DNA from: Leclercia adecarboxylata
GTDB lineage: Bacteria; Pseudomonadota; Gammaproteobacteria; Enterobacterales; Enterobacteriaceae
Assembly (NCBI GenBank): GCA_901472455.1
Contig: LR590464.1
Span: forward strand, 1,860,001-1,924,000
DNA length: 64,000 nucleotides
Direction of reading: 5' to 3'
Shown here piece after piece: positions 1 through 64,000 of the stretch (its first letter is position 1; each line of letters begins with the position of its first letter). The notes beneath the pieces were generated by a model, which had not been told where the DNA came from, did not search any database, and saw nothing but the letters and a program-made list of their open reading frames with translations. The translations under genes were made by a program, and so were the position numbers.

Positions 1-1649
1 CTTGATGTTGTACTGCAGGACATCAACTCAGGCTTCTTTGCTGAGTTTGGCCCTCAATTACGCAAGCTGAATTCTGCACTGCTGGACCCACTGGTTCAGG
101 AGTTGCAGATTACCTTTATCGGTGACTCCATCACCTGGGGCACTGGCTCTACTGGCGCAGCCGCCAGCGGAACGCGGGACGGAACACTTTCAGATCCGAG
201 GAATAACGCCACATCGCCATCATATGTCAATCAGCTGGGGCGTTTAATTGCCGGGATTCTTGGTGCCAATACTGTTACCACCTTCTCAAACCACAGCTAC
301 TCGCCAAGCGGTGAGTCAATCCGTGAAATGGTGACGGATAAATACGAATTCCCTTACGGGAGTGCTTATTATGTTGTGGGTTCAGGAAGCTTCACGGATG
401 TTATCGATACAAATGCGACGGGGCCGTACCTTGGGGCCCGCAGAACAATAACCGTGTCAGCCGGGGCTTCGGCATCGCTGAGCTTCAACTTCACGGGAAG
501 TAAGTTCAGCCTGGTATATTCTCAGCTGCCGAGCAGCGCCGATTATGAATTACTGGTTAACGGTGTATCTCAGGGCGTATTTTCTACCAGAGATGCCACC
601 GCGGCGTTTAATACCCGTCGGTCCCACTCGTTTGGGTTCGTCACGAATGGAACGATTACAATTCGCGCTCTGCAACATTCCGGTGATACCGGTAATCAGC
701 AGCTCCGCATAGAGGCGCTGTTGTTCCCGAAAACTGTCCGGATAAAGAACCAGGGGATTATCGGCACCACTACCGAACAGTATGCAGCCTATAATTTCCC
801 GGCCTTTCTGAGTCGCCCTAAACCCTATCCACCACAAAATATGCCGGGATTCAGCCAGACATTTGTAGGAAACGGCGGGCATGAATACGTTGAGTCAGCG
901 GAGCCAAATGCGATCCTGGGCATGCGCTACAAATATTCGTTCACCAATACAGGCTCATGGGAAATTACGCTAAAACCGGCGGCAACAGATGACCGCGTCG
1001 CAATTTACTTTTCCTCGACAGACAAAACCTGTGATGTGCAGGTACTGGCCGATGGCGTGGCCATTGAAACGTTCCACACATCGTCAAACGAGCAGGGGGT
1101 CCCGTTTGGTTACCAGAACAGCAAAATCGTGACGATCCCCGCTGGCACGCAAACGGTAAAACTCAAGACAGTCTTTGTGCCATACCAAAGTTCGGTTAGT
1201 TATTTGTATCTGGAAGGTCTGACAACCTTCAATAGCAGCAGTCAGACCTATCCAACAAACAATAATTTCAAGGACGGCGTTGCCCTTGATGACAAAGACA
1301 TGTTTGCCTTTTTCCAGGTGGGGGTGAACGACCGAGAATCTAATCAGGTGAAAAGCCCAACCCAGATCCGCACCCAGCTAGAAAAAATGCTGTCGCTGAT
1401 TCCGCAGGGATGTTCGCCAGTTCTTATGGCATCAAAACCCCGCAAAGGAGGCCGGTAATTATTTCATGCAGGACATGGTGCAGGCGATCCGGCAGACTGC
1501 TGAGAAAATACAACGTGGCGTTTATCGATAACTTCAACCTGTTCGATAAATACAATATGGCGTACTTCACCACCGACAGCCTGCATCCCAATGACATTGG
1601 CCACAACATGATCGCCAGGAACATCATCAAGAGCATTCGCTCCAGTTGA
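1..1649 (+). CDS. Phage tail-spike-like SGNH/GDSL hydrolase (5' end outside window, two frameshifts)
   Basis: The reading frame is open from base 1, so the N terminus lies to the left; the TTG at 103 is not a convincing start. SGNH-hydrolase blocks are visible: GDSITWG (nucleophile Ser, about 120-140), GVND (about 1324) and a C-terminal DSLHPND carrying the catalytic Asp-His (about 1577-1597). A central beta-rich region separates the first two. The reading frame breaks near 1437 (an extra C in a C run) and near 1505 (an extra A). Removing both bases gives one continuous protein ending in LHPNDIGHNMIARN. Such esterase modules in phage tail spikes deacetylate or cleave host surface polysaccharide. 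That role is inferred from the prophage context. The domain call is firm, the tail location less so. Confidence 0.72.
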
Positions 1650-1714
1650 CCCTGGGTTCGTCAGTGGGCGGCATTGATAGGTGCCGCCGCATTGATCTGC
1701 ATGTCCTTTAAAAC

Positions 1715-1734
1715 TACTGTATATAAAAACAGTA
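1715..1734. promoter_or_regulatory. LexA (SOS) box upstream of the SOS-gene remnant
   Basis: TACTGTATATAAAAACAGTA is a near-perfect enterobacterial LexA operator (CTG-N10-CAG with an A/T-rich centre). It lies 15 bp before the ATG at 1750, where LexA would block the promoter. A second box of the same design precedes the intact paralogue at 4537. Confidence 0.9.
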
Positions 1735-1749
1735 AAAGGAGTGCAGATC

Positions 1750-1911
1750 ATGCCCCGCAGAAACGACATTAACTCAGCTTTCCAGTCGTTTTTTCAGTTC
1801 AACTTCAAAGGTTACTTAGCTAGCAAATACAGACCAATAAACCTTAAACAGCCCCCTCGACTGCATCTCCCTAAGTGTAATATAACTGAGCATCGTGGCA
1901 TCAGAACTTGA
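1750..1911 (+). pseudogene. Truncated copy of the SOS-induced phage protein at 4537
   Basis: The frame starts with an AAGGAG ribosome site and ATG. Its first 22 or so residues (MPRRNDINSAF...FKGY) match the start of the protein at 4537 (MPRKSDINAAF...PKGY). Similarity then stops abruptly, and the remaining 30 residues resemble nothing I recognise. A promoter and 5' end have been duplicated and the rest lost or replaced. A 53-residue peptide could still be made under SOS induction, but the domain is gone. Confidence 0.65.
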
Positions 1912-1988
1912 GTTGTAGAACAAGACTACGCTGATAAGAACTGGCTAGGTATTACACATTAATGTGAAAATTACTGAGAATTACAATA

Positions 1989-3255
1989 ATGAATCTGAAA
2001 AAAACTCTGGTTTCTCTTCCATTTGTTTTTTGCAATTAGTTCTGGCGTTGCTTCATCTGAAAGCCAGTTTGAAAATGTTAAAAAGGCCGCAGAAGCTGGA
2101 GATGCCCATGCACAGTACAGCCTGGGGGCTGACTTCTATATTCCGGGTGAAGGTGGGGGCAGATAAAAATTATGCTGAAGCAAAAAAATGGTTAGAAAAA
2201 TCAGCTTCGCAAGGTGTTTACCGATGCTTATTATCCACTTGGGGTATTATATTCATTTGGATTTGGGGTTGAAAAAGATCATAAGAAAGCAGTGGAGTTT
2301 TACAAAAAGGCAGGTGCCGCCAGAAGTGGCAGTGCTTACTTCAATCTTGCTGAAACCTATCGGCAAGGTCTGTTAGGTGAGAAGGATGATAAGCAAGCAA
2401 TTAAATACTACAAGCTTGCCTCCGCTGCGGGTGATCGGAAAGCCAGTGAGATGGCTGGTTGGTATTATGAGAATGGGACCGCAGTTCGGCAAAACTATAA
2501 AACTGCTCTCTCATACTATCGTAATGCAGCAGAAGCCAATCTGCCATCCTCACAGGCAGCTATTGGCCGTTTTTATGATGATGGTCTGGGAGTAAAAGAG
2601 AACAATAAAAAAGCTCTGGAATGGTATCAAAAAGGCGGCTGACAATGGTGACATCTCCTCAATGACGAACGCCGGAGCCATGTACAAAGAGGGCGAAGGT
2701 ACTGAGCGCAATTATTCTATGGCAAAACGCTACCTAGAAAAGGGGGTCGAGAACGGTTCCCCGGAATCCATGTATAACTTAGCAGGTTTATATATTAATG
2801 GGCTCGGTGTTGATAAAGATTTAATCAAAGGCAGCGAGCTATACAAAGAGTCCTGCGATAAAGGCTTCCAGAAAGGCTGTTCCACCGTTAAAGAACTCAG
2901 GTCCAAAGGCATGTATCACGCTGGAAGCACAAAACCTGCCAACAAACCTGACAGCATTACTATGCCTCAGAGGCTTGTAGCAAAATCTATCGAAAGCGGC
3001 ATTAATGCTACCTTCATCTGGGAAGGTGACAATGCGGTATTCGAAGCCAATGATCACAAAATCGACTGTACATTCATGCCAAACGAATATCGTAAAGAGA
3101 ATCAACTGGCTACAACTTTTGTATGTACGGAAAACGTCCAGATCATTCTCAAAAACTTCAAAGATACGAAGAACTCCTATATTGCTGTTATGACCGATAA
3201 TTTTAATAAAGAAGTGAAGACTTTTTCAGTCAATGTTTACGTGAGTAAAGGCTGA
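1989..3255 (+). CDS. Secreted Sel1-repeat protein (four frameshifts)
   Basis: The ATG at 1989 opens a signal peptide (MNLKKTLVSLPFVFA...). It is followed by about seven Sel1/TPR-like repeats of 36 residues with the typical A..G...A...L...Y..G.GV..D...A..WY pattern, then a C-terminal region of about 110 residues with no recognised domain. The frame breaks near 2025 (T run), 2155 (G run), 2218 and 2634. Dropping one base at each gives one continuous product of about 420 residues. Sel1 proteins usually act as protein-protein scaffolds in the periplasm or outside the cell. Inside a prophage this looks like a cargo (moron) gene. The signal peptide supports export; partners are unknown. Confidence 0.75.
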
Positions 3256-3423
3256 ATCTGTAGCTTTAATGTATTGCTACCGTAACCTTAACTTCTTGAT
3301 GCAGTTGATAAATATCTTTTGTGACCGGGAGCAACAACAGGCAGAAAAAAATTCCTGGAACAGCCGAAGTGCATCAGAATGCTCAGCACTAATTATCAAC
3401 AGCCGCATTTCGATCTCTTTGAA

Positions 3424-3449
3424 GAAAAAAAGCCCGTACGGGAACGGGC
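3424..3449 (-). terminator. Intrinsic terminator, minus strand
   Basis: The hairpin GCCCGTTCCCGTACGGGC is followed on the minus strand by seven T. No minus-strand gene ends here, so it may close a small RNA or a relic prophage transcript starting to the right of 3450. Confidence 0.6.
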
Positions 3450-3654
3450 ACAAATCCCTTAGTTTTGTTATCAATCCCGCGTTCAGGACGCAGGTAGTTA
3501 ACATATCGGCATCATAAGCCATTACTTTAGGTAGGGAGTATTAGCGCTTCGTTTAAAATCATCTAAAATTAATAGAGGTTAATCCCCCTGTGCGGCGGGG
3601 CAATCCAGTTAACTGCTAAGTGCAGATATGCTTGCGGCTCGTATTACTGGTAAC

Positions 3655-3679
3655 GAGTCACCGGGAGGCACCCGGCACC
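3655..3679. repeat. Copy 1 of a 25-bp element containing CACCGGGAGGCACCCGG
   Basis: The 25 bases match 6102-6126 exactly. The core can fold as CCGGG-AGGCA-CCCGG. Both copies follow a looser C-rich/G-rich block (AATCCCCC...GGGGC), so the repeated unit is probably longer and diverged. Its function is unknown. Confidence 0.6.
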
Positions 3680-3884
3680 TGCATTTTACAAACTAAAGTC
3701 TTTTTTGCTCTAATATGCCTGCATATGAACGGGCATTTTTCTGTCAGTCGAGACTGACTCCCCGCTTAAGAACAACAGCAGAAATTTACTACGTCGGCAT
3801 AGCACATAATGAAAATCACAGGGTATATAATTACGGAAATTCAGACCGAATAATCTTTGCGGAAAATGGTAAAAGGAGGTTCTC

Positions 3885-3992
3885 GTGATAATAGGTACAT
3901 TCTTAGTTGTTTTACTTCTTTTCGTCATATCAGCTCTTATCTGTGTATTAAAAGAGCTGTTAGGTATCTGGTGCAACGCTGGGGATGTTTAA
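3885..3992 (+). CDS. 35-residue hydrophobic membrane peptide, toxin-like
   Basis: A GTG start sits 5 bp after an almost perfect ribosome site (AAAAGGAGG). The peptide begins MIIGTFLVVLLLFVISALIC and continues with a short charged tail ending CNAGDV. It is one transmembrane helix with a tiny tail, the layout of type I toxins (Ibs, DinQ, TisB, Hok) and of small stress membrane proteins. It lies downstream of the structured element at 3580-3680, which could be a leader or an antisense RNA region. The ribosome site and composition make it a likely real gene. The toxin role is inference. Confidence 0.5.
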   Translation: MIIGTFLVVLLLFVISALICVLKELLGIWCNAGDV

Positions 3993-4188
3993 ATGTTATC
4001 AGATACTTTCAGCAGTGCCTGAGTTATGGTCGTCTGACTGCTTTCAGTGCCGAAATTGGATGTTTTAAACACGTCTTGTGTAAGTCGTACTCGCTAAGGC
4101 TGTGAATTGTTAACTATTTCTCGTTTGATCATATCAAAGCGGTGTATGTTTTAGGTTCAGCCAACGCTCCGGAGGCGTCATACCTGCC

Positions 4189-4380
4189 ATGAAATTCAGT
4201 TGCCCTGTCTGCAAAAGTAATCGGTTCTTTTTCACCTCCTTCGATCCCGTACAAAATGTGCCGCACGGTGCATTATGTTCTGTATGCGGAACCCGACTTA
4301 CTACCCGGTCCATGCTGCCAACCCCGCGCAAAAGGCGCTGGCCTAAACAAGTGTTTAGAATTTCTGTGAAACTAAGCTGA
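4189..4380 (+). CDS. Small zinc-ribbon protein, prophage-associated
   Basis: 63 residues with two CxxC knuckles (CPVC near residue 5, CSVC near residue 31), spaced as in a zinc ribbon, followed by a basic tail (TPRKRRWPK). The ATG follows a CGGAGGCG ribosome site. Such peptides are common as accessory phage genes and may bind nucleic acid. The product is inferred only from the Cys pattern and charge. Confidence 0.5.
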   Translation: MKFSCPVCKSNRFFFTSFDPVQNVPHGALCSVCGTRLTTRSMLPTPRKRRWPKQVFRISVKLS

Positions 4381-4496
4381 CCATCTTAATCGTCCCAAGG
4401 TTTACTATGGCCTATGCAATTCAGGACGAATAGGCAGATATTCAGCAGTAATTATCAATAGGCACAGCCTCCTTGCCCTGGGACTCTCTTTAAAAC

Positions 4497-4516
4497 TACT
4501 GTATGAATGCACAGTA
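4497..4516. promoter_or_regulatory. LexA (SOS) box upstream of the 4537-5093 operon
   Basis: TACTGTATGAATGCACAGTA fits the LexA consensus (CTG-N10-CAG) and lies 20 bp before the ATG at 4537. It predicts DNA-damage induction of both genes that follow. Confidence 0.9.
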
Positions 4517-4536
4517 ATAATAAAAGAGAGGTCACC

Positions 4537-4776
4537 ATGCCCCGCAAATCAGACATTAACGCGGCTTTTACCGCGGCCATACAGCTAAACCCGAAAGGGT
4601 ATCAGTGCCTTCACACGAATGACTTCATCCGGGAGTTGCGCGCCAGGAACTGGCATTTCACCCAGGCTGATGCGAATGAATGGATTGAGCAGTACCAGAC
4701 TTGCTTCGTAGACAAGACGCCGGACGGTAGCCAGAACCGCCTATGGATGCTGCGCAATATGGGGAGGGTTCTGTAA
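4537..4776 (+). CDS. SOS-induced small phage protein
   Basis: 79 residues, MPRKSDINAAF at the start. ATG 4537 is chosen because an AGAGAGG ribosome site precedes it and upstream starts would fall inside the LexA box. The sequence is soluble and mixed charge, with a W-rich helix (NWHFTQADANEWIEQY). I recognise it as a type found in lambdoid prophages immediately before UmuD-like genes, but know no function. Its stop overlaps the next start (TAATG), so the two are translationally coupled. A decayed paralogue lies at 1750. Confidence 0.7.
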   Translation: MPRKSDINAAFTAAIQLNPKGYQCLHTNDFIRELRARNWHFTQADANEWIEQYQTCFVDKTPDGSQNRLWMLRNMGRVL

Positions 4777-5093
4777 TGGGATTCCCTTCACCTGCCAGCG
4801 ACTATATAGAGACCAGGCTCACTCCAGAAAGGATTTGCGGCGTAGGCATTGATACCCGCATCCTGGAAACGTCATCCGGGTTTGCGGTGATCGAGCCGGT
4901 CACTCGACTGGTGCAGGGGCAGGTTCTGCTGATCCTTAGTGGCGGTCAGACTCAATTTGCACGGTTTCTGGGAAAAGCATTAATCACAGAGGACGGCGAG
5001 GCGATAGAAGGCGACGCAGCTGAAGAGGTCGAAGTCCTGGGCAGGGTGACTTTCTTTATCAACAGCACAGGCGCGGATGATAGGCCGGTGTAA
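4776..5093 (+). CDS. UmuD'-like protein lacking the UmuD catalytic dyad
   Basis: 105 residues beginning MGFPSPASDYIETRL. This matches UmuD from Gly25 (GFPSPAADYVEQR), the residue just after UmuD's self-cleavage site. The C-terminal EVEVLGRVTFFI matches the last UmuD strand. The segment that holds Ser60 (SGDSM) is shortened to SSGFAV, and no Lys equivalent to Lys97 is evident. The protein is therefore made directly in a processed, non-cleaving form. By homology it might bind a UmuC-like polymerase or RecA. No umuC is present in the window. Start by TAATG coupling to the gene before. Confidence 0.65.
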   Translation: MGFPSPASDYIETRLTPERICGVGIDTRILETSSGFAVIEPVTRLVQGQVLLILSGGQTQFARFLGKALITEDGEAIEGDAAEEVEVLGRVTFFINSTGADDRPV

Positions 5094-5108
5094 AAATCCC
5101 ATAAAAAA

Positions 5109-5127
5109 GCCCGCATCAGCGGGCTTC
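5109..5127 (+). terminator. Intrinsic terminator after the SOS operon
   Basis: Hairpin GCCCGCATCAGCGGGC followed by TTCTTA, 15 bp after the UmuD'-like stop codon. The flanking A run also gives weak activity on the other strand. Confidence 0.75.
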
Positions 5128-5254
5128 TTATCACTCGGGAGCCGCGGCTCCTTTGCGTATCCTTTTTTGTCCCCTCACCGTCTGGTCGGTGTCCTGCTGA
5201 GACTGCTAACTTCCTGTTATTGCTAGTGATGTCCTATCACTGTCCAATCATTAT

Positions 5255-5282
5255 TGGTGGAGCTGGCGGGAGTTGAACCCGC
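5255..5282 (-). other. tmRNA (ssrA) 3'-end fragment, likely attachment-site core
   Basis: Read on the minus strand, these 28 bases match the enterobacterial tmRNA T-arm and acceptor end (GGTTCAACTCCCGCCAGC then TCCACCA). Nothing to the right continues as tmRNA, so only the 3' end is present. The 3' end of ssrA is a standard integration target for islands and phages (for example CP4-57). The fragment is best read as an attachment-site core carried by this element, or a scar of one. Confidence 0.65.
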
Positions 5283-5307
5283 CGCCTCTGTGTTGATCCT
5301 GAAATGA

Positions 5308-5512
5308 CTACTGGAAGAAACCTTCCCATTCGTCAACCCAGCATTGAACCACCTGGTGCATGCTGGCGCGAACCGTATGTGAAAGAGGCAAAGTCTGGTT
5401 GCTGACGCATGTAGGCCTGGAAAAGAAGGCCTTTAGCTGGGTTGTTTTCGTGCCGCCCATCCCATTGGAGGTATAGGTCCCTACATCTGATTTTGGTTTC
5501 TTCTTTAGTCAT
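5308..5512 (-). CDS. Small prophage protein, unknown function (frameshifted)
   Basis: Begins MTKEETKIRCRDLYLQWDGR. With one base corrected near 5375 it runs to a C terminus VVQCWVDEWEGFFQ. An in-frame upstream Met at 5560 would add 16 residues. The sequence is acidic and aromatic, about 67 residues, with no signal peptide or membrane span. It lies between the two attachment-like sequences, where integrases and small regulators usually sit. I do not recognise it. Confidence 0.4.
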
Positions 5513-5680
5513 GTTGAAAATCCTTGCTACGTCTGGAAAGTGCCGAAAATTGGTTATCAAAACTGATAAAAGGTTACGTCAAAACAGAACGTTAGGTAAT
5601 CGCTGAAAGCATGAAAACAATTTAAGTTTTTGAAAAAATTTCTTTTAATATCAATTAGCAATCTGATTTCCTGGAAACTA

Positions 5681-5845
5681 CTGCTGCGTCACATGGAATG
5701 GTTCGAAGCCGCAGACCTGATCGTTAAAGGTATGGAAGGCGCGATTAACGCCAAAACCGTAACTTACGATTTCGAACGTCTGATGGAAGGCGCTAAACTG
5801 CTGAAATGTTCAGAGTTTGGTGACGCGATCATCGCGAACATGTAA
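5681..5845 (+). pseudogene. icdC: 3' end of isocitrate dehydrogenase (icdC-like), prophage attachment duplicate
   Basis: From the [15 protein letters not shown] segment the frame encodes the last 55 or so residues of Icd (...[18 protein letters not shown] and onward), ending [10 protein letters not shown]. The 50 or so in-frame residues upstream are AT-rich and not Icd. This is the layout left when an e14/phage 21-type element integrates into the 3' end of icd: the phage supplies a new 3' end and the original one is displaced to the far boundary. It marks the right end of the prophage. The rebuilt icd should be at the other boundary, outside the window. Confidence 0.85.
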
Positions 5846-5867
5846 TCCGCTGTTCGGGTTATCTAAG

Positions 5868-5896
5868 AACGGGAGCCTGTAGGCTCCCGTTTTTTA
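5868..5896 (+). terminator. Terminator after the icd 3' copy
   Basis: AACGGGAGCC/GGCTCCCGTT hairpin with a TTTTTT tail, 22 bp after the icd stop. It is probably the native icd terminator. Confidence 0.85.
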
Positions 5897-5903
5897 TTAT
5901 TAA

Positions 5904-5949
5904 CTGACCCGCTGACCCGCTGACCCGCTGACCCGCTGACCCGCTGACC
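5904..5949. repeat. 8-bp tandem repeat, 5.75 copies of CTGACCCG
   Basis: Five perfect copies plus CTGACC lie just after the icd terminator in non-coding DNA. It looks like slippage-generated microsatellite DNA; no gene covers it. Confidence 0.9.
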
Positions 5950-6101
5950 AACGCAGGTCTTTATTGTTAGCCGTGAAAAATAAAAGATAACATTCGCTTT
6001 ATTGAAGGAAGGGGATTAGGCTTCCCCTGTGGTGAATCCCCCCTAAGCGGTGGGGCGACTAGTCAGAGCAGGTGAATGACGCGGCTCTGTGGTCTGGCGC
6101 A

Positions 6102-6126
6102 GAGTCACCGGGAGGCACCCGGCACC
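6102..6126. repeat. Copy 2 of the 25-bp element containing CACCGGGAGGCACCCGG
   Basis: Identical to 3655-3679. Here it overlaps the 3' end of the VOC-family gene on the minus strand, whose last codons (PGASR, stop) it encodes. Confidence 0.6.
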
Positions 6127-6537
6127 ATGATTTCATCCAACCCGCTATTTTCATGAGAACGATACAGGCCACCGTGACCGGAGCGGGCACGGGGCCAGAT
6201 TTCGTCATCTGACAATGTCGTTTCGATGAGTTCAATGGGCACTCCCGCGTCATTGATCACCGCGACCCGGTAACTATCAATTGGCTCGTAAGGGCCAGAA
6301 TAATCTCTTCCCCTTCAATGGCCGCAGACAGGCTGTTTACCTTAAAAGCGACGTGCGGTACGGTTTTCAAAAGAGGGTGAAGGGGAGAGTCATGCGTGAA
6401 GCGATGCCACTGAACCCTGAATTTACCCGGGTTGTCAGCGGTATACATTCTGCTTTTTCACTGAATGAACCTTCAGGGATTCCATCCTGTAGCGGGATGC
6501 CGAAATGATGAAATTCGTAGTGAATGCCTGCTTTCAT
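6105..6537 (-). CDS. VOC (glyoxalase-like) family protein, two frameshifts
   Basis: The minus-strand product begins MKAGIHYEFHHFGIP. It continues MYTADNPGKFRVQWHRF, LKTVPHVAFKVNSL, EEIILGPYEPIDSYRVA and VPIELIETTLSDDEIW, the pattern of vicinal-oxygen-chelate proteins. The His of HHFGIP and the Glu of PIELIE are likely metal ligands. A base is missing near 6450 and near 6295. Restoring both gives exactly 144 residues plus stop. Substrate unknown. It has no operon partner. Confidence 0.6.
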
Positions 6538-6591
6538 AAGCAATGATGTTTAAATGAATGCCGGGCAGCTGTCACCACCCGGCTTGGGTTA

Positions 6592-6792
6592 CTACTGCAA
6601 TTCCTTATCTTTTAGGTGTTCAACGTAAAAGTCATAACGGTCAAGGAACCACAGCCGGCAATCCTCATCCATGTTGCCGGTTATTGCATCCGTGCACAGA
6701 TGTCGGCCGTGCAAATGCATCCGGGCAAAGCTACTGGCTAGAAAATCTAAATCCCGGGAAGACACGACACCCTTCTCACTGCCTAACTGCAT
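6592..6792 (-). CDS. Hypothetical 66-residue soluble protein
   Basis: MQLGSEKGVVSSRDLDFLAS... with a HLHGRHLCTDAITGNMDE segment and a helical C terminus rich in acidic residues. A strong ribosome site (AGGAGGAA) precedes the ATG at 6792, which supports it as a real gene. There is no signal peptide or membrane span. I cannot assign a family. It may be a small regulator or island protein. Confidence 0.5.
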   Translation of the reverse strand: MQLGSEKGVVSSRDLDFLASSFARMHLHGRHLCTDAITGNMDEDCRLWFLDRYDFYVEHLKDKELQ

Positions 6793-6927
6793 ACATTCCT
6801 CCTCTGTTAGTGAAACAAAAAAGAAAAATGTGACTGTTACAAGTATGGCTCAAAAAAAGGTCGGCGCTATCATTCCGCATTCAGAAAAATGCTCAAAATC
6901 AACACCAGATAGCTGGCCGGCCTGGAA

Positions 6928-7065
6928 ATGCATAGTCAATCGTGGCAGGAGAGCTATCCGCTGCCTTGTTATCGCGTCCGCTTAAAAGGCAGGAAGTCTG
7001 TATTTGGGCATATCGTGGTGCTGCCGCATCTGATACTCGCGGATTATCGGGGGGGGGGGCTGTAG
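6928..7065 (+). CDS. Short frame ending at a poly-G tract, doubtful gene
   Basis: ATG 6928 opens a 45-residue frame (MHSQSWQESYPLPCYRV...) that stops just after the G run. Removing two G would extend it in frame to about 7154, giving about 74 residues ending RRDNV. There is no strong ribosome site or known family. It could be a contingency-type gene or noise. Confidence 0.2.
   Translation: MHSQSWQESYPLPCYRVRLKGRKSVFGHIVVLPHLILADYRGGGL
7049..7059. repeat. Homopolymer tract of 11 G
   Basis: This G run is unusually long for an enterobacterium. It lies inside a short plus-strand frame and changes its length and C terminus if one or two bases slip. The exact count is doubtful in this error-prone sequence. 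Confidence 0.8.
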
Positions 7066-7215
7066 TGGCGGCTTTAACAGGATACGACATCATGCTTTGC
7101 AGCAGTGAACCTGAACGCTGCCCTTTTTATAGATTACGAAGAGATAACGTTTAATGGGAGCAAGGCGCGAATAGTGTTAAAGAAAAGACAGCGTTAGCGT
7201 GATTCGCATAAACTC

Positions 7216-7237
7216 ACCGCCTTCAGACGGTTTTTTT
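7216..7237 (+). terminator. Intrinsic terminator
   Basis: ACCGCCTTCAGACGGT hairpin (one mismatch) followed by seven T on the plus strand. Confidence 0.6.
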
Positions 7238-7421
7238 ATTGCTTCCTGGCTGGTTTTGTCATCACTCTGCCTACCATAAAATTAGTAACAACCAGAATGG
7301 GAATAGCAAGAAGCCATGGAAGGTGTGAACCATTCATATAATTTGTACTAATTTCCTTTACAAGCGCGACGCTGCCATAAATGTTAATGAAGATAAACCA
7401 GCCCAATATAAGGTTTCTCAT
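7236..7421 (-). CDS. Small two-span membrane protein, unknown
   Basis: 61 residues with two hydrophobic segments, near the N terminus (ILGWFIFINIYGSVALV) and the centre (LPWLLAIPILVVTNFMVG), and a basic C terminus. AAGGATG lies upstream of the ATG, and the start overlaps the stop of the frame before it (ATGA), suggesting coupling. No family recognised. Confidence 0.45.
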   Translation of the reverse strand: MRNLILGWFIFINIYGSVALVKEISTNYMNGSHLPWLLAIPILVVTNFMVGRVMTKPARKQ

Positions 7422-7627
7422 TCCATCATCCTTAACTTATTAATTGTATGGATAATATCTTCTTGAGTTAGCATAAAAGCAAGAGTCTTAGCATAGGTAA
7501 ACGCATCGTGATGGTTTTTGCGGATAACGTTTAAAGATGCGCTGGAAAGGCTAAAAATCAGCATCACGCGAGCCATAAACCGCAAGGTATAGGCCCAGCG
7601 AAAAAATAATGATCTGCTATGGCGCAA
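7418..7627 (-). CDS. Possible small protein upstream of 7236-7421, doubtful
   Basis: The last 50 or so residues (ASLNVIRKNHHDAFTYAKTLAF...HTINKLRMME) look protein-like, and its stop overlaps the next start. The N-terminal part is unconvincing and may belong to another frame after an indel. Unknown function. Confidence 0.25.
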   Translation of the reverse strand: MRHSRSLFFRWAYTLRFMARVMLIFSLSSASLNVIRKNHHDAFTYAKTLAFMLTQEDIIHTINKLRMME

Positions 7628-8257
7628 CGCGCAGGACGCCCCCGGTATTGATTGATGGTATGACCACGTTTTGCCATAGCAAACAGCACTGCTGCGCTAG
7701 TCGCTGTTATCGCGCTGACCACGGGACAACGGTGCCAGAACAAAAATCCAACATGTAGGGGTAACAGGACAATCCATCCCGCCCTGAATGCTGTCGGCTT
7801 TTTTATCGCCCTGGCTAACATCTTTAGCAGCGCAACGCCAAATGTCGTAGGCATACATTGTGGCTTTGCTATAAATCCTCACTTCTCAGAAGCAACGGCA
7901 CTCTCTCGCCTGACTGGATGAACGACACCTCCCTCTGCCACTTTCAGGTAGCGAAATATAATCCCCTGCTTTAACGGATATTCTGCACACAAAGTTTTCC
8001 TTGTCCTGCGGGTATTTGTATTAAAGGAAGTTATCTTCTTAATTACCCCTGATTTACAGCTTTTATTACGCGATTACACATATTGACACGAATGTTGCCG
8101 ATCGGTAATTATTACGTAAAGCAATAAGGTTATTCTTATTTATTGCTCGTTATTCCGGCCATGCCATTTATCAAATCATTGTTATGTCGGGATAACCTGA
8201 GAAAAATCATGATCGGTGGGCCTTTTAATCTTTCTTACATAAAGGGCTCTTCAGACG
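7628..8257. other. Degenerate region and leader of the secretion operon
   Basis: A minus-strand frame starting at 7858 (MYAYDIWRCAAKDVSQ) has no recognised relatives and is open for only 53 residues. From about 7880 to 8257 no gene is seen. The AT-rich part just before the operon contains TTGACA (8083-8088) with a weak AATTAT-type -10 about 18 bp later. It is a candidate promoter for the TolC-like gene. Confidence 0.35.
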
Positions 8258-9616
8258 ATGAGGATTCTTCCTGGTCGACACGGTTGTCGCATTCTTCCTG
8301 CAATCATACTTTCTTTGCCCTTTGTCATTTCTGTGACCATGGCTCAGGCGAGGGCGTCTTCGTCTCCCTCGCACTCTATTTCTGACAACACCTCGCCGGG
8401 CGGTTTGTTTGCCGCGCTGCGGAGCACGATGCTCCATCACCCCGGTCTTGCCAGTCAGCAGGCGCTTGTGCGTTCCAAAGAGGCCAATGCCGACAGTGCC
8501 CGCGCGGCGCGTTTGCCCACGCTTGGGGCCAGCGCAGGGACGGGGCAAATTTCGGGTTACAATGATTCCACTTCGACTACCTTAAGCGTATCGCAACCGT
8601 TATGGGCTTTTGGGCGTATCGACAGCGCGATTGACTACGCCGACGATGACACCCTTGCTCAACAAGCCACGGCCTGGGCTACACGTCGTGAATTGCTGGA
8701 AGAGACCGCAGTGGCCTACGCGAATGTGCAGGGGGTTCGCGAGCGTCTTGCCGTAGCTGAATCGAACGTAAACAACCATCAGGCGTTGCAGGAGCAGATC
8801 CAGCGCCGCGCGCAGGGTGGACTGGCCTCTTCGGCTGATGTCAGCCTGGCGAAGGCCCGGTTGTTACAGGCGCGTTCCTCGCTCGAACAGGCCAAATCGG
8901 ACCTGCTTACCGCCGAATCCACGCTGTTATCCTTGACTCAGGAGCCGATCGCAAGCGATCTGCCGGTGCCTGGCAACATCCTCCAGCTACCTGCCGATCA
9001 GGCGATACAGGAACAAGTTCTTGCGCAGAGTGCGACCGTGCGTGCCCGCGAAGCGGGAGTTACGCTTGCCGAAACTGATGTGGAACGTCAGCGCACCTCA
9101 TCGCTGCCGACCGTCTCCCTGCAAGCCTCCCGCAACGACTACTCAGGCATCCCCAACCAGAGAAATAACAATACGATCAATATTGTGGTGACCGGCACTA
9201 TGGAAGGGCTGGGGCTGGTGAACCGTGGTCTTCAGAACGCGGCGCTGGAACGCGTGGAGTCCGCACGACAGGATCTGGCCCAACAACGCCACAGCGAAGA
9301 CATTCAGACGCGCCAGTTGCTTGATCAGCGTGATGCTAACCAGACGTTGCTGGTGGGTTATGAGCAGTCTGTTGTCGAACTCAGCGACACGCTGGCATCG
9401 TTCCGTCGTCAGTACGAGTCGGGCTACAAAAGCTGGCTGGACGTTCTCAACGCTGTACGCGAATTAACCGAACAACAACAAGCGCTGGTATCGGTACGAT
9501 CGGCATGGCGGGTCGACAGCTTACGACTGGCCGCGCGCACGGGACGTATGGACGATACCTCGAGCGCCCTGCCCACGGGCACACCACTAGCTAACACCTC
9601 TGCGAGCCATCCCTGA
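8258..9616 (+). CDS. TolC-family outer membrane channel of a type I secretion system
   Basis: 452 residues. The N-terminal basic and hydrophobic segment (residues about 10-30) is an export signal. The mature part is two alpha-helical coiled-coil repeats with the OEP-family pattern (LPTLGASAG..., SQPLWAFGRIDSAI..., AYANVQGVRERLAVAESN, then a second copy with LPTVSLQAS and FRRQYESGYKSWLDVLNAVREL). This matches the LapE/AggA group dedicated to giant adhesins rather than housekeeping TolC. It would form the outer membrane exit duct. Its stop overlaps the ATG of the transporter (TGATG), so expression is coupled. It is the first gene of a five-gene operon. Confidence 0.88.
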   Translation: MRILPGRHGCRILPAIILSLPFVISVTMAQARASSSPSHSISDNTSPGGLFAALRSTMLHHPGLASQQALVRSKEANADSARAARLPTLGASAGTGQISGYNDSTSTTLSVSQPLWAFGRIDSAIDYADDDTLAQQATAWATRRELLEETAVAYANVQGVRERLAVAESNVNNHQALQEQIQRRAQGGLASSADVSLAKARLLQARSSLEQAKSDLLTAESTLLSLTQEPIASDLPVPGNILQLPADQAIQEQVLAQSATVRAREAGVTLAETDVERQRTSSLPTVSLQASRNDYSGIPNQRNNNTINIVVTGTMEGLGLVNRGLQNAALERVESARQDLAQQRHSEDIQTRQLLDQRDANQTLLVGYEQSVVELSDTLASFRRQYESGYKSWLDVLNAVRELTEQQQALVSVRSAWRVDSLRLAARTGRMDDTSSALPTGTPLANTSASHP

Positions 9617-11841
9617 TGATACCTGTTCCTCTCTCTGAATTACTGGCCTTGCTGGACAAGCTACGCGCCCCGGTGAATAAAGCGGCATTAACGCAGGCGT
9701 ATGCGCGAGCGCAGACCGTGACTCCGTTGACAGATCGTCCACAGGATCATGTGCGCAAGATATTGTCAGACGCGGGAATGAAAGATGTCCGGCTGGCATT
9801 ACTTCCCTGGCGGCGTTTTGATCCACGCCATCTACCGGCACTGATGTGGCACGAACAGACATGGTGGCTGGCCGAACGCTACAACGAGGAAGGGAAAACC
9901 GATACCCTCACGCTAACCCGGGAAGGTGTCGAACCCCGAACGCTGACGGTAGACGACCTTGTGACCGGTGCGCCGGGTACGGCTGCGGATGACGAAACGG
10001 CGGTGCTCTGGTTCAGCCTGGCTTCGCACGTCCAGTCAGAAAATCTCTCTGATAGCGAAAATCCGGCTATGCGCCTGGTCTGGCGAGAGCTGCTGCGCGA
10101 CCGACGCTGGGTGTCCCGGGTCGTCGCCGCCACGCTGCTGGTAAACATTCTGGCCATTCCCACCTCGCTCTTCGCCATGCAGGTTTACGATCGCGTGGTT
10201 CCCACCCTGGCCTGGGCAACACTGACCACGCTGGTTGTGGGGATGGTGCTGGTGGTGGGGCTGGACTGGCTGCTCAAAACACTGCGTGCCCGCGTCATGG
10301 ACAGCGTTGCCAGCAGTGTGGATAAACGGCTTTCCCAGCATGTCTATGAACACCTGCTGCACCTGCAACTCGACCAGCAGCCCGGCAGTCTGGGCACGCT
10401 GGCCGCTCAGGTGGGGGCGCTGGATTCGGTACGGCAGGTTGTCTCTGCCGGTCTGGTCTTCGGTATCGTGGATCTGCCGTTTGCACTGCTGTTTATCGGG
10501 CTTATTGGTTTGATCGGTGGGCCTGTAGGCTGGGTTTACCTCGGGATGTTACCTGTCGCCCTGGCGATTGGCCTGTTCACCCGTCTGCGCTTACGTCGTC
10601 TCACGCGCCAACAGATGCTTCGCAGCAATGAGCGTCTGGGCCTGTTAGTGGACAGTATTCGCGGGGCCGAGACGCTGCGCGCCAGTCATGCTGGCTGGCG
10701 TTTTGCACAAGACTGGCAGACGCTCAGTCATTCCATCTCTGGCTATAGCATTCAGCAAAAATCGCTCAGTCAGTTCTGCACTATCACCACCGGCAGCCTG
10801 GCAACACTGGCGTATGTCATGGGGATTGTAGTCGGGGTCTGGGGCGTCGAAGCCGGATATTTGACCACTGGCGGCATGGTAGCGTGCAGTATTCTGGGTG
10901 GCCGTGTCATCGGGCCGGTGAGTCAGGGTGTTCAGTACCTGATGCAGTGGCAGCAGGTCAGAGAAGCGCTGGATATGGTGAACAACCTCTTGCGTAAACC
11001 TACGGAGCGCCGCCCCGGACAGACCCTGTTGTTGCCCGATCGCCTGCCAGAACATATCAGTGTGGAAAAGCTGCGCTTCGCCTTTCCGCAGTCTCCGGTA
11101 CAACAACTCAATATTCCCGCACTCCACTTTCATGCCGGTGAACGCGTGCTGCTGTTAGGACCCGTTGGCGGCGGTAAATCGACGTTGCTGAAGGTCCTGG
11201 CCGGGCTGTATCGCCCCGGTGAAGGCCGCGTCCGTCTGGGCGATGTCGATTTGTGGGAGATCGATCCCCAGTTGGTCAGTGCTCAGGTCGGCTATCTGCC
11301 ACAAGCGGTGCAGCTCTTCAAAGGTACGCTGCGCAGCAATCTTATGCTCGCGGGTGCAGTCAGCGACACCACGCTGACGGACGTTACCCGCGATCTGGCG
11401 CTGGATCAGGTGGCTGCCAGTAATCCGCTGGGTATGGATATGGCTATCAGTGAAGGTGGCTCGGGTCTGTCTGGCGGTCAACGCCAGCTGGTAGGCCTGG
11501 CACGTGTGCTGATGGCACGTCCACGTATCTGGCTTCTGGATGAACCGACAGCCTCGCTTGATGGCGAAGCGGAGGCCCGTGTCTGGAAAGCATTACAAGC
11601 CAGGCTCCAGCCAGAGGATATCCTCATCGTCGCCACTCACCGTCCGATGGCGGCCATTAATTTTGCAACCCGTGTGCTGGTCGTGCAGGAAGGCACCATC
11701 GTACGAGATGGTACTCCAGACAAGTTGTTGCCAGGACTGATGGCGCGCGCCACCGGCTCGCGGCCCACCGTTGAGGTCATGAACGTAAAAACACGTATGC
11801 CAGAAGCATCAAATTCAGCAGGAGTTCTTAATGGCCGTTGA
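9616..11841 (+). CDS. Type I secretion ABC transporter (LapB/RtxB-like)
   Basis: 741 residues. An N-terminal domain of about 130 residues resembles the C39-like domain of adhesin exporters and has no obvious catalytic Cys-His pair. A six-span ABC exporter membrane domain follows (about 160-450). The nucleotide-binding domain carries Walker A GPVGGGKST (about 513), signature LSGGQRQL (about 617), Walker B IWLLDEP (about 637) and H-loop ATHRP. It would energise export of the adhesin across the inner membrane with the HlyD-like adaptor. The start is fixed by TGATG coupling, and its 3' end overlaps the adaptor gene by 11 bp. Confidence 0.9.
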   Translation: MIPVPLSELLALLDKLRAPVNKAALTQAYARAQTVTPLTDRPQDHVRKILSDAGMKDVRLALLPWRRFDPRHLPALMWHEQTWWLAERYNEEGKTDTLTLTREGVEPRTLTVDDLVTGAPGTAADDETAVLWFSLASHVQSENLSDSENPAMRLVWRELLRDRRWVSRVVAATLLVNILAIPTSLFAMQVYDRVVPTLAWATLTTLVVGMVLVVGLDWLLKTLRARVMDSVASSVDKRLSQHVYEHLLHLQLDQQPGSLGTLAAQVGALDSVRQVVSAGLVFGIVDLPFALLFIGLIGLIGGPVGWVYLGMLPVALAIGLFTRLRLRRLTRQQMLRSNERLGLLVDSIRGAETLRASHAGWRFAQDWQTLSHSISGYSIQQKSLSQFCTITTGSLATLAYVMGIVVGVWGVEAGYLTTGGMVACSILGGRVIGPVSQGVQYLMQWQQVREALDMVNNLLRKPTERRPGQTLLLPDRLPEHISVEKLRFAFPQSPVQQLNIPALHFHAGERVLLLGPVGGGKSTLLKVLAGLYRPGEGRVRLGDVDLWEIDPQLVSAQVGYLPQAVQLFKGTLRSNLMLAGAVSDTTLTDVTRDLALDQVAASNPLGMDMAISEGGSGLSGGQRQLVGLARVLMARPRIWLLDEPTASLDGEAEARVWKALQARLQPEDILIVATHRPMAAINFATRVLVVQEGTIVRDGTPDKLLPGLMARATGSRPTVEVMNVKTRMPEASNSAGVLNGR

Positions 11842-13080
11842 ACTGTTTGACGACGAAGTCGCTGATGCTGCTCGCGTGCATCGGCTGGAAAACTACCACC
11901 GCAGCCGCATCTCCGCCGGGCTGATCTGGAGCAGCGTCGCACTGGTCCTGGGTTTCGTCATATGGGCGAGCTATTTTCGCATTGATGAAGTCGCACGGGC
12001 ACACGGTGAAGTGATCGCCAGCAGTCGGGTGCAGATAATCCAGACCGTGGACGGGGGCGTACTCTCCGAGCTGCATGTCAAAGAGGGTGACCACGTTAAG
12101 GCGGGGCAGATTCTGGCTCGCCTCGATCCAACTCGCGTTGAAGCAGCGGCGGGTGAAGTGGACGCGCGTATCATCGGTCTCAGGGCGCGCATTGCCCGAC
12201 TTCGCGCAGAATCAACGGGGCAGTCAGCGCCCAGGTTCCCCTCCGATCCTGACCCGGCCTTGCGCGAGCAGGCAGACATTGAGCGTGCACTTTTTCTGCA
12301 ACGCCGTCAGAGCCTGCAGGAAGATATCACCGCGCTGCAAACCGCCGTGAATTTAGCCAGTCAGAAGCTCAACCTGGTGAACGAGCTGGAACGCTCTGGC
12401 GATGTGAGCACCAGTGAGCGGCTTAACGCGCAGCGCGATCTCAATGAAGCCCGTGCCCGCCTGCTGGGTCGCCGCAATAAGTTTTTGGACGACGCACGAG
12501 CCGATCTCACCAAGGCTGAAGATGACCTGGGCCAGACATTGCAACAGATGGCAGGCCGTCGCCAGCAGGTGCACGATACGGTCTTTACGGCCATGGGGCC
12601 TGGGATAGTCAAAAACGTCCGCGTCACCACGCTGGGCGGGGTATTACGTGCGGGTGATGAGATCATGCAGATCGTCCCGTCCGATGATGCCCTCATCATT
12701 GAGGCTAAGGTTCTGCCTGCTGATATTGCCCGTGTTCAGGTTGGACTCCCGGCCACCGTACGCCTTGACCCCTTTGATTACACCATTTATGGCGCCTTGC
12801 AGGGGGAGGTGATTTATGTCTCGGCCGACACCCTTAAGGAAAACACACCACGTGGCGAGGAGATCTACTACCGCGTCCATGTTCGTTTGAAAAGCCATGC
12901 TGAAGGTCAGTCAGACCGTCAGGAAGAAGGCAGTTTGTGCGCAGTACGACAGGGCGTCAGCTCGACATCCTGCCGGGCATGACCTCTCAGCTCGATATCC
13001 GTACCGGTGATCGCACGTTGATGGACTTTTTACTTAAACCTTTGCGTAAAACACTCAGTGAATCATTCCAGGAGCGATGA
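11831..13080 (+). CDS. HlyD-family membrane fusion protein (one frameshift)
   Basis: One membrane span near residues 30-50 (LIWSSVALVLGFVIWASYF), a lipoyl-like hairpin (VDGGVLSELHVKEGDHVKAG), a long periplasmic coiled coil and a beta-barrel region. The uncorrected frame stops at 12982. Shifting frame near 12930 restores the family-typical ending LPGMTSQLDIRTGDRTLMD through RKTLSESFQER, with the stop at 13078-13080. It links the ABC transporter to the TolC-like channel. The adhesin gene follows after 81 bp. Confidence 0.88.
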
Positions 13081-13161
13081 CACCGCAGGTGGTCGTTGCA
13101 ACCCGATTTTCCTGTTCGCCCCAATTGGACATAACACACACAATGAAACTCCGAGACCCAG

Positions 13162-16100
13162 ATGAAGCCACGCCAATATACGCTTAATACCGGTAAAACC
13201 CGTATCACTCTGCAGGCCGGGCAGACCAACATTCACAAGGCTGCGCCGGGTGAAACTTACCGGGTGCTCAAGCGCCAGGGCGAAAATGATCAGGAAAAGC
13301 TGGCCGATGACGTAGTCGCTTCGCGTCACGGACAAGATCTGCAACTGGACTATGCCGATGGGACCTCGTTGACCCTGCAGGACTGGTTTACGCAAAGCGA
13401 TACCAGCGTAACCCTGCCTGCTGATGGCACATCTACCCAGGTGATGACGCCAGCCAGCACCGAGGGGGCGGCTTTGGCCGACGGCAGTCATGTGTTCTAT
13501 GCGCACGGTTCCCCCGATGCGCTGGCCAGCATGACCTCAGGCCACCCGGGGCTGGATCATATCTTATCCGGCCTGCAAAATGGCACGGCAGGGTCGGGCC
13601 ATCCGATGACCTACCTTCCTCAGTCGCATTCTTACGCGGGTTACCTCGCCGGCGCACTCGGACTGGGTGGCGTGGTCGGGGTTGCCGTGGCAAGTGGTCA
13701 CAGTGGGGGGTGACAATGGCGGCAAGCACGACAACGGTGGGGGTGAACCCGCTGTAGAGAACGCCGTCCAGCTTAATTTTGTCGGCGGCCGGCGCTCAGC
13801 AGTAACGATTTGAATGTCGAGATTTATCAGGCTGATGGCAAAACATTGATTGGCACGGGAACGCTGGGGCCAAACGGCTCAGTGACCGTGTCTGCTGGCA
13901 GTTACAGCGGCGTCGTTATCGTTAAGCTCGTCAATAGCGGCGGCGCGGCTGACTACCTGGACGAAGCGACAGGCGCGGGTAAAGATCTCTCTGCTCAGCT
14001 CTGGAGCATGGGTGTTATCTCCGGAGACAACAGCACCCTCGTTCTCAATATTAACGTGTTGACAACCCTTGCCTACACCAAGGCCCAGGAAGCCATGGGC
14101 GGCACGCCTGACAGCCCTGCGACCCTGAACGCGACGCAGGTGGCCGACACGTCCGCTGCCATCAGCAACCTGTTAGGTGTGGATGACATTCTGAACACCA
14201 CGGTTGTCGCAACCAACGGCGGCAGTTATGACGCGACCGATGGCCTGAGTGCCGGTGAAAAATATGGCCTCCTGCTGGCGGCATTCTCCGGCGCGGAAGC
14301 CAATGCCGGAGCGTCCACCCAGACCATCCTTGACACCGTCACTGCCGGAATCACACTCGGCAGCAGTAGCAGTCTGTCCGATGGGGTGCAGTCGTTGCTG
14401 ATTAAAGGCGCAGCGGCCGCTACTGACACGTCCAGCGGTCTCAGCCTTATTATTGACACCCATGCTCCTGTTTTCAGCAGTTCCAGTACAGCCAGCGTGG
14501 ATGAAAACATCGGGGCAGGCCAGGTGGTGTGGACTGCTGTCGCGACTGACCCCAGCCCATTTACCTACAGCCTGAGTACCACCGGCGATAGCGCGCTGTT
14601 CAGCATCAATGCCGCCACCGGCGCGGTCACCCTGAGCGGCAACCCGGACTTTGAAAGCAAAGCCAGCTACAGCTTCACGGTGGTCGCCACCGATGCGGCC
14701 GGGAATGCCAGCAGCCAGGCGGTCACGCTGGCTGTCAACAACCTCGACGAAGTCGCGCCGGTTATCACCAGCGGCACCACCGCCACGGCGATCGACGAGA
14801 ACAGCGGCGCGGGCCAGGTGATCTACACCGCCACGGCCACCGACACGGCGGACATCAGCGGCGGGGTGACTTTCTCGCTGAAAGCGGGCAGCGACACGGG
14901 CCTGACCATCGATCCGGTCACCGGCGCGGTCACCCTGAGCGGCAACCCGGACTTTGAGCGCCAGGCCAGCTACAGCTTCACCGTGGTCGCCACCGACGCG
15001 GCGGGTAACCACAGCAGTCAGGCGGTCACGCTGGGGATCAACAACCTCGACGAGGTTGCCCCGGTCATCACCAGCGGCACCATCGCACGGCGATTAACGA
15101 GAACAGCGGCGCGGGCCAGATCGTTTACACCGCCACGGCCACCGACACCGCAGACATCAGCGGCGGGGTGACCTTCTCGCTTCAGCCGGGCAGCGACGCG
15201 GGCCTGACCATCAACCCGGTCACCGGTGCGGTCACCCTGACCGGTAACCCGGACTTTGAGAACAAAGCCAGCTACAGCTTCACCGTAGTGGCTACCGATG
15301 CAGCGGGCAACCACAGCAGCCAGGCGGGTCACGCTGGCTGTCAATAACCTCGATGAAGTCGCGCCGGTCATCACCAGCGGTACCACCGCCACGGCAATTA
15401 ACGAGAACAGCGGCGCGGGCCAGGTGATCTACACCGCCACGGCCACCGACACGGCGGACATCAGCGGCGGCGTCACCTTCTCGCTCCAGCCGGGCAGCGA
15501 CGCGGGCCTGACCATCAACCCGATCACCGGCGCGGTCACCCTGACCGGCAACCCGGACTTTGAAAGCAAAGCCAGCTACAGCTTCACCGTGGTGGCTACC
15601 GATGCGGCGGGCAACCACAGCAGCCAGGCGGTCACGCTGGGAATTAACAACCTCGATGAAGTCGCGCCAACCATCACCAGCGGTACCACCGCCACGGCGA
15701 TTAACGAGAACAGCGGGGCGGGCCAGGTGATTTATACCGCCACGGCCACCGACAACGCCGACATCAGCGGCGGGGTGACCTTCTCCCTTAAAGCGGGCAG
15801 CGATGCGGGTCTGACCATCGATCCTGTCACCGGCGCGGTCACCCTGACCGGCAACCCGGACTTCGAAAACAAAGCCAGCTACAGCTTCACCGTGGTCGCC
15901 ACCGATGCGGCCGGGAACCACAGCAGCCAGACGGTCACGCTGGGAATTAACAACCTCGATGAAGTCGCGCCAACCATCACCAGCGGTACCACCGCCACGG
16001 CAATTAACGAGAACAGCGGGGCGGGCCAGGTGATTTATACCGCCACGGCCACCGACACGGCGGATATCAGCGGCGGCGTCACCTTCTCTCTTAAAGCGGG

Positions 16101-19100
16101 CAGCGATGCCGGGCTGACCATCGATCCGGTCACCGGCGCAGTCACCCTGACCGGCAACCCGGATTTTGAAAACAAAGCCAGCTACAGCTTCACCGTGGTC
16201 GCCACCGATGCGGCGGGTAACCACAGCAGCCAGGTGGTCACGCTGGCTGTCAACAACCTCGACGAAGTGGCGCCGACCATCACCAGCGGCACCACCGCCA
16301 CGGCGATTAACGAGAACAGCGGCGCGGGCCAGGTGATCTACACCGCCACGGCCACCGACAACGCCGACATCAGCGGTGGGGTGACCTTCTCTCTTAAAGC
16401 GGGCAGCGATGCCGGCCTGACCATCGATCCGGTCACCGGCGCGGTCACCCTGACCGGCAACCCGGACTTTGAAAGTAAAGCCAGCTACAGCTTCACCGTG
16501 GTCGCCACCGATGCGGCGGGTAACCACAGCAGCCAGGTGGTCACGCTGGCTGTCAATAACCTCGACGAGGTGGCTCCGACCATCACCAGCGGCACCACCG
16601 CCACGGCAATTAACGAGAACAGTGGCGCGGGGCAGGTGATCTACACCGCCACGGTCACCGACAACGCCGATATCAGCGGCGGCGTCACCTTCTCGCTCCA
16701 GGCGGGCAGCGACGCGGGCCTGACCATCAACCCGGTCACCGGCGCGGTCACCCTGAGCGGCAACCCGGACTTTGAAAGCAAAGCCAGCTACAGCTTCACC
16801 GTGGTGGCTACCGATGCGGCGGGTAACCACAGCAGTCAGGTGGTCACGCTGGCTGTTAATAACCTCGACGAAGTGGCGCCGACGATCACCAGCGGCACCA
16901 CCGCCACGGCGATCGACGAGAACAGCGGCGCGGGCCAGGTGATCTACACCGCCACGGCCACCGACACCGCCGATATCAGCGGCGGGGTGACCTTCTCGCT
17001 GAAAGCGGGCAGCGACGCGGGCCTGACCATCGATCCGGTCACTGGCGCGGTCACCCTGAGCGGCAACCCGGATTTTGAAAGTAAAGCCAGCTACAGCTTC
17101 ACCGTGGTGGCTACCGATGCGGCGGGTAACCACAGCAGCCAGGTGGTCACGCTGGGTATCAATAACCTCGATGAAGTCGCGCCCACCATCACCAGCGGCA
17201 TCACCGCCACGGCGATCGACGAGAACAGCGGGGCGGGCCAGGTGATCTACACCGCCACGGCCACCGACACGGCGGACATCAGCGGCGGCGTCACCTTCTC
17301 GCTGAAAGCGGGCAGCGACGCGGGCCTGACCATCGATCCGGTTACCGGCGCGGTCATCCTGACCGGCAACCCGGACTTTGAGAACAAAGCCAGCTACAGC
17401 TTCACCGTGGTCGCCACCGATGCGGCAGGCAACCACAGCAGCCAGGCGGTCACGCTGGCTGTCAACAACCTCGACGAAGTGGCTCCGACCATCACCAGCA
17501 GCAACATTGCCACGGCGATTAACGAGAACAGCGGCGCGGGTCAGGTGATCTACACCGCCACGGCCACCGACAACGCCGACATCAGCGGTGGGGTGACCTT
17601 CTCTCTTAAAGCGGGCAGCGATGCCGGCCTGACCATCGACCCGATCAGCGGCGCGGTCACCCTGACCGGCAACCCGGACTTTGAGAACAAAGCCAGCTAC
17701 AGCTTCACCGTGGTCGCCACCGATGCGGCCGGGAACCACAGCAGTCAGGCGGTCACGCTGGGGATCAATAACCTCGACGAAGTGGCTCCGACGATCACCA
17801 GCGGCACCACCGCCACGGCGATTAACGAGAACAGCGGCGCGGGCCAGGTGATTTATACCGCCACGGCCACCGATACGGCGGACATCAGCGGCGGGGTGAC
17901 CTTCTCGCTGAAAGCGGGCAGCGACGCGGGCCTGACCATCGATCCGGTCACCGGCGCGGTCACCCTGACCGGCAACCCGGACTTTGAAAGTAAAGCCAGC
18001 TACAGCTTCACCGTGGTCGCCACCGATGCGGCGGGTAACCACAGCAGCCAGGCGGTCACGCTGGGGATCAATAACCTCGATGAAGTCGCGCCGGTCATCA
18101 CCAGCGGCACCATCGCCACGGCGATCGACGAGAACAGCGGGGCGGGCCAGGTGATCTACACCGCCACAGCCACCGACACGGCGGACATCAGCGGCGGGGT
18201 GACCTTCTCGCTCCAGCCGGGCAGCGATGCCGGGCTGACCATCGATCCGGTCACCGGCGCGGTCACCCTGAGCGGCAACCCGGATTTTGAAAGCAAAGTC
18301 AGCTACAGCTTCACCGTGGTCGCCACCGATGCGGCGGGTAACCACAGCAGCCAGACGGTCACGCTGGCTGTTAATAACCTCGACGAGGTGGCTCCGACCA
18401 TCACCAGCGGCACCATCGCCACGGCGATCGACGAGAACAGCGGCGCGGGCCAGGTGATCTACACCGCCACGGCCACCGACAACGCCGACATCAGCGGCGG
18501 GGTCACCTTCTCGCTCCAGCCGGGCAGCGATGCGGGCCTGACCATCGACCCGATCACCGGCGCGGTCACCCTGACCGGCAACCCGGACTTTGAAAGCAAA
18601 GCCAGCTACAGCTTTACCGTGGTGGCTACCGATGCGGCAGGGAACCACAGCAGCCAGGCGGTTACGCTGACTGTCAACAACCTCGACGAGGTTGCCCCGA
18701 CCATCACCAGCGGCACCACCGCCACGGCGATTAACGAGAACAGCGGCGCGGGCCAGATCGTTTACACCGCCACGGCCACCGACACGGCGGATATCAGCGG
18801 CGGCGTCACCTTCTCGCTCCAGCCGGGCAGCGACGCGGGACTGACCATCAACCCGGTCACCGGCGCGGTCACCCTGACCGGCAACCCGGACTTTGAAAGT
18901 AAAGCCAGCTACAGCTTCACCGTGGTCGCCACCGATGCGGCAGGCAACCACAGCAGCCAGGCGGTCACGCTGGGGATTAACAACTTCGATGAAGTGGCCC
19001 CCAGCTTCACTACCGGCAACAGCAGCGACAGCTATGCCAGCGCCACGGTGAACGTGGCCGAGAATACCGCTGCAGCACCGCTATCTATACTGCGCAGGCT

Positions 19101-22100
19101 AACGATAATGACGCCGCCGACGGTGGCGAGCACGTCACTTACAGCCTGGCTGACGAAAATGGTGCCGCAGACGCTCAGTATTTCAGCATTGACGCTGTAA
19201 CGGGGGCGGTCACCTTTAAGTCCAACCCCGACTATGAAGGTGCCCACGCGCCTGCATACACCTTTGCAGTCGTCGCCACTGACGCAGCCGGTCACACAAC
19301 CCGCCAGACCGTCACTGTCAATGTCACCGATGTGGACGAAATTGCCCCCACAGTCACGCTCGATGGCAGCTCTACGGGGCCAGTGATGTTGAATCCGGCG
19401 TCCCTCAACACGTATCTCAACGGTTATGACACTACCGCGCTGGGTGATGGCACCTTCCTGGTGACATGGGCAAGCAACAACAATGGCAACCTCGGGATCT
19501 ATGCCCAGCGCCTCAGCGCGCAGGGTGTGGCGATGGGCGATCCAGTACAGCTCGCATCAGGCGCAACCTATACGGTCATGAGTTCGTCAGACAGTATCCT
19601 CAGCGTCACCGCCCTTAATGATGCAGGGGCTTACGCCGTGGCCTGGATCGGCAAGGACGGCACCAGCAGTTACAGCAGCATCTTTACGCAATCGTTCAAC
19701 GCTGACGGCACTCCACTATCCGCAGCCGCGCAACTTGATGGGGCTGCTTCTGCACATGACCTCGCCCCGCAAATCGCGACACTTGCCGATGGCGGCTATA
19801 TCGTGAGCTGGTCCATCAGCAGCGGTGGCATTTACGTGCAGCGCTTTGATGACACCGGCGTTGCAGTAGGCAACACCGTGCCACTGGCTGTGTCCGGCTC
19901 TTCTGGCAACGCCAGCCCGCAGGTCTCCGTGCTGGACAACGGCAGCTACGTGGTAACCTGGCAAGGCTATACCACCGGCGACTATCACATCTACGTGCAG
20001 CAGTTCGACGCCACCGGCAACGGCACCACGCCTGTGATGCTGGACGCCACGACGGGAAACAGTAATAACTACGAATCCCAGCCACAAATCACGGCGCTGA
20101 CTAACGGCGGCTATGTCGTCACCTGGTCCGGCTATAACTACAGCGGTTCGAACTACAACAGCAGCACCTATGTGCAGCAGTTCGATGCCACGGGCACCCG
20201 GGTCGGCAGCATTGTCGAACTGGACGGCTCAAGCAACGCCAATAACGGTGGCAACTATACTATCCGTATGTTGCAGCCCTGGCCGACGGCGGCTACGCCA
20301 TCACCTGGATGGAATACGACAACTCCAACGGCTACTACGATTACAAGGTTTATGTACAACAGTTCTCTGCTGGCGGCAGCAAAGTGGGCGATGCCGTGCA
20401 ACTGGACGCACCGCACAACAGTACGAGTAACGACCGTGATCAATTCCCGCGCATCACGGCGCTGGGGGATGGTGGCTACGCCGTCACCTGGATGAGTATT
20501 GGCAGCTCGAATTGGGATATCTATGCGCAGAAATTCAATGCCAGCGGTGTCGCGGTAGGCGATATCGTACGACTGGAAGCTTCCGGCGGTGCGAATGACC
20601 TCTATCCACAGGTCACTGCCGTCGGTGCAGACGGCGAATACATGGTGACCTGGTACGGTTACAGCCCTGGCAGCGGCGTTTCTGGTTACCACCTCTACGT
20701 GCAGAAATTTAATGCCGACGGCAGCACTTACGACAACCTGGTCGTACTGAACCATGACGGCCAGGCCACCGTGCAAAGCACCGAAACCGGCACCGTCTAT
20801 CTGGTCAACGACAATGTCGTGGTCAGTCAGCTCAGCGACATTACTGGCGCCGCCAGCGACCAGTGGGCCAGCACGGCCGTCATCGCAAATACCAGTGCAT
20901 CGATCTCCGCTGCCAACCTTGCTGACGGTACCTATCACGCCTGGGCTGTCGATGCGGCAGGCAATCTTTCGGTCATTTCCGGCCGCAGCGTAGTGGTGGA
21001 TAACACCGTGCCTGTCTTTACCAGCGCGACCACAGCCGCCGACATTACCGACAGCACCGTCGCTGGCGACACGGTCTACACCGCTGCCGCCACCGATGCG
21101 CATGGCATCACCTACAGCCTGAACGACACCCAGCACTTCCGCATCAACGCCAGCACCGGCGTGGTGACACTGATTTCCAGCCCGGGCCAGTCCAGCGGTG
21201 CGCAATTCATTGTCACCGCCATCGATGCCGCCGGCAATCAGACCACGCAGACCGTCACCTACAACGTCGTCGATACCACGCCGCCGGGCGTCATGCTCGT
21301 CAGCGACGCGGACGGCGTGGAGAACAGCGGTGAGATGGTCATCGTGCAGAGTTCCGAGGCGGGTACGGTATACCTGGTTAGCGACAGCGTGACGGTGACG
21401 GACCTGAACAGCCTCACCAATGCTGCCGACAACCTGGTGAACAGCGTTGCCGTCGCGGCTAACGTCGGCACCGTGCTGGCGCTGAACGGCCTGGCTGAAG
21501 GGACTTACCACGCGTACGCCGTGGATGCGTCCGGCAATGTCTCCGCTATCTCCGGCAGTAGCGTGACAGTGGATAACACTGCGCCCGTCATCTCCGGTGG
21601 CGCAACGGCTAACGGCACCAGCCTCACCAGCGGCGCAGCGGCAGGCACCCAGGTGTACGACGCCAATGCCAGCGACGCCCACGCCATCACCTACAGCCTG
21701 GACCAGGACAGCCTCGCCTGGTTCGACATTAATGCCGCCACCGGTGTCGTCACGCTGAACAGCGCCGCCGTCGCCGGTAGCTATAACCTGGTCGTGACCG
21801 CCACCGATGCGGCGGGCAACCACAGCAGCCAGACCGTTACCGTTGAGGTCGCGCCAGGCAACAACCTTGATGGCATCCCGATGGTCTCGGGCAGCACCAC
21901 CGACACCTCCACCGAGATGACTGTCAACGTCGGCCTGGAGAAGCTGAGTAACGGCTACACGGTCGTCGAGTACATGCGACAGACCGGCGTGACAATCTCA
22001 CTGGGGATCCGACCGGCGCGCTGTACGACGGCGTCGTCAGGGTGCTGGACGCGGGCAACAACGTCGTCAAGACCCTGGACATCAGCATTCCCGCTGGCTA

Positions 22101-24432
22101 CACCCTGGTGGATACGCAGATCAAGGCGCTGGCCAACGGCGGCTTCGTCGTGGCCTGGTCGCAGGTGGATGCCCTTAGCTGGACTGACTTTAGCGTCCAC
22201 TATGCGATCTACGACAATAGCGGTAACCTGCAATCCAGCGACACGCTGGCGTCGCCAGGCTCCGGCGTCACCATTGCGGCGCAAAGCAGCGCGAATGGCG
22301 GTGATTTCGCGATCGCCTACCAGACGATGGGCCCAGGGACCGACCAGCAGGAGGCCATCTCAGTCTTCCACTACAACGGCAGCGGATCCAACTTTACACC
22401 GGGAACGCAGACCCTGATTGGCGGCAATGACGCGAGTCAAAACTTCGGCGGCGTTGCCAGCCCGGCCGTCCAGTTGATGAAATTCCAGCTGACGCCAGGT
22501 GTGCTGACGGCGCTGAGCGATGGCAGCTATGTGCTAGCCTCCGAGGTCTACGACTGGATTGGCACGCCGGGTCAGTCGGCGACAACCACGCCTATCGGTG
22601 CCTTCATCTTCAAGCTCGACGCCAGCGGCACGCTGACCAGTTTCGACAGCGGCACCACCTGGCAGCGCGTTAACTGGAATGACGAGCAGGGCTCGCCGAC
22701 TAACGTCATTGCTTTCGACGGCGGTTTTGCCGTCTTTAGCCAGGAATACCGCACCGCCACCTGGGAGGTCACGCTTTACAACAACAACGGCACGCTGATC
22801 ACCACTAACATACAGAGCAACACCGTCCATAACATGGGGACCCAGAGCTATCACGCCGTGGACGTTGGCGCGATGGACAAAGAGACCCATTCTGGATTGG
22901 CGTGGTATATCAACGGCTACCTGGCAGCATCGGCCACGGCCTACGACAACGGCACCGATCTGGTGTTTGTGTTCCCTGACGGTAGCGGCGGTTTGAGCCA
23001 GGTCACCATCTCCAAAACCACCGGCGAGCTGACCAGTGACGTGACCGACAGCGGTATCACGGTGCCTCAGGGCGGGCAGTTGTATAACCCGCGTATCGTC
23101 CCCGATGGGGCGGGCGGCTATGACATCACCTATTCTGTCCTGTTCGATTCCAACCCAGTCGATGATGACAGGATCGGCTACGTAGTCGGTGATATCTACC
23201 AGATCGGCCTGAATGCCGGTCCTGCTCCGGTGTTACCGACAGTGACCGATGCCCACATCGCCATCACCTCTACGCCAGGTGGTGCAGATGGCATGACCTA
23301 CAAGGTCGGCGACACCGTCACCGCCGTGTGGGACAACTCGGCCAGCGGCGACGCCAATACCAGCGCCGTGACCAGCGTTACCATGGATTTCAGCCAGTTT
23401 GGCGGCAGCACCTCGGCGACGGCTTACGATGACGGCACCCACGGCGATGCCATCGCAGGTGACGGTAAATTTACCGCTCAATACACTGTCACCGCCGGTG
23501 CCCTTGACCATGTAGCCGGTCGCAACGTCGCCGTCACGGTCACTGCGGCGAATCACACGTCTACCACGACGGCGGACAGCACCGGCCTGACGGTCGACAG
23601 CACTGCGCCTGTACTCACCAGCAGTACGCCGCAGGACAATGGCGGCAGCATTGCCACGGGCGCTAACCTGACGCTGACCTTCAGCGAAGATGTGCTGGCC
23701 GGCAGCGGCCATATCACCCTCGTTAATGAGAGCGACAGCAGTCAGAACAAGGTCATCGACATCACCGACAGCTCGCAGGTCAGCATCAGCGGCAACACTG
23801 TGACCATCGACCCGACAACGGACCTGGCGGCAGGTGCAAACTACCACGTCCAGATCGACAGCACTGCGCTGCACGACACGGCGGGCAATGACTATGCCGG
23901 TATCAGTTCGTCTGCGGGGTTGAATTTCACGACCGTTTCCGCTTCGACCGTGGATCCGTCCATCGTGGTGTTCGACCTGACAACGGGCCAAAGCTCCGAT
24001 CACAACGGGCGCGTCTTTGATGCCAATACCGCGTACACCATCTATATCCAGGTTAACAGCAGTTACAACAGCACGCTGGCTGGACTGGATAGCAATGAGA
24101 TGTGGTCAGGCGCGCAGAATCTGGGCGCGGACGACAAGATTGTACTGGTAGGCACGGGCAGCGATGTTCAGGGACGTTATGGCGACCCGGTGATGACGAT
24201 GAGACACGGTGGAAATTCCGTTAATTGGCTGGCGGGGTTCTCGATTTCGTTTTCCTCTTATAACGTCGCCGGCGTAGACGCAAGCGGCAAATTCTCGCGT
24301 GATGGTAATAACGTGGATCTCTGGAACGGCACCTGGACCGTAAACCCGAATGAGGACAACGGGTTCGCTCAGGCGTATCTGAAGGAGATGCCTGCTGGCG
24401 TTCTCACCTCGCAAGGGCTGGCGATGCCATGA
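13162..24432 (+). CDS. Giant type I-secreted adhesin, BapA/cadherin-like (seven frameshifts)
   Basis: With seven single-base indels corrected (near 13705, 13790, 15085, 15325, 19075, 20270, 22000) the gene is one frame of about 3,757 residues. Order: a BapA-type N-terminal domain with a glycine-rich hydrophobic patch (residues about 1-180); a stalk domain (about 215-430); one diverged and then 14 nearly identical cadherin-like repeats; a diverged cadherin unit; propeller-like blades (GGYVVTW...YVQQFDATG); paired Ig-like and cadherin domains; a second blade-like region; a Big_5-type Ig domain (ending near 23940); and a C-terminal domain with no RTX nonapeptides. The presumed C-terminal secretion signal is therefore non-RTX. 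It would mediate surface attachment or biofilm formation. The ATG at 13162 has only a weak ribosome site. Confidence 0.85.
14755..18996 (+). repeat. Fourteen tandem 303-bp cadherin-like repeats
   Basis: The VAP(V/T)ITSGTTATAI motif recurs at 14755, 15058, 15361 and every 303 bp to 18694. The next, diverged unit starts at 18997. Each 101-residue unit reads EN.GAGQVIYTATATD, ISGGVTFSL, DPVTGAVTL, NPDFES, YSFTVVATDAAGNHSSQ, NNLDE. Variation is confined to a few positions (T/N at TATDTAD/NAD, KAG/QPG, LAV/LGI). Such identity suggests recent expansion or gene conversion. Copy number could be wrong if reads did not span the array. Confidence 0.9.
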
Positions 24433-27121
24433 CAGGTTCTCTGACGTTGCTACGCCGTCTGGTGGAAATGCAGCAGTTCGACGCGCTGCATGAAGCCTGT
24501 TATAGCCTGCCGGTGATTTCACCGGCAGAACAGGTGCTGCTGGCCCTGGCCCAGGCCCATCTGGGCCAGCCAGAGGCGGCCCGCCAGGCGCTGATGGCGC
24601 TGGACCCGGCTACACTGGAGGTCGACGCCCGCGTCGACCTGGCTGCCGTACACCTGCGGCTTGGGGAGTGTGACGCGGCACAGGCGTTGCTGGAAGCCAC
24701 CCGCCCAGAGGCACCCGACCACGCGCTTCTGCTGGCGCGTCTGGCGGCCTGTTATGTGCAGCATCAACGGGGGGAGGGAGGCTATCCCCCTGTATGAATG
24801 CAGCCTGCGCCTGCAACCCCGTATCGCCGTCTATCAGCCACTGCTGCGCCTCTACCTGCAAAGTGAGGCGTTGCCGCAGGCCGAGGAGACGCTGGCTGCC
24901 GCCGACCTCTACTGGGCAGGCGAAAGGGAGCACTGGCCCGCATCGCAGGCGGCTTTACATGACCAGCAGCTGCGTGGCCTGCGTCTGGAACTGTGGCTGG
25001 CCCGTGATGACTTCGTCAGCGCTGACGCCTGGCTGGACGCACGGCATGCTGAGCTGGCGGAGGACGATTATTGCGGCCTGCTGACCGGTTATGCTCAGCG
25101 TCTGGCCGAGCGCGGACGCCATGCCCAGGCCGAGGATGCGCTGCGCCGTGGTCTGTGGCATTACCCGGACCATACGGATCTGTACCAACAGCATGCTGAA
25201 CTGGCGGAGTTACAGGGGCGCCTGCCTCAGGCCTTGGCGTTGCTGAACCGTGCCCTTCATCTGGCCGGACAACAGCAAAAAAATGACGCTTCCGTTGCGC
25301 CTGAAGATGGCCAGCCTCGCTACTCAGGGTTATCCGGCGCTGGCACGTAAGATGGCCGAACAGGCTATCGAGGAGGCCGGGGCGCTGACGCCATCACCTG
25401 AGATGGACGCGGCGCAGATCGGCCAGTGGTTGGCGCAGGCGCAAGTGGCACTCGCCGGGGTGGATGCACAGGAGCAACACTACACCGACGCGGAGGCGCG
25501 ATACGTCGACATCCTGCAAGCCCATCCGCACCTGGTGCCCGCGCTACAGGGGCTGGGGCAGTTATATATGCAACTGGGGCGCATCGACGAGGCTGTCGCG
25601 CTGTTCGGGCAGGTTTTGGCTGTCGACCCGGTACGTGGTCATGCAGCATTGATCAATGCCCGACGTTTTCCGCAAGACGTAGAGACGTTGATTCGCCTGG
25701 AAACCCTGGCGCGACAACCTGGCCTGTTCGGCCCGGTGCAGCCTGGATTGCTGCTGCAACTTGCGGCAGCCTGGGAAAAGCGCAAGGACTACACCAAAGC
25801 CTTCACCCTGGCAAACGAAGCCAATGCCGCCAGCCGCGCACTGCTACGCTACGACCCGGTTGCACACCGGCAAGGCAGCGCGCGTATCCGCCATGCTTTC
25901 AGCCGTTCGCTCTACGAGCACCGACGCAGCATCGGCAATGATTCAACGCTGCCCGTGTTCGTACTGGGTATGCCGCGTTCCCGGTACCACCCTGGTCGAA
26001 CAGATCCTGGCGGGACACAGCCAAATCCACGGCGCGGGCGAACTGGGGGTGATCCCCAGTACGATTGCCCGGCTGGAACGCTGGGAGCGTCATACCGGGT
26101 CAGGACGCCATTACCCGGACTGTGTGGACGATCTGACTGCGGATGACGTCGCGGGTATCACCGCCAGCCTGCTCAAGGAACTGCGGGAAACCTTGCCAGA
26201 AAACGCGGCCGAGATCCGGCATGTGGTGGATAAGCTACCGCACAATTTCGAGAACATTGGTCTTATCAAACTGCTGTTCCCGAACGCGAGGATAATCTCA
26301 GTGCGACGTGATCCGCGCGATATCGCTATCTCCAACTACTTTACCGACTACGCGGCCAGACACGGTGGGATGGGCTTCGCCTATGACCTGCGGTGGATCG
26401 GTGAACAGTTGGCCGACCACAACCTGATGATGCACCACTGGAACCAGCTGTTCCCGGGCGACATTCTCGAGGTGCGCTATGAGGACGTGGTCTCTGAGCC
26501 GGAGCGAGAGGCGCGTCGTATGCTGGATTATGTGGGGGTGCAATGGGAACCGCAGGTGCTCGATACCTCTGAACTGGACAGGCCGGTCAAGACAGCCAGT
26601 GTCTGGCAAGTGCGTCAGCCTATCTATCAGACGGCGCGTGAACGCTGGCGGCGTTACGCGGACTTTCTGGCGCCGCTGATCGCGGGAACGAATGCGAAGA
26701 TCGTGCATGAGCCTGTTGAGATGGTGAGCCTGCCAGTGCCGGGTATGCAGAGCGAGGGTATAGCGCGCTATCGTCAGGGGAAGCTTGATGAAGCCGAGAT
26801 GCTCTTTAAACGCCTGCTGCACCACGTGCCGAACACGCTACCGCGCAGTTTATGGTGGGCCTGATATACGTGCGTAAAGGGCATCTGGCTGAGGGTATTG
26901 TGCACATGGAAAAGGGATACGAGGCATGCCCATGGAATCTCAACTGGCGACGGGATCTGGCGCAGGCATACGAATTAGCGGAGCAGCCGGAAAAAGCACA
27001 GGCGTTAAGGGCGGGCCGCGTCGGTACGGATGACAGCGTGGCGAGCGCAATGGATATTGACCAGGAGGATGCCCTTCCTCTGGGCTTTTCCATTCGCACC
27101 TCCGCGACGGCACCGTATTAA
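24429..27121 (+). CDS. TPR-sulfotransferase fusion, coupled to the adhesin (four frameshifts)
   Basis: After correcting indels near 24772, 25273, 25982 and 26835 the product is 896 residues. The first half is TPR-like helices (LAQAHLGQPEAARQAL..., AELAELQGRLPQALALLNRAL, ALQGLGQLYMQLGRIDEAVALF). The second half is a PAPS-dependent sulfotransferase: 5'-phosphosulfate loop GMPRSGTTLVEQIL (about 25965-26005), 3'-phosphate motif VRRDPRDIAISNYF (about 26300-26345) and the family segments FPGDILEVRYEDVV and VRQPIYQTARERWRRY. Two more TPRs end the protein. No signal peptide: it should act in the cytoplasm. Its ATG overlaps the adhesin stop (ATGA), which is strong evidence for co-translation. An obvious but unproven substrate is the unfolded adhesin before export. 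Confidence 0.85.
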
Positions 27122-27220
27122 TGAGCATCGGGATTTGCAGGCAGGGACGCCCGCCACGCCCCTAAAAGTAGGGCAGGGGCGATCACTGCGAACAGGTAAT
27201 CCGGTTTCCGGGTTAGACTA

Positions 27221-27250
27221 AAACGGGAGCCAACAGGCTTCCGTTTTTTT
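27221..27250 (+). terminator. Terminator of the secretion operon
   Basis: ACGGGAGCC/GGCTTCCGT hairpin with a seven-T tail, 100 bp after the sulfotransferase stop. It closes the five-gene operon. Confidence 0.88.
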
Positions 27251-27286
27251 AAGGGCACTATGATGAAAGACCATGGAGGAGAGACC

Positions 27287-27550
27287 ATGATTGACGAAGC
27301 ATGGCTTCAACGATTGCGTGCAGGGGACGTCTCCACGCTGACGCCAGCGACGCTGGCGGAACTTGCCGCCGAGCTGCTCTCCTTGCGCCAGGAGAACGCC
27401 CGGCTGAAACAGCGGTTAGCGACCGAAGTGAAACTCCCCTATACCAGCGCCAGCCCGGTGTGCGATATCGAAGCGGGCTACGCCGCAGGCGTCACGGACT
27501 GCAAAGAGGCGATACGCCGGGCCGGGTTTTTGATCGAAGGGGACGACTAG
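27287..27550 (+). CDS. Hypothetical 87-residue protein with a coiled coil
   Basis: MIDEAWLQRLRAGDVSTLTP, then a leucine-zipper-like stretch (LAAELLSLRQENARLKQRL), then a C-terminal AGYAAGVTDCKEAIRRAGFL. GGAGG 6 bp before ATG 27287 decides this start over the Met at 27260. Soluble, no known function. It follows the operon terminator, so it is likely transcribed separately. Confidence 0.55.
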   Translation: MIDEAWLQRLRAGDVSTLTPATLAELAAELLSLRQENARLKQRLATEVKLPYTSASPVCDIEAGYAAGVTDCKEAIRRAGFLIEGDD

Positions 27551-27586
27551 AAGGAAGTACCCGGCGGAATGCCGGGCCTGCTCACG

Positions 27587-27680
27587 TTAAAACCAGTTAA
27601 ATTTGTCAGAAAGAATCAACAACAACGAACTGGCACAAACAAGATTAATGCAGATCACGAATCTACTGGAAACGTTCATG
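27587..27680 (-). CDS. Small single-span membrane peptide (one frameshift)
   Basis: Removing one T of the TTT near 27661 gives a 30-residue peptide, MNVSSRFVICINLVCASSLL then LILSDKFNWF. It is one hydrophobic helix with a short aromatic tail, typical of enterobacterial micro-membrane proteins. GAG lies just before the ATG. The uncorrected frame stops after 11 codons, so the call depends on the assumed indel. Function unknown. Confidence 0.35.
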
Positions 27681-28042
27681 TCTCAACACCATTCTGGCTA
27701 TGAATGAAATGTGCTGATAAGCGTAATAGTAAATAGCGGAACGATCAAATCACGCGGGCAGGGCAAAAAAAAGCCCACATAAAGTGGGCAAGAAATACTG
27801 GAAGCAATGTGAGCAATGTCGTACTGAATACCTGAGTGATTTGCTCAACTATTCAGTGTTGAGAAAGATAATGTTTCTCATTAACGATTGCAACCCCCAA
27901 TTTTTGTGCGGAAGGCCGGTTTCTCACTTTTTTCTTAAATTTCTCTCGTGATGGGTATCACAAACTTGCAATTCTGAATCCTGTGCTAAGCTTTGTGTGT
28001 ATTTGATTTGACGACAAAAACCATACAGAGAGGAAAGCAGCT
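27681..28042. other. Intergenic region before yeaQ, with a leftward terminator
   Basis: No protein gene seen. A minus-strand terminator (27765-27789) with no matching gene suggests a small RNA starting somewhere in 27790-27950. The right end must hold the yeaQ promoter and ribosome site (GAGAGGAAAG). Confidence 0.45.
27765..27789 (-). terminator. Orphan intrinsic terminator, minus strand
   Basis: GCCCACTTTATGTGGGC hairpin followed on the minus strand by eight T. No annotated minus-strand gene ends here. Confidence 0.75.
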
Positions 28043-28291
28043 ATGGGAATCATATCCTGGATTATCTTTGGGCTTATCGCGGGTATTCTGGCTAAGTGGA
28101 TCATGCCGGGCAAAGATGGCGGTGGATTCATCGTTACGGTCATACTGGGTATCATCGGTGCCGTCGTGGGCGGCTGGATCAGTACCCTCTTCGGTTTCGG
28201 CAGAGTTGATGGTTTCAACTTCGGCAGCTTCATGGTCGCGGTGATTGGTGCACTGGTTGTGCTGTTTATCTACCGTAAAGTCAGAAGCTAA
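28043..28291 (+). CDS. yeaQ: YeaQ, GlsB/YeaQ/YmgE-family membrane protein
   Basis: 82 residues, nearly identical to E. coli YeaQ (MGIISWIIFGLIAGILAKWI). It has three short hydrophobic segments and the conserved MPGKDGGG loop. The family is named transglycosylase-associated but no enzymatic role is known; it is a small inner membrane protein often linked to stress. Ribosome site AGAGGAAAG before ATG 28043. Faces the yoaK-yoaJ pair and shares a bidirectional terminator with it. Confidence 0.95.
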   Translation: MGIISWIIFGLIAGILAKWIMPGKDGGGFIVTVILGIIGAVVGGWISTLFGFGRVDGFNFGSFMVAVIGALVVLFIYRKVRS

Positions 28292-28305
28292 ACCGACGCT
28301 TCAGA

Positions 28306-28335
28306 CAAAAAGACCGCCTAAAGTGGCGGTCTTTT
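28306..28335. terminator. Bidirectional terminator between yeaQ and yoaJ
   Basis: AAAAAGACCGCC/GGCGGTCTTTTT hairpin with A and T runs on both sides, 14 bp after the yeaQ stop and just beyond the yoaJ stop. Confidence 0.92.
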
Positions 28336-28343
28336 TGCATCGT

Positions 28344-28418
28344 TTACCACCAGCCCAGTTGGCTACCGGCGACGGCTGCGATGGCGACAATCAACATTAT
28401 AATGGTTGTTTTTCTCAC
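28344..28418 (-). CDS. yoaJ: YoaJ, 24-residue small membrane protein
   Basis: Starting at GTG it reads MRKTTIIMLIVAIAAV then AGSQLGWW, matching the length and both ends of E. coli YoaJ. One transmembrane helix. The GTG directly follows the yoaK stop (TAAGTG), so the two are co-translated. Function unknown. Confidence 0.85.
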   Translation of the reverse strand: MRKTTIIMLIVAIAAVAGSQLGWW

Positions 28419-28517
28419 TTATCCCCCAGGCGCAGCGTAACCGCCGACAAAAAACCACGTTAAAAAGATGACCGCCGTGATAAAAATCACGATCGGGAAC
28501 AGAATACCAAGCCGCAT
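28419..28517 (-). CDS. yoaK: YoaK, 32-residue small membrane protein
   Basis: MRLGILFPIVIFITAVIFL then TWFFVGGYAAPGG, clearly E. coli YoaK. One transmembrane helix with a short exposed tail. AGGTGG ribosome site upstream. First gene of a two-gene micro-operon with yoaJ. Function unknown. Confidence 0.9.
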   Translation of the reverse strand: MRLGILFPIVIFITAVIFLTWFFVGGYAAPGG

Positions 28518-28561
28518 GCTACCACCTGTCCTGAAATGCAAAACCCGTCAAGTGTACGGGG

Positions 28562-29590
28562 TTAATCAATATTGAGAAAGGGCGTTTTGAGTTTGCCTTT
28601 CTTATCACTGTACATGGCGGCATCGGCTGCCCGCAGCGCGCTGTCGGCATCTATTTCGGCAGGATCCACCTCAATTACCCCCAGGCTGGCGCCCGGATAG
28701 ACAAGATGCAGATCTCCCAGCCAGTATTCACCGGCAATTTGCGCGCTCAGCTGCGTTCTCACCAGGGTTAATGAGGTCTGCTCGGCGCTCTCCCGATCCT
28801 GACTCAGGCAGGCCACCAGAAACTCGTCGCCGCCGAGTCTGCCCACGATATCATCGTCGCCGCGTCCATCATTCAGGCGCTTGCCCACCTCAACCAGAAA
28901 CCGATCGCCCGCCTCATGACCAAAGCGATCGTTAATCAACTTAAAATCATCCAGATCGATGTAGGCGATGATGGCGTTGCGGTTCAGATGGCGCGCCAGC
29001 GAGAAGAGGGTAGTGAGGTTCTCGAAGATGGCGCGGCGGTTCGGCAGGCCGGTCAGGGCATCGGTATAGGAGTAAGCGATCAGCGCGGCGTTGGCTTCGC
29101 GCAGCTGCCTGACCAGCGACTCCTTCTCGATGTACTGCGCGATAAGTCCGGCGAAAAGCTTTAAGACGTGCTCGCCGCGTTCGCTCAGTTGATGCTTGCT
29201 GGAACTGGCAGCGCACAGGGTGCCGTACAGGGTACCATCCGTCAGATGAATGGGTATGCTCATGTAGGTAGTGATGCCCAGCGCATGCACTGCATCACAG
29301 TCGTCCCAGTGTTCGGCCACGTTATTGCTGAAGAAACAGTTGGAATCGATCGCCCGCTTACACAGGGTCTCGCCCCAGGGAACGCTCAGCCCCTCCGGGA
29401 TCTCCATCTTTTTGCTGTTTCGGGCATACAGAATATGCTGCAGGCGGGCATTGATATCGATTTTGGTAAGGTAGGTCGACTCCATGTCGGTGACCACTTC
29501 AAGCATTTCGAGCAACTGACGCACCAGGCTCTCAAGCGATTGCTCAGTGCTGAGCGTTTCTGAAACACGGGCAAGAATAATATCCGACAT
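28562..29590 (-). CDS. dgcP: DgcP, GAF-GGDEF diguanylate cyclase
   Basis: About 342 residues. An N-terminal GAF domain (about 10-160) is followed by a GGDEF domain with DALTGLPNRRAIF, DLDDFKLINDRFGHEAGD and the active loop LGGDEF. It makes c-di-GMP from two GTP. An RxxD is near the loop (RGDD) but one residue out of the usual inhibitory-site position, so product inhibition is doubtful. Start set at MSDIILARV by comparison with E. coli YeaP, four codons inside the longest frame. Cytoplasmic. Its neighbourhood with yeaQ and yeaO is as in E. coli. Confidence 0.93.
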   Translation of the reverse strand: MSDIILARVSETLSTEQSLESLVRQLLEMLEVVTDMESTYLTKIDINARLQHILYARNSKKMEIPEGLSVPWGETLCKRAIDSNCFFSNNVAEHWDDCDAVHALGITTYMSIPIHLTDGTLYGTLCAASSSKHQLSERGEHVLKLFAGLIAQYIEKESLVRQLREANAALIAYSYTDALTGLPNRRAIFENLTTLFSLARHLNRNAIIAYIDLDDFKLINDRFGHEAGDRFLVEVGKRLNDGRGDDDIVGRLGGDEFLVACLSQDRESAEQTSLTLVRTQLSAQIAGEYWLGDLHLVYPGASLGVIEVDPAEIDADSALRAADAAMYSDKKGKLKTPFLNID

Positions 29591-29946
29591 GACGCTGCAC
29601 AACTCCCCTACAGAAGACCTCTGTACCTGTCTGTATTGCTGAAAGATTCGACTGCGGGTAGTAGAACACGATTTAACAACATTTCATATATTCAGGCGCG
29701 GAACAGCAAATTCTGGCGGGTAAAAAAAAAAGCCCCGGCACGGGCCGGGGAAATACATCTTGATTAAGGAATGATGTTCTCTGGTCAAGGTGAGAACAGC
29801 ACCATTCTGGCATTGAAACATGGCCTCATGATGAAGAAATAATGGAGAAAGGATCACCCCTTCACCCTGGTGACACGGCGTTTTGGCTGAGATACACTTC
29901 GCACTAAGATTATTCCTATGTATTCAGCAGCCAATTACGAGGACAT
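29591..29946. other. Intergenic region with an orphan leftward terminator
   Basis: No protein gene seen. A GC-rich minus-strand terminator at 29722-29750 has no upstream gene and could end a small RNA encoded within 29751-29940. A segment CACCATTCTGGC near 29810 also occurs near 27688, in both cases upstream of an orphan minus-strand element. Confidence 0.4.
29722..29750 (-). terminator. Orphan GC-rich terminator, minus strand
   Basis: CCCCGGCCCGTGCCGGGG hairpin followed on the minus strand by a run of ten T. Confidence 0.8.
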
Positions 29947-30251
29947 ATGTTTCAGTTAAACCCGGGCAGCCTGGCGATGATTATCGGTGCCCGCACGCCA
30001 GCTGGGCGTCGCAATATCGGAAAATCCGTTGAGTTATTCAGCCTCTGCCAGCCGGGCAGCGTTTTCTGAACCCCGTCAACGGGATCGTGACAGAACTGCC
30101 GCCAGGCGCAGAGCGGGCCTTGTGGCTGGTGACCGGGGATGTGTTTTCGTTTGATAACCAGCTGGGCTTTGCGTTTGTACGCCCTGAACATCTGATGCCG
30201 CTCACGCCTGAAGAGGCGCCAGAAACCCTCGACGCCTTGATGCTGGATTGA
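29947..30251 (+). CDS. Hypothetical ~100-residue protein (one frameshift)
   Basis: MFQLNPGSLAMIIGARTPAG to CQPGSVF, then after one indel near 30068 LNPVNGIVTELPPG...ALWLVTGDVFSFDNQLGFAFV to EAPETLDALMLD. GAGGA lies before the ATG. The sequence looks like a small beta-rich soluble protein; several short proteins of this style occur in prophages and islands. Its stop is next to the convergent yeaO stop. Function unknown. Confidence 0.5.
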
Positions 30252-30252
30252 T

Positions 30253-30597
30253 TCAAAGCTGACGCAGCCAGTCGGCTAACACCTGCGCGTGATTCTGCTG
30301 CCGGTCTTTCGCTCCATAAAGCAGCGTCACGGTCTGTTCGTCTGCAAGGCGGGCAATGCGCCGTCCTTCATCCTGATGCAGAACAAGCTCCTGACGATAG
30401 GCCTCGCTGAAGCTGGCAAAGTCTATCGTCTCGCTGTGAAACGCTTTGCGCAAATCCCTGGAGGGGGCCAGAGTCTTACACCACTCGTCGCAGGCCAGCG
30501 CCTCCTTTTTTACCCCCCGCGGCCAGAGCCGGTCCACCAGGATCCGGTAGCCATCCTCTTGACTGGTCTCGTCATACAGTCGTTTACATGTAATCAT
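30253..30597 (-). CDS. yeaO: YeaO, DUF488 family protein
   Basis: 114 residues with the DUF488 signature CKRLYD...DGYRILVDRLWPRGVKK, CDEWCKTLAPS, LRKAFH and a C-terminal TLLYGAKD...NHAQVLADWL. It aligns end to end with E. coli YeaO. Cytoplasmic; the activity is not established. Confidence 0.9.
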   Translation of the reverse strand: MITCKRLYDETSQEDGYRILVDRLWPRGVKKEALACDEWCKTLAPSRDLRKAFHSETIDFASFSEAYRQELVLHQDEGRRIARLADEQTVTLLYGAKDRQQNHAQVLADWLRQL

Positions 30598-30735
30598 TTT
30601 CCCGCTCCTTTTCCTGTCGCTGGAACGCTAAGCTATTTCCGCCCACTTATTTTAAGGTGTTGTGATATCAACGGAAGATCGGTAGTCTGAGGCGCCTTAT
30701 GTTACTTGATATTTGTCTGGCATAAGGATCTCTCT

Positions 30736-31450
30736 ATGGAACTCTCCGCGGTAAAAAATACCCTCCGAATTGCGCTGGTTGGCGACTACAATCCTGACGT
30801 GCTGGCTCACCAGGCGATCCCGCTGGCCATTGATGATGCCGCAGCGGTGCTGGAGATCACGGCCGACTACGACTGGCTGGCGACCACCGAATTAACCAGC
30901 CCGGAAGACTTGGTGGGCTACGACGCTATCTGGCTGGTTCCGGCAAGCCCCTATAAAAATGCTGCAGGCGCGTTTATTGCGGCACGCTATGCCCGCGAAA
31001 ACAGCGTGCCGTTTCTCGGCACCTGCGGTGGCTTCCAGCATGCTTTAAATTGAGTATGCCCGTAATGCCCTGGGCTGGCAGGATGCGGCGCACGCGGAGA
31101 CCGATACCGAAGGCCGCATGGTGATTGCCCCGCTGACCTGCTCGCTGGTCCGAAGTCAGCGACGCTATTGAACTGCGCGCCAACACCCTGATTGCCAGAG
31201 CCTATGGTCAGGAAGAGATCGAAGAGGGTTATCACTGCAATTACGGGCGTCTCGCCTGAGTTCGCGCAGGCGCTGGAGAAGGGCGATATGCGCGTCACCG
31301 GCTGGGACGCGCAGGGTGAGATCCGCGCCGTAGAGCTGGTGACGCACCCGTTCTTTGTCGCCACACTGTTCCAGCATGAACGTGCTGCGCTGGCGGGCCG
31401 ACCGGCCCCCGCTGGTGCAGGCTCTGCTTCGCGCCGCGCAGAAGTACTAA
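30736..31450 (+). CDS. Class I glutamine amidotransferase-like protein (several frameshifts)
   Basis: Begins RIALVGDYNPDVLAHQAIP. The nucleophile elbow is FLGTCGGFQHAL (Cys near 31023), and the C-terminal part has EGYHCNYGVSPEF and ELVTHPFFVATLFQHE. The catalytic His-x-Glu seems replaced by the HPFF segment, as in CTP-synthase-like GATase homologues of unknown role. Extra bases near 31055, 31150, 31228 and 31402 break the frame; corrected, it is about 237 residues. The ATG at 30736 follows AAGGATC. It has no counterpart at this place in E. coli K-12. Substrate unknown. Confidence 0.72.
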
Positions 31451-31458
31451 AAGCTGGC

Positions 31459-32648
31459 TTAGCCGGAGGTGATCTCCCGATCGCGTCCGGCAAGGATCCC
31501 ACAGATGGCCATTACCACTGATACCAGTCCACAGGCCAGCAGCGGGATGCGCCAGTCACCGTTGGCATCGTGGATTTTGCCCATCAGCGGCGGCCCACAG
31601 GCGGCCAGCAGGTAGCCCACCGATTGCGCCATCCCGGAAAGGGCCGCGGCCTGATGTGCCGAGCTGGCTCGCAGGCCAATAAACGTCAGGCCGAGGATCA
31701 TCGTGGCCCCGGATCCGAAGCCAAAAATCAGCGTCCACATCACCGCCAGATCCGGCATAAACCACAGCCCCGCACTGCTCACCGCACACATCATCGCCGA
31801 CAGTCCGGCTACGCCACGTTGATCCTTCAGCCGAAGCAGGATCAGCGGCACCACAATGCCCGGCGCGGCGGTTGCCAGCTGCAGCAGCCCGTGCAGGGAA
31901 CCGGCTTCGGTTTCGCTGTAACCATGGCTTTGCAGGATCGCCGGCAGCCAGCCAATAATCACGTAGTAAATCAGCGAGTTGATCCCCAGAAACAGGGTCA
32001 CCTGCCAGGCCAGCGTCGAGCGCCAGATGCCCCCGGCTTTGCAGCGCACGCGAGCCGCTCAGCGATCCGGCAGGGCGCTGGCGCCACTGCGGTAGCCACA
32101 GGAGCAACGCCAGTAGAGGGAATACCATCAGCATTAACAGCGCACCGTGCCAGCCTGCGCCGCTCAGGGCAACCGGCACCACCAGCGCCGAACCAAGCGC
32201 CGCGGCTGCCCCCCATCGTCAGGGAGTACGCCCCGGTCAGTTTCGCCACCTGGCCGGGGAAATCACGCTTGATCAGCCCCGGCAGCAGCACATTACCCAG
32301 GGCAATCCCGCAGCCAATCACCGCGGTGCCGCCAAACAGCAGCGCGGCAGAGGGGAGGGAACGCAGGGCGATCCCGGCGATGATCAGCAGCAGGGCAATC
32401 ATCAGGCTGCGCTCCATGCCGATGCGGCGGGCAAGACCGGCCGCCAGCGGCGAGATCAACGCAAAGGCCAGCAGCGGGAGCGTAGTAAGCAGCCCCGTCT
32501 GGGCAGTGGTCAGGGCATAATCAGTGCGGATGGCATCCAGCAGCGGTGCAGCACCGGTAAAGGTCACCCGCAGCGAGGTGGCAATCAGCAGGATCCCGGC
32601 AATCAGCAGCGCACGCTGTTTACCGGCAGGCGAAAGGGCAATAGTCAT
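31459..32648 (-). CDS. nimT: NimT/YeaN, CynX-type MFS exporter (frameshifted)
   Basis: About 395 residues with 12 hydrophobic spans. The N-terminal half (AGILLIATSLRVTFTGAAPL, GMERSLMIALLLIIAGIALR) and the C-terminal half (WLPAILQSHGYSETEAGSLHG, GLRASSAHQAAALSGMAQS) fit the CynX/NimT subgroup of MFS. The two halves are separated by an indel near 32050 and another near 32205. E. coli NimT exports 2-nitroimidazole. It is divergent from nimR, which is the expected regulator. Confidence 0.88.
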
Positions 32649-32744
32649 TGTTTTCTCTTACATCGAAATGAATCCACAGGATACGCATTTTCAGGCCGGT
32701 TGAAATCAAGCTAAAATGACAGATTATCGCTAATATCGGACAAC
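32649..32744. promoter_or_regulatory. nimT-nimR divergent promoter region
   Basis: The 96-bp gap between divergent nimT and nimR must hold both promoters and, by analogy with E. coli, the NimR operator. I see AT-rich DNA (ATGACAGATTATCGCTAATA) but cannot assign the operator bases. Confidence 0.5.
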
Positions 32745-33537
32745 ATGATGCCAGGCCTGGGCCTTGAGGGCTACGATCCCGACAGCCAGCATGACGCCGC
32801 GGTGGCGTTCCATGTGCGCGTGGTGGCAGACGAGCAGCGCATCCCCCCTGCATCAACACCGGAAAGGGCAGCTGATCCTGGCCCTGCATGGGGCGATCAC
32901 CTGCGAGGTGGAAAATGCGATGTGGATGGTGCCGCCGCAGTTTGCGGTCTGGATCCCCGGGCAATTGCCGCACAGCAATAAGGCCACGCCCAGCGCCCGG
33001 CTCTGTTTTTTATTTATCGAGCCCGGAGCCGTCACCTTGCCGGATCGCTGCTGCACGCTAAAAATTTCACCGCTGGTGCGGGAGCTGATTCTGACCCTGG
33101 CGGAACGCAGCCCGGGACACCATGAGCCCGCTACCCGGCGGCTGGTGGAGGTGCTGTTTGATGAACTGCCCCGCCAGCCGGAGGAGCAGCTGCAGCTGCC
33201 GGTCTCCTCGCACCCTAAAATTCGCCTGATGAGTGATACCATGGCCGCATCCCCGGCGGAACGGCAGACGCTGCACCAGTGGGCGCACCATTTCGCGATG
33301 AGTGAGCGCAATCTTGCCCGGCTGGTGGTGAGTGAAACCGGGCTTAGCTTTCGCCGCTGGCGGCATCAGCTCCAGCTGATCGTGGCCCTGCAGGGATTGA
33401 TCCGCGGTCAGTCGGTGCAGCAGGTGGCCCAGGAGCTGGGTTATGACTCCACCACCGCGTTTATCACAATGTTTAAAAAGGGGCTGGGTCAGACTCCCGC
33501 GCGCTATATTGCCAGTCTGGCTACGACTTCCCGATAA
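32745..33537 (+). CDS. nimR: NimR/YeaM, AraC-family regulator of nimT (one frameshift)
   Basis: After removing one C near 32850 (CATCCCCCCTG) the product is about 263 residues. It has a cupin sensor domain ([20 protein letters not shown]...[16 protein letters not shown]) and a C-terminal AraC DNA-binding domain ([24 protein letters not shown]..., [28 protein letters not shown]). It probably represses nimT. Its 3' end overlaps the convergent yeaL by 17 bp. Confidence 0.9.
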
Positions 33538-33967
33538 ACAGCGATACCAGCCCGGCGGCAATCAGCGGGCCGACCGGCACACCGCGGAACAGTGCCACCC
33601 CCAACACCGTGCCCACCAGCAGGCCGGCCACCAGTGTAGGCTGGGAACTCATCAGCGTGACGCCGCGCCCGCCCAGCCATGACACAAACACACCTACGGC
33701 GATGGCAATTAACGATTTCCAGTTCATAAAGGCGTGGATCAGCGTGGAGGCCGGCAGGGTGCCGCTGGCAATTGGTGCCATCACGCCGATGGTGAGGATA
33801 ATAATCCCGACGGTCAGGCCTTGCTTTTCGATCCACGGGAAAAAACTGCTAAGGGGCGTTACGCGGACGATGATCAGCACCAGGATAGAGATGGCCACCG
33901 TGGTGTTGTGGCTGACAAATCCCAGCGCCGCCAGGCCCAGAAGAATGAGCAGGGTAGGGTCAAACAT
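33521..33967 (-). CDS. yeaL: YeaL, DUF441 inner membrane protein
   Basis: 148 residues, four hydrophobic spans, beginning [20 protein letters not shown]. It contains the conserved [12 protein letters not shown] and [18 protein letters not shown] segments of DUF441. Aligns end to end with E. coli YeaL. Function unknown. Confidence 0.93.
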
Positions 33968-34314
33968 GTTGTATTCCTTGCCAAAATAAAAAAAGTAAGC
34001 CTGCTTACTTTACGCCCTGGCACGCCGGTAAAAAGGCTTTTCTACAAAAAAATGTCTGATTTGGGCGATTGCCTGAAGAGGCTGAGCGATGTGGCCTTTC
34101 CCGGCCTACGCTGCCCTTAATCCTCTAACTCCCTTAAACCTCGTTTATCCCTTAAACCGTTTAAACCCTGAAAGCCTGTTGACAGATAATTGGAAACAAT
34201 CATTTCATATCTTTATTAGTAGGCTGCTATATAATGTTTTCATTCGCTGACATTTTTTGAGATTTAATCAATTATGATTTTGGTTGTTATTAATTTATTG
34301 TCATGGAGGGTTCT
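33968..34314. other. Intergenic region between yeaL and the dgcZ-like gene
   Basis: No gene seen. An inverted repeat AAGTAAGCCTGCTTACTT (33993-34010) lies just upstream of yeaL and could be an operator. The right part is AT-rich with TATAAT at 34230-34235, a candidate -10 for the cyclase gene; no well-spaced -35 is evident. Confidence 0.4.
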
Positions 34315-35211
34315 GTGAACAGAAAGTTTAAAGAAATTGATGAAACTGTTCGCAGTTTGAATCAATCCACAGATGCGCACTTTAGATGGTTAGTAAAAAT
34401 ATTACGATTTATCGACAGTCGTAATGTCGATTTACCTGAGATAAGCAGTGACGAAGCCCACCTGCATTGCGAGTTTGGCCACTGGCTGAATACCCGTTTA
34501 CTGGAAGAGCGGGAAGACACTAATTTTTTACTGGATATTAACAAAAAACATATTCGCGTTCATCAGGCGTGCCGGAATCTTATTTCCACCATTGAACAGC
34601 ATCGTCAGGCCAATGACGTTTTTAACCTTTTCGAAGAATCCTTGCTGGCGTTTACCGAAGCCCTTACCCATTATAAAGTTCACCTGCTGCAGCTGCGTAC
34701 CAGTTATGACGCGCTAACCGGCCTGCCGCTGCGACGCATTCTCGATGAGTCCTTCGCCAGCATGAATAAAGAGTTGGGCGCGGATGGCCTCTATTTATTA
34801 TTACTGGATATCGATCACTTTAAGAAAGTGAATGATAATTACGGCCATCTTAACGGGGATATTGTTCTGCGTTCGCTGGCCCTGAATATCAGCAATAATA
34901 TTCGGCGCTCTGAATCGATGTATCGCTATGGAGGTGAAGAGTTTATTGTTGTTCTGCATGCCAGCAACGATCAGGATGCGGTGGCTATTGCCGAACGCCT
35001 GCGCCGTGACATTGCCCGGCTTGAAACTATCGCCGGGGAACATCTCATTCGTGTTACCTTCACCGGCGGATTAACGCGCATTCATGAAGGAGAGTCTCTC
35101 CGGGAAGTGCTGGAGCGGGCAGATATTGCGTTATATACCGGCAAGAAAAACGGCCGAAATTGTTCCCAACTGATTAACCGGCAATTGCAAACGCAAAAGT
35201 TTTGTGATTAA
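34315..35211 (+). CDS. dgcZ: DgcZ-like diguanylate cyclase with CZB zinc domain
   Basis: About 298 residues. The N-terminal CZB domain has the DAHFRWL, CEFGHWL and HQACRN segments that supply the 3His-1Cys zinc site. The C-terminal GGDEF domain has DALTGLPLRRILDESF, LDIDHFKKVNDNYGHLNGD and the active loop YGGEEF. The inhibitory-site position reads RRSE rather than RxxD. GTG 34315 is chosen over ATG 34303 because GGAGGG lies 4 bp before it and the N terminus then aligns with E. coli DgcZ. Zinc is expected to inhibit it. In K-12 dgcZ lies elsewhere, so the symbol is by homology. Confidence 0.85.
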   Translation: MNRKFKEIDETVRSLNQSTDAHFRWLVKILRFIDSRNVDLPEISSDEAHLHCEFGHWLNTRLLEEREDTNFLLDINKKHIRVHQACRNLISTIEQHRQANDVFNLFEESLLAFTEALTHYKVHLLQLRTSYDALTGLPLRRILDESFASMNKELGADGLYLLLLDIDHFKKVNDNYGHLNGDIVLRSLALNISNNIRRSESMYRYGGEEFIVVLHASNDQDAVAIAERLRRDIARLETIAGEHLIRVTFTGGLTRIHEGESLREVLERADIALYTGKKNGRNCSQLINRQLQTQKFCD

Positions 35212-35217
35212 AGACAA

Positions 35218-35247
35218 TAAGCCAGTCAGGGGTTAACTGGCTTAATT
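35218..35247 (+). terminator. Terminator after the dgcZ-like gene
   Basis: TAAGCCAGT/AACTGGCTTA hairpin followed by AATTAT, just after the stop codon. Confidence 0.7.
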
Positions 35248-35459
35248 ATGACGTCAGGGCGTGAATTGCGCCCATATCACCATTCTTAAAATTTCAACTG
35301 TTTCTGCTCCTCTTATTCTCTTCATCCAGCGTTGTTCCCTCCCGCTTCGCCCGGCAATATTTTGACCCTGATTTACGTGCCTGCTCGTCACCTGCTTTCG
35401 TTAGCGAAAGGATTCACTTTACGGCGGTACTCCACGAAACCCCTTGCTCAGGCTCAGAA

Positions 35460-37495
35460 ATGAAAAAAGTACGCTTTGCTCCCCATCCGCTGGCCCTGTC
35501 GTTGCTGATGACGATCTCCGGCTCCGCGATGGCGACAGAACCTACCGGCGCGCCCGTAGACGATCAGGATGTGATCACCGTGACGGCGCCCGTGCTCTCT
35601 CCGCTTAACGTGGTGACCTCACCGAAAACCCCGCGGCAGCCCGTACCGGCCAGCGATGGCTCCGATTACCTGAAAACCATTCCCGGCTTCAGTCAGATCC
35701 GTAACGGCGGCAGCAACGGCGATCCGGTGTTTCGTGGCATGTTCGGCTCGCGTTTGCGCCTGCTGACCAACGACAGCGAGATGCTCGGTGCCTGTCCGTC
35801 GCGGATGGATGCGCCAAGCTCATACATCTCGCCGGAAAGCTACGATCTCCTGACGGTGACCAAAGGGCCGGAAACCGTACTCTGGGGCCGGGCAACTCTG
35901 CCGGGACGGTGCGTTTCGAGCGTGAGCCGCCGCGCTTTGACAGCGCGGGCGTTAAGGGCGATGCCAGCTTCCTTGCTGCCTCAAACGATCGCTTCGATGA
36001 GAATGCCGACGTCAGCTTTGGTAACGATCAGGGCTATGTGCGTCTGAATGGGAATAAATCGAAGTCAGGTGATTACAAAGACGGCAACGGCGATCGCGTG
36101 GCCTCGAAGTGGGACAAGTGGAACACCGATCTCGCCATCGGCTGGACGCCGGATGCCGACACGCTGCTGGAATTGTCTGCCGGGCAGGGTAATGGCGACG
36201 CCAGCTACGCCGGGCGTGGTATGGACGGCTCCCAGTTCAAGCGGGAAAGTCTGGGCCTGCGCTTTAAGAAAGAGAATATCGGTAAAGTCTTCGACTCGCT
36301 GGATGCGAGCATCTACTACAACTACGCCAACCACATCATGGATAACTACTCCATGCGCTCTCCTGGCACCCCGGATCCTGACGCCATGGGCGGGATGCCG
36401 ATGGGGTCGATGGACATGTCGATGCCGATGGAGAAACAGGTCGATCGCCGTACCGTCGGCGGCAGGATAATGGGCACCTGGCTGTGGTCCGATTTCCAGC
36501 TGCAGAGCGGGGTTGACATGCAAACCAACACCCACCGCAGTAACGAAGATGATGAGGACAAAGGCTGGCAGGAAGATGCCCGCTTCCACGATTACGGTAC
36601 CTTTGGCGAGCTGACGTGGAATGCAACCGAGTTAAGCAAAGTGATCGGGGGCGCGCGTCTCGATAAGGTCGAGGTGGATAACTACACCGGCATCGGCAGC
36701 GACAGCCGGCAAGATATCCTCCCGGCGGGCTTTCTGCGCGTGGAGCATAACTTGGGCACTATGCCAGCGATGGTCTACGCCGGGCTGGGCTATACCGAAC
36801 GTTTCCCGGATTACTGGGAACTGTTTTCACCCACCTACGGGCCAGATGGTACTTCAGACGTGTTTGATCATCTGAAACCGGAGAAAACCACCCAACTCGA
36901 TATTGGCGCCCAGTACAAAGGCGAGCGCACTACTGGCTGGATCTCGGCCTACGTCGGGCGCATCAACGACTATATCCTGTTTATCTACGACCCGGACGAC
37001 AGCCACGTCAGCCAGGCTGACAACGTCGATGCTACCATCATGGGCGGCGAGATGGGGGCGGCGTATAAGCTGAGCGACCAGTGGAAAACCGACGCGACCC
37101 TTAACTACTCCTGGGGCCAGAACACCGACGATCACCAGCCGCTGCCGCAAATGCCGCCGCTGGAAGCGCGTCTTGGCCTGACATGGGAGAAGGGCGACTG
37201 GAGTTCTACCGGGCTGCTGCGTATGGTCAGCCCGCAACATCGGGTGGCGATGAACGAAGGTAACGTAGTCGGGAAAGATTTCGATCAGAGCGCCGGGTTT
37301 GCGATCCTCTCTGCCAACGCATCCTGGAAGGTGAATCAGTACCTGAAGTTGAGCAGCGGGGTGGATAACCTGCTGGATAAGGACTACAGCGAACATCTCA
37401 ACCTGGCGGGGAACAGCAGCTTTGGTTACTCCTCTGATACCCCGGTGAATGAGCCTGGCCGCACCGTCTGGGCGAAAATGAACGTCACCTTCTGA
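35460..37495 (+). CDS. TonB-dependent receptor, OprC/NosA copper type (one frameshift)
   Basis: About 678 residues. Signal peptide (residues 1-25, ending SAMA), TonB box DVITVTAP (about 37), plug with YLKTIPGFSQIRNGG and TVTKGPETVLWGPG, then a beta-barrel ending in a terminal Phe (AKMNVTF). A base is missing near 35886; restoring one G joins the two frames at WGPGNSAGTVRFE. An extracellular loop reads MGGMPMGSMDMSMPMEK, a Met-rich cluster typical of copper ligands. It likely imports copper or a copper complex in the outer membrane. It is inserted between genes that are close together in E. coli. Confidence 0.82.
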
Positions 37496-37506
37496 GGCTA
37501 ACGTAA

Positions 37507-37531
37507 CACCGCCGGTCAGTGACCGGCGGTG
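37507..37531. terminator. Hairpin between convergent receptor and yeaH genes
   Basis: CACCGCCGGTCAGTGACCGGCGGTG is a perfect palindrome of high stability. It has no T run, so it may act as a stem-loop end rather than a classical terminator. Confidence 0.55.
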
Positions 37532-37534
37532 GAG

Positions 37535-38848
<1,314 letters not shown>

Positions 38849-38864
38849 TTATGCTGCGGCGCAG

Positions 38865-38940
38865 GGCCGGATGCGCGCTGCTTATCCGGCCTACGGTTCG
38901 CATCTTATGTAGGCCCGGCAGCAACGCGCCGCCGGGCACC
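38865..38940. repeat. REP elements between yeaG and yeaH
   Basis: GCCGGATGCGCGCTGCTTAT with CCGGCCTACGG is a typical enterobacterial REP. A second GC-rich palindrome (GGCCCGGCAGC...GCCGCCGGGC) follows in opposite orientation, a BIME-like pair. It would lie in the yeaGH transcript between the two genes and may shield the yeaG message. Confidence 0.85.
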
Positions 38941-38946
38941 GGGCTA

Positions 38947-40881
38947 TCAGGACGATTTACGCACGCGCAGGTACCACTCGCAGAGCAGGCGAACCTGTTT
39001 GCGGGTGTAACCTTTCTCCATCATGCGGTCGACAAAATCGTCGTGCTTTTTCTGCTCGTCAGTTGAGGTTTTGGCATTAAACGAAATGACCGGCAACAGC
39101 TCCTCGGTATTGGAGAACATTTTCTTCTCAATCACGGTGCGCAGTTTTTCGTAGCTGGTCCAGTTCGGATTGCGTCCGCTGAAGTTCGCTCTGGCGCGCA
39201 GCACGAAGTTGACGATCTCATTTCGGAAGTCTTTCGGATTACTTATCCCGGCAGGCTTCTCGATTTTTTCCAGTTCCGCATTCAGTGACTCGCGGTCAAA
39301 CAGTTGGCCGGTATCCGGGTCACGATACTCCTGATCCTGGATCCAGAAATCGGCATAGGTGACATAGCGGTCAAAGATGTTCTGCCCGTACTCGGAGTAA
39401 GACTCCAGATAGGCGGTCTGGATCTCTTTGCCAATAAACTCGGCGTATTTCGGGATCAGATAGCCTTTGAGGAACTCCAGATAACGTTCAGCCTGCTCCT
39501 GCGGGAACTGCTCACGCTCAATCTGCTGTTCCAGAACGTAGAACAGGTGTACCGGGTTAGCCGCCACTTCGGTGTGATCAAAGTTGAACACGCGGGAGAG
39601 GATTTTAAACGCAAAGCGCGTGGAAAGACCGTTCATCCCTTCATCAACACCGGCGTAGTCACGATACTCCTGGTAGGATTTCGCTTTCGGGTCGGTATCT
39701 TTCAGGCTTTCACCGTCATAGACGCGCATTTTCGAGTAGATGCTGGAGTTTTCTGGCTCTTTCAGGCGCGACAGGATCGAGAAGCGCGACAGCGTTTCCA
39801 GGGTTCCCGGGGCGCAAGGCGCATGAACCAACTCACTGTGGTTCAGCAGTTTTTCGTAAATCTTGATCTCTTCGGAGATCCGCAGGCAATAAGGCACTTT
39901 GACGATGTAAACACGATCAAGGAAGGCCTCGTTGTTCTTGTTGTTACGGAAAGTGACCCACTCCGATTCGTTGGAGTGCGCCAGAATAATACCGTTGAAC
40001 GGCAGGGCGGAGATCCCCTCCGTACCGTTGTAGTTACCTTCCTGGGTTGCAGTCAGCAGAGGATGCAGCACCTTGATCGGCGCTTTAAACATCTCAACGA
40101 ACTCCATAATCCCCTGGTTGGCGCGGCACAGCGCACCGGAATAACCGTAAGCATCGGGATCGTTCTGCGCGTGGTTTTCCAGTTTACGAATATCGACTTT
40201 ACCGACCAGCGCAGAGATATCCTGGTTGTTCTCATCACCCGGTTCGGTTTTAGCAATCGCAATCTGTTCCAGAATCGACGGCCAGACTTTCACCACGCGG
40301 AATTTGGTAATGTCACCGCCAAATTCATGCAGGCGTTTCGCCGCCCACGGCGACATAATCGTGCCGAGATAGCGACGGGGAATGCCGTACTCTTTATCCA
40401 GGATTTGCGCATCTTCCTGCGGGTTAAACAGACACAGCGGATGGTCGTTGACCGGGCTGCGTTCGCCGTTGGCGCTGAGCACGTAAATGGGCACGCGCTG
40501 CATCAAGGCTTTCAGCCGCTCGGCCAGCGAGGATTTACCACCGCCGACAGGACCCAGCAGATACAGGATCTGTTTCTTCTCTTCCAGACCCTGAGCAGCG
40601 TGCTTCAGGTAAGAAACAATCTGCTCGATGGCATCTTCCATGCCGTAAAATTCTTCAAACGCAGGATATCGGGCGACGACCCGATTCGAAAACAGACGGG
40701 AAAGCCGTGGCTCCTGGGCAGTATCAACCATATTCGGCTCACCGATAGCCATCAATAGTCGTTCTGCCGCATTGGCATAGGCACTGCGATCTTGCCGACA
40801 AATGGTAAGAAACTCCTGCAGTGTGAACTCTTCGTCCTTGGCAGCTTCATAGCGCTGGCGATAGTGATCGAATATATTCAT
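38947..40881 (-). CDS. yeaG: YeaG, PrkA-type AAA+/serine protein kinase
   Basis: 644 residues, matching E. coli YeaG. An N-terminal AAA+ PrkA domain has Walker A GPVGGGKSS (residues about 105-113) and a C-terminal kinase-like domain. First gene of yeaGH. In E. coli it is induced in stationary phase and nitrogen starvation, needing sigma-54 with NtrC and sigma-S. A sigma-54 promoter is visible upstream here. The gene is uninterrupted. Confidence 0.96.
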   Translation of the reverse strand: MNIFDHYRQRYEAAKDEEFTLQEFLTICRQDRSAYANAAERLLMAIGEPNMVDTAQEPRLSRLFSNRVVARYPAFEEFYGMEDAIEQIVSYLKHAAQGLEEKKQILYLLGPVGGGKSSLAERLKALMQRVPIYVLSANGERSPVNDHPLCLFNPQEDAQILDKEYGIPRRYLGTIMSPWAAKRLHEFGGDITKFRVVKVWPSILEQIAIAKTEPGDENNQDISALVGKVDIRKLENHAQNDPDAYGYSGALCRANQGIMEFVEMFKAPIKVLHPLLTATQEGNYNGTEGISALPFNGIILAHSNESEWVTFRNNKNNEAFLDRVYIVKVPYCLRISEEIKIYEKLLNHSELVHAPCAPGTLETLSRFSILSRLKEPENSSIYSKMRVYDGESLKDTDPKAKSYQEYRDYAGVDEGMNGLSTRFAFKILSRVFNFDHTEVAANPVHLFYVLEQQIEREQFPQEQAERYLEFLKGYLIPKYAEFIGKEIQTAYLESYSEYGQNIFDRYVTYADFWIQDQEYRDPDTGQLFDRESLNAELEKIEKPAGISNPKDFRNEIVNFVLRARANFSGRNPNWTSYEKLRTVIEKKMFSNTEELLPVISFNAKTSTDEQKKHDDFVDRMMEKGYTRKQVRLLCEWYLRVRKSS

Positions 40882-40980
40882 GGCATGCCGTCCTTTCGTT
40901 TTTTAGCACAGGAAAAGAGCCGTTCATATGAATAGTAGAGGCTCCCGGAAGCGGGATCCGTTGCACCTCACTGCAAGAGC

Positions 40981-40996
40981 AGCAACCCGTGTGCCA
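40981..40996 (-). promoter_or_regulatory. Sigma-54 promoter of yeaGH
   Basis: On the minus strand TGGCACACGGGTTGCT has GG and GC separated by exactly 10 bases, the -24/-12 spacing. It is about 100 bp upstream of the yeaG ATG. Consistent with NtrC-controlled yeaG in E. coli. Confidence 0.85.
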
Positions 40997-41313
40997 GGTC
41001 GGGCGCTAAAACCGCGGGGTGATTCGGTATTCAGCTTCTTAAAATTAAGCGTAGATGGCATTTGCAAAACTTGCATGCACGCAAAATCTAATTTCAATGA
41101 CATATCAATAACTCATCCAGAAATTTAGCCAGCGCTTGCAAGACAAAGAGACTTCCTTCACTGAACGGTAATCTGGCTGACTGCGTTCCGTCATGTAAGG
41201 CACATACCATGACGGGTTAATCAAATTGATTAGTTAACAAAAAATTTTGAGAAATGGGGGAATGACGGTTACACTTCATTCGCTGATTATTTGACTACAG
41301 GAAAGAATGGATT
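40997..41313. other. Intergenic region between yeaG and mipA promoters
   Basis: No gene seen. NtrC-type enhancer sites for yeaG would be expected here but are not clearly recognisable. The right side holds the mipA promoter and the ribosome site AGGAAAG. Confidence 0.4.
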
Positions 41314-42060
41314 GTGACCAAACTCAAACTTCTGGCACTGGGGATTATCGTTGCCACCTCAGTGAGTACAGCATACGCGGAGAATCAGTGGTCAGTTGGT
41401 GCTGGTGTAGGCGTAATCAATAGCCCTTATAAGCAATATGACCGTGATATATATCCGGTTCCGGTGATTACCTATGAAGGGGATAATTTCTGGTTCCGCG
41501 GACTGGGCGGTGGCTACTATCTGTGGAACGACCAGACCGATAAACTCTCTATCATGGCTTATTACGACCCAACACACTTCAAGCCAGGCGACAGCGATAG
41601 CTACCAGCTTCGTCAGCTCGATAAACGTAAGAGCACCATGATGGCAGGGATTTCCTGGGTCCATAACACCGAATACGGTTTCCTGCGCACCGCCCTGGCA
41701 GGCGATACGCTGGATAACAGTAACGGCTATATCTGGGATCTGGCGTGGTTGTACCGTTACACCAACGGCGGGCTGACGCTCACCCCGGGTATCGGTATGG
41801 AGTACAGCAGCGAAAACTACAACGACTACTATTACGGCGTGTCCCGTAAGGAAGCAAGACGCAGCGGCCTGAACAGCTATGATGCAGACGATGGCTGGAG
41901 CCCGTATCTGGAGCTTACCGCCAGCTATAAGTTTGCCGCTGACTGGAACGTCTATGCCACAGGTCGTTACCACCGTCTTAGCGATGAAGTGAAAGACAGC
42001 CCAATGGTCGATAAGTCCTGGACCGGACTAATGTCGATGGGTGTCACCTACAGTTTCTGA
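41314..42060 (+). CDS. mipA: MipA, MltA-interacting outer membrane scaffold (OmpV family)
   Basis: 248 residues from a GTG start (ribosome site AGGAAAG). Signal peptide cut near AYA-ENQWSVG. The rest is a predicted beta-barrel with alternating aromatic strands, ending MGVTYSF with the terminal Phe. MipA links the transglycosylase MltA to PBP1B for peptidoglycan growth. Same place and strand as E. coli, divergent from yeaGH. Confidence 0.95.
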   Translation: MTKLKLLALGIIVATSVSTAYAENQWSVGAGVGVINSPYKQYDRDIYPVPVITYEGDNFWFRGLGGGYYLWNDQTDKLSIMAYYDPTHFKPGDSDSYQLRQLDKRKSTMMAGISWVHNTEYGFLRTALAGDTLDNSNGYIWDLAWLYRYTNGGLTLTPGIGMEYSSENYNDYYYGVSRKEARRSGLNSYDADDGWSPYLELTASYKFAADWNVYATGRYHRLSDEVKDSPMVDKSWTGLMSMGVTYSF

Positions 42061-42093
42061 TTGTGCATTTTTACTGTGCATTTTATGCATCAT

Positions 42094-42122
42094 AACGGAG
42101 CGCTTGCGCTCCGTTTGTTTTA
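42094..42122 (+). terminator. mipA terminator
   Basis: AACGGAGCG/CGCTCCGTT hairpin followed by TTGTTTTAG, 34 bp after the mipA stop. Confidence 0.85.
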
Positions 42123-42150
42123 GGGTGGTGCAGATAAACAGGAGTGTGTG

Positions 42151-43005
42151 ATGAGCGAAAAAACCGTTACCTTTGGCGACAATATCCTGCTTCCGGCCAT
42201 TGGCCAGGGCACCTGGTATATGGGCGAGAAGGCGAGTCAACGCCGCCAGGAAGTGGATGCCCTGCGGGCAGGTATTGAACGTGGACTGACGCTGATTGAT
42301 ACCGCCGAGATGTATGCCGACGGCGGCGCGGAAGAGGTGGTCGGCGAAGCGATCGCTGGTCAGCGCGACAAGGTATTTCTGGTCTCCAAAGTCTACCCGT
42401 GGCATGCGGGAGGGCAAAAAGGCATGGCCGCCTGTGAAGCGAGCCTGCGCCGTCTTGGTACCGACCATATTGACCTGTACCTGCTGCACTGGCGCGGAAA
42501 TTTTTCTCTGGCCGAAACCGTCCAACTAATGGAGACGCTGCAACAGCAGGGCAAAATTGGCCGCTGGGGCGTGTCGAACCTCGATTATGCGGATATGCAG
42601 GAACTTTGGCAGGTGCCGGGCGGGCAGGCCTGTGCCACCAATCAGGTGCTGTATCATCTGGCCTCGCGCGGTATCGAATATGATCTGCTGCCGTGGTGTC
42701 AGCAGCAGTCGATGCCGGTGATGGCCTATTGCCCGCTGGCTCAGGCCGGGCGGCTACGCACCGGGCTGTTCAATCATCCGGTGGTGAATGCGGTGGCAAA
42801 AGAGTACAACGCCACGGCGGCCCAGATCCTGCTGGCGTGGGTGATCGGTCACCGCGGGGTGATGGCAATTCCGAAAGCGTCATCAATTCAACATGTGGAA
42901 GAAAATGCAGGCGCGCTGGCGATTTCTCTGTCAGCGGAGGCAGTAATGCAGCTGGATGCTGCCTTCCCGGCGCCGAAACAGAAAACGGCGTTAGACGTGG
43001 TATAA
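42151..43005 (+). CDS. yeaE: YeaE, aldo/keto reductase (methylglyoxal reductase)
   Basis: 284 residues. Aldo-keto reductase motifs: DTAEMYADGGAEEVVGEA (catalytic Asp and Tyr), VSKVYPWHAGG (Lys), LYLLHWRG (His), GVSNLDYADMQEL and the C-terminal cofactor region IPKASS. The ATG at 42151 follows AGGAG; the preceding GTG is less likely. Reduces methylglyoxal with NADPH in E. coli. Cytoplasmic. Confidence 0.94.
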   Translation: MSEKTVTFGDNILLPAIGQGTWYMGEKASQRRQEVDALRAGIERGLTLIDTAEMYADGGAEEVVGEAIAGQRDKVFLVSKVYPWHAGGQKGMAACEASLRRLGTDHIDLYLLHWRGNFSLAETVQLMETLQQQGKIGRWGVSNLDYADMQELWQVPGGQACATNQVLYHLASRGIEYDLLPWCQQQSMPVMAYCPLAQAGRLRTGLFNHPVVNAVAKEYNATAAQILLAWVIGHRGVMAIPKASSIQHVEENAGALAISLSAEAVMQLDAAFPAPKQKTALDVV

Positions 43006-43051
43006 AGCGAGCGTAATGCCCTCTCTGCATGGAGAGGGCAAGGGCAGGGGA

Positions 43052-43937
43052 TTAACGTTTCACAATGTGAATAGTTTGTCCCAGACGCGAAGGTTTTTCT
43101 TCGGTCGCGGTTTGCGGTTCGCTGACACAGGCGGTTTCAACGCAGACGAAGGTTTTATAGCCATCATCCGGGATGTCACCCATGCTTACCGACAGCGCCG
43201 GGCCAGGGTTCCAGCCCACCACGTTGCTGTAGTGATGATGGATCACTTCGATAGCGCGGTTCAGCGCCGTATCTTCGATGACGCTGCAGGCTTCCGGGTT
43301 TCAGATAGACACGGTCGGTACGATCCGGGAAGGTCTGTGAACCGTCGTTCAGTTTCCCTTCTTTCGCATTATCCACTTTATCGATAAAGGTATCGCCGAG
43401 ACCATTCACGGTTACGGCAGCGATATCGCCGACGTTGAAATAGGTGTGCAGGGCAGAGGTGGTCTCAAATTCACCGTGGGCTTCCAGTTCGATCTCACAG
43501 GTTTTACCCAGCTTGAAGCGGGCGTAAAGGGTGAAGTCGTGCGGCCACAGCTTACGCGTCTCGTCATCGCTTTGCAGTTCAAAGGTCAGCACCACGCCGG
43601 ACTCATCTTCGTTGTGGGCTTGAAGCGTCCATGGCAGGTTGCGGGCAAAACCGTGTGACGGCAGACCCTGCTCCTTAGACGGGCCAAACCACGGCCAGCA
43701 GATTGGCACACCGCCACGGATCGCTGCCCCTTTTTTAAAGGAGGTGATGTCGCTCAGCCACAGCGCTTCTGCTTCGCCTTCTGGCTTCCAGGAGAGCAGG
43801 TGTGCGCCATGCAGGGCAACGGAAGCCTGCACCTGTGGATGTTCGATCACAATCACTTCGACATCATCAATCTGACGACGGGAGAGCACAGGGGTAAGTT
43901 GTTCGACTACCGGAAGTGCAAAAATTGTTTTAATCAT
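43052..43937 (-). CDS. yeaD: YeaD, glucose-6-phosphate 1-epimerase (one frameshift)
   Basis: About 294 residues. The mutarotase fold shows ALHGAHLLSWKPEGEAEALW, IRGGVPICWPWFGP and SALHTYFNVGDI (His of the active site). An indel near 43305 splits it; the second frame continues EVIHHHYSNVVGWNPGPA and ends TIHIVKR. Interconverts hexose-6-phosphate anomers. Start at MIKTIFALP. Lies beside gapA as in E. coli and shares its terminator region. Confidence 0.92.
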
Positions 43938-43964
43938 TACGCAATCCTCTGTCTTTAATGCCAT

Positions 43965-43992
43965 AAAAAAAGGCGACCGAGGTCGCCTTTTT
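43965..43992 (-). terminator. gapA terminator (bidirectional form)
   Basis: AAAAAAAGGCGACC/GGTCGCCTTTTT hairpin between gapA and yeaD, both read leftward. It should end the gapA message, with partial read-through to yeaD possible. Confidence 0.92.
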
Positions 43993-44012
43993 GGATCAGA
44001 ATCTCATCTCAC

Positions 44013-45350
<1,338 letters not shown>

Positions 45351-45764
45351 ATGTCGAATCAACAAAACCCCGATGACCTGAAAAAAAACCTTACCGAAAT
45401 GCAGTTCTACGTAACGCAAAATCACGGTACGGAACCGCCATTTACCGGGCGTCTGCTGCATAATGAACGGGATGGCGTATACCACTGTCTGGTGTGTGAC
45501 GCTGCCCTGTTTAACTCCCAAAGCAAATACGATTCCGGTTGCGGCTGGCCGAGCTTTTATGAACCGGTCAGCGAGGAGGCGATTCGCTACCTGACCGACA
45601 ACAGCCACGGCATGCAGCGCATTGAGATCCGCTGTGGAAACTGTGACGCACATCTCGGTCACGTCTTCCCGGATGGTCCTCAGCCGACAGGCGAACGTTT
45701 TTGCGTCAACTCTGCCTCTTTGAGCTTCACTGATGACCAGAATGGCGACCAGATGAAAGGTTGA
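45351..45764 (+). CDS. msrB: MsrB, methionine-R-sulfoxide reductase
   Basis: 137 residues. The start MSNQQNPDD aligns with E. coli MsrB. Structural zinc Cys pairs are CLVCD and CGNCD; the catalytic Cys is in RFCVNSASL; substrate pocket CGWPSFYEP and [10 protein letters not shown]. Reduces the R form of methionine sulfoxide in proteins. Divergent from gapA and followed by yeaC. Confidence 0.96.
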
Positions 45765-45806
45765 AAAATCGATTCAGCAAATTATTCCTTTGGAGTCGGA
45801 TTTAAC

Positions 45807-46086
45807 ATGAATATTGAAGAGATGATCAAGGGCATGACGCCGGACGTTTACCAGCGTCTGGTCACGGCGGTCGAGCTGGGGAAATGGGCTGATGGCGTAG
45901 CGCTGACGCCGGAGCAAAAAGAGAACTGTCTGCAACTGGTGATGCTGTGGCAGGCGCGCAACAATACAGACGCGCAACACATGACCATTGATACCCAGGG
46001 CCAAATGGTGATGAAGAGTAAAGCAGCAGCTTAAAGAAGATTTCGGCATTGCGCCGAAGCCGATCGTCACGCAGAAAGTGCATTAA
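45807..46086 (+). CDS. yeaC: YeaC, DUF1315 family protein (one frameshift)
   Basis: N terminus MNIEEMIKGMTPDVYQRL and core WADGVALTPEQKENCLQLVM match E. coli YeaC. An extra A near 46020 stops the frame after 75 residues. Removing it gives the family ending KQQLKEDFGIAPKP through TQKVH and a stop at 46086 (about 92 residues). Soluble, function unknown; downstream of msrB, probably the same transcript. Confidence 0.9.
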
Positions 46087-46113
46087 TGCTCTACCGGATA
46101 GCGGTTTTGAGGT

Positions 46114-46146
46114 AAAAAAAACGGTAACCCAGGTTACCGTTTTTTT
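46114..46146. terminator. Bidirectional terminator between yeaC and pncA
   Basis: AAAAAACGGTAACC/GGTTACCGTTTTTT perfect hairpin between convergent genes. A REP-like stem GGCCGGGT...ACCCGGCC follows at about 46213-46239. Confidence 0.92.
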
Positions 46147-46249
46147 ATCTTCGAGCCCTTTCCCTGTGGGAGAGGGTGAGGTATCAGACCGTAAAAGAAT
46201 CCAAGGTATTGTCGGCCGGGTAGCATAGTGCAACCCGGCCAAACCGGTA

Positions 46250-46893
46250 TCAGGCCTGCGTCTCCTGCCAGTCTGCCAGCGTATACAGCGTGGCGCCTTC
46301 CGCCGCCATATCCATAAACGCCTGCGCACTGTCCTGGCGCTGGATGTTGACCCCGCGACAGCCGTCGGTGATCACATTCACCCCTGTAACCCAGCTGTAG
46401 CGCATCCAGCACGGTGAATTTAACGCAGTAGTCGGTTGCCAGGCCCATCACAATCAGCTCCACGATTTCGTGATGGCGCAGCCACTGATCCAGCCCGGTT
46501 TTCTGCCGATGACCGTTATCAAAGAAGGCGCTGTAACTGTCGATGTTCGGGTTTTCCCCTTTCTGGAAGACGGCGTCAATGGCTTTGCTGTTCAGCAGAG
46601 GATGCAGCTCTGCGCCCTCAGTGTTCTGCACACAGTGATCGGGCCAGAAACGTTTGTGGCAGGCCATCCAGCTCGCCCTGGGTGAAAGGCTCGACCTTGT
46701 GCTGGCTGGCAAAGCTGCCGTGATCTGCCGGATGCCAGTCCTGGCTGGCCACCACCGCTTCGCCGCGGGCTTTACACCACTCAATTAAAGCGTTGGCGAT
46801 ATCCACCGTACTGTCGCCTTCAGCCACCGCCAGCGCGCCGCCGGCACAAAAATCATTCTGTAAATCGACCACTAACAAGGCTCGTTGTTTCAT
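46250..46893 (-). CDS. pncA: PncA, nicotinamidase (two frameshifts)
   Basis: 644 bp against 642 in E. coli, matching two single-base insertions near 46655 and 46385. Corrected, it contains LVVDLQNDFCAGGALAV (catalytic Asp), SQDWHPADHGSF (metal His), and VMGLATDYCVKFTVLDAL (nucleophile Cys), ending ADWQETQA. Hydrolyses nicotinamide to nicotinate in NAD recycling. Starts 9 bp after the ansA stop, so the two form an operon. Confidence 0.93.
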
Positions 46894-46902
46894 GCAGACT
46901 CC

Positions 46903-47921
46903 TTATTCGTCTGGCGTCAGTTCGCCACGCAGGTTTTGCATCATCGCGGTGCGAATCGACTGCACGTCCAGATCCTGACTCAGTAAGTAGTGAAAGTTTA
47001 GTCAGAGTGGCTTCTACCGTCATATCGAATCCGCTGATAATCCCCCGCTTGCGCCAGAGCGTTACCGGTGGCATAGCCGCCCATATTCACCTTGCCCGAC
47101 ATGCACTGGGTCAGGTTAACGACCACGATCCCACGGCTGCTTGCCTCCTGAAGCTCCTTAAGGAACTCGCCGTTTTTGCGGAGCATTGCCCACGCCGTAG
47201 GAGCGCAGGATCAGCGCTTTTACCGGCTGGCGGAGGAAGTTACGCACAACATCGGCGGAGATGCCGGGATAAATCGTCACCACGCCTATCGGCTGCGGGG
47301 TAATAGGATGAACCACCAGCTCGCCCGTAGTATGAGGGGCGGGGGCGTACCGAGGCGGCGAATATGAATCCCGGCTTCCAGCAGCGGAGAGAGGTTCGGC
47401 GAGGCAAAAGCATCAAAGCCATCCGCATGCGCTTTGGTGGTACGGTTGCCACGATACAGGCGGTTGTTAAAGAACAGGCTCACTTCATTAATCGGGAAGT
47501 TGGCGGCCACGTACAGGGAATTGAGCAGGTTGATCTGCCCGTCGGAACGCAGCTCCGCCAGGGGGATCTGCGAGCCGGTCACGATCACCGGTTTACTGAG
47601 GTTTTCCAGCATGAAAGAGAGCGCCGAGGCGGTAAACGCCATGGTGTCGGTGCCATGCAGGATCACGAAACCATCATACTGATCGTAGTGCGCCTTGATG
47701 TCGTCGGCGATATGTTGCCAGTCTTCCGGGGTCATGTCGGAAGAGTCCATCAGCGGGTCATACTCGTGAATGGTGAAATCCGGCATCTCCGGGCGATGGA
47801 ACTCAGGCATTAACGCCAGTTGGCGTTGCAGGTGACCCGACACCGGGATATAGCCGTTTTCCGAGCGCTGCATACCGATCGTACCGCCGGTATAGGCCAC
47901 ATAGATTGATTTCTTTTGCAT
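46903..47921 (-). CDS. ansA: AnsA, cytoplasmic L-asparaginase I (frameshifted)
   Basis: Start MQKKSIYVAYTGGTIGMQRS with the first catalytic Thr; second Thr-Lys site in LHGTDTMAFTASAL and VTGSQIPLAELRSDG. The frame breaks near 47342 (G run), 47190 and 46995; the pieces together cover the E. coli protein (338 residues) through RGELTPDE. Hydrolyses asparagine to aspartate and ammonia. Uses no signal peptide, unlike AnsB. Followed by pncA. Confidence 0.93.
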
Positions 47922-47945
47922 CATGTAATGTTCTTGGGCTTCAAA

Positions 47946-47975
47946 GAAAAATCCCCTCTTCGCAGAAGAGGGGAT
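47946..47975 (-). terminator. sppA terminator
   Basis: ATCCCCTCTTCTGCGAAGAG with GGGAT on the minus strand forms a strong hairpin followed by TTTTTC, just after the sppA stop and before the ansA start. Confidence 0.88.
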
Positions 47976-47980
47976 GATGA

Positions 47981-49839
47981 TTAACGTACGTTAGCGCAGG
48001 TGAGGCAGAACGCGTAGCGATTTTGCGGATCGTTAAAGGCGGCCAGTTTATCGCCCTCCGCTTTGACTGCTTTCGCCGCCGAGGCGACCGGCGCAGGCAG
48101 ATATGCCTGCAGCGCATCTGGCAGCATGGCTTTAACCGAGCCGGAGAAGCTGTCCATTACCACATCAATGAAGGTCGGCTCATCCTGATAGAAATCGATA
48201 TGCCACTGCTTCAGCTTCGCCAGCTCGGCGGCTTTGGCGACGGCGTCATCGAAATCACCCAGATTATCCACCAGCCCATTGGTCTTCGCATCCTGGCCGG
48301 TCCAGACGTGGCCCTGCGCAATCTGATCAATCTGCGCCGGGGTCTGCTTACGGGAGTCGGCCACCAGGGTGATAAAGCGCTTATAGCCGTTCTCAATGCT
48401 GAGTTGCATCATCTCTGACACTTCCGGCGGTAAGGCTTTGGTGATGGCAACATCCGCCAGCGGCGAGGTCGCAACGCCATCGGTATGCACGCCAAGATAG
48501 TCGAGGCTGTTTTCCACGGTGTTGATTACGCCGAAGATGCCGATGGAGCCAGTCAGGGTGCTCGGGTTCGCCACGATGTAGTTCGCCGGGGTCGAGATCC
48601 AGTAACCACCGGATGCCGCCATCCCGCCCATAGAGACCACCACCGGTTTGCCGGCGGCGCGCGCCGCTGACAGTTCCGCGCGGATCACTTCCGAGGCGCT
48701 GACGCTGCCGCCCGGGCTGTTCACCCGCAGGACGATGGCTTTCACTTTCGGATCGAGGCGCGCTTCGCGGATTTGCGCCGCGGTCGTATCGCCGCCAACG
48801 TTGCCCGGCGTCTCTTCGCCATCCATGATTGCTCCGTTAGCGAAGACCACGGCAATGCTGTCACCGGTATCGGCCGGTTTTTTCGCCTGATAGTCGTAGA
48901 AGCTGACGGCGCTGTAATTCTTCTCCTCTTTACTCCAGCCGAACTGTTTAGTCAGAGATTTTTCAATCTCGGCGCTGGTACCCAGGGCATCCACCAGCTT
49001 AGCGTTCAGGGCATACTTCGCGGTATCCCCCTCGACTTTACGCAGTCCGTCCAGAACCCCCTGCGCACCCGGGAAGACCTGCTCCGGGGTGATCTGACGG
49101 TTCGCAGCAACGGTGCCCAGGTAGTTTTTCCACAGTTCGCCGATCCAGCGACTGTCTGCTTCGCGGGCAGCAGGGGACATGTCGTCGCGGATAAACGGCT
49201 CAACGGCAGATTTATAGGTGCCGACACGGAACACGTGGGTGGTGACTTTCAGCTTATCGAGCAGCGTTTTGTAATAGAGGCCATTGGTGGCAAAGCCATG
49301 CAGATCGACGGTGCCCTGCGGCGAGAGCCACACTTTATTGGCGAAGCTTGCCAGATAGTACTGCCCCTGGCTGTAGTTATCGCCCACCGCAATGACCGGT
49401 TTTGCCGCTGTCACGGAACTCGCGCAGCGCTTTACCGATGTACTGCATGGAAGGCTGATCCGCCCCGGCGAAGTTCTTCAGATCGAGCACGATGGCCGGT
49501 AATGTTACGGTCATCTTTCGCCTGACGAATGGCATCGACGATATCAAACAGCGAGTTTTCCTGCAGACGGTCGCTACTGGCGCCAAACAGCTGGCGACCC
49601 AGCACGCCAAGACGATTGCTGGTGGAGGGTTTATCGACCACGACCCCAGCGATATCCAGCAGAAGCGCACCGCGGCCGGTGTTCTGCGACTGGCTGGTGG
49701 CGCTGAGGTGCATCCAGACGCCCACGCAAACCATCAGAATAAGGATGAAGAAGATGTTCATCACCAGATTGCGGACGAAATTAAGCAGTCGCCACGTCCA
49801 TTTAAAAAAGCCGGCAAACAGTCGCCAGAGGGTTCGCAT
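47981..49839 (-). CDS. sppA: SppA, signal peptide peptidase (protease IV; two frameshifts)
   Basis: 1859 bp against 1857 in E. coli, matching insertions near 49505 and 49410. N-terminal membrane anchor ([20 protein letters not shown]). Tandem S49 domains: the general-base Lys is in [13 protein letters not shown] and the nucleophile Ser in [10 protein letters not shown]. Forms a tetramer in the inner membrane and cuts released signal peptides. Divergent from ydjA. Confidence 0.95.
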
Positions 49840-50002
49840 GTATTCTCCCTGTCCAGATAATTACCTTCCCGTCGCCATGGACGGTGTTGTCGGGCTATCG
49901 TAATGACCCGACCGCCACTTGTCAGCAGGAATCGCCTGCCACGCTGTAACAAAATCTGCCGTCGTGTTAATTTTGAGTAAATTTCAAGACAGGAGTAACC
50001 CC

Positions 50003-50553
50003 ATGGATGCACTCGAACTGCTTGTTAACCGTCGTAGCGCGGCGCGCCTGGCGGAGCCAGCCCCGGCAGGTGAACAGCTGGACAACATTCTTCGCGCCGG
50101 GATGCGTGCCCCGGATCACGGCACCTTACAACCGTGGCACTTCTTTATCATAGAGGGTGAAGGACGCGATCGCTTTAGCGCCCTGCTGGAGAAAGGGGCC
50201 GTGGCCGCAGGCCAGGATGAAAAGGCGATTGAAAAAGCCCGTAATGCCCCGTTCCGCGCGCCGATGATTATCGCCGTGGTCGCGAAATGCCAGCCGCAGC
50301 ACAAGGTGCCAGTCTGGGAGCAGGAGATGTCAGCCGGATGTGCGGTGATGGCCATGCAACTCGCCGCCGTTGCCCAGGGTTACAACGGTATCTGGCGCAG
50401 TGGTGCGTTAACCGACAGCCCGGTGGTACGCGACGGCCTGTCCTGCGGCGCAGACGATAAAATCGTCGGATTCCTCTATCTGGGCACCCCACAGCTCAAA
50501 GCTCGACCACCGTTTCCGTGCCTGATACCGCGCCATTCGTCACCCATTTCTGA
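50003..50553 (+). CDS. ydjA: YdjA, nitroreductase-family FMN protein (one frameshift)
   Basis: [21 protein letters not shown] with FMN-binding motifs ([30 protein letters not shown]). The last 16 residues are out of frame: restoring one C near 50500 (LKASTTVSVP) gives the family ending DTAPFVTHF and a stop at 50551-50553 (183 residues). NAD(P)H-dependent reductase; natural substrate uncertain. Followed by selD. Confidence 0.94.
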
Positions 50554-50670
50554 TCCCCAACACAAAAACTGTCTGGATCCTGAGCAACCGCAGCAGAATT
50601 CAGACAGTCATACTTATCACTTAATGGAATGAGCGCTACCATAGTGCAATTGTAATGAAAGGAGATTGTC

Positions 50671-51714
50671 ATGAGCGAGCAAGCTATTCGTTTAACGCAA
50701 TACAGCCATGGAGCCGGTTGCGGTTGTAAAATTTCCCCTAAAGTGCTGGAAACCATTCTCCATAGCGAGCAGGCGAAGTTTGTCGACCCGAACCTGCTGG
50801 TGGGTAATGAGACCCGCGACGATGCGGCAGTCTACGATTTAGGCAACGGCACCAGCATTATCAGCACCACCGATTTCTTTATGCCGATCGTCGATAACCC
50901 GTTCGATTTCGGGCGCATTGCCGCCACTAACGCCATCAGCGATATCTTTGCCATGGGCGGCAAGCCGATCATGGCGATTGCGATCCTCGGCTGGCCGATC
51001 AACACCCTGGCCCCGGAGATCGCCCGCGAGGTGATTGAGGGCGGTCGCTTTGCCTGCCAGCAGGCAGGGATCGCGCTGGCGGGTGGCCACTCCATTGACG
51101 CGCCTGAACCGATTTTCGGCCTGGCAGTGACTGGCGTAGTGCCGACGGAGCGCGTCAAACGCAACAGCACCGCCGAAGCAGGCTGTAAGCTGTTTCTGAC
51201 CAAACCATTAGGTATTGGTGTCCTGACGACCGCGGAGAAAAAATCCCTGCTGAAGCCAGAACACCAGGGGCTGGCGACGGAAGTGATGTGCCAGATGAAC
51301 CTCGCCGGTGCCGCCTTCGCCAACATTGACGGCGTGAAGGCGATGACCGACGTGACCGGCTTTGGCCTGCTGGGCCACCTGAGCGAAGTGTGCCAGGGGG
51401 CGGGTGTGCAGGCGCAGGTCTGGTATCAGGACGTGCCGAAACTGCCGGGTGTGGAAGCCTATATTGCCCAGGGGGCTGTGCCGGGTGGCACGCAGCGTAA
51501 CTTCGCCAGCTACGGTCACCTGATGGGCGAGATGCCCGCCGAGTGGCGCGATCTGCTGTGCGACCCGCAGACTTCCGGCGGACTGCTGCTGGCGGTCACC
51601 CCGGAGGTCGAAGCAGAAGTCCAGGCAACCGCCGCTGAGTTCGGTATCACCCTGACCGCCATCGGCGAGCTGGTGACTGCGCGCGGTGGCCGTCCGATGA
51701 TTGAGATCCGTTAA
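50671..51714 (+). CDS. selD: SelD, selenophosphate synthase
   Basis: 347 residues, the E. coli length. The catalytic loop [10 protein letters not shown] holds Cys17 and Lys20. The ATP-binding glycine-rich segment and metal-site Asp residues are intact ([49 protein letters not shown]). Converts selenide and ATP to selenophosphate, AMP and phosphate for Sec-tRNA and selenouridine. AGGAG lies upstream. topB follows after 4 bp. Confidence 0.97.
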
Positions 51715-51718
51715 TTCA

Positions 51719-53623
51719 ATGCGGTTATTTATTGCCGAAAAACCCAGCCTCGCCCGGGCGATTGCGGATGTATTACCCAAGCCGCATCGCAAGGGCGATG
51801 GTTATATCGAGTGCGGGAACGGGCAGGTGGTCACCTGGTGTATCGGCCACCTGCTGGAGCAGGCCCAGCCGGATGCCTACGACAGCCGCTACGCGCGCTG
51901 GAATCTCAACGATCTCCCTATCGTGCAGAAAAGTGGCAGCTGCAGCCACGCCCCGTCGGTGACCAAACAGCTCAACGTCATTAAGCGTCTGCTGAATGAC
52001 GCAGCAGAAGTGATCCACGCCGGTGACCCGGACAGAGAAGGGCAGCTGCTGGTGGACGAGGTACTGGATTACCTGAACCTCGCGCCAGAAAAACGCCACC
52101 AGGTAAAACGCTGTCTGATTAACGATCTCAACCCGCAGGCGGTAGAGCGTGCCATTTCGCGTCTGCGATCCAATAGCGAGTTTGTACCGCTGTGCGTGTC
52201 GGCGCTGGCCCGTGCCCGCGCCGACTGGCTGTACGGCATCAACATGACCCGCGCCTATACCATTCTCGGGCGTAACGCGGGTTATCAGGGAGTGCTGTCG
52301 GTGGGCCGCGTACAGACGCCGGTGCTGGGGCTGGTGGTGCGCCGTGATGAAGAAATTGAGAACTTTGTCGCCAAAGACTTCTTCGAAGTGAAGGCCCATA
52401 TTGTCACCCCGAAGGACGAACGCTTTACCGCCGTCTGGCAGCCGAGCGAGGCCTGCGAACCTTATCAGGATGAAGAGGGACGTCTGCTGCATCGTCCTCT
52501 GGCCGACCACGTGGTGACCCGCATTCAGGGCCAGCCCGCCGTCGTCACCAGCTATAACGATAAACGGGAATCAGAACCCGCGCCGCTGCCGTTTTCCCTT
52601 TCCGCTCTGCAGATCGAGGCTGCGAAACGCTACGGCCTGAGCGCGCAAAACGTGCTCGATATCTGCCAGAAGCTGTATGAAACGCATAAGCTGATTACCT
52701 ACCCGCGTTCTGATAGCCGCTATCTGCCGGAAGAGCATTTTGCCGGACGTCACGCGGTGCTGAACGCCATTGCCGCTCATGCTCCTGATTTAATGCCGCA
52801 GCCGGTGGTCAACCCGGATACGCGCAACCGCTGCTGGGACGATAAAAAGGTGGATGCTCACCACGCTATCATTCCGACCGCCCGCAGCAGTAAGGTCAGT
52901 CTGACCGAGAATGAGTCGAAGGTTTATAACCTTATTGCCCGTCAGTACCTGATGCAGTTCTGCCCGGATGCGCTGTTCCGCAAGTGCGTCATTGAGTTGG
53001 AGATCGCCAAAGGCAAGTTTATCGCCAAGGCACGCTTCCTCGCTGAAGCGGGCTGGCGCACGCTGCTGGGCAGTAAAGAGCGCGATGAAGAAAACGACGG
53101 CACGCCGCTGCCGGTGGTGAAAAAGGACGATGAGCTGCTGTGCGAGAAGGGCGAAGTGGTGGAGCGGCAGACTCAGCCGCCGCGCCACTTCACCGACGCG
53201 ACTATCCTCTCCGCCATGACCGGAATCGCCCGGTTTGTGCAGGATAAAGATCTGAAGAAGATCCTGCGCGCCACCGACGGGCTGGGAACGGAAGCGACCC
53301 GCGCCGGGATCATCGAGCTGCTGTTTAAACGCGGTTTTCTGCACAAGAAAGGGCGTTACATCCACGCGACGGATGCAGGAAAGGCGCTGATCCACTCCCT
53401 GCCGGAGATGGCCGCAAGACCGGATATGACCGCGCACTGGGAATCAGTGCTGACCCAGATCAGCGAAAAACAGTGTCGATATCAGGATTTTATGCAGCCG
53501 CTGGTGGGCACGTTATTCGATCTGATTAACCAGGCGCGGAACACATCCGTCAGGGATTTTCGTGGCATGGTTGCGCCGGGTGGCGACAAGAAGAAAAAGT
53601 TTAAGAAGAAGAGTACGGCCTGA
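51719..53623 (+). CDS. topB: TopB, DNA topoisomerase III
   Basis: 634 residues. Toprim domain begins [20 protein letters not shown] and carries the acidic triad GDPDREGQ. The active-site Tyr is in [14 protein letters not shown]. The C terminus is basic ([14 protein letters not shown]) but shorter than in E. coli (653 residues). Residues about 73-82 read [10 protein letters not shown] where the family has [10 protein letters not shown]: a missing C near 51931 and an extra C near 51953 compensate each other and leave the gene open. Decatenates DNA with RecQ. Coupled to selD. Confidence 0.96.
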
Positions 53624-53630
53624 AAATTCG

Positions 53631-53690
53631 CCGGGTGGCGCGACGCTCACCCCGGCCTGAGTTTTTCGCCCTCTCCCTTGAGAAGAGGGC
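53631..53690. repeat. REP-like element and terminator between topB and gdhA
   Basis: CGCCGGGTGGCGCGACGCTC with ACCCCGGC is a REP-like palindrome. It is followed by a GCCCTCT/AGAGGGC hairpin (53668-53690) with TTTTT on its left, which can end gdhA transcription from the minus strand. Confidence 0.7.
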
Positions 53691-53696
53691 GCAGAA

Positions 53697-55045
<1,349 letters not shown>

Positions 55046-55283
55046 ATCGATAAGTTCCTCTAATATTTTGGGATTATTTTATTTGTAACAAAAAGATGCA
55101 TGTTGTTGTGTTTTTCGACTATACCACCCGATGCGCTTTGTGACGCAAGCTAAATTTTGTCCTCAAGTTAAATTCATTACATGTGCCGGGTCATAACAAA
55201 AAACGATGATCGGCGGGATTAAAGCTTCCCGTGTTTTTTTACCGTTATAGTGAATATCAGAACACAACAGGAAGAAGCGTCCG

Positions 55284-55560
55284 ATGAAGCGTATTGTGAT
55301 GGCTGTTTTGCTTGGGGTTTTCGGCGGCCGGCAGTCAGGCCGACCAGCGGTTTGGTACCGGGGTGGATGTGAATATCCCGCCGGAGATCTTCAGCTCCAG
55401 CGGTCAGCGCCCGCCGCCGTGCAACCAGTGCTGCATCTATCAGGATCAGAACTATTCCGAAGGGGCGGTGGTGAAGGCCGACGGGGTGTTATTGCAGTGC
55501 CAGCGCGATCAGAATGCCATCAGCACTAATCCGCTGGTCTGGCGTCGCGTAAGAGAATAA
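55284..55560 (+). CDS. ynjH: YnjH, DUF1496 secreted protein (one frameshift)
   Basis: MKRIVMAVLLG begins a signal peptide. After correcting one base near 55320 it continues SAAGSQADQRFGTGVDVNIP and NQCCIYQDQNYSEGAV to NPLVWRRVRE, aligning with E. coli YnjH (about 91 residues). The CNQCC cluster suggests disulfides in the periplasm. Function unknown. AGGAAG ribosome site. Its 3' end overlaps convergent nudG. Confidence 0.9.
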
Positions 55561-55937
55561 ACGCCTCCAGCAGGGGGGATATCCGCCGGGGCAAGATCGT
55601 AGCTCAGCGCCTCGCGCGGAGAGCACCACGCCAGCTGGCTGTGATAGTGCGTTTCGGGCGTGCCGGTAAACGCCGGCACGTGCCAGGCGTGCAGAGTGAT
55701 AAGCCGCTGCGACACTTCACGCTGGTGGCTGGCGATATAGCGCGCGGGCCGGGCCTCGATGCCCAGCTCTTCGCGCAGCTCACGTACCAGGGCGTCGGGC
55801 TGCGTCTCTCCCGCCTCCACTTTGCCCCCGGCAAACTCCCACAAACCGGGTTGATCCGCTTGCAGCGGGCGCTGCGCCAGTAAAATTTTGCCATCCTGTT
55901 CGAGAATAGCGCAAACAACATCGAGTGTTTTTAGCAT
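55526..55937 (-). CDS. nudG: NudG, CTP/oxidised-nucleotide pyrophosphohydrolase (one frameshift)
   Basis: Nudix box in GGKVEAGETQPDALVRELREELGI (GX5EX7REUXEEXGU, all Glu present). An extra C near 55578 diverts the C terminus; corrected it reads LAPADIPLLEAFILLRDARPAD with a stop at 55526. MLKTLDVVCAIL is taken as the start by alignment with E. coli. Hydrolyses CTP, 5-hydroxy-CTP and oxidised dNTPs to monophosphates. The last 35 bp overlap ynjH. Confidence 0.92.
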
Positions 55938-56006
55938 GGTCGTCAATAATGAGTGAGAGAGAAAGCGTTAGGATCTGCGTACTTATTAGCGACCAGGGAG
56001 CATCCT

Positions 56007-56581
56007 GTGAAAGAGTCACCGCCAGTCTGGGTTAAACCCATCGAATCCATCCCCGCCAGTTTAACGCCAATCGCCAGGATGCAGAAAAAACATTATGGCG
56101 CGGTGCTTAACCCGCTGCGCTGGTGGGGGAGAATGCCCCGGCTGTTCTGGCTGGTGGCGCTGTTTGTCGGGTATCTCGAACGTAAAAAAATCGCCTCCTC
56201 GATCCGGTGCTGCGTTCGCTGCTGATGACCCGCGTCTCTCAGGTGTGCCATTGCGCGTTCTGCATCGATGCCAATGCGTTACGTCTGGCGCAACGCAGCG
56301 GCGGAATGGCAAAGGTAGAGGCCGTTGCAACATGGCGCGACAGCACGCTCTTCAGCGACCAGGAGCGCGCTGCACTGGCCTATGCCGAGGCGGTTTCCGC
56401 TACCCCGCCGGTGGTTGACGATGCACTAAAAGCCGCATTGCGCCACCACTTCAGCGAACAGGCGATTACGGAGATGACCTCGTTGCTCGCTTTTCAGAAC
56501 CTGTCAGCGCGTTTCAATGCCGCGCTGGATATCCCCTCGCAAGGGTTATGCGTCATGCCTGGAGAAAAACACGATGCTTGA
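56007..56581 (+). CDS. ynjA: YnjA-like carboxymuconolactone decarboxylase/AhpD-family protein (one frameshift)
   Basis: From GTG 56007 (AGGGAG upstream) with one indel near 56198: HYGAVLNPLRWWGRMP, FVGYLERKK, then SLLMTRVSQVCHCAFCIDANA with a CxxC redox pair, SLLAFQNLSARFNAALDIP at the end. Clearly related to E. coli YnjA (about 190 residues). The CxxC is typical of alkylhydroperoxidase-like proteins. In E. coli ynjA precedes ynjB on the same strand; here it lies before ynjF, overlapping it by 8 bp. Confidence 0.85.
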
Positions 56582-57206
56582 CCGTCACCTCCACCCGCGC
56601 CTGAAACCGCTACTCAACCGGCTGGTGATGAGACTGGATAAACCGGAGATCAGCCCGGACGGCATAACGTTGATCGGCTTTGCCATCGGCGTGCTGGCCT
56701 TGCCGTTTCTGGCGCTGGGCTGGTATCTGGCGGCGCTGGTGGCCATTGTACTGAACCGCCTGCTGGACGGACTGGATGGCGCACTGGCGCGACGCAGAGA
56801 ATTAACCGATGCCGGTGGCTTTCTTGATATCGCCCTCGATTTTCTGTTTTATGCCCTCGTGCCCTTTGGCTTTGCCCTCGCGGATCCCGCGCTTAATGCG
56901 CTGCCAGCCGCCTGGCTGCTGTTTGCCTTTATTGGCACCGGCAGCAGCTTCCTGGCGTTTGCCACGCTGGCCGCGAAGCATGACATCGACAATCCGGGCT
57001 ATGCCCACAAGTCGTTTTACTATCTGGGTGGGCTAACGGAAGGAACCGAAACCATATTGCTGTTTGTGCTTTTCTGCCTGTTCCCGGCGCACTTTGCATG
57101 GCTGGCGTGGGTTTTTGGCGCGTTGTGCTGGCTCACCACCGCAACGCGCATCTGGAGTGGTTATCTGACGCTGAAAGAGGCTCAGCGTCAGGCAGGATCA
57201 GAGTGA
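56574..57206 (+). CDS. ynjF: YnjF, CDP-alcohol phosphatidyltransferase-family membrane protein
   Basis: 210 residues with the CDP-alcohol transferase signature DGLDGALARRRELTDAGGFLD (DG-x2-DG-x2-AR-x8-G-x3-D) near residues 64-88 and several membrane spans. Catalyses exchange of the CMP group on CDP-alcohols; its substrates are unknown. The start overlaps ynjA, and the stop overlaps convergent ynjE by 9 bp. Confidence 0.92.
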   Translation: MLDRHLHPRLKPLLNRLVMRLDKPEISPDGITLIGFAIGVLALPFLALGWYLAALVAIVLNRLLDGLDGALARRRELTDAGGFLDIALDFLFYALVPFGFALADPALNALPAAWLLFAFIGTGSSFLAFATLAAKHDIDNPGYAHKSFYYLGGLTEGTETILLFVLFCLFPAHFAWLAWVFGALCWLTTATRIWSGYLTLKEAQRQAGSE

Positions 57207-58507
57207 CGCGTCTGGCCCGCGTTCACCGGTAGCAACCGGATTCTGCGGGTTGCTGCTCCATTCGTACCAGCCGCCGTCATAGACGCCGACATTTTTCCAG
57301 CCCATCGCCCGGGCATACATAAAGGTTTCCGATGCCCGCCAGCCGGTGCCGCAGTAAAACGCCACCTGCTGATCCAGGCAGAATATGCCACTGCTTCCAC
57401 ATCGCGGCGATATCCTCTGCGCTACGCATGGTTCCATCCGGGTTATGGAAATCTTCCATATGGGTAGAGTCACTTCCGGCATGACCCCAGCGTGCGCCTG
57501 CGATCTCGCCTTTTGGCTTAATGTAGCTGTAGCCGCTGGTCACGCCGGTAAATTCCGGCCAGGAGCGGATGCTCACCAGAGAAGCATCCTTGCGGTGCAG
57601 CAGGCCACGCGCCTGTTCGGTATTCAGCATCAGCTGTGGCTGACCCGGGATCGGCGCGCCAAAATCGGCCGCTGGCGTCACTTTATTCGGTGTGCCGCGT
57701 TGAACCGGCAGTTTTGCACTGTCCCAGGCTTTCCAGCCGCCATCCAGCAGGCGAACATCTTTCACCCCGGCATAGAGCATGATCTGCGCCACGCGCGCGG
57801 CGGCATACACGTCGCGGCCATAGAGGATCACCGTGGTGTCATGGCGAATGCCATGTTTTGCCAGGCATCGCTTTGAGATCCGCATCAGAAACTTTGTTCC
57901 ACAGCGGCTCGCTTTCCACTTCATTGGTGTCGATATAGTCTGCGCCGGGGATGTGGCTCCAGCAGATAAAATTTCGGTGCGCCCCAGGCCGCTTCAATCA
58001 CTTTCCACTCGCCGGCAGGCGCAGCCGTGACCGGCTTACCCTGCTGGAGCTGGTGCAGCCACTGCGGGTAGACCAGTTGCTCGAAGTGGGCGAGACGCTG
58101 GAGACGCGCCGGGGTTTGCAGGGCATCACTCAACAACGTGACCTGGCTGAAACCCGCCTGATTCAGCCGCGCCTTAACGGCCTGGTTATCGCTGTCGCTA
58201 CCGTATAGGGCAACCGGCGTGGTCGGCGTGAGCTGGTGCTGCGAAGCCCAGGCTTTCAGCTGGGTCTCGTTCATCGCCCCAAGCCAACTGGCGGAAAGGT
58301 TCAGCGCGGCAGGCTCGTGGCCGGACGGCCGTTCAGGGTCTGCGGCCAGCCGTTGTAGAAGGCGCTGGCGCGGGTGTCAATCAGGGCGCCTTGCTGTTGC
58401 TGAAGCGCTGTCAGCGTGAGGGAAGGTGCCATTTCAGCGGCAAAAGAAGAGAAAGCGGCGAGACCTAAAGCGGCGGTCAGCGCGGTCAGTTGAGAAACAC
58501 GTTTCAT
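57198..58507 (-). CDS. ynjE: YnjE, three-domain rhodanese sulfurtransferase (several frameshifts)
   Basis: Signal peptide-like N terminus MKRVSQLTALTAALGLAAFS. Three rhodanese domains: first IDTRASAFYNGWPQTLNG, second KHGIRHDTTVILYGRDVY, third with the active-site loop FYCGTGWRASETFMYARAMG (Cys near 57356). Breaks near 58310, 57955, 57870 and 57375. Corrected, it follows E. coli YnjE (435 residues). E. coli YnjE transfers sulfur and has been linked to molybdopterin synthesis. It sits downstream of the ynjBCD transporter genes on the same strand. Confidence 0.9.
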
Positions 58508-58594
58508 CGAAAAGCCCGATCGTAAAGAAATGAGCCGTGATTGTGGCAACCTGCCAGCCAAAAAACGTTGCGTTTGCGCAGGATGTCATGGAAT

Positions 58595-59227
58595 TCATTG
58601 CCAGCCCGCCATCGGCAGCACGCGCCCGTTCGGGGGAATATCTTCGTCATCGTGCGTCACCTGTACCACCGGGATCTGCCGGGTGCGCACTTCCGCGAAC
58701 ACCCAACGGCGAAACTGGTCGCGCAGGTTTTTATCCAGGCGGCTAAAAGGCTCATCGAGCAGCAGCGCCTGCGGCTGGGCCAGCAGGGCGCGGAGCAGAC
58801 TCACCCGGGCGCGCTGGCCGCCGGAGAGCGTGGCGGGGTCGCGATGAAAAAAGCCGTTCAGTTCGGCGGCGTCCAGCGCCGCAATCACCGCCTGCTGTCG
58901 GCGCTCGCCTTTTATCGCCGCCGGAAGCGCCAGCAGCAAATTCTGCCCAACGCTGAAGTGATCGAAGAGCAAGGCATCCTGAAACAGCAGGCCCAGTCCG
59001 CGCTGCTCGGTGGGCAGGGCGTCACAGCGCCGGGCGTTGATCCACAGCTCCCTGCGGCGCGAAAATCGCCGGGCAGGGCACCTGCCATCCAGGCAAACAG
59101 CGACGATTTACCGCTGCCGGATGGGCCCATCAGGGTGAGAATTTCGCCAGGCTGCACGCTGAAGTTAACGTTTGTGCAGCAGCGTCGTGTGGCGCAGCGC
59201 GAGCGAAACATCCTTAACCATCAGCAT
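58595..59227 (-). CDS. ynjD: YnjD, ABC transporter ATPase (frameshifted)
   Basis: Walker A GPSGSGKSSL, signature LSGGQRARVSLLRAL, Walker B ALLLDEPFSRLD, H-loop THDDED. Breaks near 59165 and 59070 split it; total about 210 residues. Start ATG 59227 overlaps the ynjC stop (TAATG). Energises the YnjBCD importer; the substrate is not established (thiamine or related compounds have been suggested for the family). Confidence 0.9.
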
Positions 59228-60774
59228 TAACGTAACCCCTGGTCGAAAACGGCCAACCAGCCGGGAAATCAGGATGCAGGCGGCGAAGACCAGCATCGGC
59301 AACAGCAATTGCCACAGCGGCCTGGGCCGCCAGCACGGCGCTATTGCCCCCGCTGCTGGAGCGCCACGGCGTCGGTGGTCAGGGTGGCGAACCGTCCGCT
59401 GGCCCAGCCACAGGGTGGGCAGATACTGCGCCATGCTGACGGAAAACCCGACGGCAAAGGCGGTGAGCGCCGGCGGATCATCTGCGGACATTTGACCAGC
59501 CAGAATATTTTAAGCGATCCCCATCCCAGAGTGCGGCAATCAGGATCAGGCGCGGATCGGAGTCGGCGCCAGGCGGGCTGCATTACCAGCAGCATCCACG
59601 GCAACACCCACAGTAAATGCCCCCACAACACAGCGCTCCATTGCCCGTCGAGCTGCAGGCAGCAAGGCCAATTGATACTGCCCGGCCACCAGCGGCAGGG
59701 CGGGGGAGGGCCAGCGGTAGCCAGACCCAGAAGCCGCCGCGCTGCGGGCTCCACTCCAGCCAGAGCAGGATCATCCCCAGGGCAAGCACCGCCGAAGCGA
59801 GGCCCAGCGTCAGGCTCTCGCCCGCCGTCTCGCGGGAGACGCTGGCATTGCCTGCCGTGAGCACCAGTATTGCCACGCTGACGATCCCCACCAACGGCAG
59901 CAGCACGCCGCAGGCGCGGTCCCACCCTTAGCGGGCGCGGTATCGGGGCGCTTCCCGGAGATATCCGGGATAGTGCGGCGCCAGCGTTGCCAGCCGATAA
60001 ACAACGCGACAGCGATCAGTTCCAGCAGCACCAACAGGATCACGCACACCAGCATCCCCTTCGCCTGCTGTTGCGCATCCCCCTGCGAAAGCCACTGCCA
60101 GGCCAGCACGGCGAGGGTGGGGGGATTACCGGGCCCGAGGATCAGAGCCACGTCCACCGCCGACAGCGTCCAGGCGATCACCGCCAGCATCACTGCCCCC
60201 CAGCGCGGGGCGCAATGGCAGGCAGGATCAGCCAGCGTAGCGCCTGCCAGCGGCTATAGCCCAGGGTTCGCAGGAGCGTGACTTTTTGCGCCAACGCTTT
60301 TTCCGGAAGCGAGGCGTAAATGGCCCAGACAACAAAGGCGCTCTCCTTGACGGCAAGGGTCACGCCCAGCCCAATCCCGTAGGCGATCCATAACCGGCGA
60401 GCAAAACGAACAGACGCCGGTAAAGTTCACCGCCTTCGGCAAACATCAGCAGCACGCTGACGGCAAAGGCCACATGAGGGATCGCCAGCAGCCAAGGCAG
60501 GTGATTACACAGCCGCCGCCAGCGGCTGCCGGGCCACAGCGCAGCCACCACCGCCAGCGCCAGGAGCAGCGCGCCGGCGGCGGCAATCAGGGTGGACACC
60601 AGGGTGGCGATCAGCGCCTGCGGCAACTGCGGATCCGTCGCCAGCGCACGCCAATTGTCCAGAGAGAAAACCGGCGGTAACAGCAGGGGCAAAGGCGGGC
60701 AGCAGCGGCAGATAAACTGCCGCCATCAGTGCCCATGCGAGCCAGCTTAGTGGGTGCCGTAGCGACGCAGCCAT
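59227..60774 (-). CDS. ynjC: YnjC, ABC transporter permease (many frameshifts)
   Basis: About 513 residues when reassembled, a fused double permease with about 12 spans. Recognisable parts: LSWLAWALMAAVYLPLLPAF (start), LLAIPHVAFAVSVLLMFAEG, TLSAVDVALILGPGNPPTLA and FAVGFSVSMAQYLPTLWLGQ, ending SRLVGRFRQGLR. The frame changes at least six times. The start lies inside the 3' end of ynjB (28-bp overlap), and the stop overlaps the ynjD start. Inner membrane component of YnjBCD. Confidence 0.85.
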
Positions 60775-61922
60775 GCCTGCTCCAGCGCATTAACCCAGGC
60801 GGCGTGGGGTTCGCCGAGCGTTGCAGGTAAATCGGTTGGAATAAACTGGCGCAGCTGTGTGGCCTCAGCGGCGGGCACTTTTTGCGGATCCAGCACGCTC
60901 GGATCGCCCCAGTTGGCCGGGTCGGCCTTGCGGATCTGCGCCTGCGGGGAAAGTAAAAAGTTGGCGACCACTTTTGCGCCTGCGCTGGCAGAGGCATTGG
61001 CCGGGATGGTGACGAAGTGTACGTTGCCAATCATCCCCTGTTGAAAACCGAAGCTGTAGCTGTCAGCGGGCAATGCTTTGCTGTTCACTTGTTGCCGGGC
61101 ATGGGCCGGATTAAAAGTGATCGACAGGTGTAAGTTGCCACTGGCCAGCAAGGCATCCATCCGCGCCGGAGACGGCGGGGAAATCCTTGCCCTCACGCCA
61201 CAGATGAGGATGCAGTTTATCCAGATAAGCCCACAGCGGGGCGGTGACGGCGGCAAAGGTGGCGCTGTCCGGCGGCTGTTTTAGCGCGTCGGGTTGGGTG
61301 GTCTGGGTCAGAAGGATCTGTTCCAGAAACGCGGTGCCGGTAAAGTCAGGCGGGCGCGGGTAGGTAACAGTGCCAGGATGTTGCGTGGCATACTCCAGCA
61401 GCGCCTCGGGATCCTTAAGGGGGTGCGGCAGGGTCTGACGGCTGGCGATAAAGGTGAGTTGCGCGCTGGCCCCACGGGGATTCAGCCCCTTCCGTCGGAA
61501 TGGCGAAATCTTCTGTCACCGGTTTATGAGTGTCGACGTAACGCCAGTTGGGAAGGCTTTGCGCCCACCCGGTCTGCAACAACCCGGCGGTTTTCAGGGT
61601 GCGGAAGTTCTCGCCGTTGACCCACAGCAGATCAACCGAGCCGTTGGTTTTTCGCCCGGCGCTGGCCTCGGTCTGGATACGCTTCACCGCATCTGCCGCA
61701 TCCGCCAGACGGACAATCTTCAGGTTAATGGCGTAGTGGCTTTTCATCTCGCCGCTCACCCAGTCCAGGTAGCGGTTCACCGCCTCGTCGCCGCCCCCAG
61801 GCATTAAACCAGACGGTCTGGCCCCGGGCATCCTCTTTGGTTTTCTGCCAGCCGTCATCAGCCAGCGCCGGTCCTGCGATCAACAGGCCGGTCAATAACA
61901 TGCAAAAACGCACACGGCGCAT
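60747..61922 (-). CDS. ynjB: YnjB, ABC transporter substrate-binding protein (frameshifted)
   Basis: Signal peptide MRRVRFCMLLTGLLIAGPALA then DDGWQKTKEDARGQTVWF. Further segments: GGDEAVNRYLDWVSGEMKSH, NGSVDLLWVNGENFRTLKTA and FQQGMIGNVHFVTIPANASA, ending WLRRYGTH. Breaks near 61800, 61475 and 61165. About 389 residues as in E. coli. Periplasmic binding protein of the thiamine/polyamine-like class that delivers ligand to YnjC. Confidence 0.9.
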
Positions 61923-61934
61923 AATGCCCCCCTG

Positions 61935-62622
61935 TTATAAAGACGTTCGGGAAAAGCGGGCGAACAGCCAGCGGGTGATAAGCGGCAGCAGCCCCAGTAG
62001 CGTAAAGGCAAAAACCACGCCCGGCGAGAGGATATCATGCAGCGACGTTATCTGCCCCAACTGGTGGCCCGCATTGAGATAGACAATAGCCCCCGGTAAC
62101 ATCCCAAGCTGGCTAACCCACCAGTAGCGCCATACCCCAAGGCGCGTTACCCCGGCGAGCAGGTTAACCACAAAAGAACGGGAACAATGGCATCAGACGC
62201 AGGGCAAACAGATAAAATGCCCCGTCACGCGCCACCCCGTCATTAACGGTGCGCATCTGCCCGGCAAAGCGGTGCTGCACCCAGTCGCGCAGCAGATAAC
62301 GGCTGACCAGCATCGCCAGCGTGGCGCCCAGCGTCGAGGCGAAAGAGACCAGCAGGATCCCCGGCCAGAGACCGAACAGCGCCCGCCGAGCAGGGTCAGC
62401 AACGCCGCCCCCGGCAAAGACAGGGTGGTCACCAGCACATAGAGAATAAAATAGAGTGCAGCGCTCTGACGCGGAGCCTGCTGGCAGTAAAGCAGGCAGC
62501 GCCTGATGCCGCGCCTGAAGATTTTCCAGCGTTACGCTGCCGGGCGGCAGTTGAGTATAAATAACAACAAATGCGCCCAGAAGGGCGCACATCAGGATAA
62601 TTTTACGGGCGTTTGTCGCCAT
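61935..62622 (-). CDS. ydjZ: TVP38/TMEM64-family membrane protein (YdjX/YdjZ type; frameshifted)
   Basis: About 228 residues with five or six spans. LFGLWPGILLVSFASTLGAT and ARDGAFYLFALRLMPLFPFF are the DedA/TVP38 core with its conserved Arg and Pro. After an indel near 62168 the frame continues LVNLLAGVTRLGVWRYWWVS. Another break lies near 62440. Closest to E. coli YdjZ. The start codon directly follows the xthA stop, and ynjB begins 12 bp after its end, so all are probably co-transcribed. No ydjY gene lies between. Confidence 0.82.
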
Positions 62623-63437
62623 TCATTTGACGTCGAACGTCGCCCATACCGGGGCGTGGTCGGACGGTCTTTCCATGCTGCGGATTTCGTAGTCGATCCC
62701 GGTTTCGACACAGCGCTCTGCCAACACGGAGCTTGCCAGCAGCAGGTCGATACGCAGGCCGCGGTTATCATCAAACCCCTTTGGAGCGATAATCGAACCA
62801 TGAGAAGCGATCCTGAGTCTCCGGGTTGGCGTGGCGGAACGTATCCACCAGACCCCAGTCCATCAGGACGCGCCATCCACTCGCGCTCTTCCGGCAGGAA
62901 GGAGCATTTCCCGGCGGCGCAGCCAGCGCTTGCGGCTGTCTTCGCCGATGCCGATATCCAGGTCAGTGTGGCTGATGTTCATGTCGCCCATGATCAACAC
63001 CGGGTTCTCTTTTTTCAGCTCGGTTTCGAGGTACGACTGCAGATCCTGGTAGAACTTCTCTTTGGCCGGGAATTTCAGGCGGGTGGTCGCGGCTCTCGCC
63101 CTGCGGGAAGTAACCGTTGATCACAGTGATGTTGCCAAGCGGTGAAGGAATTTCCGCCATGATGATACGACGCTGGGACTCTTCGTTGTCGCCCGGGAAG
63201 CCGCGACGCACGGAGACAGGGGTCTCTTTAGTGAGCAGCGCCACACCGTAATGGCCCTTCTGGCCATGATAAAAGACGTTGTAGCCCAGTTTCGCCACCT
63301 CTTCGAGAGGGAACATGTCGTCGTGGACTTTTGTCTCCTGCAGGCCGATAACGTCAGGCTGATGTTGATCAACGATGGCTTGCAGTTGATGAGGACGGGC
63401 GCGCAGGCCGTTGATATTAAAAGAGACAAATTTCATA
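62623..63437 (-). CDS. xthA: XthA, exonuclease III (several frameshifts)
   Basis: Start [18 protein letters not shown] (metal Asn). Then [16 protein letters not shown] (catalytic Glu), [15 protein letters not shown], then after breaks [20 protein letters not shown] (Asp-Asn) and the [12 protein letters not shown] end (His). The frame shifts near 63090, 62930, 62868 and 62790. Corrected length is close to the 268 residues of E. coli. AP endonuclease and 3'-5' exonuclease on double-stranded DNA. Confidence 0.93.

Positions 63438-64000
<563 letters not shown>

Follow-up and report, generated by a model that had tools for sequence, protein, structure and literature searches.

A probable relic of an ssrA-type attachment site in an icd-integrated prophage of Leclercia adecarboxylata, consistent with exchange of the integration module

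Integrases set where a temperate phage sits; integration-module swapping among lambdoid phages is an established idea, and tmRNA genes are established targets. What does it mean that one end of a prophage in L. adecarboxylata carries the 3' ends of both icd and the tmRNA gene ssrA? The locus lies in a stretch of 64,000 nucleotides (contig LR590464.1, here C1, positions 1,860,001 to 1,924,000), which we call the window and from whose first letter positions are counted. An earlier note had placed a 28-bp tmRNA 3' fragment 400 bp inside a duplicated icd 3' end, the whole at 5255-5845, and had read this as two nested elements, the scar of one, or an element that had exchanged its integration module. 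Both signatures are present and the distance between the two pieces is indeed 400 bp, with two corrections: the tmRNA piece is 29 bp long, and the feature extends beyond 5255-5845, a conserved arm of the ssrA type beginning at 5101. The features are:

103-1649, plus strand: tail-end gene, SGNH/GDSL-hydrolase-like, in two frames (103-1458 and 1410-1649), from open reading frames and an E. coli match
4743-5093, plus strand: UmuD-like gene, the last before the attachment region (phrog_3469, E 8e-45)
5101-5253, no strand assigned: predicted tail-side (P-type) arm of an ssrA-type attP with a terminator-like hairpin, from matches in phage LLS, E. coli and the same genus
5191-5205, plus strand: GTCCTGCTGAGACTG, suggestive candidate for an arm-type site of the ssrA integrase, from a repeat in LLS
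5254-5282, minus strand: tmRNA (ssrA) 3' end, probable relic attP core, 29 bp, 100% to the genome's own ssrA
5283-5681, no strand assigned: spacer from the tmRNA relic to the icd core, with a small, frameshifted minus-strand gene (5308-5560), from IMG/VR loci
5552-5562, plus strand: GGTTATCAAAA, candidate arm-type site of the icd integrase, one copy per prophage end
5682-5905, plus strand: second icd 3' end and terminator, the right attachment site of the prophage; the coding part ends at 5845

The second icd end matches the end of the complete gene (C1:1823412-1823635) at 208 of 224 positions (93%), with the longest identical runs at 5753-5834 and 5693-5751. The complete copy lies to the left, with about 42.3 kb between the two ends. 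At this other boundary, where the earlier note had advised looking for icd and its integrase, an integrase gene adjoins the complete copy (locus L014, 5693-6820, minus strand), and its product matches IntE of the E. coli element e14 at 85% over 375 aa and the integrase of phage 21 at 61%, with the Pfam domains Arm-DNA-bind_1 and Phage_integrase. The 11-mer GGTTATCAAAA has exactly two copies in the 52 kb of C1:1818001-1870000, at 1823643 by the integrase gene and at 1865552 (window 5552) by the second icd end, and it likewise flanks both icd copies in e14, a placement from which we infer that the two copies bind Int. The icd end is thus the probable working site, given an icd-type integrase and GGTTATCAAAA at both ends as in e14, and the element has what marks an icd-specific prophage: a duplicated icd 3' end, an icd-type integrase and shared arm-type sites on both sides. 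Terminase, portal and tape-measure genes are present as well, and its tail-end gene matches an E. coli SGNH/GDSL hydrolase family protein at 93%, with a weak Pfam Lipase_GDSL_2 match below cut-off. Frameshifts abound in this assembly, where icd itself is split over three frames (L014 4325-5575) and genome completeness is 78%; broken frames here therefore mean little. A short tandem repeat, CTGACCCG, lies at window 5905-5950, just downstream of the second icd end, and at 8258-12982 TolC-like, ABC-transporter and HlyD-like frames in a row resemble, by reading, a type I secretion locus beside the prophage.

If icd is the working site, what is the tmRNA piece? Window 5254-5282 is 100% identical over 29 bp to the 3' end of the genome's own ssrA (C1:3753339-3753367), and the 28-mer at 5255-5282 is the sole match in the 64-kb window at up to 3 mismatches, the mean in shuffled sequence being 0.00 (n=100). 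Gene prediction across the window returned no tRNA or tmRNA gene. That the piece is a chance match, or belongs to a tRNA-like gene unrelated to ssrA, has a negligible probability in view of identity at 29 of 29 bp, no occurrence in shuffles, no such gene predicted in the window, and an adjacent arm homologous to the arms that flank ssrA elsewhere. The earlier note had proposed a search for the full ssrA and its own occupied site. The complete gene is the single match in the genome above the tmRNA family cut-off (C1:3753003-3753366), and it is probably occupied by a genomic island, because a P4-type integrase gene, its frame split, adjoins it just downstream (L017 8571-9813; C1:3753571-3754813). 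No further exact core that could serve as the distal att copy of this P4-type element was found in the genome.

The 153 bp to the left of the piece place it in a known setting. Window 5101-5282 matches Escherichia phage LLS at 92% and E. coli OkiPb01697 at 90%. In LLS the arm, core, integrase and excisionase lie together, the depositors having annotated a tmRNA pseudogene and attP, then the integrase and excisionase. The arm abuts an intact ssrA in the E. coli loci L050 and L052, and in a genome of the same genus (G144, L020) an arm of 95% runs into ssrA, with two cores about 43 kb apart. Among 5426 E. coli genomes, 4235 gave matches to 5101-5678, short ones to ssrA itself being counted too, and 24 of 40 evenly sampled rows of these matches overlap an annotated ssrA. 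By sequence comparison, then, arm and piece together are the putative tail-side half of an ssrA-type attP. The alternative source named in the earlier note, a conserved phage gene unrelated to attachment, does not hold for a piece that belongs to a non-coding arm and adjoins ssrA elsewhere. Within the arm, GTCCTGCTGAGACTG is a candidate site for the ssrA integrase in that LLS has a second copy, with 2 changes, across the core (the observed count is reached in 3.5% of shuffles); no second copy was found within 1200 bp in the Citrobacter phage phiNP. As a separate observation, K-12-type E. coli genomes keep a remnant of the arm, with the core mostly missing, between ypjA and ypjF (L049 4001-4165), beside what we take to be the CP4-57 region; this suggests the end of an older ssrA phage.

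An integrase to go with this arm was sought with those of LLS, phiNP and PhiR12_1, which gave no tblastn hit at E 1e-3 in C1:1818001-1870000. The window prophage has the arm and tmRNA core of the LLS kind of ssrA-specific phage, but it sits in icd, and the LLS-like integrase that marks an ssrA phage was not found in it. The assignment of the two targets to different integrase classes stands in that ssrA-type and icd-type integrases gave no mutual BLASTP hit at E 1e-3, although both are tyrosine recombinases.

We consider it very probable that the arm and piece are a relic half of an ssrA-type attP in an icd prophage, left by an exchange of the integration module. According to this explanation, an ancestor would have inserted into ssrA, and the window arm with its 29-bp piece would be the tail-side half of its attP; the other half, together with the ssrA integrase, would have been replaced by the spacer, an icd-type attP and an icd-type integrase, with the tmRNA core as the seam of the replacement. 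The same explanation, with the same high probability for the whole, leaves the tmRNA piece without a present attachment role in this prophage. The scar and the module exchange of the earlier note would then amount to one event, in keeping with an ssrA-type arm beside an icd-type integrase. Two nested or tandem elements, that is, an ssrA-type element or its remnant inside the icd prophage and bounded by tmRNA pieces, would also bring two attachment signatures within 600 bp of each other. Yet the 17-bp core GCTGGCGGGAGTTGAAC has exact copies in the genome only in the window and in ssrA, a whole-genome search for the exact core yielding no second piece to bound an inner element, no integrase like those of LLS, phiNP or PhiR12_1 lies in C1:1818001-1870000, and the same layout occurs in contiguous phage contigs that bear attP, which makes nesting very improbable. 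Passages of PMC10111431 describe helper-embedded satellites, with an icd prophage.

The preferred explanation, a relic left by module exchange, draws on relatives with the hybrid layout. In E. coli OkiPb01697 the arm and core recur (27 of 29 bp) and are followed by a different spacer and an icd 3' end. This genome represents an independent hybrid; its stretch is covered at 80% or more in 58 of 5426 E. coli genomes. Four of these 58, inspected further (L059-L062), have a heavily altered core: here, as in L108-L112, a variable number of TTGGTGGG units has taken the place of the relic core. Searching IMG/VR with the spacer protein of the window recovered six loci (L083-L088). The core is perfect in L083 and L086, damaged in L085 and absent from L088, and in L084 and L087 a changed core is preceded by other sequence on its left. 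In L083 and L084 the core, spacer, icd end and integrase are contiguous, an attP-like arrangement; the layout is therefore not an artefact of how this genome was assembled. Their integrase, directly after the icd end, is of the phage 21 type (79%). In the window prophage the spacer is shared but the integrase is of the e14 type, which suggests the icd end as a second point of exchange. Against the preferred explanation, no phage with both ssrA and icd modules was seen among the relatives compared, and e14 and phage 21, the nearest icd phages with long records, lack the core in the stretches searched.

The spacer itself recurs in L083-L087, and in L088 without the tmRNA core; its gene is open as a 92-aa form in L084. 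Spacer genes have no functional name in PHROGs or Pfam. In 60 other genomes of the genus, matches to the spacer query were limited to the tmRNA core or the start of icd, and one weak match to the spacer gene across 84,980 species genomes (46% over 35 residues, in a Cyclobacterium bin) was set aside as chance. Varied long genes lie right of the core, before a new attachment site, in L115, L154, L175, L177, L185, L190 and L193. The seam looks as if it were also a cargo spot, with possible defence genes as candidates.

Does the seam fall at the core? Left arms and right sides of the core were compared in a discordance matrix of 16 loci. The window and L105 share 99% over 150 bp on the left and have no match on the right; likewise, L050, in ssrA, matches L051 at 99% on the left and not at all on the right, L051 reaching the 3' end of a tRNA-Thr gene, presumably thrW, 396 bp beyond the core. 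The reverse is seen in L101, which on the left matches neither L100 nor L012 and on the right matches them at 96-97% (96% over 199 bp for L100). Searching with the OkiPb01697 spacer protein gave 13 loci, in which a single type of spacer meets several left arms at the core: LLS-type in L100, unmatched in L101, diverged in L106 (87% to L105) and that of the window in L105 and L107. The left-arm type of L101 occurs in at least three further records that run into ssrA. Conversely, left arms that are nearly identical are followed by the tRNA-Thr gene, by ssrA or, across different spacers, by icd; other right sides that reach icd are those of L186, L193 and L171. Two observations qualify this picture. 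In L088 homology to the window spacer starts at spacer base 20 and the core is absent, so that join need not lie exactly at the core; and in ssrA phages, too, the match to tmRNA breaks off shortly beyond these bases, which puts the seam where the attP identity block naturally ends.

Because the seams coincide from both sides, the exchange likely uses the core, and crossing-over at a core common to ssrA-type and hybrid phages is the likely route. Short-homology recombination over 25-29 bp, or the ssrA integrase acting in trans, could have carried it out, and both fit. A stronger proposal, that the core is an active hinge at whose 25-29 bp ssrA-type and hybrid phages trade whole integration modules (icd, tRNA-Thr, ssrA and others), possibly cut by the ssrA integrase, we put forward tentatively and regard as rather doubtful; if it held, a phage lineage would change its chromosomal address in one step and keep its tail end.

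The breadth of the phenomenon bears on a further alternative. Exact-pattern scans of IMG/VR and the named loci gave at least 209 core-bearing records, duplicates included. Among those listed, the right side runs into ssrA in at least 90, reaches icd within 900 bp in at least 8 (5 distinct sources), is an icd-type spacer at which the contig ends in at least 6 (3 distinct) and is of another kind in at least 105, many of which resemble the right halves of ssrA attP by their first bases. Right sides of class A (at least 11 records) reach icd in two (L186, L193) and neither tested target in nine within the stretch examined; those of class B (at least 9 records) reach the tRNA-Thr end in four (L051, L153, L182, L121) and do not in five, and class B sequence is present without the core in phage 21 and ev207. 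There are also five single cases, among them L171, which reaches icd, and L155, with an ssrA-type integrase. One left arm, arm 0, is found in 96 of the 209 core-bearing records among the matches listed, with many right sides, as would be expected if arm and core were a conserved tail-end terminator unit that travels whole, its right side replaced by illegitimate recombination with the core uninvolved. Against this, the same right side joins other left arms at the core (L101 compared with L100 and L012, 96-97% on the right), and the diverged arm of L106 (87% to L105) meets the same spacer type; we regard such a unit as possible but on balance unlikely.

A core left behind by module exchange might decay, and this was scored over 25 bp in 19 loci ascertained by spacer and 80 ascertained by an LLS-type integrase. 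The spacer-ascertained set comprises 6 intact cores, 7 with 2-4 mismatches, 5 heavily changed and one locus without a core; in the other set, 39 are intact, 11 have 1-6 mismatches and 30 have no core within the stretch examined. Intact cores number 6/18 against 39/50 when loci without a core are dropped (p 0.0011), 6/19 against 39/80 when nothing is dropped (p 0.21) and 6/11 against 39/50 when near-identical icd-linked loci are collapsed (p 0.14), p values that ignore phylogeny and compare with integrated ssrA prophages whose core is partly the host's. As significance varies with the loci dropped, decay is kept here as description: damaged cores are those of L085, L084/L087, L100, L102-L104, L059-L062 and L108-L112. 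The damage fits a site without attachment function, the statistical case being weak, and decay cannot be claimed for the window copy, whose core is perfect. That perfect 29-bp core, the intact 25 bp in 6 of 19 spacer-ascertained loci and the P4-type integrase gene that follows the genome's own ssrA would suit a core retained as functional, for insertion at ssrA or as a target for ssrA elements, with an ssrA integrase supplied in trans. Half of the attP is missing, however, the core is damaged in 12 of the 19 loci and absent in one, and no hit linked the P4-type integrase to the ssrA phage integrases compared; a functional core is improbable.

Module swaps are known from phage comparisons, and the joint is rarely visible; here it would be marked by a fossil half-site. 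As this half-site adjoins several targets, the tmRNA core offers a concrete, testable sequence for a role in module exchange. For annotation, a 3' piece of tmRNA close to the end of a prophage is no proof that the prophage inserted there. Elements in tmRNA genes have reportedly been treated by Williams. In the open-access literature searched, with most subscription papers outside its scope, we found no description of the hybrid or of a tmRNA core as a seam.

Among known systems, e14 with IntE, icd-specific in E. coli K-12, is like the window prophage in its integrase (85%), its duplicated icd 3' end and GGTTATCAAAA by both copies, and differs in its tail-end genes and in having no tmRNA core in the stretch searched. 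Phage 21 and ev207 (Escherichia, Jouyvirus), also icd-specific, have the icd 3' end in attP by int and xis; phage 21 differs from the window prophage in its integrase (61%), in other arm sites and in the lack of a tmRNA core in the stretch searched. The ssrA-specific phage LLS shares the arm and core (92% over 5101-5282), but there the core is followed by the phage's own half of attP, an integrase and an excisionase, none of which the window prophage has. The integrases of Citrobacter phage phiNP and Escherichia phage PhiR12_1 match that of LLS at 85% and 67%, respectively, and neither is like that of the window prophage; what these two phages share with it is the arm with the tmRNA core, which in them stands at the ends of the records.
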